Shown piece by piece: positions 1 through 51,717 of a stretch of 51,717 nucleotides of DNA. Made by a program: the position numbers and the translations under genes. Within the stretch, counting starts at the first letter, position 1, and each line of letters opens with the position of its first letter. The notes beneath the pieces are model-generated. The model did not search any database, was not told the origin of the DNA, and saw only the letters and a program-made list of their open reading frames with translations. The stretch is from assembly GCA_028141885.1 (NCBI GenBank), contig JAOIQU010000007.1, forward strand, positions 1 to 51,717. The letters are read 5' to 3'. Source of the DNA: Flavobacteriales bacterium (GTDB taxonomy: Bacteria; Bacteroidota; Bacteroidia; Flavobacteriales; UA16).

Positions 1-577
1 AAGCATTCCACACACGGGCGCCGTCAAGGTGGAACTTGAGCCCTTGTGCCTTGCAGGCATCTGAGAGCTGCTTCAGTTCCTCCACGTCCCAAACCGACCC
101 GCCGCCTTTGTTGCACGTGTCTTCAACGGCGACCAAAGACGTTCGTGCGTAGTGGCTGTCGGCAGGGTTGACGTTGGCCAGCATGTCGTCCACACTGTAG
201 CGTCCACGATGGCCATGCAGCAACCGCACTGAAGCCCCGGAGTTCCTTGCAATGCCGCCTCCTTCATAATTGTAGATGTGCGAAAGTTTGTCGCACACCA
301 CCTCGTCGCCAGGACGGGTGTGAACCTGGATGGCGATTTGGTTGGTCATGGTGCCCGAAGGACAAAACAACGCCGCCTCGTGTCCTGTCAATTCTGCACA
401 CCGGCGTTGCAGCGCTTGGATGCTCTCGTCCTCCCCAAAGACATCGTCCCCGAGGAGTGCGTCCTGCATGGCGAGGCGCATCCCCTGTGTGGGCATGGTG
501 ACGGTGTCGCTCCTCAAGTCCACCAGGAGGTTGGCGGGTGGGGGTTGAAGTTGGCTGTCCTTCGAGGCATTTGACAT
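1..577 (-). CDS. ltaE: Low-specificity L-threonine aldolase, N-terminal 192 residues (cut by window edge)
   Basis: This PLP enzyme cleaves threonine or allo-threonine to glycine and acetaldehyde. The frame is open from an ATG at 577 to the window edge, so the C-terminal part, including the PLP lysine, is missing. Family landmarks appear in order: DLRSDTVTMPT near residue 20, GDDVFGEDESI near 45, FCPSGTMTNQIA near 70 and YNYEGGGIA near 100. They continue with VEDTCNKGGGSVW and FHLDGARVWNA at the edge, which carries the PLP-contacting Asp and Arg. It is divergent from the S46 peptidase gene, with 57 bases between the two start codons. The identification is strong. The exact subclass (L or low-specificity) cannot be told from this half. 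Confidence 0.9.
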   Translation of the reverse strand, partial: MSNASKDSQLQPPPANLLVDLRSDTVTMPTQGMRLAMQDALLGDDVFGEDESIQALQRRCAELTGHEAALFCPSGTMTNQIAIQVHTRPGDEVVCDKLSHIYNYEGGGIARNSGASVRLLHGHRGRYSVDDMLANVNPADSHYARTSLVAVEDTCNKGGGSVWDVEELKQLSDACKAQGLKFHLDGARVWNA

Positions 578-622
578 GTTGCGAAAGTACGTGACTCCTG
601 CAAACTGCCGCGTCGTCTTGGG

Positions 623-630
623 TATCTTGG
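623..630 (+). promoter_or_regulatory. Probable -7 promoter box, leaderless spacing
   Basis: TATCTTGG is a near match to the Bacteroidota -7 consensus TAnnTTTG and lies exactly four bases before the ATG at 635. The same four-base spacing recurs at several other genes in this window, so transcription is inferred to start at or next to the start codon. No clear -33 TTTG is visible. Confidence 0.5.
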
Positions 631-634
631 ACGC

Positions 635-2779
635 ATGAAAACTTGGACTGTGAAAGGCGCGCTTGCGCTGTGGTTTGGACTGGCAAGCATGAACGTGCTC
701 CAGGCCAAAGAAGGCATGTGGATCCCCACCTTGTTGAACCTTGTGGAAGGTGACATGCAAGCGATGGGCCTGAAATTGACCGCGGAGGACATCTACAGCA
801 TCAACAACAGCAGCTTGAAGGATGCGGTGGTACATTTCAATGGCGGTTGCACGGCAGAAATGGTGAGTGCTGAAGGGCTTTTGTTGACCAATCACCATTG
901 TGGATATGGCCAAATCCAACAGCACAGCACCGTGGACAACGACTTGCTTACTGATGGGTTTTGGGCCATGTCTCGTGACGAAGAGTTGCCCAACCCTGGC
1001 CTGACGTGCACGTTCATCGACCGAATTGAAGATGTCACCCTGCGTTTGTCGAGGGCGTGTGTGGGGTTGTCAGGTGAGGCCAGGGACTCCCGGATGAAGG
1101 AAGAAATGGCGGCCATTGTGAAGGCGGCCACGGAAGGGAAGGGGCTCGAAGGGCGCGTTGTGGCCTTTGACTTCGGCAACAGCCATTACTTGATCACAAG
1201 CCGCGTGTTCAAGGACGTTCGCCTTGTGGGGGCACCCCCTTCTGCAGTGGGGAAATTTGGAGGGGACACGGACAACTGGGTGTGGCCTCGACACACAGGC
1301 GACTTCAGTGTGTTTCGCATTTACGCCGATGCCGACAATCAGCCTTCGGAGTACAGCGCCGACAACGTGCCCTACATCCCGCGCTATCATTTTCCGGTCA
1401 ATGCAGATGGGGTCGAAGATGGGGATTTCACGATGGTGTTTGGCTTCCCTGGAAGAACCGAGCAATACCTCACTTCAGATGCAGTCGAGCACGTCATCAC
1501 CCGATTGAACCCCATGCGCATCGCCATGCGGAACGAGGGCCTGGCCGTCATCAACGCGGCCCGAGCGTCGAGCGATGCCTTGCGCATTGCATATGCGGCC
1601 AAGCAAAGCAGCGTGGCCAACGCCTGGAAGAAGTGGAAAGGCCAAAACCGCGGACTCACCGAGCTCCGAGCCTTGGACAAGAAGCGCGACCTCGAAGCGC
1701 GCCTCAAAGCCGCCACAGGAAGCACCGTTGTGGAAGAGTTGACGGCCTTGAATGAGTCCTTTTTTCCATTCCTTGAAGCGCGTTCGCTGTTCATTGAATT
1801 GGCGTACTACGGCCCAGACGTGCTCAATTACGCCCACGGATTTGCAGGCTTGATTGAAGGAACGATCGAGGGCGAAAAGCGCGATGCGCTGCTCAACGCG
1901 CGCAGGGGGGAGGAGCCGGGTTTTCGCAAAGACTACGACGCCTCGGTGGACGAACAACTTTTGGGCCGTCTCATCGAAACGTACCTCATGTGGATGCCCG
2001 AGGGGATGGCGCCTGCTGGCCTTGAGGGCGAAGTGGCCAAAGCTGGAGGTGGAACCGCTTGGGCCGAGAAGCTCTTTGACAAGAGCACATTTGACAACGC
2101 CGAGTCGATGCAGAAGCTCCTCGATTCGGACAATCCCAAGGCTTGGTCCAAGCTCGCCAAGGACCCAGCCTACGTGTTGATTGAGCGTTTGAGGGCGCAT
2201 TACTTTGAGGTGGTGGCTCCTGAATACGGTCGGCTCCGTGGTGACATTGAGCGAGCTTCCGGCGCGTACACCAAGGCGCTTCGAGAGGCCTTCCCTAGGA
2301 AGGTGTTCCCTGTGGATGCCAACAGCACCCTTCGATTGACGTACGGCAAAGTGGAAGGCAGTGCGCCTTACGACGGCATGCAGTACAACCCACTCAGCAC
2401 GGCGAAAGGCATTTTGCAGAAATACGTGCCGGGCGATCCAGATTTCGACATGCCCGAGCGTTTGGTGGAATTGCTTCGCAACAGAGAGTACGGACCTTAT
2501 GCGAACAGCGATGGCGATCTGGTCGTGTGCTTCACGGGCAGCAACCACACCACGGGTGGAAATTCAGGGTCGCCGGCATTGGACGCGAACGGTCACTTGG
2601 TGGGGATCAACTTCGACCGAAGTTGGGAAAGCACCATGAGCGACATTCTGTTCGACGGCTCTCGATGCAGGAACATCATGGTGGACATCCGTTACGTCCT
2701 ATGGATCATGGACGTTTACGCAGGTGCAGGTCACCTCGTCGAGGAAATGACCTTAATATCTCAAGTGGAGGTGGAGTGA
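635..2779 (+). CDS. S46 family dipeptidyl-peptidase, DPP11-like
   Basis: Secreted or periplasmic serine peptidase that removes dipeptides from oligopeptide N-termini; 714 residues, the usual family length. A signal peptide (about residues 1-24) is followed by the chymotrypsin-like double barrel. The catalytic histidine is in TNHHCGY (residues 87/88) and the nucleophile is Ser644 in GGNSGSP. Arg662 in NFDRSWE lies 18 residues after the serine. In characterised Porphyromonas enzymes this position is Arg673 in DPP11 (Asp/Glu at P1) and Gly in DPP7 (hydrophobic P1). The enzyme is therefore predicted to be acidic-residue specific. The start is the ATG at 635, directly after the promoter-like box. 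Family membership is secure; specificity is an inference from one residue. Confidence 0.93.
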   Translation: MKTWTVKGALALWFGLASMNVLQAKEGMWIPTLLNLVEGDMQAMGLKLTAEDIYSINNSSLKDAVVHFNGGCTAEMVSAEGLLLTNHHCGYGQIQQHSTVDNDLLTDGFWAMSRDEELPNPGLTCTFIDRIEDVTLRLSRACVGLSGEARDSRMKEEMAAIVKAATEGKGLEGRVVAFDFGNSHYLITSRVFKDVRLVGAPPSAVGKFGGDTDNWVWPRHTGDFSVFRIYADADNQPSEYSADNVPYIPRYHFPVNADGVEDGDFTMVFGFPGRTEQYLTSDAVEHVITRLNPMRIAMRNEGLAVINAARASSDALRIAYAAKQSSVANAWKKWKGQNRGLTELRALDKKRDLEARLKAATGSTVVEELTALNESFFPFLEARSLFIELAYYGPDVLNYAHGFAGLIEGTIEGEKRDALLNARRGEEPGFRKDYDASVDEQLLGRLIETYLMWMPEGMAPAGLEGEVAKAGGGTAWAEKLFDKSTFDNAESMQKLLDSDNPKAWSKLAKDPAYVLIERLRAHYFEVVAPEYGRLRGDIERASGAYTKALREAFPRKVFPVDANSTLRLTYGKVEGSAPYDGMQYNPLSTAKGILQKYVPGDPDFDMPERLVELLRNREYGPYANSDGDLVVCFTGSNHTTGGNSGSPALDANGHLVGINFDRSWESTMSDILFDGSRCRNIMVDIRYVLWIMDVYAGAGHLVEEMTLISQVEVE

Positions 2780-2783
2780 CGTC

Positions 2784-2903
2784 TTAAGACGCCATCATGC
2801 CAATCGCCACCACAACAATGGCGAAGAGAAAAAGGGCAAAAACAACGGGTCCTCCGATTTCGTTTTGCTCGGGCTCAAGGTGGTCGTGGTGATCGTGTGC
2901 CAT
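2784..2903 (-). CDS. 39-residue single-span membrane protein
   Basis: A short ORF with a His/Asp-rich N-terminus (MAHDHHDHLEPEQNE) and one hydrophobic segment (about residues 19-37), ending MMAS and a TAA stop. It is converging with the S46 gene, whose stop lies four bases away. A perfect TAnnTTTG box (TATTTTTG, 2908-2915) sits four bases before its ATG, which supports expression. The shape resembles small accessory subunits of respiratory or transport complexes, but no family is recognised and no partner gene is adjacent. The histidines could bind metal; that is speculation. Confidence 0.65.
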   Translation of the reverse strand: MAHDHHDHLEPEQNEIGGPVVFALFLFAIVVVAIGMMAS

Positions 2904-2907
2904 GCTG

Positions 2908-2915
2908 CAAAAATA
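2908..2915 (-). promoter_or_regulatory. -7 box TATTTTTG for the 39-aa membrane protein
   Basis: An exact TAnnTTTG match on the minus strand, separated by four bases (cagc) from the ATG at 2903. This is the leaderless arrangement seen repeatedly in the window. No convincing TTTG is visible at the -33 distance. Confidence 0.6.
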
Positions 2916-3060
2916 GCGCAGCTATAGCAATTGCCTCGGACTTTTTTGATTCCCTGAACGTGGATTGCAACCTCATGTGGATTTGGGTGGTCTTGGAATC
3001 GCTGTGACGTAACTTTACCCTGTCCCTTTGGATTGGTCCAAAAGTGAACACTGCTTGAAG

Positions 3061-5445
3061 ATGAAAACACCTTTGCGATGCCTTTTGGCCACACTTGCTG
3101 TGGCGGTCACGGTCCCTTCCTGGGGTCAATGTGAAGAGGGAGAGAACACCCTCGTGGTGCAAATTGTCACGGATGCTTACCCATCGGAAACGACATGGCA
3201 GGTCTCCGCGGACGGTGAGGTCCTCCTGGCAGGGGGGGCGTATGATGCGGCGAACACCCTTCACGAGGACATCCTGTGCGTGGCTTTGGGCGACGAACCT
3301 TGTTTGGAGTTTGAACTCTTCGATTCATTTGGCGACGGCCTGTTCAATGATGGCCAATACACGTTGATTTGGGATGGGCAAATCATCGCGCAAGGCGGCG
3401 GCAATTTTGGCAATGCCACGGGGGAAGTGTTTGCATGCGCCCCCGGAGAAACGTGCAACGACGCTTTTGTGCTGACGGCAGACAACTACGGGACCCTCGA
3501 CGCTGAAGGAACCTCTTTCTGGCACACCTTCACCCCTGAGTCCAACGGCATGTACAGTCTCAGTTCTTGTGGAAATGGATGTGACACCCGATTGTACATC
3601 TACGACTACTGCCAAATGGGCAACTTCGACGACACCAATGAAGGTTCCATTTATTACGACGACAACCAAGGAGGATGCGGTGAAGAGGCGCAGTTGACTG
3701 TGTTGCTTGAGGCTGACGTGACGTATTGGATCCGTTGGGCCTCTTTCGAGGGCCCATGCACAGAGTCTTGGTCGTGGACGTTTGAGTTTGTGGGGCCACC
3801 GACGGGATGCACCGACGAGTTGGCATGCAATTACAATCCCATGGCAGAGGTGGATGACGACTCATGCATTTATCCTGGAGATCCCGCCTGCAACGGGCCT
3901 GACCTCATCGTGGTGGAAGAGGCCATCATCAACAGCCTTCAAACCCAAATCATGCAGGTGAGCGAATCCGATTGCTACATCGACGAGGGATGTCTGAATG
4001 GGTATGGGGACCGGGAGTTGGTTCGTTTCACCACACACATCAAAAACATTGGCGACCTCGATTATTACATCGGCGTTCCCAACGATGAAGGAACCAACCA
4101 ATTTGAGTGGGGGGAATGCCACGGTCATTGGCACCACAACGGCTATGCCAAATACGACCTGTTTGACATGGACGGCACGTTGATTCCCATCGGATTCAAG
4201 AATGGATTCTGCGTGATGGACTTGGAATGCAGTGACGGGGGGACGTACCAGTATGGTTGCGGGAACATGGGCATTTCTGCCGGATGCGGCGACATCTACA
4301 GTTCTGGGTTGAGTTGCCAGTGGATTGATGTCACGGAGGTGGAGGATGGAACGTACTACCTTGTGGTGCGGGCCAATTACGAGTTCATTCCCGACGCGCT
4401 CGGAAGGGAAGAGATGAGCTACGACAACAACCATGCAGCAGTGTGCATCAACCTCGATCGAACGTCCGGGACACTGGTGGTCGAGCACGTGGATGGCTGT
4501 GAGCCATTTTACGATTGCGAAGGGGTGTTGTTTGGCCCTGCAGCTGTGGATTGCAATGGCGATTGTGGAGGCACGGCGCTGGTCGGTGATTTGGACAACA
4601 ACTCCGCTCAAGAATTTGCCGATGCAGTGGCCTATGTGGAGGGCATTCTCGGAGACGACTTGTCGCCGATGCCTTGCACTGACATCGACCAAGACGGTGA
4701 AATCACAGTCAGCGATGCTGCGCTGATGTCGGCTTGCCAGTGGTACAATGAAGCGCACAGTCACCCCGACAGCAGCGGGGTCCACGACAAGTGTGCCTTC
4801 CCCGTTCAAGAAATCACCAACATTTTTGACACGGTGCACTTCATGGTGGGTGACGTCAATTGGGGCATGGGGTATTTCGACGTTCACGCGTTGAACGCGC
4901 ACAACCGCATCGTTGGCTACGAGCTCGATTTCTCAGGGGTGAGCATCAGCGATGCAGTGAGTTTGGCAGATCCCATCGGTTACGAGATCACCCCGTCATT
5001 TGAGCCGGGGGGCAACAAGGTCATTGGTTTGAGCTACGATGGTGCGTCATTTCACAAAAACCTCGAATGGGTGCCGCTTTTGAGGGTGTATTGGAGCGAG
5101 CATGATGGAGAGGTTTGTTTGGCCGAAGTCATCGACGTGGTCAATGAGAACTACGAGAACACGCTGCACACCTTGATCGATGGATGTGCGACCAGCCTCA
5201 TCACCATGGAAGCAGCGCAGCCCGTCAAGGTCATTCCCAATCCGATGGGCGACATGAGCACGGTCCAGTTTCCGCTGGGCATTTGGACCATGGACGTTCT
5301 CGACATTCAGGGGCGCACCGTGATGTCCAAGCAAGTCTCAGGTCGTCGTGTGAATCTCCACCGCGCCGAACTCGGTCCCGGCAGCTATGTGCTCAGGTTG
5401 GTGAACGACCAAGCCACATCAGTTGTTCGTTTCGAAATTCGTTGA
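3061..5445 (+). CDS. T9SS-secreted lysyl-oxidase-like copper amine oxidase with dockerin-like EF hands
   Basis: 794 residues. The order is signal peptide (1 to about 23), a beta-rich region with paired cysteines (to about 240) and a Cys-rich CTDxxACNYNP motif (about 250-285). A lysyl-oxidase domain (about 290-480) follows, then an EF-hand/dockerin-like segment (about 500-570) and a type A T9SS sorting domain (about 715-794). In the oxidase domain the copper motif reads CHGHWHH (His354, 356, 358). The residues that form the lysine tyrosylquinone cofactor in animal enzymes are retained: Lys380 in FKNGFC and Tyr413 in CGDIY, before CQWIDVT. Activity on peptidyl lysine or amines outside the cell is therefore plausible. 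The start is the ATG at 3061, because an upstream TTG would lengthen the protein ahead of the signal peptide. Confidence 0.85.
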   Translation: MKTPLRCLLATLAVAVTVPSWGQCEEGENTLVVQIVTDAYPSETTWQVSADGEVLLAGGAYDAANTLHEDILCVALGDEPCLEFELFDSFGDGLFNDGQYTLIWDGQIIAQGGGNFGNATGEVFACAPGETCNDAFVLTADNYGTLDAEGTSFWHTFTPESNGMYSLSSCGNGCDTRLYIYDYCQMGNFDDTNEGSIYYDDNQGGCGEEAQLTVLLEADVTYWIRWASFEGPCTESWSWTFEFVGPPTGCTDELACNYNPMAEVDDDSCIYPGDPACNGPDLIVVEEAIINSLQTQIMQVSESDCYIDEGCLNGYGDRELVRFTTHIKNIGDLDYYIGVPNDEGTNQFEWGECHGHWHHNGYAKYDLFDMDGTLIPIGFKNGFCVMDLECSDGGTYQYGCGNMGISAGCGDIYSSGLSCQWIDVTEVEDGTYYLVVRANYEFIPDALGREEMSYDNNHAAVCINLDRTSGTLVVEHVDGCEPFYDCEGVLFGPAAVDCNGDCGGTALVGDLDNNSAQEFADAVAYVEGILGDDLSPMPCTDIDQDGEITVSDAALMSACQWYNEAHSHPDSSGVHDKCAFPVQEITNIFDTVHFMVGDVNWGMGYFDVHALNAHNRIVGYELDFSGVSISDAVSLADPIGYEITPSFEPGGNKVIGLSYDGASFHKNLEWVPLLRVYWSEHDGEVCLAEVIDVVNENYENTLHTLIDGCATSLITMEAAQPVKVIPNPMGDMSTVQFPLGIWTMDVLDIQGRTVMSKQVSGRRVNLHRAELGPGSYVLRLVNDQATSVVRFEIR

Positions 5446-5476
5446 TCTGTACACTGTGAATTCATTGCGTTCTCCC

Positions 5477-8400
5477 ATGTTGCGTTTTTGGTCTTTGTTG
5501 TTGGCTCTTGTTACGCCTGCTGCCCTCTGGTCTCAGGTGGTCATCAATGAATTCTCTTGCAGTAACTACACTTTGGGCGTAGGTGGAAACAATGAAGATT
5601 TTGTGGAATTCTACAACCCCACTGGGGCGGATGTGGATTTGGGAGGATACTTTTTGTCGGACAACCTCAACAACTTGGACAAATTTGAGATCCCGGCAGG
5701 CACGACGGTTCCCGCTGGAGGACATCTCATTGTGATTTGTTCCGGAGAAGGGGAGCTGGTGACCAATTTGTATGTGGGCGGTTTCCTGAACACCAATTTC
5801 AAGATCAACCAATGTCAAGGGGAGTCCCTGGTGTTTGCGGACCCTGGCTTGAACGTGCTCGAGTCGTACACGTATGAATCGGACATTTCCACAACCCAGG
5901 CAGACCACAGCTGGGCGCGAAGTGCAGACGGTGCTGCAGATTGGGAGGTGTGCGTGGATCCTTCTCCGGGGGCGGCAAATGGCGCAGATCCGTTCGACAT
6001 GTATACGGGGTACGCCCCGACACCTGTGTTTGACGTGGAGTCTGGTTATCACGCTGGGGCGCTTTCAATCAACCTGTCCGTGCCCGGCGGATATGACCTC
6101 CACTACACCCTCGACGGTTCGACCCCCACGGAAGCGAGCCCCTTGTACACCGGCCCCATCAACATCACGCAAACCACCGTGGTGAGGGCTGTGGCGTTTG
6201 ACCCCGATGACGATGTGCCGCCAAGCCAAGCCCCGAGTTTCATTGCCACCAACACCTATTTCCTCGGTGCAGATGCACACACCATTCCCGTGGTCTCGGT
6301 GAGCGGAGATGACATCGGGGATGGAGAGTGGTTTGGCGATGAAGGTGCGCACATTGAATTCTTTCACGCAGATGGTACGTTTTGGGTGGAGTCCACGGGT
6401 GACAGCAACGAGCATGGAAACGACAGCAATGCCTATGGACAGCGAGGATTTGACATCATCACTCGCGACCAGATGGGCTACGACCACGCGCTCGAAGCCG
6501 AGCTCTTTCACCTCAAGGATCGCGATGCCTACCAGCGCTTGATTTTCAAGGCTGCAGCCAACGACAATTATCCTTTTGAGCCCGGAGCCCACATTCGCGA
6601 TGCGTACGTCCACACCTTGAGCCATTTGGCGGAGTTGCACCTCGATGAGCGGACCAACGAGAGTTGCATCGTGTACCTCAATGGTCAGTATTGGGGCGTG
6701 TACGAGTACCGCGAAAAGGTGGACGATTTGGATTTCACAGAGGAGTACTACGACCAGCCGCGCCATTTTGTGGACTTCATCAAAACGTGGGGAGGCACCT
6801 GGGAGGAATACGGCACGGAGGACGACTGGGTGGATTTGGTCGCATTCTGCACGAGTCAGGACATGACGGATGCCGCGAACTACGACTACGTGAGCTCGCA
6901 GCTCAATCCTCTGTCGCTCATCGACTATTTCATTCTGAACAGCTACATCGTGTCCGCAGACTGGCTCGATTGGAACACGGCATGGTGGCGGGGGAGGCAT
7001 CCAGATGGCGATGCCAAACGATGGAGGTACGCCTTGTGGGACATGGATGCAAGTTTTGGCCACTACATCAACTACACAGGTGTTCCCGACACTGGGCCTG
7101 GCGCCGATCCATGCAATCCTGACGATATGGGGAATGTGGGCGGACAAGGCCACATCCCGGTGTTGAATGCGTTGTTTGAGAATGAAACGTTCAACAACAC
7201 CTACTTGAACCGTTGGGCGGATTTGGGCAACACTGCGTTCTCGTGCCAAAACATGCATGCCGTGCTCGACAGCATGGTGGCTGTCATTGAGCCTGAAATG
7301 GAGCGTCAATTTGGCCGATGGGGAGGCAACTTGGCAGGATGGCAATTCGAATTGCAGGAATTGCGCGACTTCATTGACGAGCGTTGTGAGGACGAAGTGG
7401 TGGGGGGCATTGAAGATTGCTATGACGTGACGTCCGTCAACTTGACCATCGACATCTTGGGCCTTGGAGAAGTGGAAATCAACACGGTGGATTACACGCC
7501 GGACATGGTCCCCGCCACAACATGGTATTTCGCTGACGTCCCCATCACGCTGGAAGCCGAAGAGGACTACGGCGTAGGTTTCCTCTATTGGGAAGTCGTC
7601 TCGGGTGACGTGTCGATTGCAGACTTGAGCAATCCGATCCTGCCGCTGACGTTGACAGGCGATGCCCACTTGATTGCGCACTTTGGCTTGCCTGTGCCGC
7701 CTGAAGAATTGACCTTCAATGTTGTGCCATCGGGCGCTGGAGATATTTTGTTCGATGGCACGGCCTTCTCGAGCTACCCAACCACCGAGCTGATAGAGGT
7801 GGGCAGTCACAACCTTCAAGCTGAACCCCTGCCATGGTGGGCATTCACGCACTGGACGCTGGATGGCAACGTGGTAACTCCCGATGAGACGAGCTCACTC
7901 GTGCAGTTGGACGTGTTCGAACCTGGCGTGGTGACCGCACATTTTGAGGCCATTCCTCACACCAACTTGACGGTGCTGGTGTCGCCCCCTGAGGCGGGGC
8001 AAGTCCGGGTTTGGGATTTGGCCTTGGTGGACGACGTTTGGAACACGGCATTTCAGCCAGTGGGCGTCACCACGTTCGATGCGTTGCCCGAGCAAGAGTG
8101 GCAGTTCAGCCATTGGGAGGTTTCCTACGCAGAGCCTCAGCCTACAAAGCGCTCCAACCCCATGTCTATGACTTTGGAAGACGTTCCTGTGGAGGTGGTC
8201 ATCGCGCACTTTGAGCCCGTTCAATTCAACCTGTTCATTCCCAATGCGTTCACGCCTGACAACGATGGGCTGAATGACGGGTTCTTGCCGTTGGGCAGTG
8301 GGTATGTGGCCGAATCGTATTCATTCATGGTGTTCAACCGATGGGGCAATTTGGTCTTCAAATCGGACAACCCTGATGAAGCGTGGATCGGCCAAAACAA

Positions 8401-8518
8401 CCAGCGCCAGGGCACGCATTATGTGCCAGCGGGGGTGTACAGCTATCGCGTGGAAGCCCAAGGGTTCCACGATTTGTCTCCTACGGTGCGCTTGGGCTCC
8501 GTGACTGTGATCCGTTGA
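5477..8518 (+). CDS. CotH-kinase-like protein with lamin-tail domain and type B T9SS sorting domain
   Basis: 1013-residue secreted or surface protein. After the signal peptide (1 to about 20) come a lamin-tail domain (VVINEFSCSNY, about 21-150) and a chitobiase-type beta-sandwich (LHYTLDGSTPTEASPLYTG, near 205-270). A CotH family domain (about 270-640) follows, carrying YLNGQYWGVYEYREKVD and WRYALWDMDASFG. InlB-B-like repeats (about 660-915) come next, ending in a gliding-motility-type (type B) sorting domain from IPNAFTPDNDGLNDG at about 920. CotH of Bacillus phosphorylates spore-coat proteins. Here a structural or kinase role on the surface is only inferred. The ATG at 5477 begins a clean signal peptide. 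It lies 31 bases after the lysyl-oxidase-like gene and may be cotranscribed with it. Confidence 0.85.
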   Translation: MLRFWSLLLALVTPAALWSQVVINEFSCSNYTLGVGGNNEDFVEFYNPTGADVDLGGYFLSDNLNNLDKFEIPAGTTVPAGGHLIVICSGEGELVTNLYVGGFLNTNFKINQCQGESLVFADPGLNVLESYTYESDISTTQADHSWARSADGAADWEVCVDPSPGAANGADPFDMYTGYAPTPVFDVESGYHAGALSINLSVPGGYDLHYTLDGSTPTEASPLYTGPINITQTTVVRAVAFDPDDDVPPSQAPSFIATNTYFLGADAHTIPVVSVSGDDIGDGEWFGDEGAHIEFFHADGTFWVESTGDSNEHGNDSNAYGQRGFDIITRDQMGYDHALEAELFHLKDRDAYQRLIFKAAANDNYPFEPGAHIRDAYVHTLSHLAELHLDERTNESCIVYLNGQYWGVYEYREKVDDLDFTEEYYDQPRHFVDFIKTWGGTWEEYGTEDDWVDLVAFCTSQDMTDAANYDYVSSQLNPLSLIDYFILNSYIVSADWLDWNTAWWRGRHPDGDAKRWRYALWDMDASFGHYINYTGVPDTGPGADPCNPDDMGNVGGQGHIPVLNALFENETFNNTYLNRWADLGNTAFSCQNMHAVLDSMVAVIEPEMERQFGRWGGNLAGWQFELQELRDFIDERCEDEVVGGIEDCYDVTSVNLTIDILGLGEVEINTVDYTPDMVPATTWYFADVPITLEAEEDYGVGFLYWEVVSGDVSIADLSNPILPLTLTGDAHLIAHFGLPVPPEELTFNVVPSGAGDILFDGTAFSSYPTTELIEVGSHNLQAEPLPWWAFTHWTLDGNVVTPDETSSLVQLDVFEPGVVTAHFEAIPHTNLTVLVSPPEAGQVRVWDLALVDDVWNTAFQPVGVTTFDALPEQEWQFSHWEVSYAEPQPTKRSNPMSMTLEDVPVEVVIAHFEPVQFNLFIPNAFTPDNDGLNDGFLPLGSGYVAESYSFMVFNRWGNLVFKSDNPDEAWIGQNNQRQGTHYVPAGVYSYRVEAQGFHDLSPTVRLGSVTVIR

Positions 8519-8535
8519 GGACGGGGCTCATCGCC

Positions 8536-9360
8536 ATGCTTGCGTCAGTGGTGCTGTACACCACGGCAAATCTTTGCGTCAAAGAGCTGTCGCACCTCGG
8601 AACGTTTCAGCTAGTGTTTTTGAGGTCCGCGGTGAGTCTCGTGTTGTGCATGGTTTTTCTCAAGCGCGCTGGCATCCCTTTGCTGGGCAACAACAAAAGA
8701 TGGTTGGTGTTGCGTGGATTGATGGGGATGATTGGCCTTGCAGGATTTTTTCACACCGTGCGGCACATTCCACTCGCAAGTGCCACAGTCATTCAGTATT
8801 TCAGCCCAGTGTTCACTGTGTTGTTGGCCTTGGCGTTCATGAAGGAGCGTGTTCACAAATGGCAGTGGTTTTTCCTGGGCAGTGCGCTGGCTGGCATTGT
8901 GATGGTCAAGGGGTTTGACCCTCGGGTGTCTTGGGGCATGTGGGGACTGGGTTTGATGTCTGCATGTTTCGCTGCTGTGGCGTACCTGGCCACAATGAAG
9001 TGCAGGGATACTGACCATCCGGTGGGTGTGGTGATTTGGTTCCACTTGTTGGCGGTTCCCGTGATGGGCATGCTTTCTTGGGGCGAATGGACGGCCATGT
9101 CGGATGTTGATTGGGGATTGGCCGCGGCGATTGGTGTGTTGAGCATCGCGGCTCAGGTCCTGATGACAGTGGCCCTTCACAACGAAGATGCTGGCATGGT
9201 GATGCCCTTCAAATACCTCGGCGCTGTCCTCGCACTGGCCATTGGATGGTGGGGTTACGGAGAAGGCATGTCGACACTTAGCCTGCTGGGCATGGCACTT
9301 GTCGTTCTCAGCATTTCGGCCAACACGGTGCTCAAGGCGCGCCGCTCAACGGCGTCGTGA
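8536..9360 (+). CDS. DMT superfamily (EamA) transporter
   Basis: 274-residue membrane protein with about ten hydrophobic segments in two EamA-like halves, the size and layout of drug/metabolite exporters. The first half contains KELSHLGTFQLVFLRSAV and the second starts near AAVAYLATMKCRDTD. The substrate cannot be predicted. The start is uncertain: the ATG at 8536 has GAGGA about 14 bases upstream. An in-frame TTG at 8515 overlapping the previous stop would give a more complete first transmembrane helix. Its 3' end overlaps the converging membrane-protein gene by 15 bases. Confidence 0.85.
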   Translation: MLASVVLYTTANLCVKELSHLGTFQLVFLRSAVSLVLCMVFLKRAGIPLLGNNKRWLVLRGLMGMIGLAGFFHTVRHIPLASATVIQYFSPVFTVLLALAFMKERVHKWQWFFLGSALAGIVMVKGFDPRVSWGMWGLGLMSACFAAVAYLATMKCRDTDHPVGVVIWFHLLAVPVMGMLSWGEWTAMSDVDWGLAAAIGVLSIAAQVLMTVALHNEDAGMVMPFKYLGAVLALAIGWWGYGEGMSTLSLLGMALVVLSISANTVLKARRSTAS

Positions 9361-9756
9361 CACGAGTCCCAATCCCATCCATACCGCTGCGAGCGACGTT
9401 GCGAGGGTGAACAGGGAGAGCGTCAACCCGTGCTGAACTCTAATGACATCGATGATGGAAGCTGTCAGGAACAGTGCTGCCAGTGCGTGGGACTCGGATT
9501 TGCGTTGGTGACCGAGGCGTCTCAGAAGGAGGAGTCCTAAAAACATCCCCACGCCGTTGGCGAGCAGCCTGGTGGCGTGCGCGATGGGAGGGAGTTGGTT
9601 GAGAAAGGCAGCGACCTGTTCAGGCGCGTTGAGGGTCGGCCGAATCACACCTGGCGCACAAACGTCTTGAAGGAGCTGTCCAAGCCCCCATCCGAACAAG
9701 GTTCCAAGCGCAAAGCCAAGTGCCACGCGACAAGAGGACAACAAAAACGACATCAT
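9346..9756 (-). CDS. Small integral membrane protein of unknown function
   Basis: 136 residues with three or four hydrophobic segments, including FALGTLFGWGLGQLLQ near the N-terminus. Its ATG (9756-9754) overlaps the TGA of the upstream aminotransferase gene as ATGA, so translational coupling is likely. It is the last gene of the minus-strand cluster that begins with icmF. No family is recognised; the fold could be a general small membrane protein. A DUF-type membrane protein sits two genes upstream in the same cluster. Confidence 0.7.
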   Translation of the reverse strand: MMSFLLSSCRVALGFALGTLFGWGLGQLLQDVCAPGVIRPTLNAPEQVAAFLNQLPPIAHATRLLANGVGMFLGLLLLRRLGHQRKSESHALAALFLTASIIDVIRVQHGLTLSLFTLATSLAAVWMGLGLVSRRR

Positions 9757-10667
9757 TGGACGAATGGCAAGGGGACACTTGGAATGTGGTCGGGGAAGGC
9801 CTCTTGCAATTGCTTTGTGACTGGCCCTGGTCCTGAACGGCCGACCGGACCGATCACGCGGCCATCCACTTCAACAATGTGCGCCAATCCGCCCATAGTG
9901 CCTGTGGTGAATGCTTCCTCAGCCGTGTACAGTTCGGTCAACGAATAATCACCTTCTCTGACAGGGATGCCGAGGGAAGAGGCAAGGGTCAACGTGTATG
10001 CTCTTGTGATGCCTGGCAGACAGGCGTGCCCAAATGGCGTGCACAACACCCCGTCGCGAACGAGAAACACATTGGTCGCGTTGGTTTCGGCCAGGAATCC
10101 GCGATCGTCCAACATGATTGCATCGTCGGCCCCAGCGTGGTTGGCTTGGATTTTGGCGAGGATGTTGTTCAGGAGGTTGTTGTGGTGGATTTTGGAGTCC
10201 AAGTAGGAGGGGCCGTTTCGCCGAACCGAACTCGTGATGAGCTTGAGGTCGCCGTCTCCGTAAACAGCGCCCTTGTATTCGGGCAGCACAACCAGGGTGC
10301 AGCTGTGGACGTTGAGGCGAGGGTCCATGCCTGACGTCGACTTTTCGCCGCGTGTGAGGGTCAGTCGAATGTGCACCCCGTCGCTCATGCCATTGGCTTC
10401 GAGGGTGTCAAACACAGCCTTTCGCACGGATTCGATTTCAGGAATGCCGTCAAACATCAAAGCATGCGCACTGGCTTGAAGGCGGGCGAGATGCTCCTCG
10501 AGCTGATAAATCCGGCCATTCGAAACCCGCAAACCTTCCCAAACAGCGTCGCCTCCTTGGACTACACTGTCCAGCACACTGACCTTGGCTTCTTCGCGTT
10601 TGACTAAGCCATTCACCCAGCACCAGGTTCCAGCATTTCTCGGATCGGGTTGGTTGAATTTGGCCAT
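9753..10667 (-). CDS. Class IV (branched-chain type) aminotransferase
   Basis: 304-residue PLP aminotransferase of fold type IV (IlvE / D-amino-acid aminotransferase / aminodeoxychorismate lyase group). Visible landmarks are VNGLVKREEAKVSVLDSVVQGGDAVWEGLR at the N-terminus (two adjacent motifs), the likely PLP lysine in YLDSKIHHNNLLNN (about residue 160) and LAETNATNVFLV. CLPGITRAYTL and TTGTMGGLAHI follow. Substrate class is uncertain, but a branched-chain amino acid is plausible beside icmF. It starts three bases after the sulfotransferase-like gene and overlaps the next gene by four, so it is clearly in an operon. Confidence 0.85.
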   Translation of the reverse strand: MAKFNQPDPRNAGTWCWVNGLVKREEAKVSVLDSVVQGGDAVWEGLRVSNGRIYQLEEHLARLQASAHALMFDGIPEIESVRKAVFDTLEANGMSDGVHIRLTLTRGEKSTSGMDPRLNVHSCTLVVLPEYKGAVYGDGDLKLITSSVRRNGPSYLDSKIHHNNLLNNILAKIQANHAGADDAIMLDDRGFLAETNATNVFLVRDGVLCTPFGHACLPGITRAYTLTLASSLGIPVREGDYSLTELYTAEEAFTTGTMGGLAHIVEVDGRVIGPVGRSGPGPVTKQLQEAFPDHIPSVPLPFVQ

Positions 10668-10670
10668 GGT

Positions 10671-11384
10671 TCAGGTCTTCAGTGCGTGTTGTTCCAAGGC
10701 AAGGTAATGTTCCAGGCATTGGTCTCTCAGTTCGCTCAAATGCGGAGGCGTGTTGCCGTGTTGCAAGGTTCGAGCCTCCCAGCCTGTGCTGTTGTGAACG
10801 CCTTCGTACCAGTATTTGGCCCAAACGCCGTCTTCCAGGATCCCGCCTTTTTGCCACGTGAGCATTTCCGTTTGCCAGGGCAAATCAAGTGCGTCGCACA
10901 AGGCACGCAGTGTGCCGGTCGGATTGGCGAACAACGATTCCGCGGTGATGACTGCAGCGCGTGCCCCGGTGAGTTTCAGGATGCGATGCTGGTGGACGTA
11001 TCCCAAGTCGAGCAAAGTGGGGTGGTCGATGTGTGCACGGTAGGAAGGCAGGACCCCATCGGGGTGCCGGGTCAGAATCACGTGCCTGTGTTTTGGTCCG
11101 TCCAAGTCTTCCCAATCCATTCCTTCGAGGTGATTGGCCATGTGTTTCAAGAACAGCACCTCGTCGGACGGCGCGGGAACGAGCGTGGCGAGGGCATCTG
11201 GTTTTGAGGACGACATCGCGCTCAAAACCTCGTCTCGAGAGGGGCGGGCCACGCCTGTGTGCTTCAGGAAGTGCGCAAACAACGGTTCGTCCAGGACCCT
11301 GGTGTCGGGGCGCTGCGCGAAACTGTACATCAGGGCGGTGCTGCCATTTCTGGGGCCTGCCCAAAGCGCGATGGTCCTGGCCAT
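10671..11384 (-). CDS. Sulfotransferase-like P-loop protein
   Basis: 237 residues. The N-terminus (WAGPRNGSTALMYSFAQRPD) has the sulfotransferase-type PAPS loop, with R-N-G-S-T in place of a classic Walker A. HVILTRHPDGVLPSYRAH in the middle matches the 3'-phosphate-binding region. The C-terminus contains WYEGVHNSTGWE. A sulfated product or a nucleotide-dependent role is inferred only from the fold. It lies three bases upstream of the class IV aminotransferase gene. From memory, plant branched-chain-aminotransferase-like proteins carry the same two domains in one chain. Confidence 0.75.
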   Translation of the reverse strand: MARTIALWAGPRNGSTALMYSFAQRPDTRVLDEPLFAHFLKHTGVARPSRDEVLSAMSSSKPDALATLVPAPSDEVLFLKHMANHLEGMDWEDLDGPKHRHVILTRHPDGVLPSYRAHIDHPTLLDLGYVHQHRILKLTGARAAVITAESLFANPTGTLRALCDALDLPWQTEMLTWQKGGILEDGVWAKYWYEGVHNSTGWEARTLQHGNTPPHLSELRDQCLEHYLALEQHALKT

Positions 11385-11387
11385 GCG

Positions 11388-11852
11388 TTACGCGACTCGG
11401 TTCTTCAGGCGAAGCACAAGCTCCGCGGCCAACCATCCCGCGGGGACATACAGCGCGACGTCGAGCAACATCAGCCAGGTCGGCTGGCCAGGCAGCATCA
11501 TGGCGTTCAGCACACCTCCGACCAACCCAAATCCACCCAAGATGATTCCCGGCCGACGGGTCCTCGATGCGGCAATGAGCATGGCAAGGGCGGCGGCCAG
11601 GAACGTTCCGCCAATGTGGGCGACCGTCGCCGACAGCAACTCGAGCACGCTCGGGCTTTGCATGAATGTCTCCCACGCCGCGGGATCCTGATCTGGCCCC
11701 ACCGTGGGAGCCTCAGACACGCCCATTTGGCCGAATATCGCGTGCCCGAGCGTCACCAAAAAGGGGAAGGACACGGCGCCCACAACCACGCCGAAGATGT
11801 CTCGCTTGACATGGACTGTGCGTCGTTTGGTGGGGGTGACAAATTCAGACAT
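11388..11852 (-). CDS. Integral membrane protein of unknown function
   Basis: 154 residues with a short basic N-terminus (TPTKRRTVHVKRD) and four hydrophobic segments separated by short loops. The second loop is acidic (VGPDQDPAAWE). No family is recognised. It starts 21 bases after the icmF stop and ends three bases before the sulfotransferase-like gene, so it is very likely cotranscribed with both. A second small membrane protein closes the same cluster. Confidence 0.7.
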   Translation of the reverse strand: MSEFVTPTKRRTVHVKRDIFGVVVGAVSFPFLVTLGHAIFGQMGVSEAPTVGPDQDPAAWETFMQSPSVLELLSATVAHIGGTFLAAALAMLIAASRTRRPGIILGGFGLVGGVLNAMMLPGQPTWLMLLDVALYVPAGWLAAELVLRLKNRVA

Positions 11853-11873
11853 GATTTCAGGGTCAGGGGAGGG

Positions 11874-14800
11874 TCACATGTTTCTGCGGTAGGCTCCGCC
11901 GACGTCAAACATGGCTTCGGTCAATTGTCCGAGCGAACACCATTTGCACGCTTCCATGAGCACGTCGAAAATGTTTTCGCCGGTTACGGCGGCGTCTTGC
12001 ACATGTTTCAGTGCCTCTTTGGCTTTGTCTGCAGACATGCCATGAAGCGCTCCAAGGTTGTCCAGTTGTTGCTGCTTTTCCGCCTGCGTGGCCCGAATCA
12101 CTTCGCCAGGTACCAATGTGGGAGAGCCCTCCTTGCTGAGGAAGGTGTTGACGCCGACGATGGGGTATTCGCCCGTGTGCTTCAGCATCTCGTAGTGGAG
12201 GCTCTCTTCTTGGATGCGCGACCGTTGGTACATGGTTTCCATTGCACCGAGGACCCCACCGCGCTCGGTGATGCGGTCAAATTCACTCAGCACTGCTTCT
12301 TCAACGAGGTCGGTGAGTTGTTCGATGATGAATGAGCCTTGCAAAGGATTCTCATTCTTCGCCAGTCCGAGTTCTTTGTTGATGATGAGTTGAATGGCCA
12401 TCGCGCGACGGACACTCGCTTCAGTTGGCGTGGTGATGGCTTCGTCGTATGCGTTGGTGTGCAGGGAGTTGCAGTTGTCGTAAATGGCATAGAGGGCCTG
12501 CAACGTGGTGCGGATGTCGTTGAAGTCGATTTCCTGCGCGTGGAGCGATCGGCCCGACGTTTGGATGTGGTACTTCAACATCTGCGCCCTTGAAGAGGCG
12601 CCGTACTTCTCCCGCATGGCTTTGGCCCAAATCCGTCTGGCCACCCGGCCAATCACGGCGTATTCCGGATCAATGCCGTTGGAGAAGAAGAAGCTCAGGT
12701 TGGGCCCAAACTTGTCGATGTCCATCCCACGGCTCAAGTAGTATTCGACGTAGGTGAAGCCGTTGGCAAGTGTGAAGGCCAATTGCGTGATTGGATTCGC
12801 ACCGGCCTCTGCGATGTGGTACCCGCTGATCGACACGGAGTAGAAGTTCCGGACGTTGTGACGGATGAAGTGGTCTTGCACGTCGCCCATGAGGCGCAGG
12901 GCAAACTCGGTGGAGAAGATGCACGTGTTTTGGGCTTGGTCTTCCTTCAAGATGTCGGCTTGGACGGTGCCTCGAACGCTGCTGAGCGCTTCGGCTTTCA
13001 ACGATGCGTAGGTCTTAGGATCAAGCACCTCGTCGCCAGTGCATCCCAGCAACATCAAACCGAGGCCGTCGTTGCCTTCGGGAAGTTCACCATTGTAGGT
13101 GGGGCGAGGGAGTCCGCGGTCGTCCCATTTGGCCTTCAAGACGTTTTCCACCTTGTCCTCGAGGCCTTGTTTGCGGATGTGCTTTTCACAGCGTTGGTCG
13201 ATGGCGGCATTCAGGAAGAATCCCAACATGACTGGAGCGGGACCATTGATGGTCATGGAGACGCTGGTGTTGGCGGCACAGAGGTCGAAGCCGCTGTACA
13301 ATTTTTTCGCGTCATCCAGGCAGCAAATGCTCACGCCCGAGTTGCCCACTTTGCCGTAGATGTCTGGACGCAAATCTGGGTCCCGTCCATAGAGGGTCAC
13401 CGAGTCGAATGCGGTGGACAGGCGCTTGGCGGGCATGCCCAAGGAGACGTAGTGAAAGCGTTTGTTGGTTCGCTCAGGTCCGCCTTCTCCGGCAAACATC
13501 CGGGTTGGATCTTCTCCTTCTCGCTTGAAGGGGTAGATGCCGGCAGTGAAAGGATAGGAACCAGGCAGGTTTTCTTGCAGATGCCATTTGGCCAAATCCT
13601 GCCACCCCTTCATGGATGGCAATGCAACCTTGGGAATGTCCTGGTGGGAGAGGGATTTGCTCGTTGTGGGAATGCGGATTTCCTTGCCTCGGACTTGGAA
13701 GATGTATTCTTCAGCAGCATAGCGCTCTTGCATGGCCGGCCACGCTTGAAGCCAGTCTTGCAAGCGGGCGTCGAGGTCGAGCTTGAGTTGCGCCCCGGCT
13801 TGTTCGAGTGCTGTGGCCGCATCGCCATCGACTTCGTGAGATGCAGACTCAATGGCTTGAAGTCGACCTGCGAGGTCCGCTTGTTTTTCAGCCCAACGGT
13901 CGTAGGCCCGGTTGCTCTCCGCGATTTCACTCAAATAACGCGTTCGAGCAGGGGGGATGATGAACACTTTCTCGCTGGTGCCCTGTTCCGCGGCGAACGT
14001 CGAATGCAACGCGGCTCCGGTCTTTTCCGCCAGCGTGTTCATCATGCGGCGGTAGAGTTCGTTGGTGCCAGGATCGTTGAATTGGGAAGCAATGGTCCCC
14101 ACCACAGGCAGGTCTTCGTCGTTGGCCTCCCACAAATCGTGGTTTCGCTTGAATTGCTTCCGCACATCTCTCAGAGCGTCCTGTGCTCCGCGTTTGTCAA
14201 ATTTGTTGATGGCAACGACATCTGCAAAGTCGAGCATGTCAATTTTCTCGAGCTGCGTGGCCGCGCCGAACTCAGGGGTCATGACGTAGAGCGACACGTC
14301 GCTGTGGTCCATGATCTCGGTGTCACTTTGGCCAATGCCACTCGTTTCAAGCACCACCAAATCGAAGGCGGCTGCTTTCAAGATGTCCACGGCTTCCTGC
14401 ACGTGCCGAGACAGCGCGAGGTTGGATTGCCTCGTCGCCAAAGACCGCATGTAAACCCGGTCCGAATGGATGGCGTTCATGCGGATGCGGTCGCCAAGCA
14501 GAGCGCCTCCCGTTTTTCGCTTGGACGGGTCAACGCTGATCAGTGCAATGCGTTTGTCGGGGAAGTCCAACAGAAAGCGCCGGACCAATTCGTCGACCAT
14601 GGAAGATTTTCCTGCCCCACCTGTACCAGTGATGCCCAGCACGGGGACGTTGGTCAGGGTCGCCTTGATTGGCGCAAAGGCTTCTCCAAACGACTCAGGG
14701 TTGTTTTCTGCCGCAGTGATGCACCTCGCCAAGTCACAGATATTTCGATCGCCGAGCCGATCCATGGCACCGTCGAGGTCATCCAGCGTCGGCACGGTGT

Positions 14801-15236
14801 TGAAGTCGGCCTTCTCTATGAGGTCGTTGATCATGCCCTGCAGGCCCATGGCCCGCCCATCGTCCGGGTGATAAATCCGTGCGATGCCGTACGCATGAAG
14901 CTCGTCGATTTCCTCCGGCAAAATGGTTCCGCCGCCGCCCCCAAAGATTTTGATGTGACCCGCCCCCCGCTCGTCCAACAAGTCCTTCATGTACTTGAAA
15001 TACTCCATGTGACCGCCCTGGTAGGAGGTCATTGCAATGGCTTGGGCGTCTTCCTGAATGGCCGTGGTCACCACCTCGTCCACACTCCGATCGTGCCCAA
15101 GGTGAATGACTTCGCATCCGGTGCGTTGCATGATACGTCGCATGATGTTGATGGCAGCGTCATGGCCATCAAACAGGCTGGCGGCCGTGACAATGCGAAC
15201 CTTGTGCTTGGGCTTGTAGGGAGGGGCTTGTTCCAT
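11874..15236 (-). CDS. icmF: Fused isobutyryl-CoA mutase (B12 mutase with built-in MeaB-type G-protein chaperone)
   Basis: 1120-residue adenosylcobalamin enzyme that interconverts isobutyryl-CoA and n-butyryl-CoA, or related short acyl-CoAs. The domain order is typical of IcmF. A B12-binding domain at the N-terminus (about 10-145, with [10 protein letters not shown] holding the cobalt-ligand histidine) is followed by a MeaB-like GTPase (about 195-420, P-loop GTGGAGKSS). A linker and the acyl-CoA-binding TIM barrel (about 560-1120) come next. The barrel contains [18 protein letters not shown] and [10 protein letters not shown], which differ from methylmalonyl-CoA mutase. It heads a packed cluster with a class IV aminotransferase, consistent with a branched-chain amino acid route. 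A weak -7 box (TAATTTCG) precedes the ATG. Confidence 0.92.
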
Positions 15237-15289
15237 GTCGTTGCGTGGGTCTCTGCGAAATTAGGCCAAACCCAGTGCCGCCCTTTCCC

Positions 15290-16045
15290 TCAACAACGAT
15301 CCTCTCGAGGAACGCCGCTGACGTCTCCTTCCCAAGGCCATTCATCCAAAATGACATGCCAGGGCTCGGGCACAGCCGCTTGCAATTCCAGATCTGCCTG
15401 GCCATTGGGGTGGCGCAAGGTCAATTGGCCCGCGTGCAAGAGCAAGATATCTGAACCGCTGTGGCTCGCCACGAAGCGGTTGTGCTTCTTGTCTCCATAC
15501 CGAGAGTCTCCCACGATGGGGTGGCGCAAATGCCGGAAATGAAGTCGGATTTGGTGGAACCGGCCCGTTTCAGGTCGACACTCCACGAGGCTGTATCGTG
15601 CAGTCTGATAGGGCCCCACAGGATGCGGCAGCTCTACCCTTGCAAGGGTGCGGTACTGCGTCCGCGCTTCTTTTGGTGTTGGGTTGTGAGCGGTGGGCAG
15701 CGGCTTTTCAACCACACCTTGGTCCTCCGTCCACCCTCGGACCACGGCCCAGTACACCTTGGTGGTACGCCGATGAACGAATTCGAGCTTCAGGGCATTC
15801 AGGGCATCGCCAGGACGGGCAAAGAGCACAATCCCGCTTGTGGGTTTGTCCAAACGATGCACCGGCTGCAACCAAGTCTCCCGCGGTCTTGTTTTGTTCA
15901 CAAGGTCGCGCAGGTTGTGGGGTTCGTGAAAATCGATGTCCGTCCGGTGCACCAACAATCGATTGGGTTTGGAAGCCGCCAAAACGCCGTCATCTTTGAA
16001 GATGACCCCAAAAAGAGGTTCTGCACTGAGAGGCGTGGAAGACAC
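15290..16045 (-). CDS. RluA/TruC-type pseudouridine synthase
   Basis: 251 residues from a GTG at 16045. Isomerises uridine to pseudouridine in tRNA or rRNA. The catalytic aspartate is in QPVHRLDKPTSGIVLFA, and the family motifs TGRFHQIRLHFRHLRHPIVG and GDSRYGD follow. No S4 domain is present, and the short length is like TruC (tRNA position 65). The frame stays open upstream to the start of the divergent adhesin gene, so the start is a choice: GTG 16045 puts the enzyme core (FGVIFKDDGVLAASKPNRLL) at the usual distance. A TAATTTTG box lies about 50 bases upstream. It ends 53 bases before icmF and could be cotranscribed with it. Confidence 0.85.
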   Translation of the reverse strand: MSSTPLSAEPLFGVIFKDDGVLAASKPNRLLVHRTDIDFHEPHNLRDLVNKTRPRETWLQPVHRLDKPTSGIVLFARPGDALNALKLEFVHRRTTKVYWAVVRGWTEDQGVVEKPLPTAHNPTPKEARTQYRTLARVELPHPVGPYQTARYSLVECRPETGRFHQIRLHFRHLRHPIVGDSRYGDKKHNRFVASHSGSDILLLHAGQLTLRHPNGQADLELQAAVPEPWHVILDEWPWEGDVSGVPREDRC

Positions 16046-16142
16046 GAGGTTTGGGTTGGTCGAAGGGGGCTTCAAATCCGCTAATTTGCAACTCAAAATT
16101 AACCCTCTCTTCCCTGAGGTAGAATCCTGAAGTCGTTTCTTC

Positions 16143-18629
16143 ATGAAGAACAATTCCTTGCGGTTTTCATCGATCCTGAATGTCTTGGCTGTGTTTTCGC
16201 TGTTTGCCTTTGGACAAACAGCTGCGGCGCAGGTCACGAACATTGAGGTTGTGGTCGACACCGCATTCTACGGCCCCAACACGCCAACCCCTGAGGACAC
16301 GTTTGATCCAGATGGCATCCTCGACGGATACGTGAGCTACTTGGTCTACGTCAACATGACCAACCCCACAGACGTCCTGAGCGCGGTGTTCGCAGACACA
16401 TTCGCGCTGCCTGAGGGCGGGGCGCTGGGCATCGATGCCGAGTGTGAATGTTGGAACCCCATCGCCGAATCCATGGTGCTGGATGGCACCAACAGCAGTT
16501 TCCTTTGGACCATTGAACCCCTTTGGGAGTACGACACCTTTTGGACGATTGGCAAGCTGAGCTCGGACATGCCTGGTGACAACCCTTCATGGTTGTCCAA
16601 CCCAAGTGTTTTTGGCGATGCCATTTGCGGCACGGAAGTGACCAACGGATCGGCCTATGTTCTCGGTGCGCCAGTCAATGCGGTTGCGGGAGATGACCTC
16701 AGGGTCTTGGTGGCGCGCGTCACCACATGCGGCGACTGGTCTCTCAATTTGAATGTGCAAGTGTTCATCGAAGGGGACCCCGACAACGAGGAGCAATACT
16801 TCCTGAATACGGACGGGACTGGGCCGATTCAAGTGACCGACCCATGTCAGAATTATGCAGAGGTGGAGGCCCAAGTTGCCGGTGCTCAATTGGCCTGCGC
16901 GGGACTGACAACCGACGTCACGGTCGAATTTTTGGGCCTGGATGAAGCGGCCGAAGGAACCATGTATCAATTGGTGACGTCTATGGATGGGTTCATGGAA
17001 GACAACCAGGTCCTCAGCGAAACCCCAGTCAATGCCTTCCCAGGTTTGTCTGAAGGAGAATATCGGGTCTATGTGACCAACGACTACGGATGCATGGACA
17101 CCACGGCGTTCACCATCGAGGCGTTGTCTCCGATCGCGGCAACGTTCAGTCAGCCGACAAACAACGAGTGCTTTGGACAAGAGCTCGCAGGCATCAGTCT
17201 GGATTTGACGTCCCTTTCTGGGGGGACAGGGGAACTCACCGTCACAGGCACAAGGCCTGATGGCACGGAGCTCGTCGCACAAGATTTGACAGACAGCCTG
17301 TATTGGGGTGGATTGATCTGCGATGATGGAAATGGGGCACACACATTCAACATCAGCGATGAAAACGGATGCGTCTACGACACCATCGTCAATGTGAATT
17401 GTCCGGAATCTTTTGAGGTGAATTTCTTCTCAACCGATGTGGTCTGTGCGGGAGACGCGGATGGCACAATTTCGGTCGATGCAGTCGGGGGGTCTGGTCA
17501 GTTGTTTTTGACCAACCAATTTGAGACGGTGCCTGTGGAAGAGCCCTTGACGGGGTTGGGAGTGGCGACCTACGTGATCCAAGTTGTGGACTCCTTTGGG
17601 TGCACTTTCCCTCTGGGGCCAGGAGAGCTCATTGAGATTTCAGAACCGTCAGCTCTGGGGGCCAATGTCGGAGAAGTGACCAATCCTTCTTGTGGCAACG
17701 ATTGCGATGGGGAAGTGGCCCTGGAATCGTTTGGCGGCACCGGCAGTCTTGAGGTTGTTTATTTCAATGAAACGACTTCACAGTTGTTCCCCGACTCGAC
17801 AGGTTTGTGTGCTGGAGACTATGAGGTGACCATCACGGACGAAGCGGGGTGTGTACTTACTGCAGCATTCGAGATCGACGCGCCAGCACCCTTGGACTTT
17901 TTGATTTCGACCACCAACGCGACTTGCACGGGGATGAGCGATGGTTCGGCCAATATCTTCCCGATTGGAGGCACAGTGTCGGACCAAGAATACGAAGTGG
18001 CCTATCTAGACACTGCGGGCAATCCAGTGAACCTGAACAACCTGAGTGAGATGGTCTACACCGCCGTGATGACGGACCAAGTGGGCTGCACCTACGTGGA
18101 GACATTTGAAATTGGTGTGGATGAAGTCACGGACATGGAGTTGACCACGCTCACATCTCCTGTAACGTGTTGGAACGCAGCCGACGGCACCGCCACGGTG
18201 AGTGTTAGTGGAGGGGAGGCTCCATTCACGTTTGCTTGGAGCGACCCGTATGATCAAACGTCCTCCACGGCCAACGGGTTGACTGAAGACACCTACACGG
18301 TTGTGGTGACCGATGCAAAAGGCTGCCGTAGAACGGCTTCTCAAGAGGTCGAAGCGATTGAGGGATGTTTGTTCATTGCCGATGCATTGACGCCCAACAA
18401 CGACGGATTCAACGACGACTGGGTTGTGGGTGGCTTGGAAGACTTTCCTTCGTCAACGCTGATGGTGTTCAACCGTTGGGGACAAAAGCTTTTTGAGACC
18501 ACTGGTGGTCAAGTCAGATGGGACGGGAGATTCAACGGTGCGAGACTTCCCGTGGCGGATTACTACTATGCGATTGAATTGTTCCCCGGCGCCTTGCCCA
18601 TTCGCGGAACGGTAACCTTGAAGTACTGA
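16143..18629 (+). CDS. SprB-like secreted adhesin with type B T9SS sorting domain
   Basis: 828 residues. A signal peptide (1 to about 29) is followed by an N-terminal domain (about 30-230) that resembles the small secreted protein at 19630. A series of SprB-type Ig-like repeats (about 240-740) follows, each with a conserved cysteine and G(T/G)G-type turns such as CAGDADGTISVDAVGGSG and CWNAADGTATVSVSGGEAP. A gliding-motility-type C-terminal sorting domain closes the protein (from DALTPNNDGFNDDW, about 755-828). Its TGA overlaps the ATG of the PorP/SprF gene, and such pairs are known to need each other for secretion. A surface adhesin role is inferred from architecture. Confidence 0.88.
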   Translation: MKNNSLRFSSILNVLAVFSLFAFGQTAAAQVTNIEVVVDTAFYGPNTPTPEDTFDPDGILDGYVSYLVYVNMTNPTDVLSAVFADTFALPEGGALGIDAECECWNPIAESMVLDGTNSSFLWTIEPLWEYDTFWTIGKLSSDMPGDNPSWLSNPSVFGDAICGTEVTNGSAYVLGAPVNAVAGDDLRVLVARVTTCGDWSLNLNVQVFIEGDPDNEEQYFLNTDGTGPIQVTDPCQNYAEVEAQVAGAQLACAGLTTDVTVEFLGLDEAAEGTMYQLVTSMDGFMEDNQVLSETPVNAFPGLSEGEYRVYVTNDYGCMDTTAFTIEALSPIAATFSQPTNNECFGQELAGISLDLTSLSGGTGELTVTGTRPDGTELVAQDLTDSLYWGGLICDDGNGAHTFNISDENGCVYDTIVNVNCPESFEVNFFSTDVVCAGDADGTISVDAVGGSGQLFLTNQFETVPVEEPLTGLGVATYVIQVVDSFGCTFPLGPGELIEISEPSALGANVGEVTNPSCGNDCDGEVALESFGGTGSLEVVYFNETTSQLFPDSTGLCAGDYEVTITDEAGCVLTAAFEIDAPAPLDFLISTTNATCTGMSDGSANIFPIGGTVSDQEYEVAYLDTAGNPVNLNNLSEMVYTAVMTDQVGCTYVETFEIGVDEVTDMELTTLTSPVTCWNAADGTATVSVSGGEAPFTFAWSDPYDQTSSTANGLTEDTYTVVVTDAKGCRRTASQEVEAIEGCLFIADALTPNNDGFNDDWVVGGLEDFPSSTLMVFNRWGQKLFETTGGQVRWDGRFNGARLPVADYYYAIELFPGALPIRGTVTLKY

Positions 18630-19582
18630 TGAAGGCCATGAAACACATCCTCTTGTTGGCGGCCACCTTTGGTGTCGTGGCCTCGTCTGCCTGCGCCCAA
18701 CAACAGCTCAGGCGCTCCCAATTTGTCACCAACACCTACCTCGCGAATCCCGCGGTGGCAGGAACCGAGTCGGGTACCACGTTGTTCTCGACCTATCGCC
18801 AGCAGTGGGCTGGCTTTGCCGGCGGGCCAACAACTATGTTGTTGAGCGGACACCGTGCTTTGCCCAATGGCCTCGGCGCTGGATTTGTGCTTTACAACGA
18901 CGACATGGGGGGAGCAATTCGTCAGTCTGGAATGGAATTGACAGGCGCGTACAGCGTGTTGCTCAACAACCAAGACGCGGTGTCGTTTGGGTTGAGCATG
19001 AAGGGGAATCAATTTGTGTTCGACGGCACAGACTTGGAAGTGTACCAGCCCGGAGATGAAGCCCTGCCTCAAACCCGCGAGTCCACCTTTGGGTTGGACT
19101 TCAACGCAGGGGTCATGGTGTACGGGCAGGATTACTACTTCGGAATGGCCGTGTTCAATTTGATTCAAGATCGTCTCAACCTTTCGGGTGACGAAAACTT
19201 GAATCGCATGGTCAGGCACTACCACTTCATGGGGTCTTACCTGTATGATTTGGACAACTTGTGGGCCGTGCAGTCAAGCGTTCTGCTTCGCATGACCAAC
19301 GCCACAGCTCCTCAATTGGATTTGAATCTCCGTGGCATTTTGAACGGAACGTACTGGTTGGGCATGGGCTTCAGACCTCAGGATGCGTTCGTACTCAGCC
19401 TAGGGATGAATTACCGGGAATTCACCTTTGCATACAATTACGACATCAGCACCGGGAACAACCTTCTTGGAGCCCATTCACATGAATTGTCAGTTGGCTA
19501 CCTCATCCCCACGCGCTCTGGGTTCCGGAGTCGTCCCAGCAGTGGCGGACGCGTTCGAGGCAATGGTCGCATCTTGAAATAG
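18629..19582 (+). CDS. PorP/SprF family T9SS outer-membrane protein
   Basis: 317-residue beta-barrel protein with a signal peptide (about 1-23; an alternative ATG at 18638 gives a cleaner one). The mature N-terminus SQFVTNTYLANPAVAGTES and the segment YRQQWAGFAGGPTT are hallmarks of the family. PorP/SprF proteins help export or anchor T9SS substrates, and SprF is required for SprB secretion in Flavobacterium johnsoniae. The start codon shares one base with the adhesin stop (TGATG), so this is very likely the dedicated partner of that adhesin. Confidence 0.9.
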   Translation: MKAMKHILLLAATFGVVASSACAQQQLRRSQFVTNTYLANPAVAGTESGTTLFSTYRQQWAGFAGGPTTMLLSGHRALPNGLGAGFVLYNDDMGGAIRQSGMELTGAYSVLLNNQDAVSFGLSMKGNQFVFDGTDLEVYQPGDEALPQTRESTFGLDFNAGVMVYGQDYYFGMAVFNLIQDRLNLSGDENLNRMVRHYHFMGSYLYDLDNLWAVQSSVLLRMTNATAPQLDLNLRGILNGTYWLGMGFRPQDAFVLSLGMNYREFTFAYNYDISTGNNLLGAHSHELSVGYLIPTRSGFRSRPSSGGRVRGNGRILK

Positions 19583-19629
19583 GTTGACCTGACTTATCTT
19601 GGTCCGACACGACCACAAACATTCTCGAC

Positions 19630-20253
19630 ATGAACAAACTTTTGACCCTCGGCCTGACCTTGTGCACGGTGGCTTCAGCCTCTGCACAAGTCGTCCGCAT
19701 TGACGTTGATTACATCGACAACATGGGCAAAGTTCCAGGTGACACGTATCGCGTTTATGCAGTGATGCAAAACGAAGGTGACATCTTGGACGCTGTCTAT
19801 GGAGAAGCATCAGCGCCGTTGAAGGTGACGTCTACAGCAGCGTTCTATCGCCACCCCAAAGGTGGTCCGCTCTCTGCCAGCATCCAGCGTTATGATGCCA
19901 TTCAGGACGAAACCCTGCTGTACGATTCATGGGTGACCATCGGTGCCGAGGACAATTACATGAATTCAGTGTCCGGCTTCATCATGGAGGATGCCTTGGT
20001 GGTGTTTGATGAAGGGGGGACGTTGGAAACGAACGATGGTGCGTGGTTTGTGACTCCAGACAAACGTCAGGCGGCAGCAGGTCCCTCGAAGCGCATTTTG
20101 TTGATGCAGCTGACGACGGCTGGAGAGGTCAATGGGCTCATCAACTTGCATGGCCGCACGAGGCAAGTCACCGACAGCGAAGGCAATGTGATCGAACCAC
20201 ACAACGAAATCAAGAGCGAGGGTTTGACCTTCGTTTGCAAGCGTCCTCGCTGA
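19630..20253 (+). CDS. Secreted protein related to the adhesin N-terminal domain
   Basis: 207 residues with a signal peptide (1-19, ending SASA). No named family is recognised. The mature protein lines up by eye with residues 30-230 of the adhesin at 16143. YRVYAVMQNEGDILDAVYGE here matches YLVYVNMTNPTDVLSAVFAD there, and YDSWVTIG matches YDTFWTIG. It therefore looks like a stand-alone copy of that domain. It lacks a T9SS sorting domain and may be periplasmic or complex-bound. It lies 47 bases after the SprF gene with a TATCTTGG box in the gap, so it may have its own promoter. Confidence 0.75.
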   Translation: MNKLLTLGLTLCTVASASAQVVRIDVDYIDNMGKVPGDTYRVYAVMQNEGDILDAVYGEASAPLKVTSTAAFYRHPKGGPLSASIQRYDAIQDETLLYDSWVTIGAEDNYMNSVSGFIMEDALVVFDEGGTLETNDGAWFVTPDKRQAAAGPSKRILLMQLTTAGEVNGLINLHGRTRQVTDSEGNVIEPHNEIKSEGLTFVCKRPR

Positions 20254-20269
20254 TTGCTTGCACTTCAAA

Positions 20270-20305
20270 TCAAAAAAGGCCTCTTAAATTGGAGGCCTTT
20301 TTTGA
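20270..20305. terminator. Bidirectional intrinsic terminator
   Basis: A perfect 14-base inverted repeat (TCAAAAAAGGCCTC and its complement) with an 8-base loop lies between two converging genes. The A tract on one side and the T tract on the other would end transcription from both directions. A nearly identical stem occurs at 30440-30471. Confidence 0.9.
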
Positions 20306-20340
20306 TGCGCTTTGGCGAAGTCGACTCGAGCCGTGGACAG

Positions 20341-20868
20341 TTATGGATTTTCTTTGTTCAGCAACGTTTCAACACTGTCTCTCGGCACAAAATCCAAGGC
20401 CACGCTGTTGATGCAATACCGCAATCCAGTCGGTGGCGGTCCATCTTCGAAGACGTGACCAAGGTGGCCTCCGCAGGCGTTGCAAACGACCTCCATCCTT
20501 CGCATGCCATGACTCAAGTCCACCCGCTCATCGATGCCATTGGCGCCTGCGGGTTGGTAGAAGCTGGGCCAGCCACTGCTGCTCTTGAATTTGGCCCCTG
20601 AATCGAAGAGTTGCGCGCCGCATCCCATGCACACGTAAACGCCGTCTTCTTCGTGGAGCCAAAACTCACCTGAAAAGCGAGGTTCGGTTCCCTGTTCACG
20701 CAAAACGCGGTAGGCATCTGGACTCAGAATACCACACCAACTGGATGATTTCAGGCTGTCGGGTTGGAGGGGTGTGGCATGGTCCGAATTTGTGGATTGG
20801 GCTTGACAACCGCTTAAGGACGCCAAGACAAGCCATCCCAAAGCCATTGCGGCGGTGAAGGTTCTCAT
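20341..20868 (-). CDS. msrB: Peptide-methionine (R)-S-oxide reductase, lipoprotein form
   Basis: 175 residues. Reduces methionine-R-sulfoxide in proteins. A lipoprotein signal (LASLSGC, lipid cysteine about residue 21) implies periplasmic or outer-membrane location. The MsrB core shows two zinc CxxC pairs (CMGC and CNAC), the signature SSGWPSFYQP and the catalytic cysteine in RYCINSVALDF. Its ATG overlaps the uvrA stop as ATGA, so the two genes are cotranscribed and probably translationally coupled. An envelope repair enzyme coupled to a DNA repair gene suggests shared oxidative-damage expression, but no regulator site is visible. Confidence 0.93.
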   Translation of the reverse strand: MRTFTAAMALGWLVLASLSGCQAQSTNSDHATPLQPDSLKSSSWCGILSPDAYRVLREQGTEPRFSGEFWLHEEDGVYVCMGCGAQLFDSGAKFKSSSGWPSFYQPAGANGIDERVDLSHGMRRMEVVCNACGGHLGHVFEDGPPPTGLRYCINSVALDFVPRDSVETLLNKENP

Positions 20869-23654
20869 GGGTGCTGAAGTTTGGGTGCGAGGTGTTTTCC
20901 CGTGATGGAGTGCACATGTTGTGCCAAACTTTCAGGGGTTCCCTGATGGACGAGGTTTCCGCCGTGCTTGCCTCCTCCAGGTCCCAAATCGAGGATGAAG
21001 TCCGCGCATTTCAAGATGTCGAGGTGGTGTTCAATGACCACAACAGAGTGTCCCTGTTTGAGCAAGGCGTCAAATGAATCGAGGAGCTTGGCCACGTCAT
21101 GCACGTGAAGCCCTGTCGTGGGTTCGTCAAACACAAACAAGGTGTGACCTTGACGATCGCCACGGGAGAGAAACGCAGCCAGTTTGATGCGTTGGGCCTC
21201 ACCGCCGCTGAGGGTGTTCGAACCTTGCCCCAATGCCACATACCCCAAGCCCACGTCTTGCAGCGGTTGCAGCTTGGCCAAAAGCCTCCGAATGGTCGCT
21301 GGCGGTTTGGTGTCGGCAGGGGGGGCGAAAAAGAGCAGGGCATCGTCGACGGTCATGCTCAGGATCTCGTGGACGTTTTTGCCTTGGTACGTGACCTCAA
21401 GGACGTGGTCTTGGAATCGCTTGCCCCCACAGTCTTCACAGACCAATTTCAAATCGGCCATGAACTGCATGCCCACTGTGACATGCCCTTCGCCTTCACA
21501 TGTCTCGCAACGTCCTCCTGAGATGTTGAAGCTGAAATGGGAGGGTTTCAGGCCACGGGCTTTGGCATGTGAGGTGTCCGCAAGGAGAGACCGAATTTCA
21601 TCGAAGGCCTTGACGTACGTGACAGGATTGGAACGGGAGCTTTTGCCAATGGGGTTTTGGTCCACGAATTCCAAATGCTCCAATGTGCGCAAGTCGCCTT
21701 CAATGGCCTTGCATCCCTTGGGAATTCCGCCAAATCCGTCCAGCTCCGCTTGAATGGCAGGCACCAGCAATTGCGTGATCAAGGTGCTTTTTCCAGAGCC
21801 GCTCACACCGCTCACAGCCACCAAACTCCGCAACGGAATGGTGGCGTCGAAGCCTTGCAGGTTGTTTGCCCGAACTTCTCGCAACGTCACCGCATCGCCG
21901 ACCGGTCGCCGTGATGTTGGCACAGGAATGGACTGGAACCCATTGCGGTATGCCGCGGTCAATGATGGGTGGTCCCGATTCAACGAAGACAGCCCGTTCT
22001 GGGGACCGCTGAACACCACTTCTCCACCAAAAGATCCTGCGTGAGGCCCCATGTCCACCACATGGTCGGCCGCTGACACAATGTCTTCATCGTGTTCCAC
22101 CACCACCACGGTGTTTCCCTGGTTTCGAAGGCGCTCAAGCACGCCAATGAGTCGCGCCGTGTCCTCAGGATGCAAGCCAATGCTGGGTTCGTCCAGCACA
22201 TAGGTGCTCCCAACCAGGGCACTCCCAACGCACGAACTCAACGCAATGCGCTGAGCCTCTCCGCCGCTCAGGGTCGGACTGCTTCTCATCAGGGTCAAAT
22301 ACCCTAGCCCCAAGTCCTTCAGACATTGCAACCGCGTTTCAATTTCCCAAAGCAACCGCTCGGCTATCTCGGCTTGTTGCGCCGACAAGGCCCATCGTTG
22401 CATCGTTTCGAGGGCCTCTTCGATGGACATCGACAACAGTTCGGGGAGCGTGGTTTGTCCGATGAAAACGTTGTGTGTGTCTTTGCTTAAGCGCGTACCA
22501 TTGCAGGTGCCGCAGAGCGTTCTGCCCCGGTAGCGGCTGATCATGACACGGTTTTGGATTTTGTAGCTCTTCGCTTCAAGGGTGGCGAAGAAGGCGTGGA
22601 TGCCCTTGAAATGTGCGCACCCGTGCCAAACCAAATCCCGCTCCTCTTTGGACAATGCGTGCCAAGGCGTATGCACGGGGAGGCCAGCATCTCCGGCCCC
22701 CATCACCATGCGTTCTCGCCAACGTCCAGTGCGTTCTCCGCGCCATGGGGCCACCGCGCCGTCGTACAGGCTTTTGGTGGGGTCGGGGATGACCTTGTCA
22801 GGGTCGATGCCCAAAACATGGCCATATCCTTCACACGTGCTGCACGCCCCCACGGGGCTGTTGAAGTTGAACATGTCTGGAGAAGGCTCCGGGAACACCC
22901 GGCCGTCGCGTTCAAAACGGTCGTTGAATTCGAGGCAGGTTGCAGAGTCTTGGTCCGCCGACTGCCACAATTGACAACGGCCACCACCTTCGAAAAACGC
23001 CGTCTCGACGCTGTCGGCCACCCGACCTGGATCTTCCTGGGCAGAGGAGGGCGAGAAGCGATCGACAACGAGCCCAAGTACGTCTGCCGCCTTCACCTCT
23101 TCGAGTCTCACGGCACCCTGGTCCGTCCAAACACGAGAGTATCCCTGTTGCTGCAACACCCTCAATTGGTCTTCGGCACTGCGGTCCGACCTCGGCTGAA
23201 TGGGGGCCACAAGAATCGTTCGGGGCGATTCCGACTTCACAATGGCATCCACAACGTCTGACACGGAGTCTTTTTTGACCACGTCTCCCGACTCAGGAGA
23301 GCGGGTTTCTCCAATGCGCGCGAACAACATCCTGAGGTGGTCCATCACCTCGGTTCGCGTGGCTACGGTGCTTCGCGGTCCTCCTGAGGCGCTGCGTTGT
23401 TCGATGGCCACGGCAGGAGAGAGCCCGTCAATGCGATCCACATCAGGCTTTTCCAGTCGGCCCAAGAATTGACGGGCGTAGCTGCTCAAACTCTCCACGT
23501 ACCTCCGTTGACCTTCCGCGTAGAGTGTGTCAAACGCGAGGCTGCTTTTTCCAGAACCACTGAGCCCAGTCACCACCGTGAGTTTTTCCTTGGGAATGCT
23601 CACGTTGACGTTTTTCAAATTGTGGACGCGTGCGCCGTGGATGTCAATCTTCAT
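20865..23654 (-). CDS. uvrA: Excinuclease ABC subunit A
   Basis: 929 residues, the normal length. UvrA is the damage-sensing ATPase of nucleotide excision repair. Both ABC modules are complete: Walker A GLSGSGKSS and GVSGSGKST, signatures LSGGEAQRIALSS and LSGGEAQRIKLAA, and Walker B with DEP (YVLDEPSIGLHP, FVFDEPTTGLH). The zinc modules are present as CSTC...CGTC and CETC...CEDC. The start is ATG 23654 (MKIDIHGARVHNLKN), the canonical N-terminus; the frame extends 13 codons further without support. It is followed by msrB with a four-base overlap. Confidence 0.96.
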   Translation of the reverse strand: MKIDIHGARVHNLKNVNVSIPKEKLTVVTGLSGSGKSSLAFDTLYAEGQRRYVESLSSYARQFLGRLEKPDVDRIDGLSPAVAIEQRSASGGPRSTVATRTEVMDHLRMLFARIGETRSPESGDVVKKDSVSDVVDAIVKSESPRTILVAPIQPRSDRSAEDQLRVLQQQGYSRVWTDQGAVRLEEVKAADVLGLVVDRFSPSSAQEDPGRVADSVETAFFEGGGRCQLWQSADQDSATCLEFNDRFERDGRVFPEPSPDMFNFNSPVGACSTCEGYGHVLGIDPDKVIPDPTKSLYDGAVAPWRGERTGRWRERMVMGAGDAGLPVHTPWHALSKEERDLVWHGCAHFKGIHAFFATLEAKSYKIQNRVMISRYRGRTLCGTCNGTRLSKDTHNVFIGQTTLPELLSMSIEEALETMQRWALSAQQAEIAERLLWEIETRLQCLKDLGLGYLTLMRSSPTLSGGEAQRIALSSCVGSALVGSTYVLDEPSIGLHPEDTARLIGVLERLRNQGNTVVVVEHDEDIVSAADHVVDMGPHAGSFGGEVVFSGPQNGLSSLNRDHPSLTAAYRNGFQSIPVPTSRRPVGDAVTLREVRANNLQGFDATIPLRSLVAVSGVSGSGKSTLITQLLVPAIQAELDGFGGIPKGCKAIEGDLRTLEHLEFVDQNPIGKSSRSNPVTYVKAFDEIRSLLADTSHAKARGLKPSHFSFNISGGRCETCEGEGHVTVGMQFMADLKLVCEDCGGKRFQDHVLEVTYQGKNVHEILSMTVDDALLFFAPPADTKPPATIRRLLAKLQPLQDVGLGYVALGQGSNTLSGGEAQRIKLAAFLSRGDRQGHTLFVFDEPTTGLHVHDVAKLLDSFDALLKQGHSVVVIEHHLDILKCADFILDLGPGGGKHGGNLVHQGTPESLAQHVHSITGKHLAPKLQHP

Positions 23655-23686
23655 TGCAGTTTTTAACACGGTGAAGGTACCAGAGG

Positions 23687-23718
23687 TTTGCACGCCTCGG
23701 TTAAAAGAAGTACTTTAG
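23687..23718 (+). promoter_or_regulatory. Promoter upstream of the ECF sigma gene
   Basis: TTTG (23687-23690), a 20-base spacer and TACTTTAG (23711-23718) fit the Bacteroidota -33/-7 arrangement. Transcription would begin near 23722, leaving a leader of about 120 bases before the sigma factor start at 23844. Confidence 0.55.
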
Positions 23719-23843
23719 GTATAGTTCGGAAAGATTCCATCTCAAACGCATTGCCATTCGACACATTCGACTCTAGTTCCATTTCATGAAGCCTCATCAC
23801 GGAATCGTCCCTTGAGAAGGCGTGAATCTAAAAGAGTTGTGTC

Positions 23844-24428
23844 ATGCATGCATACCATACCGACAGCGAGCTCATCTGTGCCTACAGGAAAGGCAATGAG
23901 CGGGCCTTTGAAACATTGTTGAATCGTTACCAGCAGGGGGTCTTTTTGAAGATCAACTTCGTGGTGCGCAACGAAGAAATTGCCAACGATTTGTTTCAAG
24001 ACGTCTGGATCAAGGTGGTCCAAATCTTGAAATCAGGTCGTTACGTAGAGGAAGGGAAGTTTGGGCCGTGGATCATGCGCATCGCGCACAACGCAGCAAT
24101 CGATCATTTCCGACGGAATCGGAAGCGCAAAATGGTGCGCTCCACAGACGAGTTTGACATCTTCGACACCTTGTCCAACGATGCGCCGAGTGTGGAAGAC
24201 CGTTTGGTCGAGGATGAGATTTTGCATGAGCTGAGGCAACTGGTTCCTTCGTTGCCGGAGGAGCAGCAACTGGTGGTCCAGATGCGTTTGGAACGCAACC
24301 TGAGTTTCAAGGAAATCGCAGAGGAAACCGAGGTCAGCATCAACACGGCTTTGGGCCGCATGCGTTATGCGCTGATCAACCTTCGTCGAATGGTGGAAGA
24401 CCAAAACCTCGTGCTGACTCCGAGGTAA
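23844..24428 (+). CDS. ECF-type RNA polymerase sigma factor
   Basis: 194 residues. Sigma region 2 (about 20-95) includes AFETLLNRYQQGVF and NDLFQDVWIKV, with WIMRIAHNAAIDHFRR for promoter melting. Region 4 (about 125-180) contains LPEEQQLVVQMRLERNLSFKEIAEE and a helix-turn-helix ending SINTALGRMRYAL. The C-terminal tail is short. No anti-sigma gene is adjacent, so control is probably at its own promoter; a leader of about 120 bases precedes it. Downstream is a hairpin and then a small ORF. Confidence 0.92.
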   Translation: MHAYHTDSELICAYRKGNERAFETLLNRYQQGVFLKINFVVRNEEIANDLFQDVWIKVVQILKSGRYVEEGKFGPWIMRIAHNAAIDHFRRNRKRKMVRSTDEFDIFDTLSNDAPSVEDRLVEDEILHELRQLVPSLPEEQQLVVQMRLERNLSFKEIAEETEVSINTALGRMRYALINLRRMVEDQNLVLTPR

Positions 24429-24450
24429 CCGGTGAAGGAAATGGACGATT

Positions 24451-24482
24451 CGAAGGGTGCACACAATAAGGTGCACCCTTCG
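24451..24482 (+). terminator. Hairpin downstream of the sigma factor gene
   Basis: CGAAGGGTGCAC and its exact complement are separated by an 8-base loop (12 bp stem). The following bases (TCGTTTCA) are only weakly T-rich, so this may be a leaky terminator or an mRNA 3' end rather than a strong stop. Confidence 0.6.
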
Positions 24483-24513
24483 TCGTTTCAGGAGGGAACT
24501 TCAATCCCACTCC

Positions 24514-24696
24514 ATGATTTCATTCTTCTCTGACGCCCCCTTTTCATCCAATGCCTCAACCCCTCAGCAGGGCACATCCTGCGGACTGGAAGGCACGGCA
24601 CCCAAGCCTTCAAGCATTCAGGCCATTCTGGCGTTTTCGGCAGCCACATCGGTGACCACGACGTCATTGGGCGTGGTTGTGATGGTCAACAATTGA
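24514..24696 (+). CDS. Small protein of 60 residues, unknown
   Basis: The ORF runs from ATG 24514 to a stop four bases short of the converging nuclease gene. The N-terminal half is Ser/Pro-rich. The C-terminal half (SSIQAILAFSAATSVTTTS, then LGVVVMVNN) resembles a tail I recall in short Bacteroidota hypothetical proteins, which begins with a helix and ends in asparagines. A strong AGGAGG lies about 18 bases before the ATG, longer than usual. Function is unknown. It could be a chance ORF; the tail is the main reason to keep it. Confidence 0.5.
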   Translation: MISFFSDAPFSSNASTPQQGTSCGLEGTAPKPSSIQAILAFSAATSVTTTSLGVVVMVNN

Positions 24697-24699
24697 GCC

Positions 24700-26055
24700 T
24701 CACAAGGCCTCAACCCAGTTGTGGTTGTTGAGCAATTCCTCCCGCAGTCGGGCATCCAATGTGGACGAAGGCGCCACAGGATGAAGTCCTTCTGAGAGGT
24801 TTCTCAACACGCCTTGTTTTTCATGGGTGTTGAGTTGGCCAGCCACATCGTCGGCCTCCACAAATCCGTAGCCGCGGACGTGTCCCTCTCGGACGGCAAT
24901 GATGCCTCGTTCATCGGGCGTCCTGCCGGCCTCCACAAACCAGCCGGAAGCGACGTTTCGCCACGATTCAATGGCCTTCTTGAAATGAACCTCATGGGTC
25001 TCCACGTCGACGGGATCGTTTTCAGTCCAAGCCCCGAGGCCGAGCAGTTCAGGAATGAGTTGGTGTTCTCTTGCTTGGGCATGAAGCCAAGCGCGTGCCG
25101 TGGCCTCTGAATGGAAGGTGCGGACCGCGTCTCTTGAACTCGCTTGCGTGCGGATGGCCAACCGACTTCGGCCTTGGCGATCCGTGTAGTGAACCACCGT
25201 TCTGTAGGATTTGGGTTGCTTCTGGGCGCGGTTCAGTGGGGGCCAGTGCGCGCGGATGCGGACGTCCTCCATCACTGCAGCCATCCATTCACTTCCTGAC
25301 AATTCGTGTTTGAGGCTGTGCATGTCGCGCAGCAGGGTTTGACGTTTCCGTGACGCCGTGGTTCCCGAGAAGTGACTTCGTACCCGCTGCTGAAGTTTGA
25401 TGCTCATGCCGATGTACAGTGGCTTTCCTTTCCCGTCCAGGAACCAATACACGCCGGGTTCGTCAGGCAGAACGTCAAATTCAGAGGCCTTGACGTGTTG
25501 AGGCATCCAATGTTCTCGGGTGCCGCGTTTCAACGCTTCTGCAATGGCCGTTTGGCCCCGGTCCGAGTCGTAAATCTGGTGAAACAGCTCAGCCGTAGCC
25601 TCGGCATCTCCCATCGCGCGATGTCGATCTACGTGGGTGATTCCACGGGCGTCACAAAGCGCCCCCAGTCCATACCTCGGCATTCCAGGAAAAGCTTTGC
25701 GCGCGAGACGGACGGTGCAGAGTTTGGGTCGTTGCCAAGAATGGCCAATCGCTTCAAAATGACCACGGATGAACGCATAGTCAAACCCCACGTTGTGGGC
25801 CACGAAGACACAATCGCCGAGCAGGTTGGCGACGTCCTCGGCGAGGTCTTCGAATCCAGGGGCATCCTCCACCATGTCGTCAGAGATTCCTGTCAGGGCG
25901 GTGATTCTCGACGGAATCGGTTCAAACGGGTTGACGAATGATGTCCATCGCTCCAAGATTTGAGTTCCATCCGTAACGACAATGCCGATTTCCGTGATGC
26001 CGCGAGATTTGTTTGAACCTCCGGTGGTTTCGATGTCGACGATGGCAAACTTCAC
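24700..26055 (-). CDS. DnaQ-type 3'-5' exonuclease fused to a GIY-YIG nuclease domain
   Basis: 451 residues. The N-terminal DEDDh exonuclease (about 1-170) has FAIVDIETTG (DxE), HNVGFDYAFI and HRAMGDAEATAELF. A UvrC-like GIY-YIG domain (about 200-280) follows, with GVYWFLDGKGKPLYIGMS and LQQRVRSHF. The rest (about 290-451) has no recognised domain. The chain joins two nuclease activities and is common in Bacteroidota, where it is often labelled as a polymerase III epsilon homologue. A DNA repair or processing role is inferred. The ATG at 26055 opens directly with the exonuclease motif. Confidence 0.88.
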   Translation of the reverse strand: MKFAIVDIETTGGSNKSRGITEIGIVVTDGTQILERWTSFVNPFEPIPSRITALTGISDDMVEDAPGFEDLAEDVANLLGDCVFVAHNVGFDYAFIRGHFEAIGHSWQRPKLCTVRLARKAFPGMPRYGLGALCDARGITHVDRHRAMGDAEATAELFHQIYDSDRGQTAIAEALKRGTREHWMPQHVKASEFDVLPDEPGVYWFLDGKGKPLYIGMSIKLQQRVRSHFSGTTASRKRQTLLRDMHSLKHELSGSEWMAAVMEDVRIRAHWPPLNRAQKQPKSYRTVVHYTDRQGRSRLAIRTQASSRDAVRTFHSEATARAWLHAQAREHQLIPELLGLGAWTENDPVDVETHEVHFKKAIESWRNVASGWFVEAGRTPDERGIIAVREGHVRGYGFVEADDVAGQLNTHEKQGVLRNLSEGLHPVAPSSTLDARLREELLNNHNWVEAL

Positions 26056-26100
26056 AATGCGAAGATGGTGGCACAGTCCTCAATCAATGTACGTCCTGGG

Positions 26101-26108
26101 TATGTTTG
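26101..26108 (+). promoter_or_regulatory. -7 box TATGTTTG, leaderless spacing
   Basis: An exact TAnnTTTG match four bases before the ATG at 26113. Its position favours that ATG over the in-frame start at 26065 upstream. Confidence 0.6.
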
Positions 26109-26112
26109 TCAC

Positions 26113-26955
26113 ATGAAGGGTTTACGGGATGTTTTGGGATGTGCCGTTGTGGCATTTGGCCTGCTGGCGTTGGGATGCGGTTCGCCCGCTCCGCCCAAAA
26201 GCGCGTCGCCAGCGCAAAAAGCACATCCAGCCTCGTCGGCAGACGACGTTGAAGTTGACGATCGCATCCGACGTCTTGTCGCCTCAGAATTCCCCACGCT
26301 GGATGACAAGAATGCGGCTTCTTTTTTGGCCGAGTGGGGACGTGGACAAACGGAAAACGTCGTGGCCCTAGACACCAAACACGGTCGCATCGTCGTGGAG
26401 TTGTTCGACGATGTGCCTGTGCACCGCGCCAACTTTCTGTACAAGGTGTACAGGAGGTACTTCGATCCGTCGGAGTTCACCAGGGTGGTCCCGGACTTCG
26501 TGGTGCAAGGTGGCAACAGCGAGGAGGAGCGCCCTCAACAATTGAGGTTTTTGATTGGCCAGCACACGCTGCCGGCCGAATTCAAGAATCACAACATTCA
26601 CTCCCGTGGGGCCTTGGCGATGTCTCGGAGTTACAGCGACAATCCCGAGAAACGATCGTCGGGATATGATTTCTACATCGTGACGGGCCGAAAGATTGGC
26701 GCCCAAGAACTCGGCCGCATCCAGAAGGAAAAAGGGCGCAGTTACACCCGAGATCAAGCGGAGATCTATGCCCGGCAGGGTGGGGCACCCCATCTGGACG
26801 GGGAGCACACGGTGTTCGGCCGAGTGGTGGAAGGCATGGATGTCGTGGACCGATTGGCGGCAACGCCCCGGGATGGCAGCGATTGGCCGGTGGAGCGACT
26901 GGAAGTTCGGATGAACTTGCTCAGCGAGGCTCCTTCGACCGTGGCGCCATTGTGA
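26113..26955 (+). CDS. Cyclophilin-type peptidyl-prolyl isomerase, lipoprotein
   Basis: 280 residues with a lipoprotein signal (LLALGCGS, lipid cysteine about residue 20). A Ser/Ala/Pro-rich linker comes next, then a cyclophilin domain from about 95. Family segments are GRIVVELFDDVPVHRANFLY, FTRVVPDFVVQGGN, GALAMSRS and HTVFGRVVEGMDVVDRL. It contains an insertion (GAQELGRIQKEKGRSYTRDQ) between the core strands, common in Bacteroidota envelope cyclophilins. It is expected to act on folding of periplasmic or outer-membrane proteins. The start was chosen at ATG 26113 because of the signal peptide and the -7 box just before it. Confidence 0.9.
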   Translation: MKGLRDVLGCAVVAFGLLALGCGSPAPPKSASPAQKAHPASSADDVEVDDRIRRLVASEFPTLDDKNAASFLAEWGRGQTENVVALDTKHGRIVVELFDDVPVHRANFLYKVYRRYFDPSEFTRVVPDFVVQGGNSEEERPQQLRFLIGQHTLPAEFKNHNIHSRGALAMSRSYSDNPEKRSSGYDFYIVTGRKIGAQELGRIQKEKGRSYTRDQAEIYARQGGAPHLDGEHTVFGRVVEGMDVVDRLAATPRDGSDWPVERLEVRMNLLSEAPSTVAPL

Positions 26956-26965
26956 TTGGATTTCC

Positions 26966-27550
26966 TCAAGAGGCTCGCTGATCCCGAAAATGTCGGGTCA
27001 ACGCCCTGAGCGTGGCTTGTTTTTGGGCAAAGTCGCCTTTCAATTCACGTCGGAGGGCTTGCAATTCATCGAGGTTGGATTCGACGTCCTCCGGCAACAC
27101 ATCTTCCAGCCACTCGCGCATGCGCTTGGCCAAAATGGGAGCTTTGCCATCGGTGCTGATCGCGAGTTTGAGCGAGCCGTTGGTCACGATGCCCCCCATG
27201 TAGAAGTCACATCGCTCAGGCACATCTGCCACATTGAGCAGATGCCCCATCAATCGGCCGAGTCCAACGGACCATTTGACCTCGCGAGGCTCGATGGTGG
27301 CCACGATGCTGACGTCGTTTCTTCCAACTTGCCAAGGCCATGCGCGCCAATGGGGAATGGCCCGGACGTGGGGATGCCGGTCGATCAACGCTTGAACGGG
27401 CTCACTGAAGGACGAGGCGAACACCCGCACGCGGGCGTGGGGGCTGCTTTTGAGGAGGAAGTGTAGTTTTTCCTCGGCGATTTCAGAGCCTCCGAAGACG
27501 TTGAAGGTGAGACTTTCGGGCTTCAGAAAGATGGGGAACTTGGTATTCAT
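26966..27550 (-). CDS. Siroheme synthase, Met8/CysG N-terminal-like (precorrin-2 dehydrogenase / ferrochelatase)
   Basis: 194 residues. Oxidises precorrin-2 to sirohydrochlorin and may insert iron to give siroheme for the sulfite reductase. The N-terminus FPIFLKPESLTFNVFGGSE is the Bacteroidota form of the NAD-binding GxGxxA region. ISTDGKAPILAKRMREWLE matches the conserved STxGxSPxLA/KxxR segment. The dehydrogenase glycines are partly replaced (VFGGSEIAEEK), so cofactor binding may be altered. Its start overlaps the end of cobA by 68 bases in another frame. It is the last gene of the sulfite-reductase operon. Confidence 0.85.
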   Translation of the reverse strand: MNTKFPIFLKPESLTFNVFGGSEIAEEKLHFLLKSSPHARVRVFASSFSEPVQALIDRHPHVRAIPHWRAWPWQVGRNDVSIVATIEPREVKWSVGLGRLMGHLLNVADVPERCDFYMGGIVTNGSLKLAISTDGKAPILAKRMREWLEDVLPEDVESNLDELQALRRELKGDFAQKQATLRALTRHFRDQRAS

Positions 27551-28334
27551 GGGTGAAAGAGGGTGAGATGGAACGAAGCTTGGTTGGGGCAGGCGATTGC
27601 AGTCGGTGGTTGACCACTTCGCCGATGACAAGCAGGGTGGGGTCTGGCAGGGAGGTCCAATCGGAGTCATTGCTCCACGCTTGGGCCGATTGAATGCGAC
27701 ACTGTTGTTGGTCAAGACTGCCTTCGGACACCACCGCGATGGGTGTGTCGGATTTGCCGAGTTGAATCAACCGCACCGCGATGTCTCTGAGGCGCCGCCG
27801 TCCCATGAACACCACCAAGGTGGAGGAGGTGTCCAGGGCTTGAAAGAGGTCCTCGGTCATGCGGCCGTCTTGACCTGTCGCGGTGCCGAGCCATGCCGAA
27901 GATGCCACGCCGCGAAGGGTCAAGGGGATGCCAGCGAGTCCGGCAAGCGACGTGCCGCAGGAAATCCCAGGAACGTACGTCCAGCTGAGGCCGATTTGGT
28001 CTGCGTAGGCGAGTTCTTCACCCGCGCGACCAAACACCATGGGGTCGCCTCCCTTGAGTCGAACAATGCGAAGGCCTTGCTGGGCGCCGCGGTCGATCCA
28101 ATCGTGAATGAGTGCTTGCGGGGTGCTGGTTTGACCTGCACGTTTTCCCACGCAAATCAATTGCGCCTCGCAGTGCGCCAAGTCAAGGACATCCTTGTGC
28201 ACCAAGCTATCGTAGAGCACAAGTTGGGCCTTCGACAATGCGCGTGCCCCTTTGAGGGTCATCAGTTCAGGGTCGCCGGGGCCGGCACCGACCAGCCAAA
28301 GGTGGGGTTGGGGGGATGGGTTAGGGCAAGTCAT
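27483..28334 (-). CDS. cobA: Uroporphyrinogen-III C-methyltransferase
   Basis: 283 residues. Adds two methyl groups to uroporphyrinogen III to give precorrin-2, the first step to siroheme. Visible motifs are LVGAGPGDPELMTLKGARAL at the N-terminus, LYDSLV, VRLKGGDPMVFGRAGEE, YVPGISCG and the later VVFMGRRRL. The C-terminal tail (about the last 22 residues) overlaps the siroheme synthase gene. It starts one base after the sulfite reductase stop, so the three genes form one transcript. It supplies the cofactor precursor to the neighbour reductase. Confidence 0.95.
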   Translation of the reverse strand: MTCPNPSPQPHLWLVGAGPGDPELMTLKGARALSKAQLVLYDSLVHKDVLDLAHCEAQLICVGKRAGQTSTPQALIHDWIDRGAQQGLRIVRLKGGDPMVFGRAGEELAYADQIGLSWTYVPGISCGTSLAGLAGIPLTLRGVASSAWLGTATGQDGRMTEDLFQALDTSSTLVVFMGRRRLRDIAVRLIQLGKSDTPIAVVSEGSLDQQQCRIQSAQAWSNDSDWTSLPDPTLLVIGEVVNHRLQSPAPTKLRSISPSFTHEYQVPHLSEARKSHLQRLRRL

Positions 28335-28335
28335 G

Positions 28336-30417
28336 TCAAGAAGCTTTGGATTGAATGGGGCCTTGGTGGTTTTCCAACGAGGCCAAAAACGTGGATGCCG
28401 TTTCCATGTAGGCACGGGCGAAGCTTTCTCTGTTGCTGCCGCCGAGGTAGGACAGCACTTGTGCGGTGAACGAACCCGCGGGAAGTTCAAAGGCCCCTGT
28501 TGCGACGAATATTTCGTCGAAGGAGGCCATGATGTGCGCGTAAGTGTTGGTCTTCAGCCCTTCACGAACCAAGAGGGCCTTGGCTCCTGCGATCTGGGAG
28601 GCGTAAGCGTGGTAAATCGCATGGCCCCAATCTTGGGTTTGCATGGCTTCCTGGCCATGGTCCAATTTTTCCCTGGCTTCCAGGAGCAACGTGGACACAA
28701 GGTCGATGACCACGCCCGCGCATTCGCCCACGCCGATTTCAGGTTTGAAGGGTTGATCGCTGCCCCAATCGACAAACAGATCCTCTGCATCTCCCTCGAC
28801 ATGTTGTTGCAGGAGGTGGTAGTGATGGCGATCGCCCACACGGGCATGGTAATCTGCGAACGTCTCATGCGGCAACTGGTGTTGCTCAAAGTCAATGAGT
28901 ACGGTGCGCAACGCTGCGGGAATGTGTTTGGTGGGCAGCTTCAAGGTCTTCTTCCCAAACGACCATGCACCAGAAGCTCGTCGACCGCCTCCAATCAAGA
29001 CCTGCATGGCAGGCATCGTGGCGCCATTCCGTCGCATGGAGCTGCCATGAAGCCCAAACGACGCGAGGCTATGCTGTCCACAGGCATTCATGCAACCACT
29101 GATCTTCACGCTGAACGCTCGGTCGTACATCAGATGAGGAAATTCCTCTTCAAGCATGTGTTCGAGCACGGTGCTGAGGTGGGTGCTGTTGCTGATAGCC
29201 AAATTGCACGTGTCGGTCCCAGGACACGAGGTCACGTCGATGCCTGACTCAAACCCCAATGCATCCCAACCTTGGTCGCGCAGGATGCGGTGAACCATGG
29301 GTAGGTTGTCTTCCACGACGTCCGGCAAAAGCAGGTCCTGACTTTGGGTGACGCGAATGGCCTTGGAGGTGAAGGGGGCAAGGGCGTCGAGCAAGGTCCT
29401 TGTGCGCTCCGTGGTTTCGTCTCCGAGCGGCACGCGAATGCCCACGGCGTGACGTCCCGCTTGTTTCTGTGCGAACACATTGGCCTTTCGCCATCGCTCG
29501 TGCCCTTCAGGTGCAGCGACGTGCTCAATGTGATCGGGGTCAGTGGGCTCGTGGTCCGCATGGGCCACCTCAGGGAAAGTCCCGGACGGCATGGCACGTT
29601 CTCGATCAATCGCTGCGAGCAGCGCATCACGTCCCATGCTTTGGTACAGGAATTTGAACCTGGCCTTTTGCCTTTTGGCACGCTCGCCTTCTCGGTCAAA
29701 CACCCGAAGAATGGCCTCCGCGATGGGAATCAATTCTTCCGTCGGAATCCAATCGTGAAGGATGTCGGCAGGGGCGGGTTGGGCTCCGAGTCCGCCCCCA
29801 ACCAGCAGTTTGAATCCAGGTTGCTTTTGGGCATTGAGGACAGGAATGACGCCGAAATCGTGCATGATGCCCAAGCCCGTGTCGGCTTCAGAACTGGAAA
29901 AAGAAATCTTGAATTTGCGCCCCATTTCTTGGCAAACAGGGTTCCTCAAAAAGAACCGCCACAACGCCTCCGCCCAAGGGAGGACATTGAAAGGTTCATC
30001 AGGGTCCAGGCCCGCAAGCGGAGAGGCGGTGACATTGCGCACGGTGTTGCCACAAGCTTCCCGCAGGGTCACCTTGCTTTGTTCAAGCTTCGCCCAGAGC
30101 TCGGGGCTGTCCTCGAGTTTGACATGGTGAATTTGAATGTCCTGCCGGGTGGTCAAATGGTATTTGCCTGTGGAGTATTCGTCGCAGACGTCGAGGATGG
30201 CCCGGAATTGGTCAAACGTCAACAGCCCCATGGGGACTTTGATTCGGATCATTTGAACGCCGGGTTGCCTCTGGCCATAAACACCTCGTGCAAGGCGAAG
30301 GCTTCGAAACCGCTCTTCATCCATGCCACCTTCTTTGTAGAGGAGGATGCGCCGGTTGAGGTCGAGGATGTCCTTCTGGACGATGGGGTCGTCGATTTCG
30401 TTGATGAAACTGAGCAT
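28336..30417 (-). CDS. Sulfite reductase hemoprotein with C-terminal extension
   Basis: 693 residues. Six-electron reduction of sulfite to sulfide for cysteine synthesis, using siroheme and a 4Fe-4S cluster. Both halves of the nitrite/sulfite reductase repeat are present (TTRQDIQIHHVKLED; CGNTVRNVTASPLAG). The cluster cysteines occur as CPGTDTC (about 398/404) and GCMNACGQH (about 440/444). Beyond about residue 560 a helical extension of about 130 residues (from the HYHLLQQHVEGDAEDLF region) is absent from classic CysI. The start is ATG 30417 after the leader; codons upstream would run into the terminator stem. Nitrite as an alternative substrate cannot be excluded. Confidence 0.9.
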   Translation of the reverse strand: MLSFINEIDDPIVQKDILDLNRRILLYKEGGMDEERFRSLRLARGVYGQRQPGVQMIRIKVPMGLLTFDQFRAILDVCDEYSTGKYHLTTRQDIQIHHVKLEDSPELWAKLEQSKVTLREACGNTVRNVTASPLAGLDPDEPFNVLPWAEALWRFFLRNPVCQEMGRKFKISFSSSEADTGLGIMHDFGVIPVLNAQKQPGFKLLVGGGLGAQPAPADILHDWIPTEELIPIAEAILRVFDREGERAKRQKARFKFLYQSMGRDALLAAIDRERAMPSGTFPEVAHADHEPTDPDHIEHVAAPEGHERWRKANVFAQKQAGRHAVGIRVPLGDETTERTRTLLDALAPFTSKAIRVTQSQDLLLPDVVEDNLPMVHRILRDQGWDALGFESGIDVTSCPGTDTCNLAISNSTHLSTVLEHMLEEEFPHLMYDRAFSVKISGCMNACGQHSLASFGLHGSSMRRNGATMPAMQVLIGGGRRASGAWSFGKKTLKLPTKHIPAALRTVLIDFEQHQLPHETFADYHARVGDRHHYHLLQQHVEGDAEDLFVDWGSDQPFKPEIGVGECAGVVIDLVSTLLLEAREKLDHGQEAMQTQDWGHAIYHAYASQIAGAKALLVREGLKTNTYAHIMASFDEIFVATGAFELPAGSFTAQVLSYLGGSNRESFARAYMETASTFLASLENHQGPIQSKAS

Positions 30418-30439
30418 GAGGTTGGGGGATTGTCGTGTC

Positions 30440-30471
30440 AAAAAAAAGGCCTCCATAATGGGAGGCCTTTG
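30440..30471 (-). terminator. Leader terminator (attenuator) before the sulfite-reductase gene
   Basis: On the minus strand a 10 bp stem (AAAGGCCTCC with its complement, 6-base loop) runs into eight T residues. It lies between the short polycysteine ORF and the reductase start and no minus-strand gene lies upstream, so it should control read-through into the operon. An upstream GGGAAGG (30514-30520) can pair with CCTCCC (30460-30465) as an antiterminator. Confidence 0.75.
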
Positions 30472-30495
30472 TCGAATCTGACGCTGAAAATCAAG

Positions 30496-30582
30496 TCATG
30501 ACGCGATTGCAAACCTTCCCGGAGTCGGGGGTTGGCAACAGCAGCAACAAGACGCGAAAGACAAGCGTAGAATCAAAACCAT
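30496..30582 (-). CDS. Polycysteine leader peptide (28 aa) of the sulfite-reductase operon
   Basis: A 28-codon ORF from ATG 30582 to TGA 30496 with five consecutive cysteine codons (TGT TGC TGC TGT TGC, codons 12-16, 30535-30549) in the string ASCCCCCQPP. The stop lies about 25 bases before the terminator stem. The last Cys codons form part of one arm (30530-30538) of a hairpin whose other arm is 30507-30515. A TATATTAG box lies three bases before the ATG. The layout is that of a classic amino-acid attenuator that senses charged tRNA-Cys, upstream of cysteine-biosynthesis genes. The peptide itself is presumably unimportant. Function is inferred; the codons and hairpins are seen. Confidence 0.75.
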   Translation of the reverse strand: MVLILRLSFASCCCCCQPPTPGRFAIAS

Positions 30583-30650
30583 ACCCTAATATACAAAACC
30601 CATCGGATTTGTAGGGTTACTTTCAAAAAAATCCTGCCGACCTTCGCAGC

Positions 30651-31625
30651 ATGAAGTGTTTTCAGCAGAAAGTCGCAAGCTTTTCGAGACGTGGTTGCGT
30701 CTTCTTGATTGTGGGGTTGGCGATGTGCCCAACGCGATCGGAGGCCCAAATGAGGGTGTACAGCGAAGAGGATGACGAAGAGGTGAACATCACTCGAAAC
30801 GGCCTAGAGTTTGGCGTGAACGTAGGAGTGTACAGGGGCTTTTCCAGCGCCGCGTATTTCTACGACGGGACTGGTGACAAGGAGTTGTCCGACGCCGGCG
30901 CGCAGATTTGGAGCATCCAAGACCGCTTGGATCAACTTCAAAACCAGCAACAACAGCATCCTGTAAGTGGCATCCTCAATGAGTTTCCAGCGCCGTCCAT
31001 TTACAGCTTCCCGTTGATGCAGTACCGGCCGTCCTTGTTCTTTGGACTGAAGGCGGCCAAATTCTGGAATCCGGAAACCGCGATCGTCTGTCACTTCGAC
31101 GTGGCGCAAGCGACAGCGGAGGGAACGTGGTCATTGAGCACGGGGTTGTTGCCAGACCAAGGACAAGGCAACGAAGATGTGCTCCAATACCCAATCATAG
31201 GCAAGGAGCAGCGGCTGAACATCGCACTCGGCTACCGGACCTCCATCTTCATCGGCCAAGGTGCGTCGTGGACGTTCGAATTGGGAGGTTTGGCCAATGC
31301 CGTGTCCATTGAGGAACACTACATTGTTGTGTCCCCGCGCACAGGGTCGAGACGCTACGAAGTGGATTTATTGACGACCATTGCCCCAGGGTCTGCGGGG
31401 GTGCTGAATCCTGCCAGCAACGTGTTGACGCAATGGGGACTTGGCGCGTATGCTCAAGGTGGAGTGGCTTTGGAATTTGAGGAGGGGGGACACATTGAGC
31501 TCAACATTCGTGCGAGCCGTGACAAGATCAGATTGGGGGTGGAGGAGCATCAAGGTGTGAACCTCGCCGCGTTTTTGACATGGATGATCCCCACAGATTT
31601 GGGAGGGTTCACGCGGTCTTTGTGA
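30651..31625 (+). CDS. Predicted outer-membrane beta-barrel protein, unknown
   Basis: 324 residues with a long basic N-terminus and signal sequence ending RSEAQ (about residue 33). The mature part alternates polar and hydrophobic residues in strand-like runs, with aromatic strand ends (GLEFGVNVGVYRGF, LNIALGYRTSIFIGQG, AYAQGGVALEF), as expected for a small barrel. An acidic patch (EEDDEE) follows the signal. No family is recognised. It is divergent from the sulfite-reductase leader and shares its control region of about 70 bases. Confidence 0.65.
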   Translation: MKCFQQKVASFSRRGCVFLIVGLAMCPTRSEAQMRVYSEEDDEEVNITRNGLEFGVNVGVYRGFSSAAYFYDGTGDKELSDAGAQIWSIQDRLDQLQNQQQQHPVSGILNEFPAPSIYSFPLMQYRPSLFFGLKAAKFWNPETAIVCHFDVAQATAEGTWSLSTGLLPDQGQGNEDVLQYPIIGKEQRLNIALGYRTSIFIGQGASWTFELGGLANAVSIEEHYIVVSPRTGSRRYEVDLLTTIAPGSAGVLNPASNVLTQWGLGAYAQGGVALEFEEGGHIELNIRASRDKIRLGVEEHQGVNLAAFLTWMIPTDLGGFTRSL

Positions 31626-31716
31626 GCGGGCGTCCGTCGGACTGCATGTGGAGAATTGACAAGAACCTGTGAATCATCACGGGATGCAGGTGGGAACGAG
31701 GCGGTGAGGTTGGGTG

Positions 31717-31724
31717 TACCTTCC
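31717..31724 (+). promoter_or_regulatory. Degenerate -7 box, leaderless spacing
   Basis: TACCTTCC lies four bases before the ATG at 31729. Only five or six of the eight positions agree with TAnnTTTG; it is kept because the spacing is the same as at other genes here. Confidence 0.35.
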
Positions 31725-31728
31725 ACCC

Positions 31729-32847
31729 ATGCTACGACATCACATTGCGACTTTCAGTGTCGCGACGCTCGCCTTGATGGGCGTCAACTCGGCACAAGGG
31801 CAGTCTGAAGAGAATGCCAGCCTGTACTCCTTCAAGACGTTGGCGGATTTGACCGCAACCTCGGTCAAAGACCAGTGCCGCACGGGAACGTGCTGGAGCT
31901 TCTCAACCACCAGCTTCCTTGAAAGCGAAGCTGCACGGATTTCAGGGGAGGTGGTGGACTTGAGCGAAATGGCGTCGGTGAGGTACACCTACCCGTTGAA
32001 GGCGGAGATGTACCTGCGTCACCATGGTCTGCATCAATTTGGGCCGGGAAGCTTGTGTCACGATGTGCTCAACGCGGTGGCGGGATATGGCCTGGTGCCT
32101 GAGTTTGCGTATTCGGGATTGGACAAAGGCGAAACGGAGTTCAACCATGGCGAACTCGATGCGGTGTTGGCTGCGGCGGTCAAGGCCATGTCCGAGCAAA
32201 AGATGTTGTCCGACGACTGGAGGGATGCGGTGGAAGGCATCTGCGACGCTTATTTGGGCAAATTGCCCTCGAGTTTCCAATTCAACGGCAAAACGTACAC
32301 ACCTGAGTCGTTTAGAGACAAACTAGGCATCGACCCCAACGACTATGTTTCGCTCACCAGTTTCAGCCACCATGCGTTTGGCGAAACCTTTGTGCTGGAA
32401 GTGCCGGACAACTTCTCGCGCGGCGAATACCTCAACTTGCCGATTGAAGATTTGACCCGCTTGACCCGTAACGCCGTGATGAATGGGTACACGGTCGCTT
32501 GGGATGCCGACGTGTCGGAAAAGGGATTCAGTTTTAGGAACGGCATGGCGATTTGGCCTGCGGAGGGTGAAGCCGCCAAGCTTTGGAGTGAAGTGGTGGA
32601 AGAAGCCAAGGTGTCGCAAGAATCGAGGCAGGTGGGTTTTGAGAATCACACCACGACAGACGACCATTTGATGCACATTGTGGGGCTTGCACAAGACCAA
32701 AACGGCGACGAGTACTTTGTGATCAAGAACAGCTGGGGTCAAGGCAACCCCTACGGAGGACGTCAATACATCAGCAAGGCGTATTTCAAAGCCAAGACGA
32801 TTGCAGTGACCATGCACAAAGACGCAATGACTGGCGGCAAGCGCTGA
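31729..32847 (+). CDS. C1 (papain-like) cysteine peptidase, secreted PepC/bleomycin-hydrolase type
   Basis: 372 residues with a signal peptide (1 to about 24). The catalytic cysteine is in QCRTGTCWSFSTTSF (about residue 55). The histidine is in DDHLMHIVGL and the asparagine in VIKNSWGQGNPYGG, both near the C-terminus. The spacing and the TVAWDADVSEKGF segment match the bleomycin hydrolase / aminopeptidase C group. With a signal peptide it is expected in the periplasm or outside, unlike cytosolic PepC. A role in peptide scavenging fits the S46 and M28 peptidases in the window. Confidence 0.88.
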   Translation: MLRHHIATFSVATLALMGVNSAQGQSEENASLYSFKTLADLTATSVKDQCRTGTCWSFSTTSFLESEAARISGEVVDLSEMASVRYTYPLKAEMYLRHHGLHQFGPGSLCHDVLNAVAGYGLVPEFAYSGLDKGETEFNHGELDAVLAAAVKAMSEQKMLSDDWRDAVEGICDAYLGKLPSSFQFNGKTYTPESFRDKLGIDPNDYVSLTSFSHHAFGETFVLEVPDNFSRGEYLNLPIEDLTRLTRNAVMNGYTVAWDADVSEKGFSFRNGMAIWPAEGEAAKLWSEVVEEAKVSQESRQVGFENHTTTDDHLMHIVGLAQDQNGDEYFVIKNSWGQGNPYGGRQYISKAYFKAKTIAVTMHKDAMTGGKR

Positions 32848-32863
32848 CGTTGAAACCTCACCC

Positions 32864-34468
32864 ATGAACGCATTCAACCCAATCTCCAAGGAACAGCAAC
32901 GCGCATGGCGCGCCCGGTTGTTTTTTCATCTCGACGGTCTCGCCTTGAGCGGCGTCGTGCCGGTGCTCGACATGAGTGGCGTGTTGGAGGAGGCGTTGCA
33001 GACGGGAGGAGACGTCGATGAAATGGCCTCGGTTTTTGGGGCCAATCCGGGTTACTTGAATGTGGGGCTTCGGATGTTGTGTTCACAGGGCGTTCTGGAC
33101 GCGCATTTGGGTGAAGACAAAATCACCTACATCCCAGTCAAATCGTCCGACGTTGCCCATTGGGCCCAACAACGTCACCTCTACGAACTCGGCCGAACGT
33201 GGATGGAACACAGCGTCGGGATGTGGAACCGGCCCCAAGAACCCCTAGGGGTCGAAGCCCTTCAGGCCATGCGTGCGCTCTTGGACGCAGTGGCCAACCT
33301 CGGTGTCGACATGCACGCCGTTGACGTTGGTGGTACGTTGGAGTCGAGGCTTGCGCTTCACTTGGAGGGGGCTTTGGTGGCGCCATGGATGGTCATGTTG
33401 GGGACGTCGTTTGGAACGGAGGCCATGACGTCCTGGGACGACGTGGCCCAAGCCACGGCCAAGTTGCACCCTGAATTGCAGGAAGCTTGGGGCGAAGTCG
33501 CCGTGGGCTTGGGTTGGGCTGAGACGGATGCCGGCAGTTTCTATCTGCAACGAGCCGCTGCGTATGGCGTCACGACGTCGTACACCCAAACGTTTTTGTG
33601 GGCCAAGGAGCTTTTGCTGGGCGAAGGCAGCTGGTTGTGGCGCACCGAACCTGGAGAAGCGGAGATCCATGTGGATCGCACCCTCAACGTCTGGGGCTCT
33701 GGCGGTGCGCACCAAGCTTACTTCGGTCACCTCGACACGATTGTCAAGGAGGTGTTCGATCGACCGTTGGCAGAGCAGCCGCTGGGGTTGTGCGACATGG
33801 GATGTGGAAACGGCGCGTTGCTTTTGCACCTGCAGGCCTTCATCCGCGACCACACCCTGAGGGGACAGCACCTGGACACGCACCCACTGATGCTCGTGGG
33901 TGCGGACTTCAACCAAGAAGCCCTTGTGGCGACCGCCGATCACTTTCGCCAAAAGGAAGTGAAGGGACATTTTCTGTGGGGGGACATTGGTGATCCTGAT
34001 CAATTGGCCTTGGACTTGTTTGAGTTGCACGGGGTGCGTCTTGGCGATTTGCTCAACGTCCGTTCATTCCTCGACCACAATCGGGTCTACAACGTCCCAA
34101 TCATGGATCGTCCTGACGACCCCATGTCGTCAGGTGCGTTTGCGTTCCGAGGACAGCGTTTGAAACTGCGCAACGTCGAGCAGAGTTTGAAGGAACATTT
34201 GTTGAAGTGGTCTCCTTACGTGGCTGCGCACGGACTGTTGATGATTGAGTTGCACACGGTTTCGCCTTTGGACGCCCGTACCATGCAGGGCAAGTTGCCG
34301 GCCACGGCCTACGACGCCACCCACGGATTTTCCGACCAATACATCGTGGAGATTCCTGTTTTTGACGCCTTGGCCAAAGAGGCAGGGTTGTCCGTGGCGT
34401 CCACAAGCAGCAGGACGTTTCCTTCGTCGCTTCCCGCCACTGTGAGCTTGCGCTTTTTCAAAGCCTGA
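32864..34468 (+). CDS. Class I SAM-dependent methyltransferase, AprA-like architecture
   Basis: 534 residues. The N-terminal part (about 1-130) looks like a winged-helix dimerisation region (FFHLDGLALSGVVPVLDM). The SAM-binding Rossmann domain starts near 300 with LGLCDMGCGNGALLLHLQAF (motif I) and LVGADFNQEALVATADHF. DLLNVRSFLDHNRVY and LMIELHTVSPLDA follow. The long middle segment has no clear counterpart in small methyltransferases. Related proteins occur in cyanobacterial and myxobacterial polyketide systems, from memory. No polyketide genes are nearby here. The substrate is unknown. The gene begins 17 bases after the C1 peptidase. Confidence 0.75.
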   Translation: MNAFNPISKEQQRAWRARLFFHLDGLALSGVVPVLDMSGVLEEALQTGGDVDEMASVFGANPGYLNVGLRMLCSQGVLDAHLGEDKITYIPVKSSDVAHWAQQRHLYELGRTWMEHSVGMWNRPQEPLGVEALQAMRALLDAVANLGVDMHAVDVGGTLESRLALHLEGALVAPWMVMLGTSFGTEAMTSWDDVAQATAKLHPELQEAWGEVAVGLGWAETDAGSFYLQRAAAYGVTTSYTQTFLWAKELLLGEGSWLWRTEPGEAEIHVDRTLNVWGSGGAHQAYFGHLDTIVKEVFDRPLAEQPLGLCDMGCGNGALLLHLQAFIRDHTLRGQHLDTHPLMLVGADFNQEALVATADHFRQKEVKGHFLWGDIGDPDQLALDLFELHGVRLGDLLNVRSFLDHNRVYNVPIMDRPDDPMSSGAFAFRGQRLKLRNVEQSLKEHLLKWSPYVAAHGLLMIELHTVSPLDARTMQGKLPATAYDATHGFSDQYIVEIPVFDALAKEAGLSVASTSSRTFPSSLPATVSLRFFKA

Positions 34469-34493
34469 AGGCCATGCGGCATCTTCCTTGATG

Positions 34494-34501
34494 TATTTTT
34501 G
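34494..34501 (+). promoter_or_regulatory. -7 box TATTTTTG for the structured RNA
   Basis: An exact TAnnTTTG match in the gene-free region. With the four-base spacing seen elsewhere, transcription would start at 34506, the first base of a hairpin. No -33 TTTG is visible at the standard distance, so the promoter could be weak or factor-dependent. Confidence 0.5.
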
Positions 34502-34505
34502 CAGC

Positions 34506-35240
34506 CGAATCTGGCCGGCAGATTTCGCTGGTGTCGATATCCACAGTTGTTTGTAAGTGAAGTGGATACAGTGTTGATTTCCCTGAGCGATTTTTTTTTG
34601 GATCGAGCCATACATGTCCCTTCTTTGCTTCAGCAAGGAGGTCAAACGGTGGTCGCGAAATCGAAGTCGGCGCGCAAGCGACGGTGATGACAACACGACA
34701 CCAGCCCCTCAGTCCAACTGAGCAGGTTGACCACGCGAAAGGAAGGTTTTTCGAAACGTCCTGACGCGAACTCTGAGGAGGGCCTTGTGGCCGGAGCGCA
34801 AAGGTGCAACGGCGGGTTGGAAAGTTTGAAGCTTCGGCGACAGCTTCCGATCCATCAGCGAAGGACGAGAGTCCGGCGTTGAAAAACCCAAAGGAAAGGG
34901 AACCATCGCGCCAACTTCGTGTTGCGGCGAGCATCTCACCCACTGTGGCCTGCCACAGTGCCTCAGCACCCGAAAGGGAGCAGGGGGAGCTTGAGTGTGG
35001 CAACACACTCCCGCGAGGTGAGCATGAACAACTCGTTTCGAGAGGAGGCTTTTGTCTGCATCTCGGGCGTTGGGAAACTTTCTGGAGGACCAGCGGAAGT
35101 GCGAAAGCACAGACGGTTTTGGGGGTCAAAGCCCAGAATGCCAATCCGACACCACCCGTAGGATTGGCCTGGAGGATCCGCATCGGCAACGGGCATCTTG
35201 GTGGCAACACCAAAAAACCCAGCCGGTGCGGATTTCTTAT
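34506..35240 (+). ncRNA. Candidate long structured noncoding RNA (about 735 nt)
   Basis: No convincing CDS occupies this stretch, yet it is packed with inverted repeats. Five hairpins are closed by GNRA tetraloops on the plus strand: GGAC-GAGA-GTCC (34863), CCC-GAAA-GGG (34969), GAGTGTG-GCAA-CACACTC (34993), GTGC-GAAA-GCAC (35099) and TTGGTG-GCAA-CACCAA (35198). Other stems are at 34508, 34538, 34708, 34828, 34941 (8 bp) and 35140 (8 bp). A 12 bp stem (35176-35187 with 35222-35233, one G-U) encloses the last tetraloop and could end the molecule. Landmarks of RNase P RNA, tmRNA and SRP RNA were looked for and not seen. Read on the minus strand the loops are not GNRA, so plus is the likely sense. 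The ends are estimates. Confidence 0.6.
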
Positions 35241-35265
35241 TTGCGCGAGTTTTTCAGAACGGGGG

Positions 35266-35296
35266 TTTGGTGGGGAAGAAACCCTGTCTATCTTTG
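35266..35296 (+). promoter_or_regulatory. Consensus promoter of tRNA-Arg
   Basis: TTTG (35266-35269), a 19-base spacer and TATCTTTG (35289-35296) match the Bacteroidota -33/-7 consensus. The tRNA begins 33 bases downstream. Confidence 0.8.
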
Positions 35297-35329
35297 CCCC
35301 CCGATTGGCCCGCGTGGTCGGTCGACAAC

Positions 35330-35403
35330 GGCTCTGTAGCTCAACTGGATAGAGCATCGCACTACGGATGCGAAGGTTTGGGGTTCGAATCCCTACAGGG
35401 TCA
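35330..35403 (+). tRNA. tRNA-Arg (anticodon ACG)
   Basis: A full cloverleaf of 74 bases. The acceptor pairs GGCTCTG with CAGGGTC (with G-U pairs). The D arm is GCTC/GAGC and the anticodon stem TCGCA/TGCGA with loop CTACGGA gives ACG. The T arm is TGGGG/CCCTA with loop TTCGAAT. The discriminator is A. CCA is not encoded. A consensus promoter lies 33 bases upstream and a terminator starts 8 bases downstream, so the tRNA is a single-gene unit. Confidence 0.95.
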
Positions 35404-35410
35404 CGAAAGA

Positions 35411-35441
35411 AGCCTGGTTGCACATGCAACCGGGCTTTTTT
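35411..35441 (+). terminator. Intrinsic terminator after tRNA-Arg
   Basis: AGCCTGGTTGC and GCAACCGGGCT form an 11 bp stem (one T-G pair) with loop acat, followed by a T run. It ends the tRNA transcript. Confidence 0.88.
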
Positions 35442-35584
35442 GTGCCCGCCAAGTCTGAGTTCACTCAAGCGAAGGCAAGGCACAAACAATGCCCGAGAAC
35501 TGCGCAGCAGTTCCAGGCTTCATGCTCGGGTACACCCCCCCGCCCCGGGGATCACATTGCAATCCCTGCTGAGCTGTTGTTTCG

Positions 35585-37006
35585 TCAAGGCAGATGGCGG
35601 TCGAGCAGGGCAATCATGGTTGCGCACGTGGCTGCACCAAGCTCGAGTTCTCGTTTGTGCACATTTTCCCAAACGTCTTGGCTGCTGTGGTGGACGTCGA
35701 AGTAGCGCTGTCCATCGGGCACAAGACCCACCAAAAGCGGTCTTGGCTCGAGGGACTTCAAGGGGCCAATGTCGACGCCAGCGCCCCCTCTGCCGAAGTA
35801 GTGAAGGTTGTAGGGGGCGAGCAGTTCTGACCAGCTTCTCACGGTCTCGACAGCTTGATCCTCCGCATCCATGCGAACGCCGCGCGGCACAAAGCCGCCT
35901 GCGTCGGATTCCATGGCGGCGACATGCCGCAATCCAAGACGATGCTCTTCCTGGGCGACTTCAGCGTATGTCTTGCCGCCACGGTTGCCGTTTTCCTCAT
36001 TGATGAACAAGACAAACCGAAGTGTGCGACGTGGTTGAAACCCAATGGCTTTCAAGGCCCTCAGCGCCTCGAGGGTGTGGACGACGCCGGCACCGTCGTC
36101 GTGAGCGCCTTCGCCGATGTCCCAAGAGTCGAGGTGACCACCAAGGGTGATGATTTCATCGGGGCGCCCTGTTCCTCGCCATTCTCCAACCACGTTCCCC
36201 TGAATGACTGAACCAAGTTCTCGGCTGTTGAGGCGGAATTTCACAGTGATTGGTGTGCTCGATTCTTGGCTCAACTTAGCCAAAGCGGAGGCGTCCACCG
36301 TTGAGATGGCGGCGGCTGGGATTTTGGGCTGGGCGTCGTCGTAACGAAGGGATCCGGTGTGCGGCAAAGTGTCCAGGGCATGGGTGAGTGACCGAACCAA
36401 GACGCCAACGGCGCCTGCTTTGGCCGCAGCCGAAGCGCCTCCGCCGCGCTGGTCAAACGCTCCGCCGTACGCGGCGCCTGTGTTGATGAGCAGGGGATCC
36501 ATGGCGCGGTTGAACAGCACAATGTGGCCGCGCGCGTCCAAGGTGTCCAGGGCATCGAGGTGGCGAACCACCAAAAGCGGACCTTCCACCCATTGGTCCT
36601 GTGGTGTTGGCACGGAACCTCCGAGTGCAGTGATGCGCAGGGGCATGGCATTCCCACCAGTGTCGTAGGCTTCAGCTTCAGCAAGGTCGCCACGGGTCCA
36701 CGCCGGCACTTCTACAGGCATGATGTAGGTGGTGTCTGCTCCAAATTGATCCATCGCTTCGCGTCCCCAAACCATGGCCCGATCGGCACCGCTTGAACCG
36801 CTCAATCGATGCCCGATGTCTTTGCACAACACGCGCAACAATTCATGCGCTTCCCCGTTGGCCAGCACTTCGTCGAAAATGCTTCGAACCAACGTGCTGT
36901 CTTCTTGAGACGTTTCGGGTTGCAATTCCTGCGCGAAGGAACTGGGGACAACCCAAGAAAACGCGGTCAAGGTGGTCCAAAAGAATGCAATTTTCAGGTA
37001 CGGCAT
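35585..37006 (-). CDS. M28 family zinc aminopeptidase/carboxypeptidase Q-like, secreted
   Basis: 473 residues with a signal peptide (1-26, ending SSFAQ). A PA-like insert region (about 130-250) precedes the co-catalytic zinc peptidase domain. Zinc ligands are seen in order: GGHLDSWDIGEGAHDDGAG (His, Asp), FINEENGNRGG (Glu-Glu pair), MESDAGG (Asp) and YFDVHHSSQDVWENV (His). The arrangement is like plasma glutamate carboxypeptidase. It would degrade peptides outside the cytoplasm. ATG 37006 is chosen because it starts the signal peptide; a TACCTTGC box lies just upstream. Confidence 0.9.
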   Translation of the reverse strand: MPYLKIAFFWTTLTAFSWVVPSSFAQELQPETSQEDSTLVRSIFDEVLANGEAHELLRVLCKDIGHRLSGSSGADRAMVWGREAMDQFGADTTYIMPVEVPAWTRGDLAEAEAYDTGGNAMPLRITALGGSVPTPQDQWVEGPLLVVRHLDALDTLDARGHIVLFNRAMDPLLINTGAAYGGAFDQRGGGASAAAKAGAVGVLVRSLTHALDTLPHTGSLRYDDAQPKIPAAAISTVDASALAKLSQESSTPITVKFRLNSRELGSVIQGNVVGEWRGTGRPDEIITLGGHLDSWDIGEGAHDDGAGVVHTLEALRALKAIGFQPRRTLRFVLFINEENGNRGGKTYAEVAQEEHRLGLRHVAAMESDAGGFVPRGVRMDAEDQAVETVRSWSELLAPYNLHYFGRGGAGVDIGPLKSLEPRPLLVGLVPDGQRYFDVHHSSQDVWENVHKRELELGAATCATMIALLDRHLP

Positions 37007-37042
37007 GATGCAAGGTAGCCGTGTGTGCACTTATTTCGGGTC

Positions 37043-37654
37043 ATGAACATGTGGGACGAACGCTATCGAACGAATGAAACGGTCTATGGCCAACTGCCCA
37101 ATGTGTTCTGGGCTTCACAAATGGCCATGTTGAATCCGGGTACGGTGTGTTTGCCATGCGATGGGGAAGGTCGCAATGCGGTTTGGGCCGCCCAGCAAGG
37201 TTGGGAGGTGACGTCGTTTGACTTGAGTCCCGAGGGAATGGCCAAAACACAGGCCTTCGCCCAAGAACAGAACGTCGTCGTCCACACTCAGGTTGCGGAT
37301 GCATTGGACATTGAATTCAATAGCCAGTTTGACGTCGTAGGCCTCGTGTTTTCTCACATGCCAGCCGATTGTCGGGCGTTGTTTCACCACCGGGTATGGA
37401 CCTGGGTGAAGCCCGGAGGCCGCCTCATCGTGGAGGGATTTCATCGCGATCAACTTGGTTTGGATTCAGGCGGTCCCAAAACGTTGGACATGCTCTACGA
37501 CGAAGGGACGTTTGTCCGCGATGTGGTGGAGGTCTTCGACGACGCACGCATGATTTGGCATGCGCGGTGTGAGCAGGTGTTGGACGAAGGCCCGTTTCAC
37601 CAAGGTCATGCAGTCACGCTGCAGGCGGTCATCCAGAAAGGGGGCCATGCGTGA
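37043..37654 (+). CDS. TehB-like class I SAM methyltransferase
   Basis: 203 residues. The N-terminus (MWDERYRTNETVYGQLPN) and the SAM motif LPCDGEGRNAVWAAQQGWEVTSFD match small TehB/thiopurine-type methyltransferases. FDVVGLVFSHMP and WVKPGGRLIVEGF are motifs IV and VI. The usual first glycine of GxGxG is replaced (CDGEGRN), as is common in this subgroup. The substrate is unknown. ATG 37043 was chosen; 37049 is also possible. The end overlaps the Smr gene by eight bases. Confidence 0.85.
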   Translation: MNMWDERYRTNETVYGQLPNVFWASQMAMLNPGTVCLPCDGEGRNAVWAAQQGWEVTSFDLSPEGMAKTQAFAQEQNVVVHTQVADALDIEFNSQFDVVGLVFSHMPADCRALFHHRVWTWVKPGGRLIVEGFHRDQLGLDSGGPKTLDMLYDEGTFVRDVVEVFDDARMIWHARCEQVLDEGPFHQGHAVTLQAVIQKGGHA

Positions 37655-38255
37655 TTTCAAGGTCGGAGACCTCGTCAAATTTTTGAACGACGTGGGCACG
37701 GCGACGGTCCTTCGTGTGGAAGGCAATGTTGTGATTGTGGAAGACGAGGATGGCTTCGAGCGAAGCGTTGAACGTGCCGAACTGATGGATGCTGGTGACC
37801 GAGACCAAGACGAGAAAAAATATGGAAACAAGCTTCCGGACGTCGCGCAGTTGCTGACCCAAGAGGTTGGGGAGCGAAGGATGAAGGAGCTCCAGCGGGA
37901 TTTTGAAGTGCGCTACCAACATGCCCAGGCCACCAGCATGTCACGTCGGGACGCCCACATGGAAGTGGACCTTCACATCCACGAATTGGTGGACGATCAA
38001 CGCGGGCTTGCAGACGGGGCAAAATTGGCCATTCAAATGGCGCATTTCGATCGGATGATGGACATCGCCAAGCGCGAGAAGCTTCGTCGAATCGTGTTCA
38101 TCCACGGGGTGGGCCAAGGGGTGTTGCGTCACCAAATTCGGACCGCACTCGACCAGCATCATCCCGACTGCAACTACCGTGAAGGGGATCCGAGGAGGTA
38201 CGGTTCTGGCGCAACCGAAGTCTGGTTGGGGCAAGCTTCTTGGCGCAAGCCCTGA
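37647..38255 (+). CDS. Smr-domain protein with N-terminal DUF2027-like region
   Basis: 202 residues. The first 60 or so (FKVGDLVKFLNDVGTATVLR) form a small beta-barrel-like segment typical of the Bacteroidota DUF2027 group. A linker with a possible coiled stretch follows. The Smr domain (about 110-200) contains VDLHIHELVDD and the IHGVGQGVLRHQIR signature (HGxGxG), found in MutS2 C-termini and often associated with nucleic-acid nicking. There is no MutS2 ATPase here. The ATG at 37647 lies inside the last codons of the methyltransferase gene, so translation is likely coupled. Confidence 0.88.
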   Translation: MRDFKVGDLVKFLNDVGTATVLRVEGNVVIVEDEDGFERSVERAELMDAGDRDQDEKKYGNKLPDVAQLLTQEVGERRMKELQRDFEVRYQHAQATSMSRRDAHMEVDLHIHELVDDQRGLADGAKLAIQMAHFDRMMDIAKREKLRRIVFIHGVGQGVLRHQIRTALDQHHPDCNYREGDPRRYGSGATEVWLGQASWRKP

Positions 38256-38267
38256 CGAACATTTGGG

Positions 38268-39161
38268 TCAGTTTCCGCGGCGTCGACCCCTTGGATCACG
38301 GTATTCCCGGTTGCTTCCGTCTTTGGCATTTCTGACGGGGACGTCGCTCACAAATTGCCACCGGCCTTTGCGCCATTCGAGCCCGTCGTAGCTGAGGGTG
38401 GGGCCGTAAAATGCGTACTGGCCTCGCAACGAAGGATCTTCCGGAGCGAGATGGTCGAACACGATGCGGCCCAGCTCAGGCTCCACACGCAGGGTCGCCT
38501 GAACGGCGTCTCCATACGTCAGCACGACGCGTTTCTGCAGTCCGGTGGGCATGTTAAAACGCGGCGCGCCAAACCTCACACGTCCATTTCGCGGTTCAAG
38601 CGTTTCAATCTTTTTCCGGTTGGTCAGCGCGTCCGCTCCGTCCCACGCCACCAGGGTGTACACGGGCGAACCCTTGTCGTAGGTCAACATGCCGTCGTAG
38701 TAAAGCCCTCCGACCCATTGGTCATGACGCCACAAACGCGTGACGTCCGTGGCCTTGGCCTCGGGGTCGTGTGTGAGCGAGGTGAACACGTAGCCGAGCT
38801 CCGTGTCAGGTGCCGCATGGGCGACCCAACCTCCGTAGCGCTGGGTTCGGTTGTCAAGTTCCACGTTCCAGGTGAACACCACCATCCGATCGTCGCCTTC
38901 GCCGAGATCCACAACGGCGTGATTCCAGAGGTCCCAATCCACTGAGAAGGCGTGTCCGGCAGCCAGTGCTTCTGGCCACATGGATTGCAATTGGTCGTGC
39001 AAGGCAAGCCTGTCGGACTGGGTTTGGGCACTTCTCAGCGCTTCGTGGGTGGCCATCACCTGCGCCCACTCAGGACTCTGCCCCCAAGCCGACGTTGTGG
39101 GCATGCTGATGCTGGCAATGACCCAAAACAGACAAAAGAAAAATGGACCTAGGCGATTCAT
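38268..39161 (-). CDS. Secreted protein of unknown function
   Basis: 297 residues with a signal peptide (1 to about 27, ending SAWGQ). The central part (about 70-230) alternates strands with conserved-looking aromatic residues (MVVFTWNVELDNRTQRYGG, VYTLVAWDGADALTNRKKIE). The tail is rich in Arg/Gly/Asn (DPRGRRRGN). It resembles hypothetical exported proteins common in Bacteroidota, but no named family is recognised. A TAGGTTCG box (39166-39173) lies four bases before the ATG. It converges with the Smr gene. Confidence 0.7.
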   Translation of the reverse strand: MNRLGPFFFCLFWVIASISMPTTSAWGQSPEWAQVMATHEALRSAQTQSDRLALHDQLQSMWPEALAAGHAFSVDWDLWNHAVVDLGEGDDRMVVFTWNVELDNRTQRYGGWVAHAAPDTELGYVFTSLTHDPEAKATDVTRLWRHDQWVGGLYYDGMLTYDKGSPVYTLVAWDGADALTNRKKIETLEPRNGRVRFGAPRFNMPTGLQKRVVLTYGDAVQATLRVEPELGRIVFDHLAPEDPSLRGQYAFYGPTLSYDGLEWRKGRWQFVSDVPVRNAKDGSNREYRDPRGRRRGN

Positions 39162-39193
39162 GACTCGAACCTAACGCCAAACGCACTCAAATC

Positions 39194-39541
39194 TTACAAG
39201 TGCATGAACGCTTTTTTCGCCAAGAGATCTTCTTCAGACTCACGATGCCCTGGGTCGTCGACGCAACAGTCCACTGGACAAACGGCAGCGCATTGTGGCT
39301 CATCGTGGAAGCCCACGCATTCGGTGCACTTGTCGCTGACGATGTAGTACAGATCGGGGTTCACCGCTTCATGCTCCTCGTCTGCCTCGACCACTCCAGC
39401 CACAGGGTGTTCACCACGTCCACTGAACCCCGTGCCATCAGCAAACTTCCACGTGGCACCGCCCTCATAGATGGCGTTGTTGGGGCATTCGGGTTCACAA
39501 GCACCGCAATTGATGCACTCGTCTGTAATCATGATGGCCAT
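39194..39541 (-). CDS. Dicluster 4Fe-4S ferredoxin
   Basis: 115 residues. The first cluster motif is CINCGACEPECP and the second is CTECVGFHDEPQCAAVCP with the C-terminal CCVDDP, an insertion typical of the Azotobacter/Allochromatium-type ferredoxins. An acidic insert sits between the motifs. It is an electron carrier, perhaps for the ferredoxin-dependent sulfite reductase or another oxidoreductase; the partner is not shown by the sequence. It is divergent from the acyl-CoA reductase, a pairing common in Bacteroidota. A TACATTTG box lies 17 bases upstream. Confidence 0.93.
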   Translation of the reverse strand: MAIMITDECINCGACEPECPNNAIYEGGATWKFADGTGFSGRGEHPVAGVVEADEEHEAVNPDLYYIVSDKCTECVGFHDEPQCAAVCPVDCCVDDPGHRESEEDLLAKKAFMHL

Positions 39542-39561
39542 GGCAAATACCTTTGATGCAA

Positions 39562-40626
39562 ATGTACGATTCTAACCAACTCCTTTCCTCGCTTGTTCAG
39601 TTGGGTTCGTGGTTTCTTGAGGAGGCCGCAAACGACCAAAATGCGTTGGCTTTGGCCCAAGCCCAAAATGGGTGGTTCACTCCTGAAAGCGTACAGTTGG
39701 CCTTTCAATCTCACGGCCATTCACTGAGCTCCGAAGGGGTTGAAGCTTGGGGAGGGGGGTACAACCTGCCCAAGGAAGCATCTGGCCTCACGGTGGGGTT
39801 GATCCTCGCGGGCAATTTGCCATTGGTGGGGTGGCATGACATCCTTTGCTCGGTGCTTGCAGGGCACGAAGTCCACGTCAAATTGTCCTCTGACGATGCC
39901 GTACTGCCGAGGATGGTTGTGGCCAAATGGGCTGAATTCGCGCCCTATGTTGCTCAAGCAGTCACGTTTCACGACGGCCTGATGCCGCAAGTGGATGCGG
40001 TTGTGTGCACGGGCGGGGCGAATGCGAGTCGTTACTTCGAAGCGTACTTCGGCCACCTGCCTCATCTGTTTCGTGGACCACGAACCTCCGTTGCCGTGCT
40101 GGACGGTCAGGAAACCGAAGCGGAGTTGGATGCGCTCGGCGACGACATCTTTGCGCACTTTGGCATGGGATGTCGGAGCGTGACCAAAGTTTACTTGCCT
40201 GTAGGATTTGATTTGGACCGCTGTTTCGCCCAATGGGTGCGGTGGGGACACCTTGGCCAACACAGCAAATACGCGAACAATTACGACTACCACAAAGCCG
40301 TGTGGTTACTGAACAAAGAAGACATGATCGAGAATGGCTTCTTGCTCATCAAGCAGGACGACGGGTTGGTGTCGCCCATTGGCACGTTGTTCGTCGAACG
40401 CTATTCCGATGAGGAATCGGTGGCCCAAAACTTGGAGTCACGCGCCAGTGAACTGCAAGTGGCGACTGTGAGGGCGGGTTCGGATTTGCAGTCGAAGCTC
40501 GAACAAAGGGGCCTTCGGGTGACCACGCTGGGGTCCAATCAATGTCCTTCACTCGGAGACTATGCCGATGGCGTCGACACGATGGACTTTCTGCTCACAT
40601 TGCCCAAACCATCTTCCCACGCCTAA
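39562..40626 (+). CDS. Acyl-CoA reductase (LuxC family)
   Basis: 354 residues. Reduces acyl-CoA to aldehyde with NADPH. It has the aldehyde-dehydrogenase-like fold with VGLILAGNLPLVGWHD, VVCTGGANASRYFE, RGPRTSVAVL and the catalytic cysteine in FGMGCRSVTKVYLP (about residue 206). The frame permits starts at TTG 39553, ATG 39556 and ATG 39562. A TACCTTTG box (39548-39555) abuts the first ATG, so the ATG at 39562 (MYDSNQLL) leaves room for transcription start and is preferred. Physiological substrate is unknown. Confidence 0.88.
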   Translation: MYDSNQLLSSLVQLGSWFLEEAANDQNALALAQAQNGWFTPESVQLAFQSHGHSLSSEGVEAWGGGYNLPKEASGLTVGLILAGNLPLVGWHDILCSVLAGHEVHVKLSSDDAVLPRMVVAKWAEFAPYVAQAVTFHDGLMPQVDAVVCTGGANASRYFEAYFGHLPHLFRGPRTSVAVLDGQETEAELDALGDDIFAHFGMGCRSVTKVYLPVGFDLDRCFAQWVRWGHLGQHSKYANNYDYHKAVWLLNKEDMIENGFLLIKQDDGLVSPIGTLFVERYSDEESVAQNLESRASELQVATVRAGSDLQSKLEQRGLRVTTLGSNQCPSLGDYADGVDTMDFLLTLPKPSSHA

Positions 40627-40631
40627 TTTTG
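40624..40631 (+). promoter_or_regulatory. -7 box TAATTTTG, leaderless spacing
   Basis: An exact TAnnTTTG match four bases before the ATG at 40636. A TTG lies 21 bases upstream (40600-40602). It overlaps the stop codon of the acyl-CoA reductase gene. Confidence 0.65.
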
Positions 40632-40635
40632 CGCC

Positions 40636-41841
40636 ATGCAACGAAAGAAGAATGCACGTCAGGTCGTATCAAAGCAGGTTGCCGTGGCCATGTGTGCCGT
40701 GCTCACGTGGATGGGCTGCAGCACTGAAGTGGACTTGACAGCGCCCTACGACAGCTTGCCTGTGGTGTACGGCTTGCTGGAATTGGACGCCGACACCCAA
40801 TGGGTCAAAGTCAACCGCACTTGGCTGGGGGAAGGCAACCAGCTTGCCGCGGCACAAACGCCCGACAGTTCTGAATACCCCCCAGGCAGTGTGGAGGGGT
40901 GGATTGTGGAATTGAATCCCTCTTCTTCAGGCCAAATCGTGGGCGATGAGGTCCCGACTGGCAAGGAGTGGATGCTCGAGGAGACCGTGCTCAACAACAA
41001 AGAAACTTCGGGCCTCTTTTTTGGGCCCTCGCAACGCGTTTACTACGCGGTCACGCCTGCAGGCACGTCGGAAGCCCTGCAAGAGGATAAATTGTACCGA
41101 CTCACGTTGAGGTTGCCGGATGGAAAGGAAGTGAGGGCCACCACGACCATGGTGGAGTCCAGCATTGGCGCCATTTCTTACCCGCCTCCTGGCGTGCCCG
41201 GTTTTGAGATGGGCTTGGCCAATTTGACCTCCACAGGCGCGGCCTCATACTCTGATTTCATCTTCAGATGGAACTCATCTCCTGGGGCGAGCTTGTATTC
41301 CGCTTCGCTGGTTGTCAACTACAGCGAGATTTACCATGCAGATGACGCCTGGACGGTGGTCGACTCGACGGTGGATCGGTCGTTGAGCATTGGGTTGGGA
41401 AGTCGCAGCCTCACGATTCCAGACGGCGTGGTGAGCATTGAACAAACTTGGAACACGGAAACCTTCTACACTGAACTCGCATCGAGGTTGGAAGTCAATC
41501 CTCGCGTGCGCCGGGTGCTGGGCAATTTTGATGCGGGCGACAAAGCCAGGGCTTTTGACTTTGTGTTGCAAGTGGCCAACCAAGACTTGGCGATTTACCT
41601 TGACGTCAACGAGACGACCAACAGCATTGTGCAGGATCGCCCCACCTGGACCAACATCCAAGTGACCAATGCGGTCGGCACGTCCCAAGGGGGAATCGGA
41701 TTGTGGGGGTCGAGAACGACCAACAGTGTCCGCAACCTTGCTTACTCCAAGCAAACCATCCAGCATTTGCAGGAAGGGGATCTGACGGCCAATTTGAACT
41801 TTTGTTCTCCCAATCCCACCAGCGATTACGCTTGTGATTGA
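40636..41841 (+). CDS. Lipoprotein, DUF4249-like
   Basis: 401 residues with a basic N-terminus and lipobox (LTWMGCST, lipid cysteine about 28). The mature start (EVDLTAPYDSLPVVYGLLEL) and the beta-rich body resemble the DUF4249 lipoproteins of Bacteroidota, often found near TonB-dependent receptors. None is nearby. The last residues (SPNPTSDYACD) end the chain with a cysteine. Function is unknown. The assignment to DUF4249 is by general resemblance only. Confidence 0.65.
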   Translation: MQRKKNARQVVSKQVAVAMCAVLTWMGCSTEVDLTAPYDSLPVVYGLLELDADTQWVKVNRTWLGEGNQLAAAQTPDSSEYPPGSVEGWIVELNPSSSGQIVGDEVPTGKEWMLEETVLNNKETSGLFFGPSQRVYYAVTPAGTSEALQEDKLYRLTLRLPDGKEVRATTTMVESSIGAISYPPPGVPGFEMGLANLTSTGAASYSDFIFRWNSSPGASLYSASLVVNYSEIYHADDAWTVVDSTVDRSLSIGLGSRSLTIPDGVVSIEQTWNTETFYTELASRLEVNPRVRRVLGNFDAGDKARAFDFVLQVANQDLAIYLDVNETTNSIVQDRPTWTNIQVTNAVGTSQGGIGLWGSRTTNSVRNLAYSKQTIQHLQEGDLTANLNFCSPNPTSDYACD

Positions 41842-41902
41842 GGATGTGCAGTAATGCAATTGACGTTGTGAACAGATTTCACTTCGTTGGAGGCAAAAGG
41901 AA

Positions 41903-42376
41903 TTGAAGCCGACGCATCTTGACGATGTGGAACACGGGTTCAAATGCAACACAGACCGCGCGGAATACCTCTGGCATTCTGGCATGTGCATTGTGACCCA
42001 CAAGCCAGATCATCTTTTGGACGAAGGAACGGCGCGAAGGGTGGAGGCGGAACGTGCCGAATTGTGCCCTGAGCACAACGGGACTGTCCTTCACGTGGTG
42101 CCGCGAACCATTGAAATGTTTGATCAGGACGCCCTTGCGTTTTGGATGTCGCGTGAAGCGGCTGACGCTGCCATGGCGCGTGCTGTGGTGGTTCCTTCTG
42201 GCATCACGGCCTTGAGACATCGCGTGCGCTGGATGTTCTTTTCTTCAGACATCGCATTCCGGGTGTTTCGGCATCCTCAGGTGGCCAAAGGCTGGTTGAT
42301 GGACCAGTGGCTTCAACATCAAGAATTGACGCTGGAACCCTCAGAAGCGCGTGTTCCAGAGCAACCTCATTCCTGA
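41903..42376 (+). CDS. STAS/SpoIIAA-like small protein, unknown
   Basis: 157 residues from a TTG start at 41903, preceded by GGAGG about 10 bases upstream. No ATG fits without losing about 27 residues. The central and C-terminal part (DQDALAFWMSREAADAAMA, VRWMFFSSDIAFRVFRHP) follows the pattern of small Bacteroidota STAS-like proteins. These have a hydrophobic strand, a helix and a closing W-L motif (KGWLMDQWLQ). Function is unknown. The end overlaps tamB by ten bases, tail to tail. Confidence 0.55.
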   Translation: MKPTHLDDVEHGFKCNTDRAEYLWHSGMCIVTHKPDHLLDEGTARRVEAERAELCPEHNGTVLHVVPRTIEMFDQDALAFWMSREAADAAMARAVVVPSGITALRHRVRWMFFSSDIAFRVFRHPQVAKGWLMDQWLQHQELTLEPSEARVPEQPHS

Positions 42377-45300
42377 GCGTTGTCCTTGGCCCAAGGCCAG
42401 GTCCAGTTGAAGGACCTGTGCCATCGAATGCCAACCCCTTGGCTTGTGGTGTTGGCAGTTTGGGTCGCAGATGATTGGGCTTCTGAGAATCCGGTGAGTT
42501 GGAGGCTTTTGTCTTCGTTCAGGTGGTACAGCACCCTGACGTTTTGCAGGTGGGTTTCACCAAGGGCTTCCTGCGAAATTTCTCGGGATCCAACAGCACC
42601 TTCCACTTCCAATCGGTCATTCAGAAAACTGGCGCGAAGGGCCACTTGCAAGGCGTCTTGTTGTGAGGTTGAAGGTGTTTCTGTTTCTGTTGCTGTGCGC
42701 TGGACGTCGTATCGGATGCCAATGTCGATGTCCTCGTTGAACCGGCTGAGCCATTGAGACAGTTGAGATGTCACCACGTCAACGGTGTAGTCTTGGAGGC
42801 CGTTGGATCCCAATGCAAGTGAGTTGTACTGCGGTGGGAGAAATTCTTGAAGACTCAAGAGCGCGATGGCCTGACTGGTTTTTTCCGAGGGGTCGGCCAC
42901 GGCACTTGCCAGCGCTTCGGACACCAAGGGTGGGGCTTGAGGTGTGGCCAAGTCGAAGCTCAAATTGGGGGTCATCATGGGGCCAGTGAGTTGAAGCAAG
43001 ACTTCGACATCCTCGTTTTGGACTTGGGTGGCACCATTCCCCAAGAGCGGTTGAACGTTCGCACGCGTGGTGTACACGGCTTCCAAATCCAGCGTGCCTT
43101 CATACGGGTTGCCGTTCCAAAAGAGCCTGCCTCCAGGCTTGGCGACGAACGTCTTGCGCACCAAAGAACCGAACGCCAAGTCGTAACGGCCCTCCACGAT
43201 GGCCAGTTCACCATTCAGCGTCATGTGTTCCCAATCGTCCATGAGCACATGAAGGTTCCCTTGCGTGTGCCCCACGATGTTCGCGTTGTTTTCTGGGTCG
43301 GTGAGGATGGTGATTTTGGCGTCTGGTTTCGTCTCCAAATTCAGGTCAATCAGCATGCCAATTTCGTCTTCGTCGGGCATGACTTCTTCTTCGGCGATGG
43401 CTGTGGTTGGTTGCAAGAATTCGACGGTGTTGTTCCAACCTTCGGTTTCCTCAGTCAACAGGGCCAAACGCAAGTCTGTCCCCTCGAATGCGGCAAGATC
43501 TCCCCGGATGTCGAGATCCCCATCCCAGTAAAAGAGGTCGAGCGACCCACCGACAACGAGTTGGCCAAAGGCGACATCATTGTTGTTTTCCGGGAGGTTC
43601 ATCAGCAAGAGAGGGGTCGGCGTTTCCACAATGGAGGCGTCGAAGTTCCAATCCTCGAAATCGTTGTGAACCAGCGCACCTTCCATGCGCACCTTGTTGC
43701 CCAAGGCATCGTACATCGAGAAATTGTTGAGCCAGATGTCGCCCTCGTCGATTTGGAACGTTCCATGGCCGCCGAAGTGGGTGCCCAAATTGGAGACATC
43801 GGCTTTGAGGGAATCCACTTGGCCTTGACCTAGAATTCGCGGTTGTTGCAGCGATCCTTCGAGCTGCAAGTCAGCACTCAGGCGGCCTGTGAGTTGGACC
43901 AAGTTGGTGTCCAACCACGGCTGAGCCCAATCGAGGGGGAGGTTGGCCACATTGGCCGTCAGTTTGGGTTCCACATCGGGGCGGAACGGTTGCCAGGTGA
44001 GTTGTGACGTCAACGCGGTGCTGGTCTCTCGCCTCTTCGAATCCACAAACACATTCAGTACACCCTGATGCAGCGACATCCCCACGTCGACATGGTCGAG
44101 TTGGATGCTTTCGAAGGTCGCATCGAAGCCGTGGAAGGCCAAAAGGGTGGAGGGGACGTGGTTGGGTTCCCAAACCAAGCTGCCCTCCACCTCAAGTCGG
44201 GAAAGGCCAAGCGCGCTGTCCAAAGGTTGCGTCCAACCGTCCAAGTCATCGAAGACGCCTTCCAATTTGACGGTGGCCCTCCCAGCTTCCTCCAACTCGG
44301 TGATGATGTTTAACTCGCCTGTGGAACCCGAGAATGTGAGGTGCGGTGGAAATGGATTTTCGGACGAGGCGATCCATTGCAGAGGGGCGTCCTCAACCGT
44401 GAGCACCGAACCTGGAGTCGGCACCATCCATTCCAGGATTGAACATTCCCATTGGTCGGTTGACGTCGGTTCGGCTTCCATTTTCCAAACGAACGGGGCA
44501 CGACCCTTGCCACGCAGAATCAAGGAGGCCTCCCAAATGTCGTTGCCCACCAACTTCGCTTCAATGCCCATGGAATCTTCTCCGAGGGTGTCCAACAGCA
44601 CGTGAGATTGCAGGTTCACGGTCGTTGCCCTGCCGTGTGCGGCGGCGGTGAGTTCTGTGCGCTGGACAACCACATCCTTCCACAGGAGCTCAGGCACTGT
44701 CAATTGAGCCTGCACGTCCGTGCTGTCGACGCGGACTGAAAGGGACAGGGTGTCGAGCAAAGCGGCATCGGGCACGAGCCAGGCAGCCCACTCGGATTTC
44801 GGTGCAAGTTCACCCCGGAGGCGCATGTCGCCACGCACAACACCTTCTGCGCTTCGATGCAAAACAGCATCCATGTCGGGAGCCTCAGGAACCCCGCGTC
44901 CGTCAAAAAAAAGCCGAGCCCCTTGACCAAGAAGGTTCAGTGTCCACTCCGGTTCTGCACCACCCCATCGCACATGACCATGGCCAGTCAGGTCATCGTT
45001 GAGGTCGGCCAATTGGCAGCGTCCTTGCCAAGACACGCTTTGGTTGACAGAATCCAACTCCAGATGAAGGGTTGCAGACCCCACGGATGTGGCCTCCGAT
45101 CCTTCCACAGTCGCCGTGACGTCCAAAACATGTCCGTCAAGAACGCCCTTCATCGACCATGGAGGCTCGAAATCGGGTTGACCCAAAGCCAAATGGAGTG
45201 CGTCACCTTCGCCTTCAATCGTGGCTTCAATGCGCTCGGATGGGCCAGACACCCAAGGTCCCCAGGCGTCAACGACAGCCTGCACGTGTTCGGGAACACC

Positions 45301-46419
45301 AGGGGCGGCAAGCCACGTTGCCCAATCCGTCTTGGCCATTGCAACCAAGCGGGCGTCCACTTCGGGACCTCCTGTCAACCTGAGGTCCATTGAATGTTGG
45401 GTACCTTTGGCGTTCAATTTCAGGGTGTCTGAGGGGATGGCGGACTTGAAGGATGGGGGAATGTGGTCGATTTGGGCTTGCCCTTGCCATTCGTTGGCAT
45501 TTCCACTCGCCCAAATCGAAAGCCATCCGGGCCCATTTGCACTTGCGGTCCAAAGGGTGTCATTCAAATCCCAAGCAAGCGATGTGGTTTCACCGTTGAG
45601 CTGCAAGGTGTCCAACCACCCTTGGGGTTCGAGGTCGCGGACCCAGCTGGGGAGAATTTCCCACGTGACCTTCGCTTGGCCACGCCCCGTCATTTCGGGC
45701 CAAACCAGCGTGCCTTCAAAGTCCAACCCAGGCAGGGACAACGTTTCGGTCTGAACGTCCCAACCTCGGGGCGACCACGTTCCGTGCAGGGACGAGGCGT
45801 CCAATTCCACTGGGAATTCCATGGAGGGAAGGCTGCCACTGACGTATGACCATTCCAGCGTGTGGAGGTCGACGCCTACTGCATTGCACGTCAATCCAGT
45901 GCACCCACCTTGGCCCATGGTCACTTCGGGGTTGTTGAGTCCTCCAATGCGGATTTCTGCCCAATCCACTTGATGAAGGTCGACCCCCTGAAGGGTGCCT
46001 GTCCAAAGGGATTTCCAATCGAATTCAGAGTTCGCGTCGATGGCGCCACCTTCATCCGAGGGGTTGCTTGTTTGCGTGACGTCGAGGGTGCCAAGGTGAA
46101 TGCGGTCGACATGCAACACGCCTTTCGTCCATGAGATCCCGGTGCACGCAATCGTGTCGGTGTTGGCCATCCAGGAATCGTCGTCGATTTGAATGCCGTG
46201 CAGTTCAAAGCTGCGATTCGAGAGGCTCCATTCCACTTGGTCGATGTGCCAGTTTAGGCCCGCGCGATTTCCGGCCCATTGGACCAGCGTGGTGCGGCTG
46301 AAGTGCAAAGTCAATCCCAACAGCAGCCAAGCGGCGACAAGGCCAACGATTGCGCGTGCCGCGCGGCGCGATCGAGGCCTCGCAGTCATGGGGGTGTTGT
46401 GGTCGGAGTGACTCGGCAT
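42367..46419 (-). CDS. tamB: Translocation and assembly module protein TamB (DUF490)
   Basis: 1350 residues. TamB forms a long beta-groove that bridges the inner and outer membranes, linked to outer-membrane protein assembly and lipid transport. An N-terminal transmembrane helix (about residues 25-45: AIVGLVAAWLLLGLTLHF) is followed by hundreds of residues of strand repeats. The conserved C-terminal DUF490 domain contains GLQDYTVDVVTSQLSQW, IDIGIRYDVQR and LRASFLNDRLEVEGAVGS. No TamA gene is adjacent. Starts at 46419 (MPSHSDHN) and 46389 (MTARPRSRR) are both possible. It is divergent from tsaD. Confidence 0.88.
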   Translation of the reverse strand: MPSHSDHNTPMTARPRSRRAARAIVGLVAAWLLLGLTLHFSRTTLVQWAGNRAGLNWHIDQVEWSLSNRSFELHGIQIDDDSWMANTDTIACTGISWTKGVLHVDRIHLGTLDVTQTSNPSDEGGAIDANSEFDWKSLWTGTLQGVDLHQVDWAEIRIGGLNNPEVTMGQGGCTGLTCNAVGVDLHTLEWSYVSGSLPSMEFPVELDASSLHGTWSPRGWDVQTETLSLPGLDFEGTLVWPEMTGRGQAKVTWEILPSWVRDLEPQGWLDTLQLNGETTSLAWDLNDTLWTASANGPGWLSIWASGNANEWQGQAQIDHIPPSFKSAIPSDTLKLNAKGTQHSMDLRLTGGPEVDARLVAMAKTDWATWLAAPGVPEHVQAVVDAWGPWVSGPSERIEATIEGEGDALHLALGQPDFEPPWSMKGVLDGHVLDVTATVEGSEATSVGSATLHLELDSVNQSVSWQGRCQLADLNDDLTGHGHVRWGGAEPEWTLNLLGQGARLFFDGRGVPEAPDMDAVLHRSAEGVVRGDMRLRGELAPKSEWAAWLVPDAALLDTLSLSVRVDSTDVQAQLTVPELLWKDVVVQRTELTAAAHGRATTVNLQSHVLLDTLGEDSMGIEAKLVGNDIWEASLILRGKGRAPFVWKMEAEPTSTDQWECSILEWMVPTPGSVLTVEDAPLQWIASSENPFPPHLTFSGSTGELNIITELEEAGRATVKLEGVFDDLDGWTQPLDSALGLSRLEVEGSLVWEPNHVPSTLLAFHGFDATFESIQLDHVDVGMSLHQGVLNVFVDSKRRETSTALTSQLTWQPFRPDVEPKLTANVANLPLDWAQPWLDTNLVQLTGRLSADLQLEGSLQQPRILGQGQVDSLKADVSNLGTHFGGHGTFQIDEGDIWLNNFSMYDALGNKVRMEGALVHNDFEDWNFDASIVETPTPLLLMNLPENNNDVAFGQLVVGGSLDLFYWDGDLDIRGDLAAFEGTDLRLALLTEETEGWNNTVEFLQPTTAIAEEEVMPDEDEIGMLIDLNLETKPDAKITILTDPENNANIVGHTQGNLHVLMDDWEHMTLNGELAIVEGRYDLAFGSLVRKTFVAKPGGRLFWNGNPYEGTLDLEAVYTTRANVQPLLGNGATQVQNEDVEVLLQLTGPMMTPNLSFDLATPQAPPLVSEALASAVADPSEKTSQAIALLSLQEFLPPQYNSLALGSNGLQDYTVDVVTSQLSQWLSRFNEDIDIGIRYDVQRTATETETPSTSQQDALQVALRASFLNDRLEVEGAVGSREISQEALGETHLQNVRVLYHLNEDKSLQLTGFSEAQSSATQTANTTSQGVGIRWHRSFNWTWPWAKDNAQE

Positions 46420-46473
46420 GGCTGAGGTGTGGAAGATAGGTCTGGCGCGGCGTGGTTTGTATTTTCGTTTCCC

Positions 46474-47520
46474 ATGGAACGTGAAGGACATCCTGTGATT
46501 TTGGGCATCGAATCCTCGTGCGACGACACCTCAGCCGCGGTAATTTGTGGTCCGAAGGTGTTGAGCAACGTCGTCGCCAATCAGGCGCTGCATGCTGAAT
46601 TTGGAGGCGTTGTCCCAGAGTGGGCATCTCGTGCGCACTTGTCCAAGATTCACCCAGTGGTCGATGCCGCCTTGGTCAAAGCTGGCATCGAACTCGGAGA
46701 GGTGGATGCCGTGGCCTACACCTTGGGCCCCGGGTTGCAAGGATCTCTCCACGTCGGCACGTCCTACGCCAAAGCGCTGGCCTGGGCCGCTGACATCCCG
46801 GCGATTCCGGTGCATCACATGAGGGCGCACATTTTGGCGCACGTGTTGGAGCCAGGATCACCTCCCCAGTTTCCATTCCTTTGCTTGACGGTCAGTGGAG
46901 GGCACACCCAACTCGTGCTCGTCCAGTCCCCGGGCAACATGCAAGTCTTGGGTCAGACTTTGGACGATGCGGCGGGCGAGGCGTTTGACAAAGTGGCCAA
47001 ATTGATTGGCTTGCCCTATCCCGGAGGGCCTTTGGTGGACAAACTTGCTGCAACAGGCAACCCAGAAGTGTTTTCATTTTCGAGGCCTCGAATGGATGGA
47101 TACAACTGGAGTTTCAGCGGATTGAAAACCCAGGTGCTTCATTTTTTGACCCGCGAGCAACGCGAAGACCCCACGTTTGTCGAACGCCGGAAAGCAGACA
47201 TTTGCGCCTCTATCCAAGCGGCCATTTTGGACATGTTGATGGGGCCACTCCAAAAAGCGGTTGAAGAAACGGGCATTTCTGAGGTGGCCATCGCCGGAGG
47301 AGTCAGTGCGAATTCGGGTCTTCGCCAGCGGCTCGCAGAAGCCTCGGAAGACAAAGGGTGGACGGTCCACATTCCCCCAATGGCCTATTGCACGGACAAC
47401 GCCGCCATGATTGCTGCGGTCGGTTGGCTTGATGCAGTGGAGCAACGGTCGGGCACGCTGGCCGACGCTCCTTCACCCAGGTTGCCCGAGCTCGTCAGCC
47501 TCGCCATGAAACAAACTTGA
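46474..47520 (+). CDS. tsaD: tRNA N6-threonylcarbamoyladenosine synthase subunit TsaD
   Basis: 348 residues. Transfers threonylcarbamoyl to A37 of ANN-decoding tRNAs. The ASKHA fold is complete: GIESSCDDTSAAV, the metal-binding HMRAHILAH and the active-site GPGLQGSLHVG. SGGHTQL, GEAFDKVAKLIGLPYPGGP and the late VAIAGGVSANSGLR and CTDNAAMIA follow. The length is normal. ATG 46474 (MEREGHPVILGIE) is the natural start. A TATTTTCG box lies six bases before it. The stop overlaps the tail of the broken histidine kinase gene by 48 bases. Confidence 0.96.
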   Translation: MEREGHPVILGIESSCDDTSAAVICGPKVLSNVVANQALHAEFGGVVPEWASRAHLSKIHPVVDAALVKAGIELGEVDAVAYTLGPGLQGSLHVGTSYAKALAWAADIPAIPVHHMRAHILAHVLEPGSPPQFPFLCLTVSGGHTQLVLVQSPGNMQVLGQTLDDAAGEAFDKVAKLIGLPYPGGPLVDKLAATGNPEVFSFSRPRMDGYNWSFSGLKTQVLHFLTREQREDPTFVERRKADICASIQAAILDMLMGPLQKAVEETGISEVAIAGGVSANSGLRQRLAEASEDKGWTVHIPPMAYCTDNAAMIAAVGWLDAVEQRSGTLADAPSPRLPELVSLAMKQT

Positions 47521-48318
47521 GCGAACGGGGGGAAGCGAAAAAATCACTTCTGTGCTCCACGGCGTCGCTGCAGGTTGCATGACGATGCGTGCGTCGTGGT
47601 GGTGTTCCTTCAATCTGTTGCGGGTGACCTCCATGCCCACGGAGTTGTGGTTGACTGAATTGGCCTTCTCACTCAATCCACTGCCGTTGTCGCGAATGAC
47701 GATGTCCAACCACCCAGGGGCAGGTGCCTCAAGGGAGGGAGAGACGCTGATTTCGATGGCATGAGGTCCCTCATGGCCACCGAACCCGTGCCAAATCGCA
47801 TTCTCGACGGCAGGTTGCGTGACCAACGACGGAATGAGGGTGTCCAACCATGCTCGATGCTCACAACGGACGTTCCATTGAACAACGCGGCCTAAAAGAA
47901 TCTCTTCGAGTCTGACGTACTGTTCGAGGGTGTCAAATTCAGCACGGAGCGAGTGCACTCGGTCACCTTCTTCGCGCCAGTGTGCCCTCTACAATTGGAC
48001 GAAACTGGGAAAGACCTGTTTGGCCTCCTCAATTCGACCTTCCCCCCAAAGCCATTGGACAGAGGACAAGGCGTTGAACATGAAGTGAGGGCTGAGATGG
48101 AGTTTCAGCGTTTCCTTGCGTACGACTTTTCTGGAACCGTCAATGGATTGACGCTTGGTGGCCAGCGAAGCATGGGTGTGGAGCCGTTGATGCCGCTCGA
48201 GCCATGCCGGTGCCTGACGTCCATCTTGTTGGCTGTCTTTGGATGACTTGCGTGCAACCAGCCACCTGCTGAAGGCAAACCCAGTTGCACCGGTCACAAA
48301 CCAAACGACCACCGTCAC
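47473..48318 (-). pseudogene. LytS-type sensor histidine kinase split by an in-frame TAG
   Basis: From GTG 48318 the frame has a transmembrane segment, a linker and the H-box (LSPHFMFNALSSVQWLW). It stops at TAG (47989-47991, codon 110). Without any frame change it continues through RAHWREEGDRVHSLRAEFDT, the N-box (AVENAIWHGF) and the G-box (DNGSGL) to a stop at 47473. Both halves are needed for a working LytS kinase, so the gene is broken by one codon. A TGG-to-TAG change would give FVQLWR, as expected in homologues. Explanations are a nonsense mutation, suppression or a base-call error. No LytTR regulator is adjacent. Confidence 0.82.
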
Positions 48319-48397
48319 GGCCCATGTTATGAATGGAAACTACATGGGGGCAACGGAATCTCAATGCCCGAACTCCCTCAAATGCATAAGCGTGGGT

Positions 48398-49942
48398 TCA
48401 CGCTTCATCGTTGAAGGCGTGACGCAATGCTGTCTTGAGGTTTCGACAGTATTCGTCTTCCAACCAACTCCGGTAATTGGGCGTGGCCTTGGCGATGCAC
48501 TTCGCGTATTGCTTCACGCGAAACTTGACGTCGTCATTCAGCAAATCCACGAGCTCGACAGCATCCCAATAGTCCTCAGAGGCGTACTTGATCATGGCCA
48601 CATGTTGCTCCATGCTGCGTCGAATGGCTTCTTTGGGGCGCAACCCTTCGCGGGTGACCTCGACATACGCCTCGGCCATGTCAAATTCCGTAATCGGTCC
48701 GCCAGAAAAGCGATCGACGAGTTCCTCCGGCATTTCATACACGAACTCGTTTTCAATCTCCTCGTCGGTGTAGAGGCCGTCAATGTAGGATTGAGGCGAC
48801 TTGAAGATGTCGTGCCAGTTGATGTGGGCGTCCCACAGTCCAAACCTCCTTGCATTGTTGCCGAGGTCGATCACGACGAATTCCTTTTTGTTTTCCAACA
48901 CCCTTGAACCGCGACCGATCATTTGATGGTAGAGGGTCAGCGACTTGGTAGCCCTGTTGAGGATGATGGTTTCCACGGTGGGTTCGTCAAATCCCGTGGT
49001 CAAGATGGACACGGAAGAGAGCACGGCGTCAGGCGTGTTGTGAAACCAGGCCAAAATGTCGGCGCGTTCCTTTTCGCTGTGCGTGTTGTCGAGGTGCATG
49101 CAGGGATATCCTTCCTCGGCGAACATGGCCTGCACTTGTTTCGACGTATTGATGCCGTTGTTGAAGATGAGCGTTTTGGTCCCTTTGGCCTTCTCCTCAT
49201 AGGCGTAGAGGAGCTTTTCCTGCATGAGGAAGTTCCCATACAACCGCTCTGAAGAGCTGACGGTGTAATCGCCATTGATGCCCACTTTCAAGGCCCTCAA
49301 ATTCACGTCGTAACTGTACGTGTTGGCTTTGGCAAGGAACCCTTGCTCAACCAAGCTACCAATGCTTTCGCCCACAATCAGCTCGAGGTAGTTGTCGTGC
49401 AAGGGCAACTTGATGTTGCTCGACAGGGGAGTGGCCGTCACACCCAACAACACCTGTTTGTCAAAGTGCTTGAACAGTTTTCTAAAGCTGTTGTAGTGGG
49501 CTTCGTCGACCACAATGAGGCCCAAATCCTCGAACCCAATGCGTTCGTCATTCAGTCGGTTGTTCAAGGTTTCAACCATGGCTACGTAGCACCAATGCTC
49601 CTCGCTCTCTTCGAGTTCCTTGACCTTGCTGTTGATGATTTTGTTGGGAACACCAATGTCAGAAAGCATGGTCGAAGTCTGGCCCAAGAGTTCAATGCGG
49701 TGCGTCAAAATGAGCACGCGCTTTCCCGTTTCCAGGATGTACCGCTTCGCGAGTTCTGAAAAAATCACCGTTTTTCCGCCACCGGTTGGGAGCTGGTAGA
49801 GCAGGTTGTAGCCGGAAGGGAATTTCCGGATTCTCCCCATGATTTGCTCGATGGCATCTGCTTGATAACCATAGAGTTCCTTTCCCTTTTTGCTTTTGAG
49901 GCGTTTGACGACTTCGGGGTCGATGGGAAGGGCTTCAGTCAT
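48398..49942 (-). CDS. SF2 DEAD/DEAH-box helicase
   Basis: 514 residues. RecA-like domain 1 has LLYQLPTGGGKTVIF (motif I), LILTHRIELLGQ (Ia), VVDEAHYNSF (II) and LLGVTATPL (III). Domain 2 has TLIFNNGI (IV), HLDNTHSEKERADIL, SILTTGFDEPTVE (V) and YHQMIGRGSRV (VI). A C-terminal region of about 140 residues has no recognised domain. The layout is like the RAD25/UvrB-type helicase subunits of Bacteroidota and could act in DNA repair or restriction. A TATTTTTG box lies about 27 bases before the ATG. It is divergent from ung. Confidence 0.88.
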   Translation of the reverse strand: MTEALPIDPEVVKRLKSKKGKELYGYQADAIEQIMGRIRKFPSGYNLLYQLPTGGGKTVIFSELAKRYILETGKRVLILTHRIELLGQTSTMLSDIGVPNKIINSKVKELEESEEHWCYVAMVETLNNRLNDERIGFEDLGLIVVDEAHYNSFRKLFKHFDKQVLLGVTATPLSSNIKLPLHDNYLELIVGESIGSLVEQGFLAKANTYSYDVNLRALKVGINGDYTVSSSERLYGNFLMQEKLLYAYEEKAKGTKTLIFNNGINTSKQVQAMFAEEGYPCMHLDNTHSEKERADILAWFHNTPDAVLSSVSILTTGFDEPTVETIILNRATKSLTLYHQMIGRGSRVLENKKEFVVIDLGNNARRFGLWDAHINWHDIFKSPQSYIDGLYTDEEIENEFVYEMPEELVDRFSGGPITEFDMAEAYVEVTREGLRPKEAIRRSMEQHVAMIKYASEDYWDAVELVDLLNDDVKFRVKQYAKCIAKATPNYRSWLEDEYCRNLKTALRHAFNDEA

Positions 49943-50050
49943 GGTTGGGAATCAAGTGGGAAAGCGCAAAAATACCCCCTAGATTGGCCTATTGAAAGCG
50001 AATGCCCTCCAAACCCCTGTTGGGTTTTCCACAATTCATGCAAATCCACC

Positions 50051-50761
50051 ATGGCCACCAACCCATCTTGGCCCCAAGTCCCGGACGCCTGGCTCGCGTT
50101 GCTTCCCGCGTGGGCGCGTTTTGACGGAACGGAAATCGCACCGCGTGAACTGGAAAATGCTGTCATGCGGGCGGAAGGCTCCAACGTCCTGTGTCCGCCT
50201 TTGGCTCACGTGTGGCGGGCGTTTGAGTTGACGGCTCCGTCCGAGGTGCGGGTCGTGCTTTTGGGACAAGATCCTTACCACGGAGCGGGACAAGCTCATG
50301 GTTTGGCCTTCAGTGTGGCCGATCCGGCCTTGCCTGCGCCGTCATCCTTGCGAAACATGTTCAAAGAGCGCGCGAGTGATTTGCATTTGGAAGAGATCCG
50401 TGCGACCGATTTGTCCGACTGGGCCGAGCAAGGCGTCCTGATGCTCAACACGTCACTCACCACCGAGTTGGGAACGGCAGGCGCGCATCAACACTTGGGG
50501 TGGGAGATGCTGGTTCAAACGGCATTGATGAATCTGATGCAATCGCAGCAATCGTTGGTTTGGATCTTGTGGGGGCGACCCGCCCAAACCCTACATGCAA
50601 AGTTGCTCAAGGAACATGGGCAATCCAGGCCGATGGACACGCTGATTGCTTCCCCGCACCCCAGTCCGCTTGCGGCCTACCGCGGTTTTTGGGGCAGCAA
50701 ACCGTTCAGCCGCGCCAACGAAGCACTGCAGTCTAGGGGGGAGAGGCCCATTCGTTGGTGA
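50051..50761 (+). CDS. ung: Uracil-DNA glycosylase, family 1
   Basis: 236 residues. Excises uracil from DNA. The water-activating motif is LLGQDPYHGAGQAHGLAFSV, and the DNA-intercalation loop is HPSPLAAYRGFWGSKPF. VLMLNTSLTTELGTAGAHQH and WILWGRPAQTLHAKL are also diagnostic. The length is normal. ATG 50051 gives the standard N-terminus (MATNPSWPQ); the frame extends further upstream without support. It lies head to head with the helicase gene. Confidence 0.96.
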   Translation: MATNPSWPQVPDAWLALLPAWARFDGTEIAPRELENAVMRAEGSNVLCPPLAHVWRAFELTAPSEVRVVLLGQDPYHGAGQAHGLAFSVADPALPAPSSLRNMFKERASDLHLEEIRATDLSDWAEQGVLMLNTSLTTELGTAGAHQHLGWEMLVQTALMNLMQSQQSLVWILWGRPAQTLHAKLLKEHGQSRPMDTLIASPHPSPLAAYRGFWGSKPFSRANEALQSRGERPIRW

Positions 50762-50765
50762 GGGC

Positions 50766-51623
50766 TCAGAGGGCCCAAATCTTGACCGTACGATCGTCTC
50801 CGCCTGTCGCCAAGAAGGCGGCATCGGGTCCACCAACCACCATGGCATTCACCGAACGGGCATGGGGGCGAGGCAGCTTTCCCAGGGCGTCCAAAGAGGA
50901 GAGGTCCCAGGCCTTGACGTCGCGGTCTCGACCGCACGTCCAGAGCACGTTGCCTTGCAGCACGCCCCGGTAGATTGCACTTTGGTGCACATCGAGCGCC
51001 ACAACTTGCGCATCATTTCGATGGACTTTCAATTGTCCGTCTTGTCCGCCACTGAGGATGGCTTGCTTTGAGGGCAAGTGGAGGGCCCAGTAACAGCTTC
51101 GGTCGTGGGCGAGGACAGGCGTGGAGCATTCGAAATGGCGATTGACCACCATCCAGCCTCCCGCACTGCCTGTGGCCATGGTGCCAGATGGATGTGCCGC
51201 GATGTGTCGGATTTTGCCCAAATCCGTGGGCCATTGGTGCGTCACGACAGCACCTGCGGGTTGCCACTCCCATCGGCACAAGTTGCCTTGACCATCGCCA
51301 CTCCACAAGACCTCGTCTTGGTCTGCAAACAAGGCAAAGACTGGGGCCTTATGAACGTGCATGATTCGCGGGCCTTCCGGGGTGTGCATGACCAATTCGC
51401 CCGTCGAGTTTCCTCCGACGACCATGCCCTTCCAGAGGGTCAGTGCATAGAATGGCGAGCTGTGATGCGCCAAGGCCTTGCCGTGTTCCTCACCGTGTTT
51501 CCAAGCTGCCAGCACGCCGTCGCCACCCGCGGAGATCCAGCAACCTGTGGATTCGTGCCACGCCAGGTCGTACACCGCACCTTGATGGCCGCGAAGGACG
51601 AGGGGGGGAGCGCTTGGAATCAT
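50766..51623 (-). CDS. WD40-repeat protein
   Basis: 285 residues made of about six or seven WD40 blades. Repeats such as LVLRGHQGAVYDLAWHEST, LWKGMVVGGNSTGELVM and MVVGGPDAAFLATGGDD are followed by GH/WD-like closings (VKIWAL). There is no signal peptide, so it is cytosolic. WD40 proteins scaffold complexes, and the partner is unknown. Its start lies four bases from a perfect TACTTTTG box and it is divergent from the partial gene at the window edge. It converges with ung (stops five bases apart). Confidence 0.9.
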   Translation of the reverse strand: MIPSAPPLVLRGHQGAVYDLAWHESTGCWISAGGDGVLAAWKHGEEHGKALAHHSSPFYALTLWKGMVVGGNSTGELVMHTPEGPRIMHVHKAPVFALFADQDEVLWSGDGQGNLCRWEWQPAGAVVTHQWPTDLGKIRHIAAHPSGTMATGSAGGWMVVNRHFECSTPVLAHDRSCYWALHLPSKQAILSGGQDGQLKVHRNDAQVVALDVHQSAIYRGVLQGNVLWTCGRDRDVKAWDLSSLDALGKLPRPHARSVNAMVVGGPDAAFLATGGDDRTVKIWAL

Positions 51624-51627
51624 GGCG

Positions 51628-51635
51628 CAAAAGTA
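51628..51635 (-). promoter_or_regulatory. -7 box TACTTTTG, leaderless spacing
   Basis: An exact TAnnTTTG match on the minus strand, four bases (cgcc) before the WD40 gene start at 51623. Confidence 0.65.
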
Positions 51636-51638
51636 GCG

Positions 51639-51669
51639 TTTGGTGCCAAGGAATTCGTTTGTATGTTGC
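51639..51669 (+). promoter_or_regulatory. -33/-7 promoter of the edge gene
   Basis: TTTG (51639-51642), a 19-base spacer and TATGTTGC (51662-51669) fit the Bacteroidota promoter. The box lies four bases before the ATG at 51674. It overlaps the divergent WD40 promoter region. Confidence 0.55.
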
Positions 51670-51673
51670 CATC

Positions 51674-51717
51674 ATGCAAGTGATTTGGATTTTGACCGCA
51701 GTGTTGATTGTGACGTT
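51674..51717 (+). CDS. Start of a gene cut by the window edge (14 residues visible)
   Basis: Only MQVIWILTAVLIVT is visible, a hydrophobic N-terminus suggesting a signal anchor, signal peptide or membrane helix. The start is supported by a TTTG-N19-TATGTTGC promoter four bases upstream. Product unknown. Confidence 0.55.
   Translation, partial: MQVIWILTAVLIVT

Follow-up and report, generated by a model that had tools for sequence, protein, structure and literature searches.

A large RNA with an elaborate fold is encoded between a methyltransferase gene and tRNA-Arg(ACG) on a 51,717-nt contig from a marine Flavobacteriales bacterium (JAOIQU010000007.1; this entire stretch is called the window below). 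An earlier note on this DNA had read positions 34506 to 35240 as a new large structured RNA, and our comparative analysis supports that reading, none of the Rfam, covariation and open-frame checks having refuted it. We regard it as nearly certain that this is a real, undescribed RNA class in the sense of a conserved structure, and as highly probable that the RNA is transcribed independently and acts in trans. Its conserved fold, unmatched in Rfam, probably defines a new class among large bacterial RNAs, where "new" means outside every known RNA family by model search and "large ornate RNA" serves as a loose description. To our knowledge, elaborate conserved folds have been described for few bacterial RNAs longer than 500 nt. 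This gene is chromosomal and usually present once per genome, has a conserved element of regulatory appearance and varies in size among related genomes, and so offers a good object for work on large-RNA function.

Anatomy of the RNA gene

The RNA gene and its surroundings in the window comprise the following features.

32864..34468, plus strand: AprA-like methyltransferase gene, the upstream neighbour, outside the RNA gene (Pfam PF23525, PF23526 and PF23589)
34494..34501, plus strand: TATTTTTG, a Bacteroidetes-type -7 box (TAnnTTTG) and putative second promoter
34537..34581, plus strand: array of three head-to-tail TGTKRAT boxes, core ACAGTTGT in the window, aligned in 34 loci
34537-34545, minus sense of the array: ATATCCACA, opposite in sense to the boxes
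34594..34627, plus strand: promoter-like TTTTTTGG, then TTCTTTG (34621-34627), a putative promoter; RNA start deduced near 34630
34630..35245, plus strand: RNA body of about 0.6 kb, from homology and covariation, both ends deduced
34887..35088, plus strand: central branched domain with long-range helices 34887-34909/35067-35088 and 34928-34940/35017-35035
34942-34959, 34961-34986 (GAAA loop) and 34993-35010 (GCAA loop), plus strand: central-domain hairpins enclosed by the long-range helices
35090..35172, plus strand: 3' junction (helices 15-19), closed by 35090-35093 with 35169-35172
35094-35115 (GAAA loop), 35116-35139 and 35140-35168, plus strand: hairpins of the 3' junction
35174..35245, plus strand: terminator-like element of terminal helix 35174-35187/35222-35235, inner hairpin 35197-35215 (GCAA loop) and CTTATTT
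35289-35296, plus strand: TATCTTTG, the promoter-like TAnnTTTG box of tRNA-Arg itself, found by eye
35330..35404, plus strand: tRNA-Arg(ACG), the downstream neighbour, outside the RNA gene (ARAGORN and Rfam)

The start of the RNA had been placed at 34506, next to a box ending at 34501. Relatives moved that boundary: they share an upstream element at 34537-34581, and the conserved RNA begins at about 34620-34630. The box itself is present and may act as a second promoter. A TAnnTTTG sequence, the consensus as given in PMC9723704, precedes the array in all six sequences of one alignment. The arrangement of TTTTTTGG followed by TTCTTTG recurs across groups when sequences are compared by eye; a promoter scan with an E. 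coli-type model found none. Across relatives the RNA measures 0.6-1.1 kb.

At the 3' end, the 12-pair terminal stem (35176-35187 with 35222-35233, one pair being G-U) was recovered as described previously, and the consensus lengthens it to 14 pairs (35174-35187 with 35222-35235). All 14 pairs form in 6/6 sequences and 11 are invariant; the helix contributes little covariation because it barely varies. Together with the T-rich tail, this helix would constitute a transcription terminator. It is absent from the list of a simple terminator scan, which considered loops of 3-8 only. In G078 and G079 the letters of the terminal helix differ yet pair, GAACCGCGTCG with CGGCGCGGTT, as judged by eye. A CCTGARAATGG motif occurs in 27 of 31 loci of other groups and in none of the eight group-1 loci, and group 1, including the window, has therefore diverged there. 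Two size differences were also observed in the 5' part of the RNA: in L003 the variable region is enlarged by an insert made up of several imperfect tandem copies (about 5900-6300 of that locus), and L018 has an extra GAAAGG-rich duplication (about 2870-2900) relative to its close relatives L016 and L017.

Folding and covariation

The five GNRA loops that the earlier note had emphasized (34867, 34972, 35000, 35103 and 35204) all lie where it put them. Those at 34867, 35000, 35103 and 35204 are closed by 4, 7, 4 and 6 Watson-Crick pairs, giving four GNRA hairpins with at least four such pairs against a mean of 0.18 in 500 dinucleotide shuffles, none of which reaches four; the GAAA at 34972 is closed by three C-G pairs followed by a mismatch and is outside this count. 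The weight placed on these loops was not borne out, as they are not themselves a conserved feature: some relatives have other letters in place of the 35000 loop, whereas all six aligned sequences of the window's group retain GCAA at 35204. Stems of 7-8 bp are indeed present, but their number is by itself mildly unusual, because 14 of 500 shuffles equal the three hairpins observed with at least seven Watson-Crick pairs and loops of 3-8 (0.39 expected). The stretch as a whole folds well, with z = -5.56 on the plus strand and -2.89 on the minus strand (20 shuffles each).

Evolutionary evidence for the fold came from three separate alignments, A3 (10 sequences), A4 (6, including the window) and A5 (11), in all of which covarying pairs proved abundant. 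Consensus pairs changed on both sides numbered 92/183 in A3, 63/134 in A4 and 46/127 in A5 (a recount of A4, in which ties fell differently, gave 62). No shuffle reached any of five measures (0/500, 0/500 and 0/200, respectively), and sliding the partners left 19-27 such pairs in A3 and 13-26 in A4. The structure was derived on the same alignments as were counted, a circularity addressed by a refolding null and a coding control. Alignments with shuffled columns that were refolded, 15 for each, yielded means of 16.7, 14.0 and 7.5 with maxima of 24, 19 and 13. For the flanking methyltransferase coding sequence, no clear covariation excess over shuffles was found: 22 two-sided pairs versus a shuffled mean of 18.2 (maximum 22) with four sequences, and 15 versus 13.7 (maximum 17) with ten. 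Within the RNA, the three central hairpin helices (11-13) show two-sided changes in 6/7, 7/10 and 8/9 pairs.

Sequences were selected as follows. A4 excludes L002, whose 3' end is like that of another clade, and L004, which aligned poorly; A3 excludes L132 and L149; and none of the three alignments includes L121-L123, L130, L135 or L146-L149. An alignment termed A1 held 13 of the 16 sequences then known, excluding L002, L015 and L017. The pair count of a further alignment, A2, was set aside, 16 of its 32 rows being antisense matches of the near-palindromic terminal helix; there, further pair types were equalled in 397/500 shuffles and another measure in 16/500.

Alignment energies gave plus-strand z values of -16.3 (group 1), -11.8 (group 2) and -17.7 (group 3b), with -12.5, -10.4 and -18.0 on the minus strand (20 shuffles); in group 3b the minus strand is thus slightly better. 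Two-sided pairs also appear on the minus strand (95, 50 and 35 in the three alignments), as is to be expected of the complement of a covarying RNA. We assign the plus orientation because every one of the three groups has the lower energy on the plus strand, and because of the upstream signals and the T-rich 3' end.

A DnaA-box-like array precedes the RNA

About 90 nt ahead of the shared start region, the core ACAATTGT or a near variant was found in 34 of 37 loci; in the other three (L107, L124 and L137) the array lies beyond the available sequence or was not found. Its boxes have an invariant GT and spacings of 13 and 11. Of 114 family genomes, 43 have the array pattern (42 of them a single time) and one has the reversed pattern; among 17 array places inspected, at least three (G025, G028 and G114) are probably chance occurrences, since they fall within or ahead of genes with no relation to the RNA.

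The array resembles a DnaA-box array that is conserved in place. A perfect consensus box (TTATCCACA/TGTGGATAA) is present in 8/34 arrays and a box with at most one mismatch in 21/34, counts that are not independent because the arrays are related by descent. Random segments matched in 2/934 cases, and 50,033 surrounding bases held no perfect box. Since the ACAATTGT core and the box have letters in common, a stricter control was also made at other ACAATTGT places, where a box within one mismatch occurred in 3/54 and a perfect one in 2/54. The resemblance was judged against the E. coli consensus. Upstream of dnaA itself, the array was absent in all 12 dnaA loci inspected, two of which have a bare ACAATTGT within 1.2 kb.

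Such boxes raise the possibility that the DNA is the functional element, as an origin or a DnaA-titrating or -reactivating site, with the RNA as a by-product or primer. The excess of perfect and near-perfect boxes over both controls and the usual occurrence of one array per genome would suit this explanation. However, strand skew keeps its sign across the array in the window, in G095 and in G068 (a short form); it is noisy at G009. Skew does not mark a replication origin at the array in the window, G068 or G095, and a regulatory site is therefore more likely than an origin. The strong selection on RNA pairs is, moreover, unlike that expected of a by-product, and we consider functional DNA an improbable account of the locus.

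The datA and DARS loci of E. coli, which respectively titrate and reactivate DnaA, are clusters of DnaA boxes outside the origin. The flavobacterial array shares this grouping of boxes away from the origin; it differs in being followed by a large conserved RNA, and its boxes are DnaA-like by sequence.

Distribution and changing neighbours

Homologous loci were collected with the neighbouring methyltransferase as query, taking the best 80 of 422 loci. ARAGORN located tRNA-Arg(ACG) in 18 of the 28 best loci; a long spacer precedes it in 14 of these 18, and about 95 nt separate gene and tRNA in the other four (L006-L009). In L003 the RNA is kept and the contig end precedes the tRNA. A covariance model of the 3' domain, R1, was built from 13 sequences (111 positions, 22 pairs), namely the window and 12 loci, which match by construction. 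Among the first loci R1 matched the window and 15 others on the plus strand, 13 of these 16 being training sequences.

At E <= 0.001, R1 detected the RNA in 37 of the family's 114 genomes, adding 22 to the previously known loci, and a search of 299 genomes of the order, made with the stricter filters of large searches, returned the same 37 and no others. The 77 family genomes that were negative are mostly incomplete or more distant. A single match was found in 35 of the 37; G003 has two, at contig ends, and the second match in G009 is weak and antisense (E = 8e-4). In G078, G079, G084, G095 and G100 the RNA was recognised by eye behind the array, bringing the total to about 42/114. As far as searched, the giant form is confined to one Flavobacteriales family.

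The earlier note had tied the RNA to a position upstream of tRNA-Arg, which turned out not to define the gene, as other lineages place it beside other genes. Depending on lineage, the neighbours are (i) a methyltransferase or peptidase-like gene with tRNA-Arg, (ii) a histidine phosphatase, (iii) GH3 and DUF4920 proteins, or (iv) T9SS proteins with PKD and CHU_C domains. The four loci L006-L009 have no RNA beside tRNA-Arg, and two of the genomes concerned, G007 and G008, carry it elsewhere. Because its neighbours change with lineage, the RNA gene is independent of its surroundings.

This distribution bears directly on whether the RNA could be a cis-acting leader or attenuator of tRNA-Arg or another neighbour, as might be suggested by the window and 14/28 best loci, in which it directly precedes a tRNA-Arg(ACG) of like orientation. 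The tRNA, however, has its own TAnnTTTG box past the T-rich end of the RNA, and 13 of 15 loci scanned from other lineages have no tRNA within 1-2 kb (L107, one of the two tRNA-bearing loci, has it downstream as in the window). A leader function is accordingly very unlikely.

Some records in this collection deserve comment. From the terminal helix onward, L002 (PKDW01000180.1) resembles another clade (L011/L013 type) and is probably an assembly chimera at this near-invariant helix. Although the record titles name a Euryarchaeota archaeon for L013 and Chryseobacterium gleum for L024, the methyltransferase groups both with Flavobacteriales MAGs, and they are probably mislabelled or mixed bins.

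Searches for known RNA families

A cmscan of the window against all 4227 families of Rfam 15 returned a tRNA as the sole match, with no family at cut-off within the RNA. At E <= 10, the only hit inside the RNA in 34440-35480 was CyVA-1 on the minus strand (14.3 bits versus a cut-off of 41.4). Sixteen homologous loci, 15 with the window's layout, gave tRNAs only, and 25 further loci (7+12+6, homologous or array-bearing) gave nothing in the RNA at E <= 1; a sub-threshold human lncRNA match there lies on the opposite strand, outside the RNA. Landmarks of RNase P RNA and tmRNA had not been seen in the earlier inspection, and model searches agree. The RNase P RNA model (RF00010) has no match in the window at the gathering cut-off or at E <= 10, and neither the covariance model (RF00023) nor ARAGORN finds a tmRNA there. 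Both RNAs were located elsewhere, above cut-off, in related genomes (14/20 for RNase P RNA and 8/15 for tmRNA), the remainder being drafts with no match above cut-off. Group I and group II intron models likewise had no match in the window, nor did 6S-Flavo (RF01685), whose model matched 0/15 relatives elsewhere in the genome and no control either.

Could the RNA instead be a divergent member of GOLLD, ROOL, OLE, RNase P RNA, tmRNA or the group II introns? It falls in the same size class, and GOLLD has a conserved 3' and a variable 5' region and often lies near tRNAs (PMC12286853). Against this, no match near a cut-off was seen with any of the 4227 Rfam families in the window and 41 other loci, GOLLD, ROOL and OLE included, and RNase P RNA and tmRNA sit separately in relatives. 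Such a kinship is thus hardly probable.

Comparison with these RNAs remains instructive. GOLLD is also a large ornate RNA that sometimes adjoins tRNA genes and occurs in marine samples (PMC12286853). The flavobacterial RNA differs from it in having no match to the GOLLD model, in residing in bacterial chromosomes rather than in phages or prophages, and in its conserved upstream array. ROOL is similar in size (a 659-nt example is given in PMC12286853) and elaborately folded, but the flavobacterial RNA again has no match to its model, and ROOL has been described from phages and prophages. OLE, at about 600 nt, is chromosomal with an elaborate conserved fold; it has been described mostly from Bacillota, and the flavobacterial RNA has neither a match to its model nor a constant partner gene. 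All three form homo-oligomeric complexes, and their functions are little understood (PMC12286853). Nearer in taxonomy, Rfp18 and other independent RNAs of Flavobacterium psychrophilum are stand-alone, structured RNAs from Flavobacteriales, but their median length is 176 bp (PMC9723704); they were compared with the giant RNA by description.

A phage element was rejected, no similar DNA being present in the phage collection. Two 18-19-letter scans of IMG/VR returned three stretches each, none with an R1 match, and these were therefore read as chance. No matching RNA was found in Rfam 15 or in the open-access papers searched. An earlier description elsewhere is possible, because some printed candidate RNAs never entered Rfam; some motifs of PMC2864571 have no Rfam number in its table.

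Coding potential

No open frame is conserved across groups. In group 1, minus-strand frames of 51 and 56 aa remain open in 5/5 other sequences; in group 3b, a 42-aa minus-strand frame does so in 8/9. Plus-strand frames of the AT-rich group reach at most 49 aa, and its best-kept frame, on the minus strand and 43 aa long, is open in 6/10. In the window, a 343-aa minus-strand frame (34458-35489) overlaps the RNA stretch, and no Pfam family was detected in the four open frames tested between the methyltransferase gene and tRNA-Arg. The short kept-open frames, and long ones in GC-rich groups, would suit a coding sequence, intact or decayed, that folds well by chance owing to its GC-rich letters. 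This account can safely be discarded given that no Pfam family was found, that the 343-aa frame runs across the tRNA gene, that the AT-rich group has no long plus-strand frame and that coding controls show no clear excess of covariation.

Proposed expression and role

The large RNA probably has a promoter of its own, from which transcription would begin some 90 nt past the DnaA-box-like array, the array serving its expression; the transcript would end at the terminator-like helix. Action in trans, by the folded RNA alone or within an RNA-protein particle, is most likely, rather than a leader function for a neighbouring gene, and the RNA is probably particle-forming or protein-binding. A structural role is favoured over sequence-specific antisense pairing because many helices keep their shape while their letters change; between a structural or particle role and catalysis we see the balance as about even. 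Judging from the box sequences, control of the gene by DnaA is conceivable, and we advance it tentatively. An extended and more doubtful proposal is that synthesis is tied to replication, with array-bound DnaA switching the gene and the RNA particle carrying a signal of replication or growth state.

Shorter RNA-like sequences behind the array

In five of the 17 inspected array places (L140-L144, from G046, G053, G054, G056 and G057), the array is followed by about 0.3 kb of conserved sequence before a QueE-like gene (in L141 the best family is QueE at 133 bits, under the cut-off of 200). This short sequence, possibly a reduced version of the giant RNA, carries the block TATTTTGGTTGATATGG; in some loci AATCCACGCGGG and CCCGTGTGGATT form a stem at its end.

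Outside the family, the strict array pattern occurs in 11 of 285 genomes. Ten such loci were read: four are RNA-like, three lie before dnaB and three have nothing RNA-like. The RNA-like loci (L179, L180, L184 and L186, from G158, G129, G162 and G214) have the array, then 0.4-0.45 kb in which hairpins abound and which a strong hairpin with a T-run closes in the manner of a terminator, and no Rfam match. We tentatively treat the short forms as the same gene as the giant RNA. If the replication-linked proposal is true, the array before short forms and dnaB would mark an old regulatory RNA gene, whose length of about 0.3-0.45 kb would have increased in a single family to over 1 kb.

A very similar array lies just upstream of a gene read as dnaB, the replicative helicase, in L181, L182 and L183 (G188, G149 and G127), which belong to other families of the order; in L182 dnaB was confirmed by TIGR00665 (536 bits versus a cut-off of 385). 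This placement fits a replication-linked regulator. In a further locus, L185, the array letters are identical to those of L184.
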